From contig NC_134029.1 of assembly GCF_964204645.1 (NCBI RefSeq), positions 246,001-310,000 of the forward strand: a stretch of 64,000 nt of DNA, read 5' to 3'. Under the pieces are notes generated by a model, which was given only the letters and a program-made list of their open reading frames with translations, was not told the DNA's origin and did no database searches. Shown piece by piece: positions 1 to 64,000 of the stretch. Numbering within the stretch: the first letter of the stretch is position 1; each line of letters starts with the position of its first letter. The stretch comes from Tubulanus polymorphus (Eukaryota; Nemertea; Palaeonemertea; Tubulaniformes; Tubulanidae). The translations under genes and the position numbers were made by a program.

Positions 1-891
1 GATGATGATGATGTTTTTGATCCTGATACCAGCTTGCATCAAGATTTAGCTGCATGGGCAGTTGAGAGCAAATGTTCGCAGTATTCGCTTAATAGATTGT
101 TAGAGATTTTGCGAAATCATGGTTTTGATGAGCTTCCTAAAGATTGCCGAACTTTGATCAAACGGCCTAAGTGCATCGAAACCACAGAATTAAGTGGGGG
201 CCACTACAAATATTTTGGTATCAAGACTGGTGTGATACAATGTCTAGCGGCAAATCCACAATTTATTCAAGAGAATAACTCTATCGATTTGGTGATTAAT
301 GTCGATGGACTACCATTGTTTAAGTCTAGCCGGAAACAATGCTGGCCGATCCTTGCGTACTTCTCGGATTTTGTTCCATTTATCATAGCTTTATGGATCG
401 GAATTTCTAAACCAAATGATGTAAATAGCTATCTAAACGACTTTCTCATTGAATATCAGCAGTTACAGGAATCTGGCATCATCCACTCTGAAAAACATTT
501 AACCGTTGTAATTAAGGCATTCATATGTGATGCTCCTGCCAGATCTTTCGTTAAATGTACAGTAGGGCATACAGCTTACTTTTCTTGTGAAAGATGTAAG
601 ACCAAAGGCACTTATACCCGAGGCAGAATTGTTTTCAATAGTTTACGGATCAAAGATTTAAGAACTGATGAGAAGTTTAGAGAGTGTGCGTATAACAAAC
701 ATCAAAAGGCAAGGTCCCCATTGATAGATATAGGGTTCAATTGCATATCAGCCTTTCCTCTAGACTACATGCATTTATTGTGTTTGGGTGTTACCAAGAG
801 GATGTTATTGTTCTTGACTGGTAAGCAAAAAAATGGACCTATATGTATAAAGCAGTTTCTTTACATTTCAGAGATTGTGAATATGCCCTAA
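1..891 (+). CDS. Partial transposase-like protein (5' end outside window)
   Basis: The frame is open from base 1, starting with an Asp run, to a stop at 889-891. The first in-frame codon usable as a start is only a TTG at 34, so the true start is probably upstream. The protein carries the block VINVDGLPLFKSSRKQ, a CERC zinc-knuckle-like motif and the block FPLDYMHLLCLGVTKRML. These blocks are typical of large animal transposase-domain proteins related to the CACTA/Transposase_21 group (family knowledge; not searched). After about residue 280 similarity stops. A plausible continuation, starting near 861 in another frame (reads HFRDCEYALMVFEAF), ends soon after, so the copy looks frameshifted and truncated. 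It is most likely a decayed DNA transposon or the 3' part of an unspliced transposon gene. No terminal repeats are visible inside the window. Confidence 0.6.
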   Translation, partial: DDDDVFDPDTSLHQDLAAWAVESKCSQYSLNRLLEILRNHGFDELPKDCRTLIKRPKCIETTELSGGHYKYFGIKTGVIQCLAANPQFIQENNSIDLVINVDGLPLFKSSRKQCWPILAYFSDFVPFIIALWIGISKPNDVNSYLNDFLIEYQQLQESGIIHSEKHLTVVIKAFICDAPARSFVKCTVGHTAYFSCERCKTKGTYTRGRIVFNSLRIKDLRTDEKFRECAYNKHQKARSPLIDIGFNCISAFPLDYMHLLCLGVTKRMLLFLTGKQKNGPICIKQFLYISEIVNMP

Positions 892-2636
892 TGGTATTTG
901 AAGCATTTATATCTCTTGTAAAAAAGAGAGATTTAAGATTTCAAAATATTTTAAACATTTGATCTCGCCAATCATTTCTAGATTAAGCTGAAATCCAGAT
1001 TCGGCTGGTTCGATTTTGCTAAAAAAAAGCACTGAAAGCCACTGAATTGTTGGCCCATAGTTCTGTGATCAGTCAATATTGTAATCAGACAGTATGTCTT
1101 TTATATGATTTTATTTTTACAGGTTTTCAACAATAAATTTTAATTTTAGTTCATATGAATCTTAATACTTTGTATTGATGTCGGAGTAACGTTTGTTTAA
1201 TGTTGGTGTATGAATGTTGAATCTACATCATGAGGAGATGGTTACCATGTCGACATTGAATCGATGTGCGAATTGATGAATGTTGTAGTAATGTTGGTTG
1301 TCACAACTTACTTATACACCCAAAAATCAACTTTAATTCAATATCAGGATTTAACATTTCATTAACATTGTAATAACATTGACATGTTTACTGGGATGTA
1401 ACTGCATTAGTTTGCAATTGTTTGTACCTCGGGACCCGGTTTCATTAGTTTGTAATTGTTTGTACCTCGGGACCCGGTTTCATTAGTTTGTAATTGTTTG
1501 TACCGCGGGACCCGGTTTCATTAGTTTGTAATTGTTTGTACCTCGGGACCCGGTTTCATTGGTCTGGTTTTGTATAAATATGTATGATACTCATGTATAA
1601 TGTGTAATGTAAACTTGTGTGATATATTTTGTAAAATGGACATATTTTGTACGACTTTAGTCTCACAATCAATGAAACGAAGAAGTTGAAATATCGACAG
1701 GTTTTCTTCATTATGAGACTATGATATTTCGTTCGAACTGATGTTACTGTTTTATTTGAAATAAAGATGAATTTTCTGTGTTGTTTTAGTTGTGATTACA
1801 GACGCCAGCAGTTTCACACACACTCAGTGCGTCGAACACGTAAATCCCACGGGTTCAGTTTCATAGAAATAATTTACTTTACTCAATTCGAGTTTGAACG
1901 AATACTTTTTGAGTAAATTATTTCTAAGTTAAGTTTTTTAAGAAATTGAGCCAAGGGTCCAGTTTCACAAACCAATTGTATTCAAACATGTTTTATTTTG
2001 GAAAAAGTTTGAATCAAAATGAAGTTTGTTATGAAATTTAGCCACGGGTCCATTCGACGAATTGCAGTTGACCCTATGTACCGGTTATGTGAAACTGATC
2101 ACGTGGACCCAGTTTCCTGAACATAGTTTTACTCTAAAATTCATACTTAGTGAAACTGGACTCGAACTAAATTAAATACCATACTCGCTATTTTAGTGTG
2201 TGAAACTACAGCTTCTAAACCTGATTGAAACCCTGCATCATAAACCAAATCCTACTAAGGGTACGGTTTCACAGATATGATCATCATGAGATAATGAAGA
2301 AATTAATCTACGTAGTCTTTTGTGAGACTTGACCCCCCGCTATCGCTTAAACTAATTTCTTCAAAATTGATCGCGTTTGTGAAATTGCGACCCCTGGTGT
2401 TCGGCACATATAGTTCATACCCTGGCATGCGGAGTTATCATTCTTACCTTGGTATGCGAGGGTTTCAATTCGATGCTTTACCACACCGTACTAACATAGT
2501 ATTTACGTTTTGAATAGAGATGCCTTCCTGAAATAAATGAGCAATTGTTAACAAATTTGGAAAACAATGAGAAATAAATAGGCAAATGTTGCTGTAAGTT
2601 TTGTGTACGTTATTTAAACATTTTTCGAAAACAAAC
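892..2636. other. AT-rich intergenic stretch, no gene seen
   Basis: There is no convincing coding region. The stretch holds the 38-bp tandem repeat at 1405-1556, many dispersed fragments containing GGGTCCAGTTTCAC-like words between about 1840 and 2300, a small foldback (1865-1886 pairs with 1909-1925) and two copies of a TACCCTGGCATGCG-like word at 2419-2460. Confidence 0.5.
1405..1556. repeat. 38-bp tandem repeat, four copies
   Basis: The word CATTAG recurs at 1405, 1443, 1481 and 1519, exactly 38 bp apart, and a fifth partial CATT starts at 1557. Copies differ by one or two bases. The unit contains CTCGGGACCCGGTTTCATTA. No coding potential is seen. Confidence 0.9.
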
Positions 2637-3325
2637 GCACTGTTGGTCTGGTGAATAAACGCAGAAACCCTTGTGTTGGCCTGATAAGTAAACGCAGTAA
2701 CCCTAGTGTTGGCCTGCTGAATTAACGCAGATATCCTAGTGTTGGCCTGATAAATAAACCTAGAAAACCCTAGTGTTGGCCTGATGAATAAACGCAGTAA
2801 CCCTAGTGTTGGCCTGCTCAAATAAACGCAATTTTCCTAGGTTTGGCCTGTGAATAAACGCAGTAACCCTAGTGTTGGCCTGCTTAAATAAACGTAGTTC
2901 CCCTAGTGTTGGCCTTTCAATAAGCGCAGAAACCCGTGTTGACCTGCTTGATAAACGCAGAAACCCTAGTGTTGGCCTGCTTGATAAACGCAGAAACCCT
3001 AGTGTTGGCCTGTCAATAAACATAGTTATCCTAGTATTGGCCTGATTAATAAACTTAGTAACCCTAGCGTTGGCCTAGGAATAAACGTAGTTATCCTGGT
3101 GTTGGCCTGCTCAATAAACGCAGAAACCCTAGTGTTGGCCTGTCAATAAACATAGTTATCCTAGTATTGGCCTGATTAATAAACGTAGTAACCCTAGCGT
3201 TGGCCTAGGAATAAACGTAGTTATCCTGGTGTTGGCCTGCTTAATAAACGCAGAAACCCTAGTGTTGGCCTGTTAATAAACACAATTTCCGTAGTGTTGG
3301 CCTAATTAATAAACGTAGTTTCCAC
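2637..3325. repeat. Imperfect minisatellite, about 34-36 bp unit, about 20 copies
   Basis: The word CCCTAGTGTTGGCCTG recurs throughout, joined by AATAAACGCAG spacers of slightly varying length. Minus-strand open frames through the array are repeat artefacts. The array ends about 1 kb upstream of the FAT4 start codon. Confidence 0.85.
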
Positions 3326-4317
3326 CAGATGGCGAGTGTGATTTCAGCACATTGAGGAAGAGTCAGTGAGACAAATAAGAGCTATTAGTCGGTTCAGCCA
3401 AATTCCAATAGATGGCGATCAAGTTAGAAATCTTGATAATAACTCGCAAAACTCGTAAGACCTTTGAGGAATTCCATTATATTTTGGGAACTTTGTTTTC
3501 TTGTTTACTCTGCTTCATGAAGATTCATGAATGGGACATTTTTTGAATGAAACCGCAGACATTGTGAAAAAACTTCACCTGGAGAAGTGATTATCAAGTG
3601 AAGTTCAGTTTCAATGCCATAAAGTGTATCCCGGGCTCGAAACCCAGTGAATTGACTCGGGCGCCTTAAAACTGTCAATTGACACTTGTTTATGCTGGGT
3701 AAGATTATTTCATTATGATCGAAGCAGGAATTAGAATTAGTAGTTTGGTCAACGTTTGGTGATCAAGAGTGATGACAGTTTTTAGATCGGTCAATTTGCC
3801 ATTCATGATTCGGTTGTAATGTTTTTCACCCAAGTGTCAGCAGATCATGAATAGTTTGGTAATTAACACGAGGATTAATTACTATCCTTAATTGTCATGT
3901 TAATTAACTACCGTTTAATTGTCGTGTTTGTGCAAGTGTTGCCAGTGTGTGAGCATGTTTGATGTTAATTACAGACACGAGGCGGCGCCAGTAGTAGTTA
4001 CTATGTTTTGATGTTTGATGATGGAAGTCGGTGTCGGTTCGGAAGTTTACAAATTGGATTAAAACTTGATTGTCGGCTGCGGATGAACGCGATTTAAACG
4101 TTTCAATTTGAAGATAGTAACATCACGATATATCAGAAGAGGAATAAACGATAAATCTGGATTATTGGCAAGATTAGAGCAGTTTATTGGATGAATATTT
4201 CACTCTATCGGATTAAAGAGAGTAGTCTGTATGGTTTACGTTCAGACTGAAGGTAGTTTATGAAAATGATAATGTCAGTATTAAGATAGCAGCGTTTAAA
4301 CCAGCAGTTGAAGAATC
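3326..4317 (+). promoter_or_regulatory. Presumed promoter and 5' leader region of the FAT4 gene
   Basis: This non-repetitive stretch separates the minisatellite from the FAT4 start codon. No TATA box or clear upstream exon could be fixed by eye. A promoter here is inferred only from position. Confidence 0.3.
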
Positions 4318-7300
4318 ATGGTAAATTCAAATATGATTCTAAAAGGGACGAAAAATTTCATGTTTCTGATAATTCTACAGTTTCTGGTGTCGACATCAGT
4401 TCAGGGTCAAGGCCCAGGCGCCGGGCAGGGGCCCGCGGGCGATGGCGGGCTCATGTCGGCTCGTACAGCGGAGGAGAGGGTAAATTTCACGATATCTGAG
4501 GAATTAAAACCCGGGACTATCGTCGGAACGATTCCCACTAAACCCGGATTTACTTATCGTTTTAATCAACAACCAGATGAATTCCGGATAGATGCGGTTA
4601 CCGGGACGATTACTACAAACATCTCGCTCGATTTAGAATCGTTGCCTAGCGATCAGATCAATTTACTCGTGCTCAGTTCAAACCCGATTTATCCGATAGA
4701 GGTTTATATTAAAGTCACCGATGTCAATGACAACGCCCCGGTTTTCCCCAGATCGGAAATATCGGCGACATTCTCCGAGCAATCGCTGATCGGGACGCGG
4801 GTCATCCTCGATACGGCGTCTGACGCGGACCGCGGCGATAACGGACGAACTACCGGTTACGCTATCACCGCCGGTAACCTCAACAATATGTTTGAAATCG
4901 GTCTGGACGCCACTCTCACCGAGCCTCTGCTCTATTTACAGAACTCTAAAAAACTCGATCGAGAAATAACGGATTCTTATCGGTTAACAGTAACCGTTAG
5001 AGATATGGGGAATCCCCCGAAATACGGCTCATTTCACGTAAATATTACCGTTTTAGATATCAACGATAATCCACCTACGTTCGATCACAGTCAGTATAGT
5101 TCTAAAATCCGTGAACTCGCGCCAGCTGGTACCTCTGTTATTAAAGTACACGCGACCGACCCGGATTCTGGACCCAATCAGGAAATCTGGTATAAAATAG
5201 CGGACGAGTCTGATACGGATCAGTTCAGTATCGATTCAAACACAGGAGTCGTTAAAACACTTCGTAAACTATCGTGTAAAACATGCGTGAATCCTAGAAA
5301 CTGTGACCCGAATACGTGCGTCGTTACGTTAGAGGCTTGGGATCGGGGAAATCCCGCTCAGAAAGGTCGAGCGTACTTACACGTAGAGATAGAGGATGAG
5401 AATGATCACGCTCCGGCGATCGAATTCCGTTACCCTCACAACCTACCGTACGCCAGCGTAGACGAGAACGTAAATATCAGCTACGTCGTCGCGTTCGTTA
5501 CCGTTAACGACCAGGACGAGGGTATCAACGCTAGATCAACGGTGTCCATTATCGGCGGTAACCGCGGTAACGCGTTCCGGTTAGATACGGACGGTTCGAG
5601 ATTCGGACAGATAAAAGTGAACGGTACTCTCGACCGGGAGAGGGTTAATACGTATAACCTGACGGTACAAGCCGTAGATCGGGGAATCCCCGCCCTTAGT
5701 TCGACCTCGTTCCTCATTATCAAGGTCAACGACGTCAACGATCACGTTCCGGTTTTCTTACAGTCTCATTATACAGCGACCCTCGGTGAACTGGTACCGA
5801 TAGGAACGTATGTAGTGAGCGTGACGGCGACCGATGACGATACCGGTATCAACGCTCAACTGTGGTACTCTATTGTATCGGGAAACGAGGCCGGATGGTT
5901 GAATATAGATCACTACACGGGACTAATCACAACCCGTAAACTACTCGATCGTGAAATACTCGCGACGTTAGCATTAAATATCTCGGCTCAAGACAGCGGT
6001 TCGATTCCATCGAGATCTTACACTAAACTCATTGTTACGATCACCGACGACAACGATCAGATACCGATGTTTAAAAATGATTCATTCCACGTGTTGTTGA
6101 CAGAGGGCGCTCCGAGGTCGACGCTCGTAATGAAACTAACGGCTCGCGACGATGACTCGGGTAGTAACGGTACAGTACGATACATCATCGATCCCGATAC
6201 ACTCAGAGATTATCCCGATACATTCACCATCGATACAAATAACGGTGAATTGAGAACTTTAATCGTATTGGATCGAGAGTTAATCCCGTTTTATATAATC
6301 CGGATTAAAGCCGAAGATAGCGGTACTCCTCCTCTATCGTCGTCGGCAACCGTTTATTTAACAGTCACCGATATAAACGATAATCTACCGATATTTTACC
6401 CGGTGAATTATTACGGGAACGCGTTAGAGAGACAGGCTGCGGGAAGTGAGGTCGTACGAGTTGCCGCCACCGATAGAGATAGCGGTAACTACGCACAGGT
6501 TAGTTACGCAATAATCAACGGAGCGGATGGGAAATTCCGGATCGATTCCCGGACTGGACTTGTAACTACTACAACAATACTGATTAAATCTGATAAATCA
6601 GTATTTACTCTAAGAGTAAGAGCTAGCGATAGTACAGGAGTAAGAGTAAATGAGATCGATGCTGTAGTTAATATAAGAGTTTACTCTGTATCCGACTCGA
6701 CGTCTGCTCCGGTATTCTCACAACTCAACGGTTACCGGTTTACTATCGTCGAGGACAGCGATTACGACAACCCAACAATCGGACGTAACGTCGGTACCGT
6801 ACGAGCTACTAGTCCACTAGGAGGCGCTAGTATTCGTTACGTAATATCAGCCGGAGACCCGTACGGAGTGTTTATTATTGACCCGGTTACCGGGGCGATC
6901 ACGACTCGCGATAAAATCGACCGAGAATCGCGAGAGTCGTACCGTCTAACAGTCGTCGCCACGGGAACCGTCAAATTCACGGAAACGGTTGTCGAGGTAA
7001 CGATAACAGATAAGAACGATAACGAACCACGATTCCCGAGTTTAAACGCTGTTGCTAGGGCCGTCGAGAACTGGCCGATCGGACAAGAGATATACGTCGC
7101 CCGGGCAACGGATATAGACGCGGGAACGAACTCTCAGATCACTTACACTCTTAAAAACGATCCCGATAATATCTTCAACATCTCACCTCAAAACGGAGCC
7201 GTTCATTTAGCTAAACCTCTACGAGAAACAGACCGTAAACAGTTCAGGTTGGTTATCACTGCTACGGACTCCGGCACTCCTCAACAATCATCGACGATGC

Positions 7301-9543
7301 ATCTATCGGTAACCGTTGACGACGTGAATGATCATACACCAACGTTTACTCAATCGAGTTATGAATTATCGCTGAGCGAATCTTTACGGGTTAACTCACG
7401 ATTCTTCTCAATTACCGCTACCGATAGAGATACCGGCAACAATGCACGAGTTTTATACTCTATCACTAAGGGCAACGACGACGATAAATTCGGTATATTC
7501 CCCGACGGTGTTCTGTATATCGCTCACGCTTTAGATCGAGAATCTCGTGATAAATACGAGATCGAAGTGAAAGCTCGAGATGAAGGTGAACCGTCTCGTA
7601 GTTCGGACGTCGGCGTTACGATTTATATCATCGATTCTAACGATAATCCACCGCAGTTTACAAATACGACATATACGTTTAAACTATCGGAGAATGCGGC
7701 TATCGGGACCGCGGTCGGGACCGTACACGCTACTGATCGGGACATCGGCAGGAATGCTGAAATCACGTATTCTATTAAAGGTCGCGGTAGTTTATTTACG
7801 GTTGATCAGTTTAACGGAGAGATTCTCAGCGATCACGTGTTCGATCGTGAAGGATTATTCCGAGAGTCCGGACTCGATTACGTGATGATTAAGGTACTGG
7901 CGACGGATAACGGTATTTCACGGTTACGGACTGAGGTTGATGTTCGTGTTTATATCGGTGATATGAATGATAATCGTCCTGTATTCGGTAAGAATCGTTA
8001 CGAGGCATCTTTATACGAGGATTCATCGGTTAACAGTCAGGTCGTCAGGGTAACCGCAACAGACCTCGATGAGGCCGATAATAGTTACGTATATTACACG
8101 ATCGAATCCGGAAACGAGTCCGGCGAGTTTAAAATAGAATCAGGAACCGGACAGATTCGTTTAGCGAAGAAACTGAATCGGGAATCGGTCGATTCGTATA
8201 AACTGGTCGTCATGGCGAGCGACGCGGCGACGACGAACCCGTTAACGACGCTGGTTACCGTGGAGATCACCGTGTTGGATAGCAACGATAACGCTCCTAG
8301 TTTTGTAATGTCTATTCCTCGTACGGCGACGGTATCCGAGATGACTCTAGCCGGAGAATTAATCGGACGAGTTTCAGCGACCGATCGCGACCTCGGTAAC
8401 AACGCTCTTATTACATATCGCATAGCAACCGGTAACCACGGAGATTCGTTTAATATCGATTCGAACACCGGTAGAATATACCTGGCTAAAACCGTCGACT
8501 ACGAGACTATTAATAGATATACTCTAGGAGTAACGGCTACGGATTTCGGTAATCAGAGATTAACGTCGAGCGTTACGTTCACCGTGGAGATCGTAGATTA
8601 TAATGATAATTCACCGGTATTTACACCGGAGTCTAGCGTTAGACAGATTATAGAGGGCGTTAGTATGAATACTCCTGTAGTAAGAGTGTCAGCGACGGAC
8701 GCTGATTCCGGATTAAACGGACAGATCGTATACTCGATCAGTCGTCAGGATCCGAGCGGAACGCAGTTTAAAATCGACCCGATTACAGGTTGGATCAGTA
8801 CGAACGGAAACATCGACCGAGAACTGGTCGATAATTATAGAATAACGGTCGCCGCGACCGATCAGTCGACCGATCTGAGAAAAACTACTGAGAAAATCGT
8901 CAATATTATAATCTTAGATCGTAACGATAATTCACCGCAGTTTGTATCGATGAATTCAGCGATTGTATCGGTAACCGCGGCAGCCGGAGCAACAGTAATG
9001 ACAGTTACAGCGGTGGACGCGGACTCCGGATCAGCCGGGACCGTTTACTACGAGCTCGTACAGGGCACCGGACTAACCGTCGACCAGAATAACGGAAACT
9101 TAATCCTCGCTAATAACTGGAACCCGGCTTTATTAACCTACGATTTAACGGTGAAAGCGTTAGATAAAGGTGGCGCCGATCAACGATCGACTCAATCGTC
9201 TATAACTCTAATCGCTACCGGTCCGACCGAGAACGGACCAACGTTCTCTCGGACCACTTATACCGGTTCAATCACCGAGAATCAACCGGTATCCACGGCG
9301 ATTGTAACAGTAAGCGCTAGTTACCCGGGTAACGCCGCTGCGGGGAATACCCGAGTTGAGTATTACGTAACCGATGTGAAATCTAACGGTATAAATACAG
9401 CCAGATATTTCCAGATAGATTTAAATACAGGAGTCGTCAGTAACTGTGAAATACTCGATAGAGAGAAAGGAATTCAACAGTTCGATGTCACGGTATACGC
9501 CGTGGATAAAACATCAACATCTCCTAAAATCAGTCATACACAG
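4318..9543 (+). CDS. FAT4: FAT4 coding exon 1: signal peptide and cadherin repeats 1-15
   Basis: One 5226-nt exon encodes residues 1-1742. The ATG at 4318 is followed by a hydrophobic stretch (FMFLIILQFLVSTSVQG) that reads as a signal peptide, then a Gly/Pro-rich segment and cadherin repeats. Linkers such as VTDVNDNAPVF and VLDINDNPPTF and repeated LDRE words mark the repeats. Repeat 7 (ending SDSTSAPVF) and repeat 15 (ending TGPTENGPTF) lack the canonical calcium-linker acids, as at the same positions in vertebrate FAT4. The exon ends in phase 0 before GTGAGT at 9544; the frame runs on by read-through to a stop at 9583-9585, which is intronic. Confidence 0.95.
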
Positions 9544-12500
9544 GTGAGTACTACCGGACTACCTCGGACTACCGGACCGGACTAATGTCTGTCTGTTTGT
9601 ATTTATTCATTATTCAGGTCTAGTTTACTACTGAAACTTTCTCTTCTTTGGTTAGAATAAGTTTTATAGAGAAATGATGGGTTTTAGATGATTGTTAAAG
9701 GGTTTTAAAGTAGTCTAGGGTTCTAGGGGTAACTGCATAGATCAGCTAGTTATAGATGATAATAATGTAAAGGAATTTCAGTGTCCCTCTAAACTCTATA
9801 TTCTATTGTTTCTGCGGACAGTTGAAGACACTTGACTGACACTCACTCACTCTAGTCTCAATAACACACTCCTTTTTACTCCTTCACAATTCTATTTTTT
9901 GTTCTCGGAATAAACTTGTTCACACTGATTCAAGTTGGTTAAATATCCTGTCATTGGATTCAGTCTTAGAAACTCTGAATGTTTCTGATATTGATTTTAC
10001 TGACAGGTCAAATAACATTCACAACTCTCTCTCTCTCCCTCGTCAGTCTCTCTGGGGTAGACTGATTATAAATACCGCTGACATTTTTTGTCAAACCACA
10101 AAAGTGCAGGTCATAAAAAGAGAGAATTTTCACTGCGTAGAACCTTGATTTCATAGAAATAGAATCACGATTAGTAAGAGAGTAGCCCCCCCTAACCCCC
10201 GCACTGACCCAGGCATCCAAAACCTGCCCCCCCGCACTGACCCAGGCATCCAAAACCTAACCCCTGCACTGACCCAGGCATCCAAAACCTGCCCCCCCGC
10301 ACTGACCCAGGCATCCAAAACCTGCCCCCCCCCCGCACTGACCCAGGCATCCAAAACCTGCTATAAATTTAAAACATTGGAAATTACATTTGTAAAATCA
10401 ACGATTAACAATAAACATGGTATTTTGGATTTCAGCATTCTTTTTTAAAGAATTACGATTTATTGCTTGTTTTCGATGCAAATTAAAATTCATAATTAAT
10501 TTAGCTGTATGAAACAGGGTTGGTTTAGATTAGGTTAGTGTATTATATACGTGTGTGGTGTACTAGTGTTTCATGTACGTGAAGCGTTGAAAATCAGTCC
10601 TAAACTCTTTCATTATTTATTCTGAATAGAATTCATTCTTCACTGAATATATGAACACTGCTTAAACATAGACAATAAACCTCGCATGCCAGGGTATGTT
10701 ATACGCAGCAGTACTGTTGATCTGGAAATGTAAGCATAGTTCACTGAGTGATCGGCATGACTGAATTCAAACAGTTTATTACTTACAAAATTTGACCACA
10801 CCTTAACGAGTTTTAAACACATAGTATAATTAGTACGCATACTGTCGCGTCAGAGTTTGGTGGTATCCAAGTTAGCTTTGGATTTAACTTTCTAATGGTT
10901 TCGAATATGATTAAATATCTTCTAATGGTTAAATCAGAAATTTCTTGTATCCTGTCGGGATAGTTTAGTTTCAATTTTAAAGCATGACCCTAATAAATCT
11001 AGTGACACTGAGATACTGCCGATAGGAAGCCCTGCCACGCCCCTCACTAATATTATAACTATAGATACGGCTACTATTCTACATGGCTCAATGGCGGGCG
11101 CTAGATTCAAACAAGACTAAATATAACAATTACAATAGTTTAATATTGACACCGATAACAATGAAAAGTGTTATCAAATAAACCGGGGACGGGGCGGTTG
11201 TTAATGGTTTACCACTGTGTACAGAATTCTAGACCCCTTAATAATCACTAACCCTTTATCATAAACCCTTTAAGTTAAAAACATCTGGTGACTTGAAATA
11301 TTCTAATAAAGTCAGAGATTATTATTATTATATACTCTGAATCATACATGAATTCCACGCAGCGTTTCATGTGTGAAAACCACCCCTGGCGAGTCAATGA
11401 ATTTAAGCTTTTAAGTAAAGATTTCTTCGAGTCGGATATTTTTTTTGTCTGAAATGTCACGCAATGTCCAACAATAGAATTCAATTATAGCCTTATATAG
11501 CCACAACCCCCTCCCTCCCCCTGGGGAGTGTGTGAGGGGGAGGCGGCTCATCTAGACTTGTTTCACTCTGTATATGTGATTAATCAATTATTGAGTAATG
11601 ATCGAAGCCTGTAGCAATTAATCCTAGATCATCTGAAATGAAAATATTTTTCTGACTGGTCTATGAATGATTGATGATATGTGATTAACTATGTGAGCTT
11701 GGTGTGATGTGTGATATTATACAGTTCAATGTTGCTATCTGATTCCGATCCAGGAAATTTGATCATTATATGTCTAAAGTCTAAGAATGGTTGGAAAATT
11801 GCTTCAACACTTTTTGTAAAGTTAATCAATTTCATCCCCTAAATAAGAGAGATAGCCTTAAATACTAAACATTGACACAATTTAAAGTCTTTTATCAATG
11901 AAACTTGCTGATCTTTATGTTGATCATGTTGATCAAAATAACAAACTTACACTTTTAGTAAATTGATTTATAAATAGAAAATTGGACTCAAAGATAGAGA
12001 TGTTTAAAGACTCCAGTTTCCAACTGATGATTGAACTGAGTGTAACAGTAAAATGTAACATTAATATGATGTATATTGTAGGTATCTATAACATTATTAG
12101 ATGAGAATGACAGCGTTCCGAGATTCAATCCCGCCACCTATAGTTCACAGATAGCAGAAGATGCACTCGTCGGGCAGACGGTTTCTATAGTTTCAGCTGC
12201 AGACGCCGATCAACTTCAGAAAGTGACTTACTCAATTTTATCCGGAAACGATGGCAGATTTACTATTAATCAATTCAATGGTTAGTATTCCTCGCCCCAC
12301 CATCAGCCCCACAGTTCCGTAATAGCCCCACCATCAGCCCCACAGTTCCATAATAGCCTCACCATCAGCCCCACAGTTCCGTAATAGCCCCACAATCAGC
12401 CCCACAGTTCCGTAATAGCCCCACCATCAGCCCCACAGACCCATATCACTCATATAGCCCCGTAGTTTCAAGCATAACTTGTGTTTATAGCTTACAGTAA

Positions 12501-15500
12501 AACATCATACCAGAACCTCTGAATATCGTTGAATAGATTTGTGACCCAAATACCTGCGGCAATAAAAACTAGACTGATTGATATTGAACTTGTTATTTCA
12601 CAGAAAATTTAAATGATAAAAACGAGTTGTTTTACAAAATAAACCTCACATTTCGTTACAATACAGAAATATGTACAATAAAAACCGGCGACAAAACATC
12701 AGATTCACCGATTAAACGCTTTAACATGATTTACGGAGCATAACAAGTTTTTTTCAAGTCAGAAGTTTTTAAGCGGATTAGAAAATAAAGCGGAATACTT
12801 TACTTCTCCAATCATCATCTAAATCCAGTTGCACAGTTGTCAGTTACAGTTGATATGTTAACTCTTTGTGTAGAACTGGATATAGAGTAACTACCGTTTT
12901 GAGAGTATTAATTCAACGATGTTGTTTATTTATTTCAGGAGTTATAACGACTGCATCAGGTTTAGATCGAGAATCTCAGTCAACGTATAATCTAACGGTC
13001 GAAGCGACAGACGGATCTCATCAATCTACGGCTACCGTTAACGTAGCCATCACAGATATCAACGATAATCCACCCGCGTTCACTAAACATATCTACTCAT
13101 TCGACGTCTCGGAGAATACACCCGTCGGTACAACAATAGCGGCAGTGGTCGCTAACGACGACGACGAAGGTTTAAACGGAGTTGTATCGTACAGCTGGAT
13201 GACGAAGTGGGGCAGTAATATATTCTCTATAGATCGCAATAAAGGAACGATCATTGTCAACGGTGCTTTAGATTTCGAACAGGTAAAAGTAATGTACTCC
13301 CCTCCACTCTCAAGGGTTCTATTTCATGAAAAAAGTTTGAAATATCCTCCTTTAAAACATTTTAAACTGAAAATTGCTGATTGTAATTAAATCAAGAAGA
13401 TGACTTACAACTCCTTGATACACATTTCTGAGCCCTCTCCTCGTCGATGAAAAACTCTTAGATCTTTGGCTCCAAATGAAATCTTAAAGAATGATGTTGT
13501 GTTTTGTAGGTGCAGCATTACGTATTGACAGTGAAGGCAGAAGATAGCGGTAACCCTATAAAGAGTAGCACGGTTACTGTGTATATGAATGTTATAGATG
13601 TGAATGATAATACTCCAGTGTTTGATCCGTTATCCTACAGTAATCAAGTTAAAGAAGATATTCCTATCGGAACCAGTTTACTGACGGTTAAAGCTACCGA
13701 TATCGATTCCGGTACGTACCTATGTGTGTCCGTTAGTTTACACTATTTACAGGCTTAGGACTCCGTAGTTCTCGGTCATCAGATTAAAAATGTACATTTG
13801 TCCAGTTGTGACTTAAGTCTTAAGAAAAGTCTTAATACTGGTCTTAAGTTGTTAGTTAAGCTATAGAATGAAGATGGCCTTAGACTGGTTTCAAATCTAA
13901 GCCATGACTACAACTGGCCTCAGGGTTAACATTAGAAATGAAGTTATATCTAGTCAAATAAGGAATTGGGTCCACGAGCAGCAATCATCTCAATGTAAAC
14001 CTGTTTTGTGTATGTCTGTTGTGAACCGATGTTGAACTCTGGTGCTTATAACAGTTGAAGTGCTCTGGACCCAGTTCCATATTCACTGATGATATGTTAG
14101 GATTTGAGATTTGAGAGAAATATCTGTGTGGAACTCAGTGTTTGACTCAATGTCCAATTATCTAATATTTAGAAAACTCCTGTCAGTTCGATGGGAAAAT
14201 GACTCGCGATAGACTCTTGAGTCATTGACTCCTCCTGAGTGATTAGCTGATCAGACAGTAGACAGTCAATAGACCCCTACCCCATACCGGGTTACCCTAC
14301 CCCATACCGGGATACACTACCATACCGGGTTACCCTACCCCATACCGGGTTACCCTACCCCATACCGGGTTACCCTACCCCATACCGGGATACCCTCCTA
14401 GCATTACCCCATACTGGGATACCTTCTAACTGTGTAAATTACTATTATCATCATAGATTAAGTGTGGGTGTTAAGTATTTATATATAATTACTCCACAGT
14501 TAAACAGGTTATAATTAAGTCAGTTGGTTTTGTAACCGCGGCTACTAAGACTGATCAGAGACCAATTGTTTTTGTAAAACAAAGATAATTCATATATCGA
14601 TAATAGTAAAAATCTACTCATTCCTAATATGGTATTGACAATGATTTTGGCCGAAGGTTTATTTTGAAGTTATTAACTAGAAATGAGTAAAAGGAAATAC
14701 CCGATAAACACATGAAATAGAAATATTCTTGGAACTGTTTAATGTACTGTGTTTTATTGGTGTAATAACACTGTGTGTATGTATGCATTATATAATACTG
14801 TATGTTTCACAGAAGTCAATCCTATTAATTGTAAATCCATTCATTCTACTGTGCAGAATAAATCATATGCAAATGAGTTTGTGTGTTTGTCACCAGCTGA
14901 CCGCTTGACCACTCCGAGAGGTCTTTTACTACTAGTCACTGAGAGGATGTCCATCAGAGCCCTCTACTGACTCGCACATTCACTATAATGGTAGAATAGC
15001 CACGTGTGCAGGACATCGTGATACCCTTCAGAGCCCTCTAGTGTATCATCGCGACACTATAATCACCTATGGACACTGATTCAGAGCCCTCTAGCGGATT
15101 ACGGAGACACTATAGTCACCGGAATACCCGTAATAGCGCCCTTTACTGTGTCGTCATGACACTAGAATACCCAGCGTCAGGACGATACGGAGTAACTAGA
15201 CTGGTCGCCTACCCCTGACAGTCACGACACTAGAATACCCAGCGTCAGGACGTTACGGAGTAACTAGACTGGTCGCCTACCCCTGACAGTCACGACACTA
15301 GAATACCCAGCGTCGGGACGATACGGAGTAACTAGACTGGTCGCCTACCCCTGACACTATACAGCAGAGAGCGACACGTGTTCACTTGACATTGCATACA
15401 CCTCTACAAACAACACTTCATAAATATCTGTGTTGAATTTAAATGAAAGTTGAATAGCATTTTGTCAGCCAGTTGAGCACCATTCCACACTTCATAATTT

Positions 15501-18500
15501 AGGGCTATGTATTGTTGATGAGGACCTATTAGATCAGACTCCTAAATGGGGGTTTAGAGGGGGAGGGGGGCTGATCATGATCTATTTATATTTTACTAGG
15601 TTTACAATGATTCTATTCAAGGTTGTGAGGTAGAATTGATGAGTATTCTGTGAGGCTGAATAGAAGGGATTGGGGTGTAATTTTAGCTGCTAGGGATCCA
15701 GGGTTGAGGGGGAGGGGGTGGAACACCTGATATCGATCTAATATGACTCTAAATGATGTAATATTGTATAAGACACTGTTTTGATGAAGCTGAAAATGAC
15801 TGTGAAATGAGACTGAATTCAATGGTTGATTAATTCAATATAAACACAGCCTGAAGCAATCAATAATTGGGTTGAATAAAAGAGAAAATATTTCACATCC
15901 AGGTGCAACATTATTTATATCTTACATAAATTCAATGCAATAATAAGACAAAGACATAGAGGCTCATAACACAGGGACGCTGCTCTTTTATACCCAAAGA
16001 AAGACAGTTCTAAAAAAAATGATCCCTCCAGTGAGGTGTTTTATTGGAAAATACCAAATGACCAAATTTACCAAAATGGGCCCAATCAAGCCAGCACAGC
16101 TCTGCTAACCCTAGGTCATTAACCCTAGCTCCAGTCCCAACTGGGATTTGAACCGGGGTCTCTTACTTGTCAGTCCACTGTCCTAACCTCTAGACCACTG
16201 AGCTCTAGTGACTGATAGGGTTTGAAGGTTTGTGCAATGGTCAGTGGTGACCAGTCAGGTGTGGTGAGGTAACTCTATTCAATGACAATACTCCCCCTCA
16301 ACCCCCCTCCCCCTCAACCCCCCTCCCCCTTCGCCTGCTATCATCTTCTGTTTATAAAGAGATGAATTATGAAGTAGTTTAATCCAATGAATCTCCTGTT
16401 GGCTTCTCAGAAAATATTGAGAATTAACTGATGAATTTATCCCCCCCCCCAATTACTCAACTTGTACATAACATATTCATAATGAAAAAATCAGAAAAAC
16501 ACATCAAACAAAATAATAAAGCCCCAATAGAGGAGAGAGAGGAGAGAGTGTTTGAAGAGAGAGGAGAGAGTGTTTGAAGAGAGAGGAGAGAGTGTTTGAA
16601 GAGAGAGGAGAGAGTGTTTGAAGAGAGAGGAGAGAGTGTTTGAAGAGAGAGGAGAGAGTGTTTGAAGAGAGAGGAGAGAGTGTTTGAAGAGAGAGGAGAG
16701 AGTGTTTGAAGAGAGAGGAGAGAGTGTTTGAAGAGAGAGGAGAGAGTGTTTGAAGAGAGAGGAGAGAGTGTTTGAAGAGAGAGGAGAGAGTGTTTGAAGA
16801 GAGAGGAGAGAGTGTTTGAAGAGAGAGGAGAGAGTGTTTGGAGAGAGAGGAGAGAGTGTTTGAAGAGAGAGGAGAGAGTGTTTGAAGAGAGAGGAGAGAG
16901 TGTTTGAAGAGAGAGGAGAGAGTGTTTGAAGAGAGAGGAGAGAGTGTTTGAAGAGAGAGGAGAGAGTGTTTGAAGAGAGAGGAGAGAGTGTTTGAAGAGA
17001 GAGGAGAGAGTGTTTGAAGAGAGAGGAGAGAGTGTTTGAAGAGAGAGGAGAGAGTGTTTGAAGAGAGAGGAGAGAGTGTTTGAAGAGAGAGGAGAGAGTG
17101 TTTGAAGAGAGAGGAGAGAGTGTTTGAAGAGAGAGGAGAGAGTGTTTGAAGAGAGAGGAGAGAGTGTTTGGAGAGAGAGGAGAGAGTGTTTGAAGAGAGA
17201 GGAGAGAGTGTTTGAAGAGAGAGGAGAGAGTGTTTGAAGTACTGTATTGACAGACAGTGTATGTGTTCGAGGAGACACTTATACTTCAGTGATATATTTG
17301 TATGAGCAATTTATATTTAATACATTGTAAACTACAGTACTGATAATCTATATTCCATCCCCCCCCCCCCCGTACTCCCCATGAGACTCCCCCTCTCCTC
17401 CTCCCCCTCCCCCCCACTCATGAGACTACTCACTAATCTGTATTATATATTTGTAGGTAAGAATGGAGAGATAGTTTATAGTATAATATCAGGAGACATC
17501 GATGGATATTTTACGATCGGATCCAGAAATGGTACAATCTGCTCGGCTCGAGTTTTAGATAGAGAAATGACTAGTGTTTATAATCTAGTAGTGAAAGCAT
17601 TAGATCAGTCGACTGATACTAATAATAGATTCTCTAGTACGGCTCAGGTAACAAACTCTATCTCATTAATTTAAACCGACTCATTTACACAAATTTGATT
17701 CTAATATTCTGATTATTGTTTGTTGCTAGGTAACGATTCGTCTATTAGACGTTAACGATTGCGCGCCTGTGTTCACCTCGGCGACGGTTGCCCGGATACC
17801 GGAGAATACCAGTCCTAACACGGTAGCGTATACGGCGGTTGCCGTTGACGACGATGCGGGTACTAACGGTTACGTGGAGTATTCGATTGTTGCGTCTCCC
17901 GGCGACGGTTTATTTACGATTAACGCGTTCGACGGAAAGTTACGAGTTATCGGTAAATTAGACCGAGAAACGACCTTGAATTATACGATCGTATTACGAG
18001 CTCGAGATAAAGGTCAACCGACGCGGCAGACGGATATGAGTTTACACGTTTGGGTCGAGGATGAGAATGATAACTCACCTGAGTTTACTCGTAAACAGTA
18101 CTCGATACCGGTGAGCGAGGATGTAGATATCGGGTTTCAACTAATTAAAGTACGAGCCACCGATAAAGACATCGGTCTAAACGCAGCTATCAGATACTAC
18201 ATCGTCAACGGCGACGATAATCAGGATTTCATCGTCGGAGAAAAAACGGGAATTCTAACGGTGAATCGTAAATTAGATTACGAGCGTAATCGCGATTACA
18301 CTCTTTACGTACAGGCTGAGGATAGCGGGATAGTAACACGTTCCGATACCGCTACTGTAACTATCTCGGTTCTAGATGTGAACGATTTCGCTCCGATATT
18401 TCAACATTCTCCGTATATCGGATTCATTCGAGAGAATGTTTACAGTTTACCGGTTCACGTATTAACCGTTACCGCTAGAGACGATGATTCTACGGCTAAC

Positions 18501-21500
18501 AATCGGATCGTTTATTCGATACGCAGCGGTGCGAGGGGTATATTCACTATTAATGAAGACACCGGTGAAATATCGGCGACTAAAACTCTGGATCGTGAGA
18601 AACAATCGGTTTATCAGTTAGCGGTCGTAGCTTACGACTCCGGAAGTAAGTTACTCTAGCCTCAATTACATCGGTTTAAATGTCCATAGCATCGGTTACC
18701 ACTCCTCACTAACATATTACATTACAATTCCTCATTGGAGAATTCCCTCACACAAAAAATGAAAGAACAGAATCTGAAATGTTTCTTTCAGCTAATACGG
18801 TAGTTTATTCAATGTTATGACTATTCTAATAGTGCATTCAATGTTTTGACTTTATCCTATTAGGATACAGTGGAAAGGTTGAATAAACTACAGTTAGCTC
18901 AAGGAACATTTTTAGGCTCTTTTCTCAACGTGCATAGATTTCAACACCTTAATCTTTAAAACACAAACTCAAATTGTTTCATTTACACTAAAATATCGAT
19001 ATTCTTCGGTGTAAATGTTCTCATCACAATCGTAACTGTTTGAGTTCAATCAAACTCTTAATTTATCAATATCTAAACATGCAGGATTTTGTATATTTCT
19101 AAACTATTCTTTAGTATTTTTCTCAACTGTGTTAAACTTTGTGACTTGTCTGATCTTATAGAAATATTGAAATATTCTCTCATTATATTCAATAATGGAC
19201 TAAGGAGTATTATTTATAAATCAGTGAATCACGTATAAATGGATTATAAACCGGTATTGAAAGGTGTTTAGTTGTTACTGGTGACACCCGGTTCCGGTTA
19301 ATGATTTCCCTATAATCCGCCCTGTATTCCCTCGTTTAATTGTATTTCCCCATTAACGGTCACCAGCCGCTTCTTAAACACATTCCTCACATTTACAATT
19401 AACAACTAGGGCAATTAGATTAAAGTTATATAAAATTCATATATTGCGCAACAACCACAGTGTCGCCCCAGGCCGGGCCCTTCATGGCTCAGTGTGGCTC
19501 AGGCTGGACCCTTTGTGGCTCAGTGTGACCCAGTGTCACCCAGGCTGGACCCTACATGGCCCAAAGTCGCCCAGGCTGGGCCCTTTATGGCCCAAAGTCA
19601 CCCGAGCCAGACCCTTCATACTTCTTAGATAAGAAAGTAGAATAATCCTGGTTCCCGACCTGTACGTATCTAGCTAGCAATCTGATCATCGAAACACCAG
19701 TAAAATAAACTTCAACTTGTTGCATTGTGGCTGATAAACTTACGCATCAGCTGTTAGTAGATGATAGATGAAATTTGATCATTGAAAATCTGTTTAATTT
19801 CACACACTTTAAACTCATTACAAAAAACAACAGTTTCAAATTTCACTCCGAGATTCTTCATTCAAGAGTCCAGTCTGTGATATCAGTTCGACTGACTGTG
19901 GAGCAGCTGCTGGGATTATAAAATAAAGAGAAATGTTGCAGTTGATTCTAGTAATTTGATTCTATATTGATTGGACACATGTTCAGCGAGTTTTTATTTT
20001 CCCAGATACTCCAAACAATAGATACACCAGATACTCCAAACAATAGATACACCAGATACTCCTACACCCTCCAGTACATGTATTTTATTTCATTATCAAA
20101 TTTCGCTCATGAAAAATTATTTAATTTTCTAATAAATTCTACCATGTTTTTCAGTTCATTGGATAGCAACAAATATCGCACTAGATCTCGATATAAGAGA
20201 TCTTAATATGAGATCTACAGACTGAGATATCAGTCATGTTTGATTTGATAATGTCTTGTGTACAATTTCAATATCTCATATTTATTTTATGTAACATTTC
20301 TAGATAAATTGTGAACATTAAAGTGGCGACCACCGGGTCCCGACTGACCGGCACCCGACTGACCGGCCCCCGACTGACCGTCAGACATTGAGTCAATAAT
20401 AAACAGTTGTTTATCAAATATACACATCACACTCTAATGTATAAAGTGGTTTCTTACATAACATCAATTCAACCACTTTTCAAAGCCCTGAATTTATGAA
20501 TGATTGAATTATAAGTTTATTACGCCTGATTTCCAGCTCTGAATTCCACAGTTTTGGGTTCGAATTGAATCTAAAGTTAAAAATTTGAAAATCATCTGAT
20601 TTTATTGTAAATTTAAAGTTGAATTTTAAGTTCTTCCAGATTTCGATCTAACTGACAACTGTTGAACCAGGTTCCTGAAGAATTGTTATTGATGATAGAA
20701 TAATATTATGTATTTATAGATGATATCCGACTGTCGGGTTCCGGATCTGTAACTGTTTATGTAAAAGATGTCAATGATCATCAGCCACAGTTTGAGAGAG
20801 ATGTTTACACAGGTTACGTACAGGAGAATTCTGCTGTTTATACCAGTGTAGCTATAGTAACTGCCACTGATTCAGATGAAGGAGTTAACGCTGAAATAAG
20901 GTATGAAAGTAAAAACACTCTGGTCGGGGGGGGGGGGGGGTGGGGGGGGGTGTGTGTCGGTAATATTGAGGTTCCTTCGAACCATTGAACATCACTCCAG
21001 GGTAGTATTAGAGCACTACTAGGTTCCCCTAAACCCGCTAAGCTCCACTCGGGGCATTATTTGTAGCAGGTTCTATGTTTCTTTTTCACAATTAAGACAA
21101 GAGAAGAACATGGATTCAAACTCATAAACCCTAGATTGATGATACCAATTTATAGACTGTAAACCTAATGATGAATGTATTATATATTTTGTAGGTATCA
21201 TCTGAAGGATAGTTTAGGTGATAAGTTTACAGTTGAACCAGCTACTGGTAAAATAGTAACGACGGCGCAATTAGACAGAGAGTTTAAATCGGAATATGAA
21301 CTGACAGTTATAGCAGAAGACAGCGGTAGTTCACCGCAATCCAGTTCGGCTAAAGTAATAGTATTAGTTGAGGATGTAAATGATAATGGACCAGTGTTTG
21401 AACAGAGAGTTTATAACGGATTTGTAATGGATCCGACCAGATCTGGTGAGTGACGATGTGAAACTGAAAAAATAATAATTCCCACTTGAACGAGGGGCTT

Positions 21501-24500
21501 ATATAACAAATAAATGAATGATATTTTTCCAGGGTTTTGCCTTCGCTTTGTTTTCGTGTCGATTTAAATTCCTGTTTGTTCAGATAATTATATGAAAATA
21601 CTGATTATTTGTAGTCGTGTTGTGATAATTGCCTTCAGCGCAAACGCTTTCTATGTAAAACTCTGTATACTAATCGGATTTATTAAAAACTTGATCCTCC
21701 TTACTGCATACTAAAGCTGCCCAGGTGTATTTTATAAAATAGATTTATATTTCGTTGTAAAACCTGTTTTTATCTAGAACTGGGTCATTTAGAAAGATCA
21801 GTTATTCCTATTCAAAAATACTTCACCTTTATTTTACACCTAATTTTTATGTAGATTCAATTTTTGCCTTCATTGTTGAATAATTTAAATGTACTCGGTA
21901 TTCAGTTACAACTACCTGACGCTTTGTATAAAGTATATGAATAACTCACTATTGATGATAGTTCAATGTTTACTGTTTTCTGTGAGAATGAAATTTAGAT
22001 CGATCTCAAAACTTTCATATTGATTAACATGAAATTATCCTCAATTGAGGAATAATTGAATATCTCATCAGTTTATCTGGGTTCATCAGTCTCTGTGTGA
22101 AATGTATGAATTTGTATTGATTGTTTTTGTATTATTTATTGTATGATTATAGGTGATTTTGTATTAGGAGTGACAGCTGTAGACAGTGACAGCGGAATCA
22201 ACGGACAGATCACGTATTCATTAAGTGGAACTGATAAATTCACTATAGATCCAAACACTGGAGTTATTAAAGCTACACAAACAATAACGGCTTCAATGGG
22301 TGTTTTTAAATTCACGGTTCACGCTTCAGATCGGGTAAGTCATAGCTCTACTAGGCAGCTATAGAACCTGCCTCCCCCCTTCAGCCTGGAACCTGCCTCC
22401 CCCCTTCAGCCTGAAACCTGCCTCCCCCTTCAGCCTGGAACCTGCCTCCCCCCTTCAGCCTGAAACCTGCCTCCTCCTCAGCCTGGAACCTGCCTCCTCC
22501 TCAGCCTGAAACCTCCCTCCCCCAGCCTGGAACCTGCCTCCCCCTTCAGCCTGGAACCTGCCTCCCCCTCAGCCTGAAACCTCCCTCCCCCAGCCTGGAA
22601 CCTGCCTCCCCCTTCAGCCTGGAACCTGCCTCCCCCTTCAGCCTGGAACCTGCCTCCCCCTCAGCCTGAAACCTCCCTACCCCAGCCTGGAACCTGCCTC
22701 CCCCTTCAGCCTGGAACCTGCCTCCTCCTCAGCCTGGAACCTGCCTCCTCCTTCAGCCTGGAACCTGCCTCCCCCTTCAGCCTGGAACCTGCCTCCCCCT
22801 CAGCCTGAAACCTCCCTCCCCCAGCCTGGAACCTGCCCCCTTCTTCAGCCTGGAACCTCCCGGAACCTCCCTCCCCTTCAGCCTGGAACCTCCCTCCCCC
22901 CTCAGCCTGGAACCTGCCCCCCCTTCAGCCTGAAACCTGCCTCCCCTTCCCTCCTTCAGTGAAGTGTGGACAATCAGTGTTTGAAAGTTTGCTGATAAAA
23001 TGTTGAATGTGTGGTGTTACTTGTTGATGTGTGTGTGAAGTGTGAATGGTGCTGCAGGATCCGTTGACTCTAGTTGTGAAGTAACAGTTGATATTGTTGT
23101 ATTTGTAGGGTTTGAAGTCACGTACGATGCAAGCTTCTGTGACGATATCATTCTCAACACCTGTCAATAATCAACCGACTTTTCAAATCACCCAGAAAAC
23201 ATTCAGTCTCAGCGAATCGGTATCGGCTAATTATCAGGTAGCGAGTCTCCGCGCGACCTCGCCGCTGGGGTTACCTATCACCTACACGATCGTCGGCGGC
23301 AACATCGGACCATCGTTTAATATCGGCTCGCGTAACGGACAATTAATCGTCGCTAGGCAACTCGATTACGAAATCACGCATAATTACGATTTATGGATCA
23401 AAGCGTCCGATAATCGTAACCCGGCCGGAACGGTGCTGACATCTATATCCATCGCGATACAAGATGAAAACGATAATCCACCGAAATTCGATCAATTGTT
23501 TTATAACGTCAGTTTGACGGAGAACGAAACTCCCGGTAGACCTATCGTCACGGTAACAGCATCCGATAAAGATTCGGGAGTGAATTGTAAATTGTTGTAT
23601 TCGTTAGCGACAGCGGGAAGTACGGGAGCTGGATTAAACCGGTTTACTATCGGTGCTGATACCGGTCAGATACAGACTATTACTCCGTTAGATAGAGAGA
23701 CTAAAGATAAATACACATTGATTGTAAGAGCTACCGATCAGGTAAGAAATACTTCTACATCTTACTACATTCTTATAAGAGTAAATTGATAAAAATGGCT
23801 TTTTGATTGGAAAAATTACCTTTTTAAAAATTTTTAGTGAAATTGAGTATTTGTTGTGCCTTTGAATAAAACTGTGCTCACAGTTCATGCTTAACCTTGT
23901 TGTCAAGCACCATTATAACAATGAGAAGCCATGGTTATAACTGACGAATATCAATAGAATTGTTGTCCCCCTAAGTCTGTAAAACTCTGCCTGGATCAAT
24001 GCCGGTAATTGATACGAGTTATAATGAATGATGTATGATGTTTATTACAGGGTATCCCGACACTGAGCGCTACGGCTCTAGTTCAGATAAACGTATTGGA
24101 TGAAAACGACAGTCGACCGAGATTCACGCGACAATACAGCGCCGAAATACCGGAGAATTCAAACATCGGTGAATTCGTAATTCAGATCACATCATCGGAC
24201 GCGGATAGCCCTCCGAATTCAATAGCGTCGTATTCATTTCAAACAAACCCCGGTAATAAATTCACTATCAACCCGTCTAGCGGTAACGTCACTGTTACCA
24301 GGCAACTAGACCGCGAGAAACAATCCGAATATCAACTGAAGGTCAAGGCCACCGATAACGCGTTCGAAATTCAAACGACTTTAATTATAATCGTCACGGA
24401 TATGAACGATAATTCACCATCATTCTCGTCTGATTCGTATCGGTTTGATTTTAAAGAGAAGCAGACGGCTGGTAAGAGAGTAGGTCATGTGACGGCGACA

Positions 24501-27500
24501 GACGCAGACGATCGCGGCCCGAATTCACGCATATTTTACTCGTTTAAACAATCGACCAGCGATTTCCGTTTAGACGCGAAAACTGGCGAAATATTCTCAA
24601 CTCGTTCCCTCGAATACAAACACAACAATGGAATAACGTCGCCGCAAAATATATATACACTGATCGCCGTAGCGACCGATCAAGGTACGCCTCCGTTATC
24701 GAGCGAGGTTACCGTGACGATAAACACGGTAGACGCTAACGACCACGAACCGGTGTTTACGGAGAACGAGTATTTAACGGCGGTTCCGGAAAACGTGAAA
24801 ATAGGCGATCGGATCGTGAGGATCATCGCCAGGGACGACGAGGATTTCGGAATAAACGCGCAGATTGAATATTATAAAACGGGAGGCGGAACGGCATCGC
24901 TTTATTTCAATATCGATAAAAACACCGGCTGGATCACCACGTCGCGATCGTTGTCCGGACAACGGAATCAAAAACTAGATCTGATCGTTAAAGCGTCCGA
25001 TCGAGGAACGCCGGTTCAATCGGCGCAAACTACCGTCCGATTCCAAATCACCGATATAAATCAATATATACCTCGATTCGTCGGAGGAATCTACGAGAAA
25101 ACGATTCCCGAGAATTCAGCCGTCGGTCAAATCATCGCAACAATCTCCGCTACCGATAACGATCCCGGATTAAACGGATTAATAGATTATATCATCGTCG
25201 GCGGCAACCGACTCGGATTGTTTACGATCGATAAGAATCAGGGAGACGTTAAAATCGCCGGGGTTTTAGATTACGATACGGTCCCCGTTCATCGTTTGAA
25301 TATATCGGCGAGAGATCGAGGTCTTCTCTCGAAATCTGCGTTTAAAATATTTACGATATTTCTAACGGATGTTAACGATAATCCACCGGTATTCAACAAT
25401 ACGCAATACAGCGTAGATATAGCGGAGAATTCACCCGCGGGTACCACGGTAACGACCGTACGAGCGACCGACGAGGATTCCGGAAATAACGCCGAAATCG
25501 AGTATTCAATAATCGGAGACGATTCATCGCGATCGACGTTCATCATTCAACCGTCGTCGGGTGTAATCCTCGTACAGGGGGCGCTACTAGACTACGAATC
25601 TAAACGCGATTATACGGTGAAAATACTCGCTTTAAACCCGAGTAAATCTAACATGCAGAGTACGACTACTCTTAGAGTAAGAATCACCGGAGTAAATGAG
25701 TATTATCCTCGATTCGTTAGGAGTGAGTACACGTTCGCGTTGAGTGAATCGGCACCGCTCGGACACACGGTCGGTAGAGTCTACGCTACTGATCGGGACT
25801 CCGGCCAGGACGGCGTTATTCAGTATTTCCTGATCGGTGAAAGTAACGCGTTCGGGTTCCAGATAAAACGAGATACCGGCGAAATAACCGTCGCTAGGCA
25901 ACCGGATCGAGAGAAATCATCGGTGATAATTCTCGACGTGATGGCGAAGAATCGAGGAGAGCTCCGCGGTAACGATTCCGATTCGTGTAAAGTACGAGTG
26001 ATCGTAAGCGATTCAAACGATCCTCCGAGATTCCATCAACAGATTTATAACGGTTACGTCTCCGAAAATAAACAACCCGGACAATCGGTTACCGTAGTAA
26101 CGGCTACGGATACCGATTTAAACCCGCAGGATAGTCAGTTCGCTTATACAATACTGAGCGGTAACCGCGGTAACGCGTTTCAGATTCATTCTATATCGGG
26201 ACTGGTGACGACTCTATCGGAGTTGGATCGGGAAGTGAATTCGATGTTTAATCTAACGATCGGAGCGGTCGACTCCGGGACTCCGGCGATGACTGGATCT
26301 ACGACAGTTCGGGTTCACGTTACTGATATTAACGATAACGCTCCGTATTTCACTCCGACTCGTCCGGAGGGATATATCACTGAGAATGAGGCTCCGGGTA
26401 CGAGTATCGTATCTCTGATTGGTCATACACGAGATCGAGATTTACCCCCGAATCAGGGACCGTATCAGTATCGTATCGATTCCTCCGCTGATTCCTCCGC
26501 TGATTCCTCCGCTCTGTTCACGGTCGGAGTTAACGACGGAATATTGAGATCTCGAGTGAGTTTCGATCGCGAACTCGTATCTCGATATATCGTACCGATT
26601 ATCGTCTCAGACGCCGGTAATCCGAGATTATCGTCGACTCTCGATACCGAGGTCATCGTACGAGATGTAAATGATAATCCATCTCTATCTCGACCGCTGA
26701 ATATCGTCGTGAATACGTTTATGAACCGGTTCCCGACCGGACGTATCGGTAACGTGGCTCCGCGCGACCCTGACACTACCGGTCAATACGTGTGTCAGGT
26801 TGTACGGGGAGACCCGATGTTTCACGTGCCGGCCGACTGTAACCTACACGCCTCGCAACCTAAAGGTGAAAACTTGTACAGTTTAAATATCAGCGGAACT
26901 GATGGAGTTCATAGCAGAGTTTACTCCGATATTTATATCAAATATCAAGATATATCGAATTCGACTTTAGATAACTCATTTATCCTGCGTTTAGTCGATA
27001 TTACAGTCGAGATATTCTTACAACAGTTTTATAGTAAATTCGTTCTTATCACGTCAGAATTATTCGAGAAAACTTCAACTGTTTATGTTTACAGTTTGAC
27101 TCAAAACGGTCGAAATCTCGATATTATATTAGCGGTCAAAAAACAGAACGGTCAATACGTGTTCCGTAATGAACTGAGGACGATATTCACTACTAATAAA
27201 CTTAATATCGAATCTCAAGTGAAAGTGAGAATCTCGGATATAGATTACGATCCGTGTAGCGCGAATCCGTGCGATAATTCGGGAGAATGCAGTAATATCG
27301 TTTATATCTATCAAACTACAAACATCGTATCGACATCGTCTATTATATTCACATCTCCCGATACTAACCGAGGATTTAACTGTCGATGCGGGAAGGGTTT
27401 TACCGGAACGCACTGTAACGTAACCCGCGATCTCTGTACCCCGAACCCGTGTTTACACGGAGCGCGTTGCTATAACAACGCTATAAACGGAGGAGGACAG

Positions 27501-30500
27501 ACGTGTGAATGTCCCCCGAACTGGACCGGACAGACGTGTGAAACTAACGTTAACGAGTGTTTGAAGAATGTTTGTAAAAACGGCGGTAAATGTCGCGATA
27601 CGGAGGGTTCGTTCGAGTGTATCTGTCGTCCCGGTTACAGCGGTCCGACCTGTACGAAGGATGATAACTGCGCTAATGTAACGTGTTATAACGGTGGTGT
27701 TTGTAAAGTGACCGGCGGTCAGTCGTATCGGTGCGAGTGTCCGTTCGGTTACTGGGGTCCATTGTGTCAGAGAGGATCGATAGGGTTTCCTGGTCTATCC
27801 TATATACAGTACAGCACTCTAAAACCAGCTCTAAATACATTCCACATCGTGTTCACTACGTCTCAGAATAACTCACTACTGGCGTATAACCCGGGAACTA
27901 CCACGGGATCATTCGGAGATTTCATCTCTCTCGAGATTCTAAACGGATATATCAGATTCTCGTTCGCTCTCGGAGACGGACCCGCTACTCGTATCTGGTT
28001 ACTAACGAAGAAAGTTAACAATGGACGCTGGTATCAGGTCGAAGCTCATAGGAGTCATAAGGTAAGAATCAAACAGTTATTGAACCCTGTGTGCGGTGTA
28101 TAGCCCATCCTGTTAGACTGGGTCCTGATCCTGAAACCTCTGATTAATCTGTATTTGGTATATTTTCAGACTGGTTACGTTAAAGTCACCGATTGTAATG
28201 ATAATGATTGTTCTGATTGTAATGAATTTGACAAATCTTGTTATAACAGTTCGTCGTCTAATCTACAATATGAGTAAGTATTATCTCTATACCAATACAC
28301 TGTAAATCACTGACTTATATTCATCCAAATAAGGACTGGACTAGTAAATTGAATAGAAATTTGGACTCAAATTCACAATTTCAGTAATGTTATGATGGCT
28401 TATACAAGTAGATTGAATTAGCAATGTTAATTAGGATTCAAAAATATGGATGATTTTAGTGACGACACATTTCACTGAGTTTGACTTCATCTTGTATTCT
28501 ACTTGTAACTGAGATTTCTGTGATGGATTCTATTTTTAGATCGTTAGACGTGCAGGGATTTCCCCTGTATATCGGAGGTTTACGAGATCTCTCAGATATA
28601 TCTCAACGACCCGGTCAAATATCAACTCATAATTTCATCGGTTGTATGCGTGAGATCGTTATTGATAAAGTGGCTCATTTAGTGGAGAGACCCGAACAGA
28701 GACAGCAGTCCGTACTGATAACGAACACGTGCCCGCGGGCTGCCGGGCTCTCCGGGCACGGCTTGTGTAGGAACGATACTTGTAAAAATGGTGGAGTTTG
28801 TGTCGATGATTGGACTTCAGTTTATTGCGTTTGTCCGAATGGACTGATACCACCTGACTGTACTACGTGTAAGTATTATCTCTAACCAAGGGATGCATCA
28901 AGGGGTCCCATTGAGGGGTTCCATTGAGGTTACCACCCAGGGATGCATCAAGGGGTCCCATTGAGGGGTTCCATTGAGGTTACCACCCAGGGATGCATCA
29001 AGGGGTTCCATTGAGGTTACCACCCAGGGATGCATCAAGGGGTCCCATAGAGGGGTCCCATTGAGGTAACCACCTCCTAGCTGCAAATTGACCTCACACC
29101 AGAATTTATGAAATTATTTACACTGTTAATTCTTCCTGTTGTTTTTCAGCTCCGAAGCCGTTTACGTTTGGTGCAAATTCTCGTATAGAATATCAACCGA
29201 AACAGACTTATATCAGAGATCAACAATTCAAACAGATTAATTCACCAGCTCAACAAGGACGCAAGAAACGCTCCGTTTCCGTTAGCGACCAGAAAATATC
29301 GTTCAGATTTCAAATATCTACCGATAACGATAATCTATTGTTCATCTCAGAAACTCAGGCTGATTACACAATGATCCTGGTCAGTATCGCATCCCTGTTT
29401 AACACCGCGGAGATTCATTTTAGAATAACACAGAAATAATTCATGATTTATCATTGTTTTATTTATTGTAGATAAAGAATAATAAAGTGACGTATGGAAC
29501 TAATACAGCAGGATTTCTGACATTATCAGTCGATGATGTTACAATTACTAAAGGAACTTGGTATCAAGTTTCACTAACACTAAGAGGTAATTTACTTTAT
29601 TCATGCAGTAGATTTACAGTAGACAGTCAAACCTTGGAGTTTCTTGGTCGAAACTTTTTCTCTGGTTCTCTGGTCTCTCCCCCATTGGAAAAAAGAAACA
29701 TTGCACCCACTTATGGCGCTTAACAGGTTGAGGGTGTTACAAAAAAAGCAGTAGACAGTAGCATTGTGTAATATACATGTGAGGTAAATAATATGAATGA
29801 TTTATTTATTGTAGGAGGTCAAACTGTGATACTGGACGTGAATGGAAAACAAACATCAAAAACATCTGCGAATATTCATGATTTTATCGCTACAGATATA
29901 ACGGCTTTATCGCTAGGAGGTAAATCCACTGCGGTTCAGTGGACTGGTGAAATCATTCCTGGTACGTGTTTTCAGTATATCCCATCAACGCGTTACACAT
30001 TGTCTTAGATCTAACTGAATTGATTGTTAAACTATTTGAATTGATTGTTGATCTAACTGAATTGATTGTTGAACCATTTGAATTGATTGTTGTAGGTTTT
30101 GAAGGATGTATGGAAGAGTTTTCGATAAATGACGAAATTCAACCGTTCTCGGGAAGTAACGCGAGGTTTAAAGTGGTCGCCGTTGGAGATGGATCGGGAT
30201 CTAGTTATCAGTGTATCCCGGTACCGGTTGCGGTGCAGGATTCTCTCAGTCCCGGAATTATCGTCGCTATTTGTTTCTTTATTTTATTACTCATCGGAAT
30301 TATAATCAGCGTTATTATATTCCGTCGTCGTCGGAAACTAAAACAACCGAAAGAGAACGGAGCGACAACAATCGGAAATAAATCAATGGTCGACACGGGA
30401 CACGCTAACCATAGTTACCAGGATTCGGGATTCACGGAGAACGGAGAATATCACCACGACGACGCAATAATCAGGAATCATATCAGCGAGGAGCTAGCCG

Positions 30501-31804
30501 CGATGAAATACAGCGAGAGAGAGATAGGTGGCGTCGGTGTAGCGCCTCGTCCCGATATAATAGAACCAGAAACTACGAGAATAGGAATGATGTCACCGGT
30601 ACACATGGAGGACGGGACAATAATTATAGAGAATGGGGAAATCCCGGGAATGGACGAACCTCCAGAACATTACGATTTAGAGAACGCCAGTAGTATCGCT
30701 CCGTCAGATATAGACGTCATCAAACACTATAAAAACTACCGTAAACATAAAAATACACCGCAATTCCCGTTACTTAGTCATCGCAATAGTCCGAACCTAT
30801 TAGTCGGAGCGACCAGGGAAAGTCCGGTTAGTTTAAACAGACACAGTCCGAGCGTTATTCTGTCGGAGAGTCCGGGTGTGTTAAAAATGCAGAGTACACC
30901 GATAACGCGACAGAGTCCGCTGAGTGTCGAGACTAGTCGTCCTAATTCACGACATAGTTCCTCTAATAGACAATCACCTATGAATCAAATAATCAATAAT
31001 AAACAGAGTCCTCGCAATGTCGGTGCTAGTCCTCGCAATGTCGGCGTTAGTCCGTTAACAATGTCGTACGGTATCCGAGAATCGCGTTCAAACTCAGAGC
31101 ATAGTTTACACAATCGACCGATGAGTAACGGTAGTCGTAGTTCACACGATACGCTCTCCGGGCAACGCTCGCGAACTCCTAATCGTATTCAAAATGGCGG
31201 CGCCGCCGGCAGTCGACCTAATAGTAAACTGAAACAGCCTATAAAAGGTTTAACCGTGGAGGATATCGAGAGATTAAACGCTAGACCGAGAGTAATGGCT
31301 GCTAGTCCGGTTAGTACGACCGACGATATCACCGAGGACGGACAACAACGTCCTCCTAAATATAACGATATATTTCAACCGAACTCATTGTTGCAACCTC
31401 CGGAGTCGAGTACCGACGAGGGTAGCAACGATTCATTCACGTGCTCCGAATTCGAATACGAAGATAACGCTAAAATGCGGCCGGACTCGGGTGTAATGAT
31501 ATTCCCGAAGTTACCGGAAGAGAATGAAGATAGTTGTCGAGAATCTGTTCGATCTAATCGATCTAATTTAACGAACTCGTACGAGGGAGATGAGTCGGCT
31601 CACGGCTCGTACAGCACATTCCTCGTATCGGATGATGAAATACCGAAAATACCCGGCAAACCGATTAACGGAGCTTTCAGTTGGGATTATTTATTAAATT
31701 GGGGGCCGAGTTTCGAGAAATTAGTCGGAGTTTTTACTGATATAGCGGAACTTCCCGATGATATTCCGCAAGCTCCTAAATCTAACGGAGAGGAATATGT
31801 TTAA
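4318..31804 (+). CDS. FAT4: Protocadherin Fat 4 ortholog, complete gene (17 coding exons)
   Basis: Giant atypical cadherin; in animals FAT4 binds Dachsous across cell borders in planar polarity and Hippo growth control. Coding exons: 4318-9543, 12082-12280, 12939-13282, 13510-13711, 17457-17647, 17730-18645, 20720-20900, 21195-21445, 22153-22334, 23109-23741, 24051-28061, 28170-28273, 28540-28868, 29150-29379, 29472-29586, 29815-29961, 30096-31804. All have AG and GT borders and compatible phases; the sum is 14970 nt, or 4989 residues (human FAT4 is about 4980). Order: signal peptide, 34 cadherin repeats (counted by DxNDNxP-type linkers, four degenerate), four EGFs (about 3842-4015), LamG, EGF, LamG, membrane helix (about 4473-4495) and a tail of about 494 residues ending EEYV. 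The tail has HYDLENASSIAPSD, SFTCSEFEYE and WDYLLNWGPSFE, which match vertebrate FAT4 blocks and exclude FAT1-3 or Dachsous. The EGF after LamG2 in vertebrate FAT4 is missing. Confidence 0.95.
10201..10360. repeat. 33-bp minisatellite in FAT4 intron 1, five copies
   Basis: GCACTGACCCAGGCATCCAA recurs at 10201, 10234, 10266, 10299 and 10335. Length variation is confined to the C run between units. The rest of intron 1 (9544-12081) shows no other strong structure. Confidence 0.9.
12082..13711 (+). CDS. FAT4: FAT4 exons 2-4 (cadherin repeats 16-18)
   Basis: Exons are 12082-12280 (199 nt), 12939-13282 (344 nt) and 13510-13711 (202 nt). Exon 2 starts after TTGTAG with VSITLLDENDSVPRF and completes the linker begun in exon 1. 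Exon 3 holds ITDINDNPPAF and exon 4 VIDVNDNTPVF. Phases 0, 1, 0, 1 fit across all junctions. Confidence 0.9.
12285..12455. repeat. About 31-bp minisatellite in FAT4 intron 2
   Basis: The unit contains AGCCCCACCATCAGCCCCAC followed by AGTTCCGTAAT. About five copies begin within ten bases of the exon 2 donor. Confidence 0.85.
13790..13930. repeat. Dispersed repeat, copy 1 (CTTAAGTTGTTAG family)
   Basis: The segment contains GTCTTAAGTTGTTAG and TTTCAAATCTAAGCC. The same words recur together near 31838-31905 and 61640-61930. Confidence 0.6.
14275..14425. repeat. 20-bp minisatellite in FAT4 intron 4
   Basis: TACCCCATACCGGGTTACCC recurs about seven times with small gaps. Confidence 0.9.
15158..15352. 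repeat. 68-bp tandem repeat, nearly three copies, FAT4 intron 4
   Basis: GACACTAGAATACCCAGCGT recurs at 15158, 15226 and 15294, exactly 68 bp apart, with one or two differences between copies. Confidence 0.9.
16012..16206 (-). mobile_element. tRNA-derived SINE with A box, B box and terminator
   Basis: Read on the minus strand, a tRNA-like head carries an A box, TGGTCTAGAGG (16187-16197), and a B box, GGTTCAAATCC (16144-16154), with about 32 bp between them. A body of unknown origin follows and ends in eight T residues (16012-16019), a Pol III terminator. The head is not a functional tRNA because no acceptor stem closes. The outer limits are estimates; no target-site duplication was identified. 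Confidence 0.6.
16532..17240. repeat. 22-bp minisatellite, about 32 copies, FAT4 intron 4
   Basis: The purine-rich unit GAGGAGAGAGTGTTTGAAGA plus GA repeats with hardly any change; two units carry GGAGAGA in place of GAAGAGA. A 273-codon open frame on the minus strand is only this repeat read through and is not a gene. The array ends about 220 bp before exon 5. Confidence 0.97.
17457..18645 (+). CDS. FAT4: FAT4 exons 5-6 (cadherin repeats 18-22 region)
   Basis: Exons are 17457-17647 (191 nt) and 17730-18645 (916 nt), separated by an 82-bp intron. Exon 5 follows a 3.7-kb repeat-filled intron. Linkers LLDVNDCAPVF, VEDENDNSPEF and VLDVNDFAPIF are visible. Exon 6 ends in phase 1 before GTAAGT at 18646. 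Confidence 0.9.
18791..18898. repeat. Small foldback element in FAT4 intron 6
   Basis: GTAGTTTATTCAA near the left edge pairs with TTGAATAAACTAC near the right edge; GCTAA and TTAGC extend the match outward with two mismatches. It looks like a short MITE of unknown family. The rest of intron 6 (18646-20719) shows a degenerate repeat at 19455-19620 and a 25-bp triplet at about 19990-20055. Confidence 0.55.
19990..20055. repeat. 25-bp tandem repeat, about 2.6 copies
   Basis: AGATACTCCAAACAATAGAT followed by ACACC repeats in tandem within FAT4 intron 6. Confidence 0.75.
20720..22334 (+). CDS. FAT4: FAT4 exons 7-9 (cadherin repeats 22-24 region)
   Basis: Exons are 20720-20900 (181 nt), 21195-21445 (251 nt) and 22153-22334 (182 nt). 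Linkers VKDVNDHQPQF and VEDVNDNGPVF are seen. The exon 7/8 junction splits an Arg codon (AG|G). The exon 7 donor is GTATGA, followed closely by a long G run. Exon 9 ends in phase 0 before GTAAGT at 22335. Confidence 0.88.
20926..20952. repeat. Long G run just after a splice donor
   Basis: An almost unbroken run of G interrupted by single T residues begins about 25 bp after the exon 7 donor. It could form a G-quadruplex on the RNA strand, or its length could be a sequencing artefact. Confidence 0.7.
22362..22950. repeat. About 24-bp pyrimidine-rich minisatellite, FAT4 intron 9
   Basis: CAGCCTGGAACCTGCCTCCC with a variable C/T tail repeats about 24 times, with a GAA/GGA variant. It lies between the exon 9 donor and the exon 10 acceptor. 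Confidence 0.93.
23109..23741 (+). CDS. FAT4: FAT4 exon 10 (cadherin repeats 24-26 region)
   Basis: A 633-nt exon, phase 0 at both ends, preceded by TTTGTAG. It contains a degenerate linker (STPVNNQPTF) and a canonical one (IQDENDNPPKF). The degenerate linker sits where vertebrate FAT4 also has one. Confidence 0.92.
24051..28061 (+). CDS. FAT4: FAT4 exon 11: cadherin repeats 26-34, EGF 1-4, start of LamG1
   Basis: A 4011-nt exon, phase 0 at both ends, encodes residues 2776-4112. It has nine cadherin linkers, from VLDENDSRPRF to VRDVNDNPSLS, then a non-cadherin spacer, and from about 27250 four EGF modules with six-cysteine spacing. EGF 3 begins NVNECLKNVCKNGG, a calcium-binding type. EGF 1 has a long insert between its third and fourth cysteines, as vertebrate FAT4 does. 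LamG1 starts at about 27770 and continues into exons 12 and 13. Confidence 0.95.
28170..28868 (+). CDS. FAT4: FAT4 exons 12-13 (LamG1 end and EGF 5)
   Basis: Exons are 28170-28273 (104 nt) and 28540-28868 (329 nt). Exon 12 is Cys/Asn/Asp rich (CNDNDCSDCNEFDKSCYN). Exon 13 has the LamG end block GFPLYIGGLRDLSD with NFIGCMREIVI, then an EGF with CRNDTCKNGGVCVDDW. The junction splits a Glu codon (GA|A). The exon 13 donor is GTAAGT at 28869. Confidence 0.88.
28886..29075. repeat. About 50-bp tandem repeat in FAT4 intron 13
   Basis: AGGGATGCATCAAGGGGT with CCATTGAGGTTACCACCC recurs four times, one unit being shortened. Confidence 0.9.
29150..29961 (+). CDS. FAT4: FAT4 exons 14-16 (LamG2)
   Basis: Exons are 29150-29379 (230 nt), 29472-29586 (115 nt) and 29815-29961 (147 nt). 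Exon 14 encodes a basic RKKR followed by Ser (codons 29260-29271, about residue 4293), a furin-type site at the start of LamG2. Its donor, GTCAGT at 29380, is weaker than the others, but the next exon (IKNNKVTYGT) continues the LamG fold exactly. Confidence 0.87.
30096..31804 (+). CDS. FAT4: FAT4 exon 17: LamG2 end, membrane helix, cytoplasmic tail
   Basis: The last coding exon is 1709 nt. It starts GFEGCMEEF (end of LamG2), passes SSYQC, and reaches a membrane helix (about 30253-30321, GIIVAICFFILLLIGIIISV) stopped by RRRRK. The tail is Ser/Pro/Asn rich with repeated SP motifs (RHSP, RQSP, SPRN). The FAT4 blocks HYDLENASSIAPSD (about 30668), SRPNSKLKQPIKG (about 31210), SFTCSEFEYED (about 31435) and WDYLLNWGPSFE (about 31681) are in the vertebrate order. 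The protein ends EEYV (vertebrate EQYV). Confidence 0.95.
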
Positions 31805-33480
31805 ATAGTTAGTCAGGGATTAATCGCGACTAAATCATTAAACCGGTCTTAAGTTGTTAGATTAACGACACCGAGATAAGCTGAGACCGGTATTAAATCT
31901 AAACTCGGTCGGTAAGTTCTGTTAGTTTTTTATGATAAGCTGTTTTTATATTCGATGATGTTGATGTTTTTTATACGAATGAAGAAAAAAAGTGAAGAGC
32001 ATTTTTTATTGTTTGCTGAAATTGTAAATATCTTTTTGAAAGACATGAAACAAAAACTTGAGAATCTCAGAAAAATAGCGAGACATAATAGAATAGAGAA
32101 ATCTCAATTGAGGACTGGTTTTTTTTTAGATCGGGTCTTTTTTTACGGCCAGTTTACGGTTATATTTGGAATGAATATTTCTCATAAACATTCCATCCAT
32201 TTTTATGACTCGTCTGAAGTTCAGGTACTGATGCATTCCAGTTTATGTTTGTTGCGTCCAATGATTTCCTCACTTCCCAGGGCCGAATAAAGCTGAGGGA
32301 TTTGAATTGATATTTTGTTCATGGTTAGCGTGATTTTGATATGGAATATGTACATGTTAATGTATATATGGAGCCAGTTTGAGCTTATTTAAAACAGAAT
32401 TATTTTCTAGATATAAATGAATATTTTAAGGAACCATTTCTAAGGAGAATTGAAATGTGCTGAATGATCAGATTGCGACAGTATTCCATTACTGAAGGTC
32501 AGGGTTGTTTATAACTACTGAAATATGACCCTCATTAATCTATAGTAGAACAATGCAGTTCTTAATAAAATAAATTGAATTTATTTATTGTTTGTGAAGG
32601 ATTGAAAAATTACAGGCCCTGCTTAAACTGGGAACTTGGAACTGGGTTTTGAATCATGGAACTGGGTTCTGAACCATGGAACTGGGTTTAGAACTGTTGA
32701 ACTGGGTTCTGAACCATGGAACTGGGTTTAGAACTGTTGAACTGGGTTCTGAACCATGGAACTGGGTTTAGAACTGTTGAACTGGGTTCTGAACCATGGA
32801 ACTGGGTTCTGAACCATGGAACTGGGTTTAGAACTGTTAAACTGGTTTCTGCAATTCGATTAACTATATTTGTAGTCAGAAAATCGGTCCATTTTGTACA
32901 AGTGTTTTTATATACTTTTGTTTTATAAATGGCTTAAAAAAAGTCTGGAAACTTGAAAGTTGAAGATACAGGGTAATAATTTATACACTGAGTAGGAATA
33001 GATGTGTAGTTTATTCTTTGTACTTAATTCCTTCCATCTATTTACTGTCACTAATCAGATTGTTTACTGTAATTAATCAAATTGTTTACTGTAACTAATT
33101 AGATTATTTACTGTGACTACTGTAATCAATCAGATATTTTCTGTCCATATATTTATATATTTTGCTACTCTGTATATTAGATAATCTACTTAGTATAAAA
33201 ACTTGAACATTCCGAATCATTTTTTACTCTCCAAGAATGAAGTGTTTGGGTAATTACGAGTAATCAGTAAAATTCGTCCTATGTCACGTTTTTAAGACAT
33301 GCTGTTTACCGATATTTCTGTCCATTCATAGAAGCAATCATGTGTAAATAGATGTTTAAAAATGGGAATAAACTATATATAATTAAGAAAGATATTTATA
33401 TAAATTATGTTGGTTGATTATGATGTAAAATGTGTATTGGAATTTGCTGCAATAACATGAAAATAAATTTCTATCGATAC
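31805..33480 (+). other. FAT4 3' untranslated region (probable)
   Basis: AT-rich DNA after the FAT4 stop. AATAAA words occur at 32286, near 32565, near 33366 and near 33464, so several poly(A) sites are possible. A short open frame at 31955-32290 has no recognisable motif. The stretch includes a GAACTGGGTTCTGAACCATG array and a copy of the CTTAAGTTGTTAGATT dispersed repeat near 31850. Confidence 0.5.
32636..32850. repeat. 20-bp minisatellite in the FAT4 3' UTR region
   Basis: GAACTGGGTTCTGAACCATG alternates with GAACTGGGTTTAGAACTGTT, about ten units. The core GGAACTGGGTT is the reverse complement of the AACCCAGTTCC word seen in other arrays and foldbacks of this window. Confidence 0.9.
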
Positions 33481-33634
33481 AAAAATACAATTTCTTCTTT
33501 ACATTTTATTTCAATCAGAGGAGTAGAAAAGACAATAACAAAGAAAAGGAGGTTTTATTGAGGATTCAGCGTCGGTGTACTGCCAACATACAATGTGCCT
33601 TGTTGGTAAATAGGATTATTGGAGTAGACTGGTC

Positions 33635-33957
33635 GACGTCGACTTGGATAGGCAACCAGTCTATTGAGAACTTGGTGGCAGCAGCATACGGTCCCCTAGC
33701 GGAATTTCTGTGAACTAATCTTATAACGCGGGCTGATATACTCACAATGACCATATGAACACTTTTAGAATTCGGATACACAACCAATTCCACTCTAAAA
33801 TAATCAATATAGTCGGCAGCAAAGCAGGTTACCAGTAAACAAGGGTTTTCAACTACCCGGTACACTTGCTTACTTCATAGAAATTCCGCTTGGTGACCGT
33901 ATGGTGCTGCCACCAGGTTGGTGCTTCGATGATTGGTAGACTGGTTGCCTGTCCGAT
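33635..33957. mobile_element. Foldback MITE-like element, about 320 bp
   Basis: The left arm (about 33642-33714) and right arm (about 33880-33956) are imperfect inverted repeats. Shared words include AGGCAACCAGTCTA, GGTGGCAGCA and AGCGGAATTTCT. The arm word GGCAGCACCATACGGTC (read on the minus strand) resembles the end of the 178-bp element that follows. No transposase is present. Confidence 0.65.
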
Positions 33958-34202
33958 TCAATATGAATAGCATCTTCACCCGTCAAGGGATTCGAACCCA
34001 CTACGCTAAAGCTGTTCGCTGGTGGAAGCGAGTTCGGCAGTGATACCTGACCCCTGGCAAGCGAGGATGTATGAATAGTTGATTCTAATTGAAGATAGAG
34101 ACCGGTAACCAGTCAACGATGATTGGTCGACTTAGCCCATTGACATATCTCGCGTAATTGAAGATAACTTGATTCACGATCCATCGCGTGTTCTGGATTC
34201 TG
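33958..34202. repeat. tRNA/SINE-like fragment with B box
   Basis: On the minus strand GGTTCGAATCC (33988-33998) is a perfect Pol III B box, preceded by GCGTAGTG. No A box could be placed, so this is probably a SINE relic. The plus strand also carries CCCTGGCAAGCGAGG at about 34051. Confidence 0.45.
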
Positions 34203-34610
34203 AAACCTGGGATGTCCAATCTAGTCAGCATTCAGAATAACTCAGAATCAGTATCAGTTATTCCTCGAACCTGGAACACCCCTGTAATCCCTCTATTCAG
34301 CATCGGAATCACTCTGAATCAGTATCAGTAATTACTGGGTTCAAACCCGAGACACCCCTGTACATCCTCTATTCAGCAGTAATTACTGGGTTTGAACCTG
34401 GGAACCCTTAAACTGGCTACTGGTTCAGAGTGATCCTGATGCTGAATAGATGATGTACAGGGGTGTCCAGGGTTCGAACCCAGTAATTACTGATACTGAT
34501 TCAGAGTTGTCCTGATGCTGAATAGAGGATGTACAGGGTGTCCAGGGTTTGAACCCAGTAATAACTGACACTTATTCAGAGTGGTCCTGAGGATGTACAG
34601 GGGTGACCGG

Positions 34611-34788
34611 ACCGTACGGTGCTGCCGCTATGCTCATCGTTAGCGGGGTTTTCATACACTAACTAAAGTCAACTCTGGCAATCGACGTGCTGTCCAGTTA
34701 TACTTCGTAATCCTAGCTTGCCAGAGTTGACTAACGTTAGTGTATGAAAATCCCACTAACGATGAGCATAGAGGCAGCAACGTACGGT
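34611..34788. mobile_element. 178-bp foldback element, copy 1
   Basis: Two arms of about 70 bp, starting ACCGTACGGTGCTGCC and ending GGCAGCAACGTACGGT, face each other around a loop of about 38 bp. The outer ten bases are themselves a palindrome. The copy carries one terminal mismatch. Confidence 0.9.
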
Positions 34789-35729
34789 AAAATGTTGATA
34801 TTCTAACGAAGGTAATTACTGATTGGTCAGAGTGGTCCTGATGCTGAATAGAGGATGTACAGGGGTGTCCCAGGTTCGAACCCAGTAATTACTGATACTG
34901 ATTAAGAGTGGTCCTGATGCTGGATAGAGGATGTAAGATGGGTGTTCCGGGTTCAGACCCAGTAATTACTGATACTGATTCAGAGTGGTCCTGATACTAA
35001 ATAGAGGAAGTACCGGGGTGTTCCGGGTTCGAGAACCAGTAATTACTGATACTGATTCAGAGTGGTCCTGATACTAAATAGAGGATGTACAGGGGTGTTC
35101 CGGGTTCAGACCCAGTAATTACTGATACTGATTCAGAGTGGTCCTGATACTAAATAGAGGATGTACAGGGGTGTTCCGGGTTCAGACCCAGTAATTACTG
35201 ATACTGATTCAGAGTGGTCCTGATGCTGAATAAAGGAAGTACCGGGGTGTTCCGGGTTCGAGAACCAGTAATTACTGATAGTGATTCAGAGTGGTCCTGA
35301 TGCTGAATAAGAGGATGTACAGGGTGTTCCGGGTTCAGGGGTGTCCTGGGTTCGAGAACCAGTAATTACTGATACTGATTCAGAGTGGTCCTGATGCTGA
35401 ATAAAGGAAGTACCGGGGTGTTCCGGGTTCGAGAACCAGTAATTACTGATACTGATTCAGAGTGGTCCTGATACTAAATAGAGGATGTACAGGGGTGTTC
35501 CGGGTTCAGACCCAGTAATTACTGATACTGATTCAGAGTGGTCCTGATACTAAATAGAGGATGTACAGGGGTGTTCCGGGTTCAGACCCAGTAATTACTG
35601 ACACTGAATCAGTGTAGTCCTGATGCTGAATAGAGGATGTAGGGGTGTCTCGGGTTCGAACCCAGTAATTACTGATACTGATTCAGAGTGGTCCTGATGC
35701 TGAATAAGAGGATGTACAGGGGTGTCCAG

Positions 35730-35907
35730 ACCGTACGGTGCTGCCGCTATGCTCATCGTTAGCGGGGTTTTCATACACTAACTTAAGTCAACTCTGGCAA
35801 TCGACGTGCTGTCCAGTTATACTCCGTAACCCTAGCTTGCCACAGTTGACTAACGTTAGTGTATGAAAATCCCGCTAACGATGAGCATAAAGGCAGCACC
35901 GTACGGT
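35730..35907. mobile_element. 178-bp foldback element, copy 2
   Basis: Same length, ends and internal layout as copy 1. It has AACTTAAG in place of AACTAAAG in the left arm. Confidence 0.9.
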
Positions 35908-36564
35908 AAAATATTGATATCCTAACAAACGTAATTACTGATACTGATTCAGATAGATCCTAATACTGAATAGAGGATGTACAGGGGTGTCCCAGGTTCG
36001 GACCCAGTAATTACTGATACTGATTAAGAGTGGTCCAATAGTTACTGATACTGATTCAGAGTGTTCCTGATGCTGAATAGAGGAAGTACCGGAGTGTTCC
36101 GGGTTCGAGAACCAGTAATTACTGATATTGGTTCAGTGGTCCTGATGCTGAATAAGATGATGTACAGGGGTGTTCCGGGTTCGAGAACCAGTAATTACTG
36201 ATACTGATTCAGAGTGGTCCTGATGCTGAATAAAGGAAGTACCGGGTTGTCCCGGGTTCGAGAACGAGTAATTACTGATAACTGATTCAGAGTGGCCCTG
36301 ATGCTGAATAAAGGAAGTACCGGGGTGTCCCGGGTTCGAGAACCAGTAATTACTGTTAGTGATTCAGAGTGGTCCTGATGCTGAATAAGAGGATGTACCA
36401 GGGTGTTCCGGGTTCGAGAACCAGTAATTACTGATACTGATTCAGAGTGGTCCTGATGCTGAATAAAGGAAGTACCGGGGTGTTCCGGGTTCGAGAACCA
36501 GTAATTACTGATACTGATTCAGAGTGGTCCTGATGCTGAATAAGAGGATGTACAGGGTGTCCAG

Positions 36565-36742
36565 ACCGTACGGTGCTGCCGCTATGCTGATCGTTAGCGG
36601 GGTTTTCAAACACTAACTAAAGTCAACTCTGGCAATTGACGTGCTGTCCAGTTATAGTTCGTAATCCTAGCTTGCCAGAGTTGACTAACGTTAGTGTATG
36701 AAAATCCCACCAACGATGAGCATAGAGGCAGCACCGTACGGT
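36565..36742. mobile_element. 178-bp foldback element, copy 3
   Basis: Same length and ends. It differs at TCAAACACT, CAATTGACGTG and CACCAACGATG. Confidence 0.9.
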
Positions 36743-37271
36743 AAAATGTTAATATCTTAACAAAAGTAATTACTGATTGGTTAGAGTGGTCCTGATGCTG
36801 AATAGATGATATACAGGGGTGTCCCAGGTTCGAACCCAGTAATGACTGATACTGATTAAGAGTGGTCCTGATGCTGGATAGAGGATGTACAGGTTGTCCC
36901 GGGTTCGAGAACCAGTAATTACTGATACTGATTCAGAGTGGTCCAATAGTTACTTATACTGATCCAGAGTGTTCCTGATTCTGAATAGAGGATGTACAGG
37001 TTGTCCCGGGTTCGAGAACCAGTAATTACTGATACTGATTCAGAGTGGTCCAATAGTTACTGATACTGATTCAGAGTGGTCCTGATGCTGAATAAGATGA
37101 TGTACCGGGGTGTTCCGGGTTCGAGAACCAGTAATTACTGATACTGATTCAGAATGATCCTGATGCTGAATAAGGGATGTACAGGGTTGTCCCGGGTTCG
37201 AGAACCAGTAATTACTGATACTGATTCAGAGTGGTCCTGATGCTGAATAAGGGATGTACAGGGGTGTCCAG

Positions 37272-37449
37272 ACCGTACGGTGCTGCCGCTATGCTCATCG
37301 TTAGCGGGGTTTTCATACACTAACTAAAGTCAACTCTGGCAATCGACGTGCTGTCCAGTTATACTTCGTAACCCTAGCTTGCCGGAGTTGACTAACGTTA
37401 GTGTATGAATATCCCGCTACCGATGAGCATAGAGGCAGCACCGTACGGT
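37272..37449. mobile_element. 178-bp foldback element, copy 4
   Basis: Same length and ends. It has GCCGGAGTTGAC in the loop-side arm and CGCTACCGATG in the right arm. Confidence 0.9.
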
Positions 37450-37917
37450 AAAATGTTGATATCTTAACAAAAGTAATTACTGATTGGTTAGAGTGGTCCT
37501 GATGCTGTATAGATGATATACAGGGGTGTCCCGGGTTCGAACCCAGTAATTACTGATACTGATTCAGAGTGGTCCTGATGCTGAATAGAGGATGTACAGG
37601 GGTGTCCCGGGTTCGAGAACCAGTAATTACTGATACTGATTCAGAGTGGTCCTGATGCTGAATAGAGGATGTACAGGGGTGTTTTCCGGGTTCGAGAACC
37701 AGTAATTACTAATACTGATTTAGAGTGGTCGATGCTGAATAGAGGATGTACAGGGGTGTCCCGGGTTCGACAACCAGTAATTACTGATACTGATTCAGAG
37801 CGGTCCTGATGCTGAATAGAGGAAGTACCTGGGTGTGTCCCGGGTTCGAGAACCAGTAATTAGTGATATTGGTTCAGTGGTCCTGATGCTGAATAGAGGA
37901 TGTTCAGGGGTGTCCAG

Positions 37918-38095
37918 ACCGTACGGTGCTGCCGCTATGCTCATCGTTAGCGGGGTTTTCATACACTAACTAAAGTCAACTCTGGCAATCGACGTGCTGT
38001 CCGGTTATACTTCGTAATCCTAGCTTGCCAGAGTTGACTAACGTTAGTGTATGAAAATCCCACTACCGATGAGCATAGAGGCAGCACCGTACGGT
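37918..38095. mobile_element. 178-bp foldback element, copy 5
   Basis: Same length and ends. It shares the CTACCGATG variant with copy 4 but not its GCCGGAG variant. Confidence 0.9.
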
Positions 38096-38333
38096 AAAAT
38101 GTTGATATCTTAACAAAAGTAATTACTGATTGGTTAGAGTGGTCCTGATGCTGAATAGATGATATACAGGGGGTGTCCCGGGTTCGAACCCAGTAATTAC
38201 TGATACTGATTAAGAGTGGTCCTGATGCTGAATAGAGGAAGTACCGGGGTGTCCCGGGTTCGAGAACCAGTAATTACTGATACTGATTAAGAGTGGTCCT
38301 GATGCTGAATAGAGGATGTACAGGGGTGTCCAG

Positions 38334-38511
38334 ACCGTACGGTGCTGCCGCTATGCTCATCGTTAGCGGGGTTTTCATACACTAACTAAAGTCAACTCTG
38401 GCAATCGACGTGCTGTCCAGTTATACTTCGTAACCCTAGCTTGCCGGAGTTGACTAACGTTAGTTTATGAAAATCCCACTAACGATGAGCATAGAGGCAG
38501 CACCGTACGGT
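38334..38511. mobile_element. 178-bp foldback element, copy 6
   Basis: Same length and ends. It shares GCCGGAGTTGAC with copies 4 and 7 and GTTAGTTTATG with copy 7. Confidence 0.9.
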
Positions 38512-39088
38512 AAAATATTGATATCTTAACAAAAGTAATTACTGATTGGTTAGAGTGGTCCTGATGCTGAATAGATGATATACAGGGGTGTCCCGGGTTC
38601 GATCCAAGTAATTACTGATACTGATTCAGAGTGGTCCTGATGCTGAAGAGAGGATGTACAGGGGTGTTTTCCGGGTTCGAGAACCAGTAATTACTGATAC
38701 TGATTCAGAGTGGTCCAATAGTTACTGATACTGATTCAGAGTGTTCCTGATGCTGAATAGAGGAAGTACCGGGTTGTCCCGGGTTCGAGAACCAGTAATT
38801 ACTGATACTGATTCAGAATGATCCTGATGCTGAATAGAGGATGTACAGGGGTGTCCCGGGTTCGAACCCAGTAATTACTGATACTGATTCAGAGTGGTCC
38901 TGATGCTGAATAAGATGATGTACAGGGGTGTCCCGGGTTCGACAACCAGTAATTACTGATACTGATTCAGAGTGGTCCTGAAGCTGAATAGAGGAAGTAC
39001 CGGAGTGTTCCGGGTCCGAGAACCAGTAATTACTGATATTGGTTCTGTGGTCCTGATGCTGAATAAGATGATGTACAGGGGTGTCCAG

Positions 39089-39266
39089 ACCGTACGGTGC
39101 TGCCGCTATGCTCATCGTTAGCGGGGTTTTCATACACTAACTAAAGTCAACTCTGGCAATCGACGTGCTGTCCAGTTATACTTCGTAACCCTCGCTTGCC
39201 GGAGTTGACTAACGTTAGTTTATGAAAATCCCACTAACGATGAGCATAGAGGCAGCACCGTACGGT
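39089..39266. mobile_element. 178-bp foldback element, copy 7
   Basis: Same length and ends. The loop reads CCTCGCTTGCCGGAGT, close to the dispersed CTCGCATGCCAGAGT word. It is closest to copy 6. Confidence 0.9.
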
Positions 39267-39655
39267 AAAATATTGATATCTTAAAAGTAATTACTGATTG
39301 GTTAGAGTGGCCCTGATGCTGAATAGATGATATACAGGGGTGTCCCGGGTTCGATCCCAGTAATTACTGATACTGATTCAGAGTGGTCCTGATGCTGAAT
39401 AGAGGATGTACAGGGGTGTTTTCCGGGTTCGAGAACCAGTAATTACTGATACTGATTCAGAGTGGTCCTGATGCTGAATAGAGGAAGTACCTGGGTGTCC
39501 CGGGTTCGAGAACCAGTAATTACTGATCCTAATTCAGAGTGGTCCTGATGCTGAATAGAGGAAGTACCGGGTTCGAGAACCAGTAATTACTGATACTGAT
39601 TCAGAATGATCCTGATGCTAAACAGAGGATGTGTAGGGGTGTGTCCTGGGTTCAA

Positions 39656-40585
39656 ACTTTTTGTGTTACTTTTTTTTCCTTCCTTGGTGTCACAGCATTT
39701 ACATGTCTTCGAGGTTTTTGTTCTAAAATCATCTATAATATTATGTATCATAAATTATATTTAATTGAATCGACCTTATCGAGCGTACTCTGGCATGCGA
39801 GCAGTATTAAATTCAATTCCAATTTACTCTGTATTTGTCAAAGATTATGACAGATAATGTCATCATCAAATTTGGTTTCTGTGTCAATTCCTTTCAATCG
39901 TTTTCTAAAATGGAGTATTCCACATCAGGTTCCAAGAAAATGCTGTTTTTTCTGTCGCCTACACCCAGCCTAAAGAATCACCTCGAAATCAGAAACAAAG
40001 CAAAAACGACAAAAATAGAAAATGCATCAATCATTTATTTGAAACATCGATGGGTTTAAAGCACAAATAAAATTGCCAGGGGTTACAGTAGCTCAAAGGT
40101 TGGTTCAACATGTCGTATGGATAAATACCATAGTGACAATATGGAATTTTTAATTGTAACCATATCAACTAACTTTCCTTCGACCAACTTTTGAGCAACT
40201 CGTCCCACTATTTCACAATCACAAATATTCCCTTCACAATTTGTACCAGAAGCAACTGCTTAATTTGTATCTCTCGGGAAGATGAAGGAAATTCATCCAG
40301 TTTATCAGAATCTAACTAACATTCACGCTGCACTGTAGATTGAACCTGATTCACCAGATCTGAATTCAACGGATTCTTCAACCGCTTTTACATAATACAA
40401 AATAAAACTTTGAAGTACAACAAAGTGAAATGCATTTATCTAAAGTATTAAGTTTAAGCACGCGTACCTGGGGCAAGGATAGGAAAATTAGAATCATTTC
40501 AATAATCAGAGTCACTCGATCAGTGAGTCTGAGGCACGTTATAGTTCGACACAATTACGAGTCTACCATAGTTTGAAGTAAACAT
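39656..40585 (-). other. PRMT5 3' flank; no further gene seen
   Basis: AT-rich single-copy DNA. On the minus strand an AATAAA (plus-strand TTTATT at 40034-40039) could end the PRMT5 transcript. Plus-strand frames at 39629-39850 and 39835-40059 have no recognisable motif. TACTCTGGCATGCGAGC lies at 39786-39802. Confidence 0.4.
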
Positions 40586-42480
40586 TTAAAGTCCGATAGT
40601 GTAAGACCTTCCTTTAGGGTTATGTATAGGCATCGGCCTCGGTTCACTAATACACCATTCGTACCAGACGTTCTTATTATCGGTTAATCTCCAGAAATGA
40701 ATCTTCAACGTTTCTCCAGATTTCATGTAAACCGGTTCGCGTATCGGGAACAGTATCGGAAACCAGCTGAACATACCGGGTGAATGAGTATCCGGATTGA
40801 TACTTAACATTACGTCTTTATATAGATACGTATCGAAGTATCCGGCGATACCGTGGACGATACAGTTTTGATCGACGGTGAATGTATTCTGATTATAGCG
40901 AGTATTATCGATAGGTATCGACCGATTCGGATGAGTAAATGTAAACACGGACTGAGGTTTACCCAATAAACTACAGTTATGTAACCTAACGACGAACGGA
41001 GTTTCAAACGGAGTCTCCGCCGGTTTATCTTTCTCTTTACACAATCGAACCTCGTTAAAAAGTCGCGACGATTGAATAGGAGCGAGATACGACGTGTATT
41101 TATACGGGATACTAATCCCGTCCGGTTTGAGGAATTTCTGAGCTCCGTCGAGACATTCCGGGGATAGTTCGTTATCCCCGAACGATCCCAGTAATTCGCT
41201 TACGATTATATCCGCTTTTTCCGGGGCGTCCCATATTCTCATATCGGACGAGACAACTGTCACCTGATCACCCCATTCTTCTAGTTTTCGATTCTCCAAG
41301 GTAACGATCGCGTTTGGATTTTTCTCGACGGCGAAGATTCGTATTTTGCGATGAGCCTTAGCGGCGGCGATGATGGAGGCTTGAACGAGCGGACCTCGAC
41401 CGGCTCCGACTACCATCACTACCTGTACGTTAAACTCCTTCTCTTCATACGGTACTCGATCTAACAACGCGAAATAAACAGCTTTCTGATATTGAGAATA
41501 TTTTATCGGATCTTTCTCGAAAACTTCGTAAGTTTGAGATTCGAGATTGTCCATTAACGGTTGCAGCGGACTTTGTAAATAATCCTCGAAACCCTTAGCG
41601 AACAGCGCCACCTGGTCTAACTGAGGTTTCGTCTGCCAGATGGCCAGATGTGTTCGAGATATTGACCGTAAACTTTCATTCCTTTACCGGGAAATTGCGT
41701 CGTCCCGGAAACGATCATCTGAATATTGAGTTTAAATAACCAGCGCAACAATGACTGATGACACCTCGGTAACACGGGGTAACCCTTTTTATTAGCGAGG
41801 AATAAACGTGTCGGTATAAATACAGCTTTAACCGGTTCACCCGCCCATCTTTCTATCTCTTTCTCCGACGGTAAATCTTCCTGTAATTCCAACGCGATTC
41901 CCACTTTCTTGTTTGTGTCGCAAAATGTACGAAAACGATTCCACCATTCCCACGTGTCGGTCTCGGTGGCGCCGTCTATATCACCGTCGAATACTGGATC
42001 TAATTGAGTACTAGCCGGTTTAATCGGTATTTTAATCCAGTATTGTTGATTGGGACCCTTGATCAGATGTTCCGATAGACATCGAGCTAAACCGATACAA
42101 TCATAGCTCCTCAGATTAATCAATACAGCTGGTAATGACAGGTGCCCCGCGAATAGGAATTCCTGTTTTAAAGCTTTCTCAGAGTTTTTACGATGAATCT
42201 CGTTTTTACTGTCGAGATCGATCCAAGGTGAAATCTTACCGACGACTAACGAACTCCAGTCCTGACTAGTGATCACTAGATCAGACCTGGTTAAAGGTTC
42301 AGCTCGATTCACGGCCGGAGTCCCGCCGATTAATTCAGATTTGAATCGAGGATTCACGATCGGACAGGTTATAAACTCGTATCCTGATTTTCCGGCTTCA
42401 TCGAGAGCTTTAGTGATATCTGGTACGTCGAAGTAATCTAACCCGCTGGCGCACCGGTTAGAACTGCTCGCCTCAGTCAT
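40586..42480 (-). CDS. PRMT5: Protein arginine N-methyltransferase 5, intronless, one frameshift
   Basis: PRMT5 makes symmetric dimethylarginine on Sm proteins and histones, usually with WDR77/MEP50. The ATG is at 42480 ([10 protein letters not shown]) and the protein ends GRSYTIGL at 40586, as in other PRMT5s. An N-terminal TIM-barrel half ([29 protein letters not shown]) precedes the Rossmann fold with VVGAGRGPL (SAM binding), [11 protein letters not shown] and the catalytic double-E loop [15 protein letters not shown]; a beta-barrel half follows. Two open frames (42480-41617 and 41611-40586) are one gene. GCCAGATG occurs twice in tandem at 41635-41650, and discounting one copy gives 629 codons including the stop, close to the human 637 residues. 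No intron is present, unlike vertebrate PRMT5. It could be a native single-exon gene with an allelic or assembly error, or a young retrocopy. Confidence 0.9.
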
Positions 42481-43023
42481 TTTTCTCGAAGAAAATCAAC
42501 TTCTTTTCGATGATTTTTGCAGATTTCGAGAACCCGGAAGTAAAAGTAAAATTCACATGGCTCACTCAAGAGAGGTATGCACCGGCACGCGAGTACCATA
42601 AGCAAAATCTTTTTCTATGATATCAAGACGATACAAAAAGTAACTACAAACAGTTCTCATTCAAAAACAGATATTGAGTTCTAAATTATAGAAATAAACA
42701 AATAAGTAAAGGAAATAAAGTATCGTCGATTCAGCTGAGGGTTAGTTGTAGTTTCGGTGCATTAGTAGGGCGCTTCCGGCGGCTCCTAGACTCAGTATTT
42801 TTCCTAGTAGATATTAGACCAATGTGATATAAATGTATTTGGAATTAAACTAAGTGTCAAAGATCGAAAACTTTTCTTGAAAATATAGAATCCGATTAAA
42901 CCATCCTCCTCATAGAAAACATTTGTTTCAGCTTCATAAAATCATGAAAAACCAACCAATCAAAATCTATGATACACATTTATTTTTTAATTTATCTATT
43001 TACAGTTGAATTCACATCGATTT
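42481..43023 (-). promoter_or_regulatory. PRMT5 upstream region with ETS-type site; PRCC 3' flank
   Basis: ACCCGGAAGT at 42532-42541 is an ETS/NRF-2-type site, read as ACTTCCGGGT toward PRMT5, about 55 bp before its ATG. Such sites are common in housekeeping promoters. TTTATT at 42979-42984 gives a minus-strand AATAAA about 40 bp after the PRCC stop. No gene is seen between. Confidence 0.5.
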
Positions 43024-45879
43024 TTAGAATCCGTATTTACTTTGAGCCGTTCTTTTATTCATTCTGTTCTGAGCCCATTGATTCTTCAATTCAATCTCTC
43101 TCTCCTTCGCCTACAAAACAAACAGAACAGGAAAACATTTCAAAAATTCATACTTTCCACACAGAATTAAGGATCATATTCCACCTCAGTTGGTTACATT
43201 TTAATAAGTTAATTTCCAATTGTTTTACCAAAGGGTCACATTTTAGCCAAGCACTGAATTCTAGTCTATAGAGCACCGGTTCCAGGTCTATGGGACCAAA
43301 TCTTGGTGTATGAGACTAAATCCCAGTGCAAGGGACCAAATCCAGATTTATGGGACCAAATTCTGGTGTATGGGACCGAATTCTGGTGTATGGGACTGGG
43401 TCATAGTCTATGGAACTGGGTCCTGGAGTATGGGACCGGGTCCCGGGGTACAGCACCAGGTCCTAGTCTATGGGACTGGGTCCTGGAGTATGGGACCGGG
43501 TCCCGGGGTACAGCACCAGGTCCTAGTCTATGGGACTGGGTCCTGGAGTATGGGACCGGGTCCCGGGGTACAGGACCAGGTTCTAGTCTATGGGACTGAT
43601 TCCTGTTATAAATGTACCTGGAAAGCTAGGTATGTGATTTGATGTTTTCTGCGATGCTGTCCACTCGGCATTCCTTTATTTCTCTGACTGTGAGATCTCA
43701 TATCGGTTTCTTCAGACAATGATTTCATCACCTCCACTCTACTCATCTGACTGTCTGCATGAACATCTATTATAGCTATATCTTCTTTACTGCTGAATTT
43801 CTTACCCGCAAATTTTATGAACTAAAAACAAATAGTTAATTGGAAGTTAAATCAATGAAGAATTAAAAAAAACGTCACACAAAAATTGACAACTCTCGAA
43901 AATAAAATACCTCTTCATCTTGTATGAAGCGATCTACATCTTCCAGAGAATGTTGCGGATCAGATTGTTGTTCATATCGATCATTTATTCCCTCGTTACT
44001 GTAACATCCCGTATCCACGGTAACAGCTGCAGTTGAAACGGAGGCAGCAGTTTGATTAACGTTCATGTTATTATAATCCGTATTTAAACTAGGTTTAGGG
44101 TTTGTCATGACGACAGTAGGCGGGGGTAAGTTTATCGCGCTCTGTTGCGGGTCAAATGACCGTTTGTCTAAAGAGAAGAAATCGATTGTCTCCTCGGTTT
44201 CCTCGTCGCTCTCATCAGCGACACCGGATTTTAGCGATATCAGATTGGATGATGTTTTAGCAGGATGTTTTTTCACAGGTTTCCGCACGGCTGCTGCTGC
44301 TGCTGCTGCTGGTGCTGCTGGTTTTTTCGTTAATGTGTGTGGAATTAAAGCACGTTTTGTCTCTTTGATTGTTGTGTGTTTTGGAGCAGGTAAAATAGCA
44401 GTCAATCCACAACCCTACAAAATATAACAATCATTTACAAATATACACCGCATGGACTCCTGTAGGAGCTGTAGGTCTACTCCTGTAGGAGCTGTAGGTC
44501 TACTCCTGTAGGAGCTGTAGACCAACTCCTGTAGGAGCTGTAAACCTACTCCTGTAGGAGCTGTAGGTCTACTCCTGTAGGAGCTGTAGGTCTACTCCTG
44601 TAGGAGCTGTAGGTCTACTCCTGTAGGAGCTGTAGGTCTACTCCTGTAGGAGCTGTAGGTCTACTCGATCCTGTAGGAGCTGTAGACCAACTCCTGTAGG
44701 AGCTGTAAACCTACTCCTGTAGGAGCTGTAGGTCTACTACTGTAGGAGCTGTAGGTCTACTCCTGTAGGAGCTGTAGGTCTACTCCTGTAGGAGCTGTAG
44801 GTCTACTCCTGTAGGAGCTGTAGACCTACTCCTGTAGGAGCTGTAAACCTACTCCTGTAGGAGCTGTAGGTCTACTCCTGTAGGAGCTGTAGACCTACTC
44901 CTGTAGGAGCTGTAGACCTACTCCTGTAGGAGCTGTAAACCTATTCCTGTAGGAGCTGTAGGTCTACTCCTGTAGGAGCTGTAGACCTACTCCTGTAGGA
45001 GCTGTAGACCTACTCCTGTAGGAGCTGTGCTCAGGAGCTGCTCATTTTCACCAATTTCAGCCTCAAATCTGCATAAGATTTTTTGTACCTTTGAACTCTT
45101 TTTCATTTTTTTCGAAGAAGGTTCATCATCATCAGAGTCATCAGAATCAAACTGTAAAATATCATCACAGACATAGATTGATCAGATCGCTGTAAGGATC
45201 CACCAGGTGTCAGTGCAGTCACCTCAGACAGATAAACCAGTAAACCAGTAAACTTACATTAGTCATTGTTATCGCAGCTATCTTCACCGGTTTACGCACG
45301 GCAGGTCCAGCTGGTCTGTTAGCTGGTCCGGCTGGTCTGTTAGCTGGTCCCACTGGTTTAGGTTTGGGTTTAGGTAAATTTTCCGCTGTGATTGCACCCG
45401 GAAGCTTTTTAAATTCATCTTCAACAATATCATCTTCATATCCTCCAATCAGATCAGCTGCTTTGTTACTAGTAGGATGATCAGGTAATTCTGAAATGAT
45501 AAAATAATTTATTGTCTCATAACAGGGCTGATCAAGTGAGGGGAGGGAGGACCGCGAGGGACCAGGGGGAGGGAGGACTGACCACTTTTTTGTTCACCCC
45601 AACCTCTACTATATATAGTCAGCCTTATTAGTCTAGTACCTACTCGGCTACTGTAGCCGTCGTTCCACAAACAACAGTTGTAGGGAACCGGTAACAACGA
45701 CTGCTATTCAGATAGCCCCGAGTATATGAAGTTAAATACTCACTGGTTGAAGAGCTAGCTGTGGCAGGTGAGGGTTTCAGCTTGATGACTGAAGTCGAAG
45801 ACGTAGATTCGTTTGTCTCCTCATTTTCACTCGTACTTTCCTCATCATCACTGCTCGCGTACGCCACCAGTGACGTCAT
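43024..45879 (-). CDS. PRCC: PRCC (proline-rich, mitotic checkpoint/splicing-associated) complete gene
   Basis: Nuclear protein found with spliceosomes and linked to MAD2B; in humans it is a TFE3 fusion partner. Exons from 5' to 3' on the minus strand: 45879-45744, 45490-45258, 45151-45089, 44414-43911, 43821-43618, 43110-43024. Phases fit and the sum is 1227 nt, 408 residues (human 491). The start reads MTSLVAYASSDDEES, matching the human MSLVAYASSDESE. Exon 2 has VRKPVKIAA. Exon 3 is acidic then basic. Exon 4 has GLTAILPAPKHTTIKETKR, the family's central block, and a poly-Ala run. Exon 5 ends GQHRRKHQITYLAFQ, and exon 6 gives AKEREIELKNQWAQNR and the end SKYGF. The N-terminal half is much less proline-rich than in vertebrates. 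Confidence 0.93.
43270..43605. repeat. 60-bp minisatellite in PRCC intron 5
   Basis: Near-perfect 60-bp units contain GGGACTGGGTCCTGGAGTAT, then GGGACCGGGTCCCGGGGTAC, then a third related 20-mer, so each unit is itself a trimer of about 20 bp. The 60-bp period keeps plus-strand frames open; these are not genes. Confidence 0.93.
44455..45030. repeat. 23-bp palindromic minisatellite in PRCC intron 3, about 25 copies
   Basis: CTCCTGTAGGAGCTGTAGGT plus CTA repeats. Each unit holds the perfect palindrome CTCCTGTAGGAG-like core CTCCTGTAGGAG (one central mismatch pair) and the spacer alternates between GTAGGTCTA, GTAGACCTA and GTAAACCTA. There are no variable spacers of CRISPR type. Confidence 0.95.
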
Positions 45880-46079
45880 GATTATCGATCCCTCTCCTCT
45901 AAACTTCACAGGATTAAAGATATATCACAATTTCTTGTCTCAAATACGAGAAATACAGCATAAATATTGTATGTGGAGCCGATGTAACCTGGATATTAAG
46001 ATATTTCCGGAGCCTTCCCTTATTCGCCATAACCGGTCGTACTACGTATCGAGTAAAACCGTGTCTGAAAAGATAAACT
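45880..46079. promoter_or_regulatory. Bidirectional promoter between PRCC and PPCDC
   Basis: Only 200 bp separate the PRCC ATG (minus) from the PPCDC ATG (plus), so both promoters and both 5' leaders must lie here or overlap the genes. No TATA box is evident. A head-to-head shared promoter is inferred from spacing. Confidence 0.6.
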
Positions 46080-47582
46080 ATGTCTGAAAAGATAAAATTG
46101 GATAAATATCGAGTATTGGTTTGTTGTACGGGTAGCGTAGCAGCGGTTAATATACCTGATATTGTGAATGAGTTATTGAAATTACCAGTTGAACAGGTAT
46201 AAACTGAAATAACCCTCAGTCACTGACTAACCCGCTGCCCGATAAGGCACCGCCCGCCGTCCGGGTCCCGGGGTCGGGTCATTCAATTCAGCCTGCCGGC
46301 TTTATTTCACAAGTTTTTATCAACTCGACTCCAGGTTTGATTTATATTCTCAGCCTCTGTCTTTTTAATCAGCAATCAATTTTTGTATAAATCAAATCAC
46401 TGGGTACCGAACGCTGACAGGGCACGCCAGACCTCACCGGCACAGGGCGGCCAGCATTATGGTTCGACTGCCTGGTGGGATACTCAGCATGCTGCGTCTA
46501 GTAAAATTTCTGATTTATTTTTCATAGATCGAGGTTAAAGTTGCACCGACTGAGAAATCGCTGAAATTCTTCGATCCAAATTCACTTCCAGTGAAGGTTG
46601 TATTTGATGAGGACGAATGGACCGCAAACTGGAGGGTGAGTCATCCCAGATTCAGTCCGCAATATTCCTTGAATTAGTGTTATTGAACCACAAGTTCTGA
46701 TTATTTGCAGGATAGAAGTATTTTGTACAAGGAGCCTGTTTTACATATAGAATTGAGAAAGTGGGCTGATATCATACTGATAGCACCTCTAAATGCGAAT
46801 ACATTAGCTAAAATAGCTAATGGTATCTCTGATAATTTACTAGTAAGTCTTTAAATAATCCTACTCCGAATTCTTGCAACTCGTTGCGCTCCAACACCAG
46901 GAAACCTCAGTGAATAGGAAAAAATTAGAAAAATCTCGGGGAATTTGATAAATTATAGAAATCTCAAGAAATTTGATAAATTGGAGAAATCTCAAGAAAT
47001 TTCATAAATCAGAGAAATCTCAGGGAATTTAATGAATTTTGGCGAAAAAATTAAATTGGAAAATTTGTTTTTGCTATTGACCATGTATTTATGTATTTCA
47101 TGAAAAATGAATGAACTGTAACAACCAAGAAATGTTTCCACTAATATCTGCGTAGCAGATCATTTACTGAGGGAATGGAGGAAAGTTGCCATCCTGGGCA
47201 GTATTCACTTCCTGTCTCAGACTTATGAGAAATGTTGTATTTCAGACTTGTGTGCTGCGTGTATATAAACCTGATAAACCTGTCTTATTCGCAACTGCTA
47301 TGAATGTTTCAATGTGGGATCATCCAATCACTAATCAACACATTGAAACTCTGAAACAATGGGGATATACTGAAATACCTTGTATCAAAAAGAAGCTAGC
47401 ATGTGGTGATATAGGTGAATACCGGCATTTTACCATTCTATCGCTCTACGCCAGAATTCTACATCAATAGTCATTGAATCGCTGAAATTTTATTACCAGG
47501 TTTTGGAGGATTGGCAGAAACCACGACCATTGTTACCAAGGTTTATCAAAGTTTACTGGAAATGAACGGCATTGAAATATAA
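46080..47582 (+). CDS. PPCDC: Phosphopantothenoylcysteine decarboxylase, complete gene
   Basis: FMN enzyme of CoA synthesis: decarboxylates 4'-phosphopantothenoylcysteine to 4'-phosphopantetheine. Exons are 46080-46196, 46528-46635, 46711-46842, 47246-47414 and 47500-47582; phases fit and the sum is 609 nt, 202 residues (human 204). Visible motifs are [17 protein letters not shown] (flavin-binding start), [11 protein letters not shown] with the catalytic His, [20 protein letters not shown], the substrate clamp [13 protein letters not shown], and [12 protein letters not shown] with the flap Cys. The usual PxMNxxMW clamp here begins with Thr instead of Pro. The start codon lies in the second copy of a 19-bp-spaced near-duplicate (TGTCTGAAAAGATAAA at 46062 and 46081). 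Confidence 0.94.
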
Positions 47583-49541
47583 CCGCGTTTAACTAGCGCA
47601 TGGAAACACAACTCAGATAGGTAATTGAATTACTGTGTTATTGTCCGTAGCGATTAATGTATATTCAGCATGTTTTCTGAACTTTGTTAGATTATCGTTT
47701 TTATATACTGTCTTATTATTTAGATGATTTCATCATACCATATATGGTTATGATACATTTATCTCTCTGTGTGTAGGTTCAATTATGTTGTATTTGTTAT
47801 GTTACTCTGTGTTATGCAGTAATTATGTCATTATTTACTGATTCATACAATTACTACCTCTCATTGTTGTCTCTTTTTAATTGTCTACACGCATTGTTAG
47901 AATTTTTACATCGCATGAACAGCAAGGCTGAATGATGTGATGATACGTTTTGAAGACGTGTTTTTTAGATAAGAATAAATATGAAATCGAATGAGAGAAG
48001 ATTGATTGTTGTGATTTTTGTAATTCGTTTTGTTTTATTCCCTCCTCCTCCCACCCTTCCCCTATGAATGGTTCCCTCATCCCCTCCCCCTATGAATGGT
48101 TCTCTCATCCCCTCCCCCTATGAATGGTTCTCTCATCCCCCTCATGTTGATGCACTAGCTCCAGTCGATGTGTGCAGCAGATGCTTCACATTCAGCATGT
48201 ACACAGTGCTTATAAACTTTGTCTTGCTACCGGGAACCGTGGACTTCATATCCCATGATATATACATCACAGGCGGATCTAGAAAAATTGGAGGCTGGGT
48301 CCAGAAGAAAAGAAAAGGCATTTATTTCTCTAGACATTTTTTAGAACCCATAAATGAAACTCATATACCCCGGGACGACCCCGGATAAATTCTATGAACT
48401 AATGTGCGTGTGTGATGATCCCTGATATGAATGTTTTCTGTGTGATCTCACTGCGGAGGGTGTAGAAACCACAGCGAGATATTCCTGGAGATAAATCCAT
48501 TACTCATCAGAGAAAATGAATTACTGAGAATCTCGGCACCACCAGCACTACATCAACCAACCAACAACCCCCGTGTACAAACAAACTCCGATATTATAAA
48601 TACAATACAACTAGTGAAAAAACAACTCGTCCGAGTAGAGAGTGAGGGTAACCGCAGACAGTGTTCTAACCCCCGACAAGTTGTGGCTAATTCATCATCA
48701 GCTCGTTATAATTGAATTGTCTATCGGATACTGTGAGAGAGAGAGAGAGAGAAAATTCTTAGTTCTTAGTTTTTACTATCAGTAATAACAGACTTCTTCA
48801 ATCGACTCAAGAGCTAGGTCGTGCGTGGTGAGTATAACTAATCAAACTCATACTTTCACTTTATTGTGAATAGAAATTGATGTTGCTTTTCGTAAATTGA
48901 TACAAAAATTTTTATATAACATTTTATATTCCGGGTTTATATTACTAATATCGTTAATGAAAATCTGTATAAAGTTGTTGTATCACACATAGTGATGTGT
49001 GATACAACTGAATCCACTGATGTTGGACGTCGTTGTTTTACTCAGTTTATTCTCAGTTCACGACACCTCACCGTCACGTGGGCCGTCACGTGGGCTTTCA
49101 ACAAAACTGATGGGAAAAAATACTAATAATTGCGCAAATAAAAGAACTGATAACACGAATGGTTATCTGGTAATATTTGAATAACGAAATGATGTTTATT
49201 TCACAGGAATGTAACACAGCGGTATGCATGCAATTATCGACATAATCAAACTTTATTGTCAGTTTAACTTAACTTCTGCGAGATACAAATAATTGATGCG
49301 TTTATAGATGGAGGAAATATTACGAATTACAAAGTAAATATACACTTCGAAGGAACAGAGATTATATTGATCGTTTATTTCCATCTCAAATGGTTTTATA
49401 AATCATGTATATATCAATAGTTCACTGGTGTAATTTCAATGCTTTAATCTATGATATATTGTCCCCGTCTAGGAATTCAGGTGCGCGCTTATGTAACTTG
49501 ACCTTTTTCTATTTTAGGCGCACTAGTGGCTCCCCCTAGTG
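47583..49541 (+). other. PPCDC 3' flank and LicD-like gene 5' region
   Basis: AATAAA at 47974-47979 could end PPCDC. A 27-bp unit (CCCCTATGAATGGTTCTCTC) repeats three times at 48058-48140, and a GA microsatellite lies at about 48735-48752. A donor-like GTGAGT at 48828 and an acceptor ATTTTAG ending at 49517 suggest a 5' untranslated exon (ending 48827) and an intron for the LicD-like gene. Two CGTCACGTGGG words, 12 bp apart (49072 and 49084), hold E-boxes. Nothing else is recognised. Confidence 0.45.
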
Positions 49542-50516
49542 ATGAAGATGTTGGGGCTAGTTACGAGGAAAGCGAGTGTCCATAAACTAACCCTGGGTCT
49601 GATAGTTATAATCAGTCTATTCTTGGTTTATAAACAATACACATCGACACCAGAATTCAGTAAACGGGTCAGAAAAAGACTTCAACATCGTCATCAATAT
49701 CGCGGCTTCTCCCGCCGTCAAGAGGTGCTAGATTTACCCGCTAATCCGAATTATAGGATTAAATACAGCCTAGCTAATTTCGATAACGAACCTTCGGTGG
49801 ATTTGAAACGATTTCGTAAAGTTTTAAATGAGGATGAAACGGAAGCTTACGTCAGACTGGTCAAAACATTTCAGAAAGTCGTCACCGTCTTCAATCTCAC
49901 ATATTTCATATACGGAGGTTCTTTATTGGGTTCTTACAGACATCACGGGTTCATCCCGTGGGACGACGATTTCGATGTGATCATGGATTACAGAGCTCAA
50001 AGACAAATATACAGAGTTTTAAACAGCGTCGCTGATCACGAATTAGACATTACTCAAATGATAAGGTGGAAGTTTTACAATCGTCACGAAAGTAGGAATA
50101 TCCGTAAATATATCCCGTGGAGATATCCGTTTATTGATATCAGTTTCTTTAATCTATCGGATAATTACATACAAGATATCGATCCGTCGTCGAGGAATTT
50201 TCGATTTCCTATTGAAATAGTATTTCCATTGAAACAAAGACCGTTTGAAGGCTTGTGGTTGCCCACGCCCAAACACAGTCAACAATTCCTCGCTATGACG
50301 TATAAAATGGATGTGTGCAGCTCGCCGGGTTACATACATAAAGCCGAGTTAGCTTATCACGATAATTCCATCTCACATTTACCGTGTGATAGGTTAACGG
50401 ATAAATATCCGTTTGTTATAAGGAGACCCGACGTTGTGACCAATGGTGATGACCGAACAGAAGAACAATTAACGTTAAAAGATAAAGTTTTAAGTACAGT
50501 TTTTATTCAGGATTGA
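49542..50516 (+). CDS. LicD/fukutin-type membrane protein
   Basis: Single-exon 324-codon frame; the ATG at 49542 was chosen over an upstream GTG. A short basic N terminus precedes a membrane helix (LTLGLIVIISLFLVYKQY, about residues 17-34), so it is a type II Golgi/ER-type protein. A basic stem follows, then the LicD nucleotidyltransferase-like block YFIYGGSLLGSYRHHGFIPW with WDDDFDVIMD, whose acidic residues bind metal in the family. LicD relatives move phosphocholine (bacteria) or ribitol-phosphate (fukutin, FKRP). Which group this protein transfers cannot be told from sequence. Further LicD-like features are YPFIDISFF and PLKQRPFEGLWLPTP. An AATAAA lies at 50589-50594. Confidence 0.85.
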   Translation: MKMLGLVTRKASVHKLTLGLIVIISLFLVYKQYTSTPEFSKRVRKRLQHRHQYRGFSRRQEVLDLPANPNYRIKYSLANFDNEPSVDLKRFRKVLNEDETEAYVRLVKTFQKVVTVFNLTYFIYGGSLLGSYRHHGFIPWDDDFDVIMDYRAQRQIYRVLNSVADHELDITQMIRWKFYNRHESRNIRKYIPWRYPFIDISFFNLSDNYIQDIDPSSRNFRFPIEIVFPLKQRPFEGLWLPTPKHSQQFLAMTYKMDVCSSPGYIHKAELAYHDNSISHLPCDRLTDKYPFVIRRPDVVTNGDDRTEEQLTLKDKVLSTVFIQD

Positions 50517-50663
50517 ATCAGGTGTTTTATTATAAACACGCATGCTAATGCTTGTATTGTAACGTAGCCTATTTTTCTACATCAAAAGAATAAAAGATAT
50601 ATGTATTAGGAAAGTTCTCTTGTTCGATAGGCACTTGTGATTCCTTGCAATTGTGAAATCTTC

Positions 50664-50809
50664 ACCGTCAAGTGCTGCCCCTATCCATACCGTTAACGGT
50701 AGATTAGTGAACTAACTTATTACTCGCATGCCAGAGTCGGAATATTAAGTGATTGAGTTAGTTCACATTTTCACCGCTTATTGAATATATAGGGGCAGCA
50801 CTTGACGGT
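50664..50809. mobile_element. 146-bp foldback MITE
   Basis: A perfect 21-bp terminal inverted repeat begins ACCGTCAAGTGCTGCCCC at 50664 and ends at 50809. A second inner inverted pair is GTGAACTAAC and GTTAGTTCAC. The centre holds ACTCGCATGCCAGAGTC. The terminal pattern ACCGTnnnGTGCTGCC matches that of the 178-bp elements in the satellite. Confidence 0.85.
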
Positions 50810-50892
50810 ACAATCTGATAGTTGAGCGGCGGGGCTGCCGATCGAAAAGGTTAAAATTAATTCATTATTTTTATCAAGAATTATAAAAAAAT

Positions 50893-50931
50893 ACACGACG
50901 TTTCGAACTCTCACTATAGAGATCGTCGTGT
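50893..50931. repeat. Hairpin with 8-bp perfect outer stem
   Basis: ACACGACG (50893-50900) pairs with CGTCGTGT (50924-50931); inside, CTCT pairs with AGAG. It resembles a structured end of a retroelement or SINE but I cannot name the family. Confidence 0.5.
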
Positions 50932-51360
50932 GAGGAAATGCCGACCGGGCGGCAAATACGCGGGGAGTTGAGGAAATTTAAAATGAGTTCAGTGAACCAA
51001 AAAACTAGAACTCACTATAGGAAGATTTTCTGCCGAAAGCGCGCTTTGACACTCCTCCGACACAGATTGTTCAATATAGGTCGCTTTCTTAAGACTCGTT
51101 TCTTGATTGATAATGAAAGCACATTACAAGTACACAAGTAGTTCATGTATCAATTTTGGCTTTGTCTGAGCGGCGCACCGTGACACACGTACCAGCACAC
51201 AGCACAGCCAGCACTGCAGTTCATGCGAGCAGCGCGCGCTACAGTACTGTGACGCAGATTGTAGTGTTGAAACTAGCTGAACGGTTCGCACACACACATA
51301 GCACAACGCGGATTCAAGCCGCAGTAAAAACCTTTCTTTGTAGAAGAACAAACGGGTGGA

Positions 51361-54300
51361 ATGATGTTGACTGATTCACATCAGATGTTAGCTGTTATTT
51401 GTGCGGTGTTTTGTGGGTTGTCATCGTTAGGAGTCGATGCGAAAAGGTAAATTTATTGCTCTTTTGATGAAATACATGTATTTTGTTATGACTGAAGTGC
51501 CAGTGGATGGTGACACATGCCGCGCACTCAGATGCTTGTGGGGCGAAAAATTGATATACAGAAAATATATTTTTAGCGCGCGTTGATGCGCATTTTCTAT
51601 GTTGGTCTATTCTCAATGTTCAACTATAAATTGAATAATTGTTGTTTGTATTGATTTACTGTGACAAACCCCTTGTAATTATTAGATTTAGATATATTGT
51701 AATTTGTACTACAGATTATAAATAGATTGAATATTATCTAATAAAGGTAGAGACAATACTATCTGATTTCAATTAGAGAGAATAGGGTGTGGAGGCAATA
51801 ACCAGAAATAACTCTATAATTAATGGTAAGCTTATTGCTGAATTGCTAATGATGTATTATTATAACATTTTGTATATACCCAGAGACTAAGTTTATGAAG
51901 GGTGGATCCAAGGGACGATAATATTGTTGGATAAAAATCTGAAATAGGCATTTTGTTGAAAATTGCATTTTTTTTCATGTCAAAAATAGATTTTCCTTAT
52001 TCCAAATTCATTTTGTTGATAAAAACAAAACAAAAAATTCATTTATGAAAATACCTCATTAAACAGTTGTTCATTTGAAAGATATTAGCCAAAGCTTATG
52101 ACATTGATAAAAGATCTGATAAGGAAATTGTTTAGAACCAAACTGCGGGAATGGTTGTTATTGATCCACAGCATTCAGTTCCACAGTTAGAGTTAACTCT
52201 GAGTTGAAATAAGTTCATTTTCAATGCGTTAACTCCGAGTCAAATGTTAACTCACAACTGTGGAACTGGATCCAGGGGATTAGTTTCACTGTAAGAACTA
52301 GGACAGATAACTAGGAAACTGTGTCTTGATACTTTAGTCAGATATGATATATCCACTATGAAATTATCGTTATTTAATTATCAATTATATGGTTATCTAT
52401 GTACACGAGAAGAAACAATCATCTTACACGTCATTGTGTACAATTGTGAAATTGTTCACACGTCTTATCCATAGTGTAAAATGAGAAATTCATCTTGTGT
52501 ATTAAAGATAGCATGTAGTTTTGGAACCTGATTATGATTGCAAGGGAGTATTTTGTGTCTAGAATTTCTATGGGTCATGAAGTCGTGATGATATAGAATG
52601 AATGGAGTTGACACGTGTGACTTGACGAAGAGTTCTTACTTGCTGAACCTTCAGGATACAATCATGTATAGAATTCTTTCAGTAATATTGAATAACTTAT
52701 TTTTAAGTTCTCTCCCTCTCTCAAACCCTGAGGAAAAACAGGATTCCTTAAAATCAATGGTTTATTATTCTTATATCCAGGCGACATCATGAATATGAAT
52801 CAATTGAATTCTGGAAAATAAACTGCGCAATAATGATGTATAATGTGGTAATTATAAAGTAATGATACATGATTATCATTTAGAACTCAGGAATCTGGTG
52901 CCTGGGTGCCCCGGGGCGTGAGTGCCAATGTCTGAAAAGAAGGTCTAAAAAAAACGTTAGTTCTCAGTGAAGAGTCAAATTAGTTCTTTTTTGATAGAAT
53001 GTCCCACTCCCCGTGGAACAGGACAATCCCCTCCCCGTGGAACAGGACAATCCCCTCCCCGTGGAACTGGACCCAGTCCAACAAATTACAGTGTTTGGTA
53101 CATATTTGTGAATGGATTGATGTGTGGACGATCAGTGATCAAATCATTTTGAATCTCTTCACTTTCCCTATGGATTGTTTCATAAAGTCTAGTTATTTAC
53201 AGATTTATTGCAGGAATGTTTGACATTATTTGAATTAAATGTGACCGGTCACATAAAGGTTCATGAATCGAACAGTTTGTCTGTGTTTGACAACCAAACG
53301 ACCACACCTAAATCAGGTGACACGTCTCAACACCTCAGAACCCGGTTACACATTTCTCTCGTTAAAATCTGACTCCAATATTTATGAAATCAATGGAAAT
53401 AAACTGATTTCAATTCTCAATAGAATCTAACTCAGATCTGTGGCGAGTTCTGGATGAATGATTGAGTCAAGAACACTATATTTAAACTTAACCTTTGTGA
53501 AAATCATTTCTCAACTGAATAGATTTATAATTTGGTAATGCATGTATAAGACATCCAATTGATACGTGTAATATAGCTATACACTGATTTATCTGTTTGT
53601 ATGAGTTAATAGTGAAATTTACAGGGGTGTAGCCATTGGTGTGGCAACTGTCACGTGTCGCATAAATAATTGAATAACTATCATCATAATAAATGTTCAA
53701 GGGGGCCGATGACTGACAACCAGACAACCCTGACATCGGTAACTGTTCATCCTGAACTGTCTGCCCTACTACATGTACACCTTTAACTTCCTGCCGATTG
53801 TTTTATATCCATCGCTAGCCCGCGCTGCCATTCTCAATCCGGACAAATATTTCCCCTGAATGAAAAACAATAATCTAATAATTAATGATCATTCATTTAT
53901 TACGTACGCATAAAATTTGAATTTTTCAACCCCCCTCCCCCTCTGTACGCAAAATCGACCATTGCACCGACCCCTCCCCCTCACCTAATTCGTATGAAAT
54001 AAATGAATGACCCCTAATGATCATTAATTCTGTTGGTTTGTGATATCAAAACATCTGGAATTGCCCAGACCAAAACTTTGTGTTTATTAATCAACTTTCT
54101 TATGGCCTCCAGAATGTATCAAAGACTGCATTGAATTTTCATGTGGGCCTTTGACACTCTATTTCCGGAAAATATGTCGCACCAATGAATTATTGAAATA
54201 TATGGTTTGTGTTTTTCAGTGGATTTATGATGACAGCTCCTCACACATTTACCGAACAGAAAACTGAACAACTATGTTTTACATTTAAAGATGTGAATTC

Positions 54301-57300
54301 TGATGTTACTGTTAAAGTAACGCTGCAAGCTAATCAAAATGAGGTTGCAACTGTCAGTTATAATCTCATACAGGGTAAATAATAAATATATCTTCTTTCT
54401 TTTTAATCACTTATTCATAGAGACAAGAAAATAAATCCTTTTTTGCCTGAACATCAGTAACAATCAGTAACAGGAATTATATTGATATTTGAATATCAGT
54501 AGGGATGGATCCAATAGGAGGAACCTACCAATAGTTAGATTTCATTTTTGATTAGTGGAATCAACAGAGTGAAATCTAATCCATAAAACAACGTCCCAGA
54601 TTTACTGTTAAGAAGATTAAATCTAGAATTTATAGTTATTTTGCTATAGCAGTAATGAATAAATTATTTTGTATCGCGATTTGATTTCAGGTAATTTAGA
54701 CACCTGTAAAGGCTTTCTAGTACCACAAGTGACAGATTCAAAGATCAAGAACCACTTTACGTTGAAAGTAACAGTAACTACAGTTAGTGGATACACGTTT
54801 GAAAAAACGGCTCAATTGAAGGAAATTCGTAAAGCGGAACGGCTTATATTCATACAGACTGATAAAAACATGTATAAACCTGGACAAACAGGTAAATATT
54901 GTAATAATCCTTGCTATCAATCTGAAGAGATTAACAGCTTATCCTTGCCATCAATCTGAAGAGATTAATGGCTAATCCTTGATAATCCATTGAATTTATT
55001 TTCATATTTTCAGTGAAATTCCGAATTTTATCAACCGATCCTAGAGCTCTGACGCCTATCACCGATCCGGTAAGTTTAAAATGATATTGGTTTCATCTTA
55101 CTGAAATCAGGGCCGGCAGATTTAGAAGAGGATTGTGCGTTTCTGAAACCCCGGCCCGGCTGCCTTGCTATTGAAGTTGCCTTTTCATCAAAACATCAAG
55201 AGATTGTTGAAACCTGTACATCTGACTATAAACTTTTCAGTGGAAATGGCCGTCACTGGGGGAACCCCGCTCATGGCCATCACTGGGGGAACCCCGCTCA
55301 TGGCCATCACTGGGGGAACTTCGCTCATGGCCATCACTGGCTCCCTCCTTTGTATTTAGGAGCCCAGTGTTCTTTAGCTCGGCTGTGAAAGAAGTTCTAA
55401 TTTTCCTATATCCTATAATTGAATCATTCAGCATTAATACAAATAAGGGGGCTGTCCCTAACTGTTCATTTCAAATATGAATTCCAGATACAAGAAGTTT
55501 TCATAAAGGATCCCAATGGCAACAGAGTTCGACAATGGAAGAATGTAGTTACGCAAGACGGTTTGGGAGATTTTGAATTTTTGCTTTCGGAAGATCCGTT
55601 TCTGGGAACGTGGCAGATTCACATGAAACAAGGCTCTCAATTGAGAAAAGAGGAATTTGTGGTGAAAGAATATGGTAATAACAATTAATAATAGTTCATT
55701 GAAAATACAGTGAAACTACTGAGTTTATGTCAATGACTTATGGTATCCAATTGATGATTAACAGTGTTTTCAATAAGAAATTAACAAGCCAGGTCTCTTT
55801 AAAAAACAGGAGGGTCCCATAATATGTCACAGTCCCTGAAACGAAAGCTTGTTTGGAAAACAGGCGGGTCCTTTAGAAACGACAGACGGGTCTGGGACCC
55901 GGGACCTGGCTCTTATTGAAAACACTGCTGATTTACACTTCTGGAAATTGAATTGTAAATACACATCGAGATTCACAAATAGAGATGACTTCATGCGATG
56001 GGCATGTCTTTGGATATGTTCCCAAACTATTCATATTACTGAAACTGTATCTGTAACTGTAACTGTAATTGTAATTAGATCTGTAATTGTAATTCTAACA
56101 AACTGTGATTGTTGGAGTAACTGCTTAGCACTGATTATTTTTTAGTTCTCCCAAAATTTGAAGTCACTCTGACAACACCATCTTACATTCTTGCTTCTGA
56201 TAAGATGATTTCCGGAAAAGTTTGCGCAAAGTAAGAACGCGATTTAAAATCGTTTTGGAGATGAAAAATTCTGATTTAATTCACGTTTGTGTTTATCCAC
56301 TGTAGGTACACGTATGGTAAATCTGTATCTGGTGCCGTTAAAATAACAGTTCAACGGGAAAATACTGTTTCTAAATCAAAACCATTTGAAATTACAAAAC
56401 TGGTAAGAATTGAATGATATCTTGAGGAAGACCCTGAATACTTATAGTAAAACTAAGGCATCTGATGAATGAATTTATGTTATTCAGATCAATGATTGTG
56501 TAGATTTTACTGTATCTACATCATCAATAGAAACGTCTGTCGGTTATTGGCCGTATATATCCATTACAGCAGATGTCACTGAAACTGCTACAGGTAAATA
56601 AAGATCACAATCTGATTGGTTAACCATAGATCAGACCTTTCAGAACCCAGTTCAACAGTTGTGTGGGTATAATTTGAGTCTGGATCCAGTTCCACAGTTG
56701 TGTGTGGGTTTAATTCTATTTTGGACCTAGTTCCACAGTTGTGTGGATTTAATTCTACTCTGGGCCTAGTTCCACAGTTGTGTGGGTTTAATTCTACTCT
56801 GGGTCTAGTTCCACAGTTGTGTGGATTTAATTCTACTCTGGGCCTAGTTCCACAGTTGTGTGGGTTTGATATTACTATGGATCTAGTTCCACTTTGATTT
56901 TACATTAGCCCTGTAATAAATCAATAACTAAATATTTTCAGGTGTAATTCTTAATGATACGATGACAATCGCTATGAAGAACCAAAGATACGGAGACTTG
57001 ATTAAGAAATATATTCCCGGTTATTTTAAACCTGGTTTACCATACTCCGCTAAAGTATTTCATTTCAATCATCGTCAATTTGACTTTCATCCGTTTAAAA
57101 ACTTAATGATTGTTATCTCTAATGTAATATTGTTTTAGGGTATTTTGACGCTACCAGATGGCGCTCCTGCTCCGTTGAAGACAATTCAAGTGACGGTTAA
57201 AGATAAGGAGAATGTGATTATGGACAAACCAGTTTTAACCGATAAAGAGGGCGCTTTCTTCATTAATATTGCAAAGACGGAACAAAAATGGAAGAAACTA

Positions 57301-60300
57301 GAAATTGTTGTAAGTGTAATAAACCAGGACCCAGTTCCACAGTTCTGAGTTAACATTTGACTCTGAGTTAAAAAGTTAGAAAAAAACTGATTTTAACTCA
57401 AACTCACGACCGTGGAACTGGATCCAAAGTTATTTCTTAATGAAAGTTATCTTTACTTATTAGTAAGCAATATTTTGATGCTTTTACCTAAACTTTTCTG
57501 TTACAGATTAAAGTAGATGAGACAAAAGATTCAGGTTTAACAAGTTATTGGAAAAATATCTACGTACAGAACTGGTTTTCCTCGACTGGATTCGCTATTG
57601 AAATCATGGATATTGAGAATACAATGAAATGTGGTCAGACATATCCTATAAATATCACTTATACAACTCATAGTGATTCAAAAATGAAGTTTTATTATCA
57701 GGTAATTTGATATTCAACTCGTTTATGTAACAGTGAAACTCGCTGCTGAAGTCATCCATTGACAACTCATATAAATGATGACTCAAACACTGAGTAAATT
57801 GAATTAGAAAAACAAATTGAAACTAAAATATTGAGATGACCTCAGTAGTGTGACGACTTTCAAAAAGTGAGATGACTTCAGTGATGTGATGACTTATCAG
57901 ATGACAAATTAACAGAGTCTGACCGTTATAATAGATGTTGATTTTGTCGCAAAGTTGTTGATATTTTTTCAAATGTGTGAAAATGTATTATTTTCTATTT
58001 TCAGATGTGGAATAAACTGGGTGAAATGGCTGATAATAAAGTGCTGGAGGTTCATTATCCGAAACAGGCGAATGCACCAACGACTGTACCGACTAAACCA
58101 ACATATATAAATAACTTTCAAGTTGATGTAAGTCTCCAGGACCCAGTTCCACAGTTCAGGACCCAGTTCCACAAGTTCTGAAATCAGTTCCACTATTCTG
58201 AACCCAGTTCCACAGTGTCTGAACCCAGTTCCACAATTCTGAACCCAGTTCCACAATGTCTGAACCTAGTTCCACAGTGTCTGAACCCAGTTCCACAGTT
58301 CTGAACCCAGTTCCACAATTCTGAACCCAGTTCCACAGTGTCTGAACCTAGTTTTCCAACAAATGTTTCCTCAAAGTCAAGTGTAGGATTTTATATTGTC
58401 ATTCAACAAGGACTCGGCGTGTTTCATGAATGGTTAAATCATGGACTCTATAACAAACCAGTGGATTAGTTGACATAGACTGCAGCCCCTGAACTGTAGA
58501 ACTACCTGGAAGGTCGTGAATGTAGGATGCTACTGTTACTGTTTAACTGCTATATTTCTGTATTGTTTCAGGCGAATGTAAAAGCAGTGATTTCAGGAGG
58601 AGCTCGTGTTCTAGTTTATACAATTCTGACCGATGGAACTGTAATTAGCGCCAGTCGGGAATTTCTCGTTGGTCCATGTTTTGAGAATCAGGTAAATATG
58701 AAAAAATAAGTTTCAGAAGGAGCATTTATCACGGTGGCGCCACTTACTTGGAAATTAGGGAAAAGTCAGGTATTTTTCTTTTCCTAAAAAAGGTCAGGGA
58801 ATAGTGGAGGGAATTTTGTAAAAAAGATGTTAAAAATCAGGGAAAAGTTGTGGAAATATGTTAAGATTGCATGATATTAATATCAAACACAGTTTTCATC
58901 TATGTGTTACGTATTTGACTGTGTTTATTGATTGAATTCTTAGCAGATGAAGTCAGGGAAAACAACGTGCATGTCAGAGAATAGTCAGGGAAAAGCAAGT
59001 CAAGTAAAATTGGCCACTCTGATATCTTAAATATAACAATGGTCTTTAACGCTGTGATTTGTTGAACAGGTTTCGATGAAATTCAGTAAAGAGGAAGTTT
59101 TTCCAGGAGAACAAGTTGATATTGTGTTAACAGCTAAACCCGGATCATGGTGCAGTGTAGCTGCTGTTGATAAGAGCATGTATTTGATGCAGGACAGTAA
59201 ATATTTAACACAGGAGCAGGTCTGTTGATTTTATATGTCTGCCTCGTTCCTTCCTCACCAGGGATTCGAACCTGATGGCATCGTGAGACTCTGCCACGTC
59301 CCTCCCTCGCAGGGATTGAACCTGATGGCATCGTGAAACTCTGCCACGTTCCTCCCTCGCCAGGGATTGAACCTGATAGCATCGTGAAACTCTGCCACAT
59401 TCCTCCCTCGCCAGGGATTAAACCTGATAGCATCGTGAAACTCTGCCACGTTCCTCCCTCGCCAGGGATTGAACCTGATGGCATCGTGAAACTCTGTCAC
59501 GTTCCTCCCTCGCCAGGGATTGAACCTGATGGCATCGTGAAACTCTGCCACGTTCCTCCCTCGCCAGGGATTGAACCTGATAGCATCGTGAAACTCTGCC
59601 ACGTTCCTCCCTCGCCAGGGATTGAACCTGATGGCATCGTGAAACTCTGTCACGTTCCTCCCCCGCCAGGGATTGAACCTGATGGCATCGTGAGACTCTG
59701 TCACGTTCCTCCCTCGCCAGGGATTGAACCTGATGGCATCGCGAGACTCTGTCACATTCCTTCCTCAGCAGTTCATGCAGATTGGACAGGTTAGCGGTCT
59801 GTTTGGGCAGGGTTTGTGTTTTTGTGACATAGTCTTTTTACCAATCAAGTTCAAAATGCTGCCAACCATACCCAACCAAACCGCACAGCTTGAAATGAAT
59901 GAATTTGTTCATACGCTAAAATGTCTATAAATATTGTAAGTTTGTTTGTATTTGTAGGTTGTTTCATATTTGGATCAATTCTCTCTGGATAACGATAAAC
60001 AAAATAGTATCGCGCTACCCTGTAAACATGATAATAAAGGTACCGGTATTCCAAGTATTCCAGGTATTCCTGGTATTGGTGGTGGTGGTGGTGGTGGTGG
60101 TATTGGTGGTTTCATTCCTGGTTTGTATCTGTTTTATAGAAATGGTGAATATAATGAAATGAATAGAAAGATCTGAATAATGATTATCTTGTTTTATTTT
60201 TTTAGGTAGAAATAAACGTACAGTACTAATTAACAACATTTCATACGTGTATTTAGATGCTAGCTCTGCATTCAAAGTAAGATTTGGTTTTCTATCTCTC

Positions 60301-63300
60301 GTTAATCAGGTTCCAGTTCCAAAGTTCTGGGTTAAGTTCGAATTGAAATATAAGTTTATTTTCAATGTTTCAACCTTTGAGTTAATGGAACTGGAAACTG
60401 ATGTAAACTAGTGACAATGCGGTCAGTTAATCATCTCATAAATACTGGTACCATGTTTGAAATAGATGTCGGTTATCTTCATGGTGACATTGCCCAACCC
60501 TTCCAGCAAAATACTATTGGTTATTTTGTTGTAAATAGTTGAGGAGACTAGTGTTGCTATCTTGAGTTCAGACCATTTTGCAGATGAATATGATAAGAGA
60601 AACCCAAAAATCTCTGAGGATGGGTAAAAGTACGTCAGTGAAAAAATAATTAACAGTTTTATTGAATCGATATTATGGGTTTCTTGTATGGTTATTTTGT
60701 CTTGGGATGCTTTGAAGAATATTGAACACGCTAATGATACCTTGAGAGCTGCTTAATATTGAGCGCTGGAACCAGTCCAACAGTTGAGTTAAATTTGATT
60801 AAAGCGTCAGCGATTGAATATAAAGTAACTTGAACTGTGGAACCAGATCTTTGATTTCATGTGTTATTACACTATAGCTATATGCCTGTTATGCAATGCA
60901 CTGGGTTTGAATTTTCCCAGATTTTTCAAATATTAGCGCCAGCATTTTGATTTATGAAACTGTCAGCACTGGAAGGGTAAATTTTGAAGAGTAAATATCG
61001 GTTTTTGTTTGAAACAAGATTTCATTACGAGTATATGAAAATATGTAGAACCAGAATAAAAAATCCCAGAGAATGCGTATTTGTGTAGGCTAATGGTTTG
61101 ATATGGCTGAGTGATTTGTCTACAAGTTGCAGTCGAAAGAAGATTAGAACTCATTCACAAAAACCAAAAGTGCCCAAACCGAGTGAGGAGCTAGGTAACT
61201 AAGTATCAGTGTTTATACTTCACTTTGACACATGTTTATTGTCTGTACTATGTAGGAATCTGGACTGATTTTTATCAGTGATTTTGTTGTTATTACACGA
61301 CCATGTGATACGTCTGGTTGGAATAATCCTGAATTTGGAATATTAGAAGATGGTGTAGCGATGAGGAACCCGCAAGCAGGTAAAATCATCTTAGACGCTG
61401 AGAGTTGTGCTTGTAGTTAGAGTCATATAAATCACTCCAGCTTAGCCTACGTTTCACATGTACGCACTACTAATCTCACTGTGAGTTTAAATACAACCAA
61501 CTTCATTTTAGTGACTAATGAAATTCATTCGGCTAATGTACTGATTGTCAGCAGACCAGGTTGCCATGATTAGTTAAATATAATTTCTATCCTTGCATGC
61601 AACTATAGACATAGTGAAGTTAAGCAGTGGTGAGTGAAGTCTTAATCCTGACTGGTCCTTAAATTGACCAAAGACCCAGCATGAGCTTAGACTAGTCTTT
61701 TTTTTTAGATTGGCTACAGAACCCAAAGGAGTTCAGACTATTCTCTTAAATTGTTAGATTGGTTATAGAACCAACTTGAGTTCAGACTTTTCTTAAATTG
61801 TTTGATTTTTTTACAAAATTGTTTGATTTTTTTATTGAACCAAAATGATGAGCTTAGACTGTTTTAAGTTGTTAGATTGGTTATAGAACCAAAATGAGCT
61901 TTAGACTAATCTCAAATCTAAGCCTTCGCTGTGTAACTGGGCCGAGGATTTCAGACTCGGTATTAAGTATTGGTTTGTATGTGTATAATCTATCAATGTT
62001 TGTATCTACAAATAAGTGTTTAATGTTTTAGAAATTTCAATTGACTTTAGTGATGTTGCTTTGCGATATAATGGTGTATTGGTGTAAGATGTGCCTGTGT
62101 GTTATTTTACAGCTAAACCTTGTTATTTTAGAATTCACAGTTTGGGTATTAACCTACTTGAAGATACAGCAGACTTTACTGCATTAGAGAAAATTCTATG
62201 AGAAGAAAATGTTCTTGAATTGAGTGAATGATTTTGTATTTTAGGCGCCGGTTCTTCTAAGAAAACAAACACGATAGCTCCGAATGCTGATATTGTGACC
62301 CAACAAGTTCGTACATATTTCCCTGAATCATGGTTATGGGACTTAACTAAAGTGGTGTAAGTTTTTCAATCTTAAACACCAGTTAACCCTTTCAGTGCTG
62401 ACTAATTAATACCCTATAGTGCTGGAGATAATTTGAAAATTTTGAAAAATTCAACCCTAGTGTGTTGAATAATGGGAATACCACTATAGTGTGTCTACAC
62501 CGCGGCGCGGTGTATCGTTAGTTACTAATATTTCTCTATGTTTGACAGGTGCTACCATCATTCAATAGAGATAAAAACTAAATACTAATTCAATACACCG
62601 CAATGCGATGTACTAGCAAAATCCATCATCGATTCATACACCGCACTGAAAGGGTTAAACTGTTTTTTCAATGATTTGATAGTTGTTAATCTGTTGTTTT
62701 TACAGATCTGACTCTAAAACGTTACAGTCTAAAGCACCTGATACAATTACTGAATGGATTGGGAATTCTTTCTGTACAAACCCGACGTCGGGACTCGGCG
62801 TTTCACACAACACTAAACTGAAAACATTCAAACCTTTCTTCGCTTCATTCACGTTACCGTACTCCGTCATTCGTGGTGAAAAAGTCAATATCTTAGTAAC
62901 GGTGTTTAATTATCTAACCGAATGTCTTGTTGTAAGTATCGTTATGGCAACCGTTTTGAATCATTTGAATGTATTGATATTTGAATAATTTATAAGTATA
63001 TTTTATGTATAGATTGAAGTGAATTTAGGATCATCGACAGATTTCAGCGTAGAATCAGGAGGAACCAGTGTTATTTGCGTCTGCGCGAATCAACAGAGAT
63101 CGGTCTCTTATTGGATAGTTCCAAAAACGCTCGGTCGTGTCAAAATATCATTTACGGTAGGTTCCACATGAGTGGTTAACGACTAATAACCTGGATCGAT
63201 CGTTCACAGGAGCTTGACAGCAAACAAACAAACCACTTTCACGACTGGGTGAAGATATGAGTTCACTGAGATAAAGCCCACTGTATTTTTTAGTCGACAA

Positions 63301-64000
63301 CTATTTTTGGGGACAACATAAGATGAGAAACAAGTTCTCAAAGACTCTTTACCGAAACTGTCTTCTAGATGATTGGTCCAATTTGATTCTTTATGATAGA
63401 GAAAATAGGGATCTATTTCAAATATAAGGACCCAGTTCCACTGTTGTGAGTTAAGGTTGACTTATTGAGAATTTAGGGACAAATTTAACTATGAAATGTG
63501 GAACTGGATCCAAGGATTAGTGGTTCTCATTGAATTAATAGAGAGTTCTATTTTCAGGCAACATCCACCGGTAAATCAGGTATCTGTAGTAACGAAATAC
63601 CGATCAAACAAGTAACTGGTAACGGAGCTTTCGATGCTGTCGAACGATTTCTATTAGTCGAGGTAAAACTCAATTTTAAGAGAAAATGTTTTCAGAAAAC
63701 TTTTCAGATCTATGAAGATCGGAAGGGTTTGGGTCTAGACCCCCAAACCACCCCCTTGATACACCCCTCCTTAGCACGATAACCACCGCTATATTCATTC
63801 TGTAATGAGTTTATTTTTAGCCTGAAGGAATCGAGCAGTTTTACTCAGAAAGTTCACTGATCTGCCTCGGTGAGAGATTCTTACTGCTTTTTGCGAGTTC
63901 ATCTGAGGCATTTTGAAATGATATATAATTTTGATATGTTTTTGTGAACAGATGCGCAGAGTACTAGTTACAGTAGTAAAATCACGATGCCTACACCGAA
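51361..64000 (+). CDS. Alpha-2-macroglobulin/CD109-type thioester protein, 5' 23 exons (gene runs off window)
   Basis: Secreted or surface innate-immunity protease trap. Exons: 51361-51446, 54220-54374, 54691-54891, 55014-55069, 55488-55674, 56146-56230, 56306-56402, 56488-56593, 56942-57054, 57139-57309, 57507-57701, 58005-58127, 58572-58691, 59070-59219, 59958-60120, 60206-60276, 61256-61379, 62245-62356, 62706-62931, 63013-63156, 63558-63662, 63821-63869, 63952-64000 (open). All phases fit; about 962 residues are present. Exon 1 is a signal peptide (MLAVICAVFCGLSSLGVDA). MG-domain marks include FIQTDKNMYKPGQT, VLPKFEVTL, SVAAVDKSMYLM, the bait-to-MG6 block VRTYFPESWLWD, PDTITEW and PYSVIRGE. 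A short bait region spans the exon 17/18 junction. The thioester GCGEQ motif, expected soon after residue 960, is outside the window, so A2M, CD109 and insect-TEP types cannot be separated. Confidence 0.92.
52183..52275. mobile_element. Foldback element, CAGTTCCACAGTT family, copy 1
   Basis: TTCAGTTCCACAGTTAGAGT on the left faces ACAACTGTGGAACTGGATCC on the right; inside, GTTAACTC-type words are also inverted. The element is about 90 bp with no coding capacity. Confidence 0.7.
53003..53075. repeat. 24-bp tandem repeat, three copies
   Basis: CTCCCCGTGGAACAGGACAA plus TCCC repeats three times, the last copy ending in GGAACTGGACCCAGT. Confidence 0.85.
55240..55340. repeat. 27-bp tandem repeat in A2M-like intron 4
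   Basis: ATGGCCATCACTGGGGGAAC with CCCGCTC repeats almost four times. The 27-bp period makes short open frames on both strands. Confidence 0.9.
56640..56895. repeat. Tandem array with AGTTCCACAGTTGTGTGG core, A2M-like intron 8
   Basis: CTAGTTCCACAGTTGTGTGG followed by a TTTAATTCTACTCTGGGC-type tail repeats about five times after a more degenerate first unit. The core word is that of the foldback family seen elsewhere in the gene. Confidence 0.88.
57328..57432. mobile_element. Foldback element, CAGTTCCACAGTT family, copy 2
   Basis: GGACCCAGTTCCACAGTTCT faces CGTGGAACTGGATCC across about 100 bp; GAGTTAA and TTAACTC words are inverted inside. It begins about 20 bp after the exon 10 donor. Confidence 0.7.
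58134..58355. repeat. 20-bp minisatellite (TCTGAACCCAGTTCCACAGT), A2M-like intron 12
   Basis: About eleven units with small gaps start just after the exon 12 donor. The core ACCCAGTTCCACA is shared with the foldback family. Confidence 0.9.
59255..59765. repeat. 51-bp minisatellite, about ten copies, A2M-like intron 14
   Basis: CAGGGATTGAACCTGATGGC, then ATCGTGAAACTCTGCCACGT, then TCCTCCCTCGC repeats with a 51-bp period (GGGATT at 59261, 59312, 59363 and on). As 51 is 17 codons, long open frames appear on both strands; they are not genes. The first unit reads GGTTCGAATCC on the minus strand, a Pol III B box. Confidence 0.95.
60310..60396. mobile_element. Foldback element, CAGTTCCA family, copy 3
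   Basis: GGTTCCAGTTCCAAAGTTCT faces GAGTTAATGGAACTGGAAAC across about 87 bp. Divergent from copies 1 and 2. Confidence 0.55.
60770..60852. mobile_element. Foldback element, CAGTTCCA family, copy 4
   Basis: TGGAACCAGTCCAACAGTTG faces CTTGAACTGTGGAACCAGAT across about 80 bp. Divergent copy. Confidence 0.5.
61640..61930. repeat. Dispersed repeat with internal near-tandem units (TTAGATTGGTTATAGAACC)
   Basis: TTGTTAGATTGGTTATAGAA with TGAGTTCAGACT or TGAGCTTAGACT recurs about four times and ends AATCTAAGCC. Relatives lie at 13790-13930 and near 31838-31905. Confidence 0.65.
62383..62658. mobile_element. piggyBac-type MITE with TTAA target duplication
   Basis: TTAA at 62383-62386 and at 62655-62658 flank a 268-bp element. 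It has perfect 12-bp inverted ends, CCCTTTCAGTGC (62387-62398) and GCACTGAAAGGG (62643-62654). TTAA duplication with CCC-starting ends is the piggyBac hallmark. Inside, CACCGCGGCGCGGTG is a near-palindrome and CACCGCAATGCG echoes it. No transposase is present. It sits in A2M-like intron 18. Confidence 0.85.
63429..63514. mobile_element. Foldback element, CAGTTCCAC family, copy 5
   Basis: GGACCCAGTTCCACTGTTGT faces AAATGTGGAACTGGATCC across about 85 bp, in A2M-like intron 20. Confidence 0.65.

Follow-up and report, generated by a model that had tools for sequence, protein, structure and literature searches.

A MITE-like foldback element within a 76-bp satellite of Tubulanus polymorphus: junction, relatives and genome-wide distribution

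The composite array and its surroundings

The stretch of DNA analysed (the window, 64,000 nt) corresponds to C5:246,001-310,000 on a chromosome-scale contig of 24.87 Mb, in an assembly of 267.8 Mb with 11 chromosome-size contigs and TTAGGG repeats. A composite array lies in the window between cadherin-type exons on one side (4312-28103) and the PRMT5 coding sequence on the other (minus strand, 40586-42495), and is therefore surrounded by ordinary sequence that bears genes, with some 280 kb between it and the end of the contig. Near the cadherin exons is a 22-bp minisatellite (16534-17239; 32 copies, 99% identity) in which three reverse frames are open. Immediately to the left of the array (33683-33917) is another inverted repeat, whose arms carry the ACCGTATGGTGCTGCC motif with the order reversed and which the MITE profile matched only weakly. 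The features of the array, and a solitary relative of its element, are:

34206-39655: whole composite array, 5.4 kb
34206-34378, minus strand: about three satellite units, inverted, at the array's left edge (unit-profile matches hmm 3-66, 1-72, 34-76)
34417-39655, plus strand: 76-bp satellite in direct repetition; some 50 units, complete or partial, among them partial units of 31 bp (unit-profile matches; TRF period 76-78)
34611-34788, plus strand: foldback element copy 1, 178 bp (profile 1-178; MITE-family profile E 2.6e-42)
35730-35907, plus strand: foldback element copy 2, 178 bp (element-profile and MITE-family-profile matches)
36565-36742, plus strand: foldback element copy 3, 178 bp (element-profile and MITE-family-profile matches)
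37272-37449, plus strand: foldback element copy 4, 178 bp, the copy used for folding (element and MITE-family profiles, fold)
37450-37471, plus strand: 22-bp spacer AAAATGTTGATATCTTAACAAA between element and next unit (example, after copy 4)
37918-38095, plus strand: foldback element copy 5, 178 bp (element-profile and MITE-family-profile matches)
38334-38511, plus strand: foldback element copy 6, 178 bp (element-profile and MITE-family-profile matches)
39089-39266, plus strand: foldback element copy 7, 178 bp (element-profile and MITE-family-profile matches)
50664-50809, unstranded: solitary sibling-family MITE, 146 bp, termini ACCGTCAAGTGCTGCC, no satellite nearby (family-profile E 5e-29, the copy itself being included in the profile)

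The original prediction placed seven foldback elements at one position of a 76-bp satellite, and profile matching returned 178 bp for each of them. Start-to-start gaps were recomputed as 1119, 835, 707, 646, 416 and 755 bp for copies 1-7, which is the irregular range of 416 to 1119 bp given earlier; the inverted units at the left edge had not been noted. The distances between elements fall into steps near 265 + about 75n bp, and the irregularity in the window is the number of whole and 31-bp partial units between elements. Folded as single-stranded DNA, copy 4 forms one long hairpin (-71.5 kcal/mol, z = -16 against shuffles). The region is repetitive and represented by one assembly, as an artefact in array order or copy number might have it; such an artefact is very improbable, as the seven copies differ pairwise by 0.6 to 6.2%, the same structure recurs at tens of separate loci in the assembly and the array has a length of only 5.4 kb.

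The junction and the dispersed relatives of the element

The order at the junction is unit, element, spacer of the form AAAATGTTGATATCTTAACAAA and then the next unit from its first base. The left flank TACAGGGGTGTCCAG is exact in four of the seven copies, the deviants being copy 1 (...GTGACCGG), copy 3 (one G short) and copy 5 (TTCAGG). The right flank AAAATRTTRATATY..., followed by GTAATTACTG, is present in 7/7, with 3 bases of it missing in copy 7, and GATGATATACAGG comes after copies 3-7 (5/7), in agreement with the earlier description of near-identical flanks at every copy. The unit ends at profile position 62-63 in all copies (...GGTGTCC plus two bases, AG in six and GTGACCGG in copy 1). 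An uninterrupted unit would read CGGGTTCGAACCCAGTAATTACTG at this place, and its 13-bp palindromic end CGGGTTCGAACCC (profile positions 64-76) is replaced by the element and the 22-bp spacer. Because these stand where CGGGTTCGAACCC would be, the junction is a replacement and not a clean insertion; no target-site duplication was seen at the array copies. The spacer occurs at nearly all element copies genome-wide, and its first part matches an outer inverted-repeat tip, CAACATTTY, that is kept on the left in three basal copies (L089, L092, L099). Two ideas about palindromes were rejected: the sequences have break points other than CAGTAATTACTG where orientation switches, and a first count suggesting strong palindrome preference of array edges was a linear-profile artefact, the extended edges giving non-significant values (p = 0.11 and 0.21).

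The element is short (178 bp), non-coding and a hairpin over nearly its full length, with arms of about 75 nt, as is expected of a MITE. Further, many of 20 copies from a dispersed family of 146-bp inverted repeats gave end-to-end matches to the seven-copy profile (best E 3e-10), at loci without satellite units. Closer relatives without any unit within 280 bp were found at L122, L126 and L128-L134. Homologous copies, namely these solo copies and the sibling family, are thus present at unrelated sites on many chromosomes, while the copies found of the array form (type I) were all satellite-linked. Target-site duplications were found in none of 9 solo and 21 sibling copies in a scan of offsets and lengths, in which the ends may be mis-set by a few bases; the family is therefore called MITE-like and its superfamily is left unnamed. 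Sequence similarity places the 178-bp foldback in this dispersed MITE-like family, and its ends ACCGTANGGTGCTGCC are those that an autonomous partner transposon would carry.

The solitary MITE at 50664-50809 has some 40 relatives among those scored, at about 80% identity and across the genome, and in several of them the loop motif of the element (TCGCATGCCACAGTA) is repeated a short way upstream. Some relatives have a CACTA tip, which recalls CACTA-type transposons, a placement that we do not claim, given variable tips and no 3-bp duplication. Similarly, a tRNA or SINE origin of the unit, considered for the likeness of GGTTCGAACCC to a B box, was dropped when ARAGORN gave no match and Rfam no tRNA match at E up to 1.

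Genome-wide distribution, turnover and capture history

A 37-nt element-arm pattern had 633 matches in the genome (up to 2 mismatches) and the reversed pattern 0, which excludes chance. The two arms are alike and an element may match once or twice, so that these matches represent about 317 to 633 elements. The element-unit junction is identical in arrays on all 11 chromosomes. Every type I locus examined has units on at least one side, and among the best candidates scored only satellite-linked type I copies were found; profile scoring covered these best candidates, so that counts are lower bounds and some solo type I copies are possible.

The distribution of exact copies is strongly biased towards chromosome ends. 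When exact matches were grouped into 30 clusters, 57% of the clusters were no more than 0.5 Mb from an end and 70% no more than 1 Mb, against expectations of 4.4% and 8.8%, and some loci are single copies in subtelomeric repeats of roughly 10-12 kb (e.g. C4, C7, C10). In the subtelomeric blocks C4:27166082-27289723, C7:22355-55792 and C10:13935240-14194943, one element occurs per 10-14 kb or so (C7: 11.1 kb), and TTAGGG arrays recur close to the ends of C4 and C7. Short dispersed arrays with a fixed internal order, together with flanks outside the array that are common to some loci (L047, L048, L056-L058), would suit a larger mobile element such as a Helitron carrying the composite between chromosomes, as has been reported for satellites of oysters (PMC7492417). 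However, the flank shared among subtelomeric loci extends over 320 to more than 3000 bp, which fits segmental duplication, and we consider a carrier element unlikely, if conceivable.

Homogenisation is stronger within arrays than between them, as in a composite satellite: divergence is 0.032 within and 0.068 between arrays, and 87 of 152 copies have their nearest neighbour in their own array, compared with 5.4 on average and at most 17 in permutations. In the window, copies 6 and 7 diverge by 0.006 (0.6% of sites), whereas the closest relative of copy 2 lies on C4 (C4:1.84 Mb; 0.022) and its array neighbours differ from it by at least 0.039. By these distances, the array is homogenised locally but did not arise in one local burst. 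The idea that the element was amplified seven times locally is not supported, since the capture is older than the array, copies number in the hundreds and copy 2 has its closest relative on another chromosome. The proposed remodelling by unequal exchange does fit the stepwise spacing, the homogenisation within the array and the very small difference between copies 6 and 7; that it is still under way goes beyond one assembly.

In the maximum-likelihood tree, the type I array elements form one clade (99/99) nested among the solo copies L128-L134. The family has been mobile elsewhere, as its dispersed solo copies indicate, and seven separate transpositions into the satellite might be imagined, but position, 22-bp spacer and left end are the same in 7/7 and genome-wide and duplications are absent, so that this reading is scarcely credible. 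One clade, one shared derived junction and the lack of target-site duplications argue instead for one capture of type I followed by co-amplification with the satellite, which we hold to be likely; this degree of confidence applies to the best explanation as a whole, comprising capture, amplification, dispersal and a second capture. The original prediction of a single insertion that spread with the satellite, rather than seven transpositions, is upheld by the same junction on every chromosome, by one clade nested in a dispersed MITE family and by the absence of duplications in array copies and nine solo relatives. Its opposite, an element accompanied by the unit nowhere else and bounded by clean duplications at each copy, was looked for and the single-insertion reading survived. 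Transposition itself is a step that we infer, as neither a pre-insertion allele nor a duplication marks the insertion.

The basal type I-like loci (L089, L092, L099) keep CAACATTTY to the left of ACCGT. This left tip has its counterpart in the right end ACGGTGAAATGTTG at L092, and it comes immediately after the unit's GGTTC at both L092 and L099. Most arrays, including that in the window, are without the left tip and without GGGTTC. This shared loss is a derived mark, and the main arrays would therefore go back to a single altered copy.

A second group (type II, 94/72) in the same tree joins array-linked copies with the solo copies L122 and L126. Type II occupies the same 76-bp unit but adjoins another palindrome, CAGTAATTACTG, in opposite orientation and with different flanks. 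The satellite has probably captured the MITE-like family twice, in presumably independent events. This is the simplest reading and a likely one, though short of certain, given that the type II group is only moderately supported. The reverse relationship would make the 76-bp units tandem repeats in the inverted arms of a foldback transposon centred on the 178-bp hairpin, with the satellite growing out of the transposon, for which Tetris of Drosophila virilis offers a precedent (PMC4079207). At L044 the order is indeed unit-spacer-element-spacer-unit with units pointing outwards on both sides, and at L120 unit-like inverted repeats flank a type II element on both sides. However, the solo copies (L122, L126, L128-L134) and the sibling family have the unit at neither end, type I copies are asymmetric in nearly all cases and the symmetric form is concentrated in one array, which makes a Tetris-like origin improbable.

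Under the preferred sequence of capture and co-amplification, a member of the MITE-like family would have been captured once in one 76-bp unit, where the element and its 22-bp right spacer took the place of the palindromic end CGGGTTCGAACCC; the resulting junction and its identity on all chromosomes are observed. The symmetric tip CAACATTT is still at the left end of basal copies, and a small deletion at this end, which probably came later, is common to most copies. The chimeric unit may then have been amplified along with ordinary units by tandem duplication and by unequal exchange or gene conversion, producing arrays in which elements recur at intervals of roughly 1 to 16 units, consistent with the local homogenisation and in-register spacing found. 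Dispersal between chromosomes, mostly among subtelomeres as the observed bias indicates, might have proceeded by ectopic exchange, segmental duplication or extrachromosomal reinsertion. A second capture would have brought the type II subfamily into the same unit beside the CAGTAATTACTG palindrome, in keeping with its separate clade and different junction and presumably independent of the first.

Stem variation and comparison with known systems

Variation along the composite was compared in 100 complete copies from arrays fetched whole, at loci chosen by similarity. Within arrays, differences were 0.027 and 0.036 for the arms, 0.037 for the loop, 0.040 for the spacer and 0.068 and 0.082 for the adjoining units; between arrays they were 0.046 and 0.060, 0.093, 0.079, and 0.126 and 0.189, respectively. 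The fair comparison is with loop and spacer, because separate exchange of units is possible; when only differences within arrays are considered, loop and spacer overlap with the arms at the level of sites. Distinct indels numbered 5 in 151 bp of arms and 13 in 49 bp of loop plus spacer (p = 3e-5 if uniform), an excess that falls to roughly threefold per base when about seven further arm-truncating events, left out by the requirement for complete copies, are included. In a broader sample, part of which was selected by exact left-arm match, site-level p was 0.005 for the loop and 0.007 for the spacer. Compensatory stem changes, sought as a sign of pairing selection, were too few (4 site-alleles). 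These values are suggestive of a stem favoured over loop and spacer. It is possible, though doubtful, that the hairpin drives the satellite: efficient copying or dispersal would require a chimeric unit whose stem is intact, the stem would be kept free of indels and substitutions while loop, spacer and linked units drift, and the unit would for this reason have recruited the hairpin family more than once.

The route from mobile to satellite DNA is already known from MITE-satellite composites, tandem CMITEs and Tetris, and the mechanisms linking MITEs and satellites have been reviewed (PMC12628747). In Acropora corals, full-size CMITEs form tandem arrays with and without gaps, in which elements and intervening sequence are alike, and the arrays were read as co-amplification and not repeated transposition (PMC2872659). 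The T. polymorphus arrays likewise consist of tandem MITEs co-amplified with the sequence between them; however, CMITEs have TTAA duplications and piggyBac affinity, whereas here there is no duplication, the elements are separated by an independent 76-bp satellite, and the composite occurs throughout the genome with a bias to subtelomeres. Tetris is a foldback transposon that seeded the TIR-220 satellite (PMC4079207) and, as here, connects a foldback element with a satellite as well as with a MITE from its own family, but its satellite repeat lies inside the terminal inverted repeats, in contrast to the mostly asymmetric copies and repeat-free solo elements described above.

In Xenopus, according to the summary in PMC12628747 of Scalvenzi and Pollet (2014), the MITE miDNA4 captured a tandem repeat and carries it. 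As far as that summary goes, a MITE and a pre-existing tandem repeat were joined and then amplified together in both systems, but the roles are exchanged, the captor in T. polymorphus being the satellite. The cut-and-replace segments of bivalve Cg170 and the phBglII400 junctions at a 12-bp palindrome (PMC5139131) offer parallels, namely foreign sequence that takes over part of a satellite monomer at a constant position, and junctions at a palindrome. They differ in that the replacing segment here is an identifiable MITE and the array edges in general have no significant palindrome preference.

What is new here is one satellite with two subfamilies of one MITE-like family at neighbouring palindromes, one of which has been carried to all chromosomes. 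How a transposon fragment is converted into part of a satellite, and whether a hairpin promotes such spread, are questions usually argued from end products. In this one genome are found solo members, an apparent first-stage both-ended copy (L092), the array form derived from it, a probable second capture and arrayed copies in the hundreds, so that both the sequence of events and the idea that stems are favoured are directly testable.

Two other composite repeats were also encountered. At L108 (C1:274300-278200), an unrelated insert of about 171 bp has been amplified together with the same 76-bp satellite; it occurs about seven times, near the variant palindrome GGTTCGATCGAACCC, and is possibly another captured segment. 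At L100 (C8:15086000-15091000), a related foldback element occurs in repeats of 1.4-1.9 kb with an extra insert of about 390 bp, and both junctions are different.
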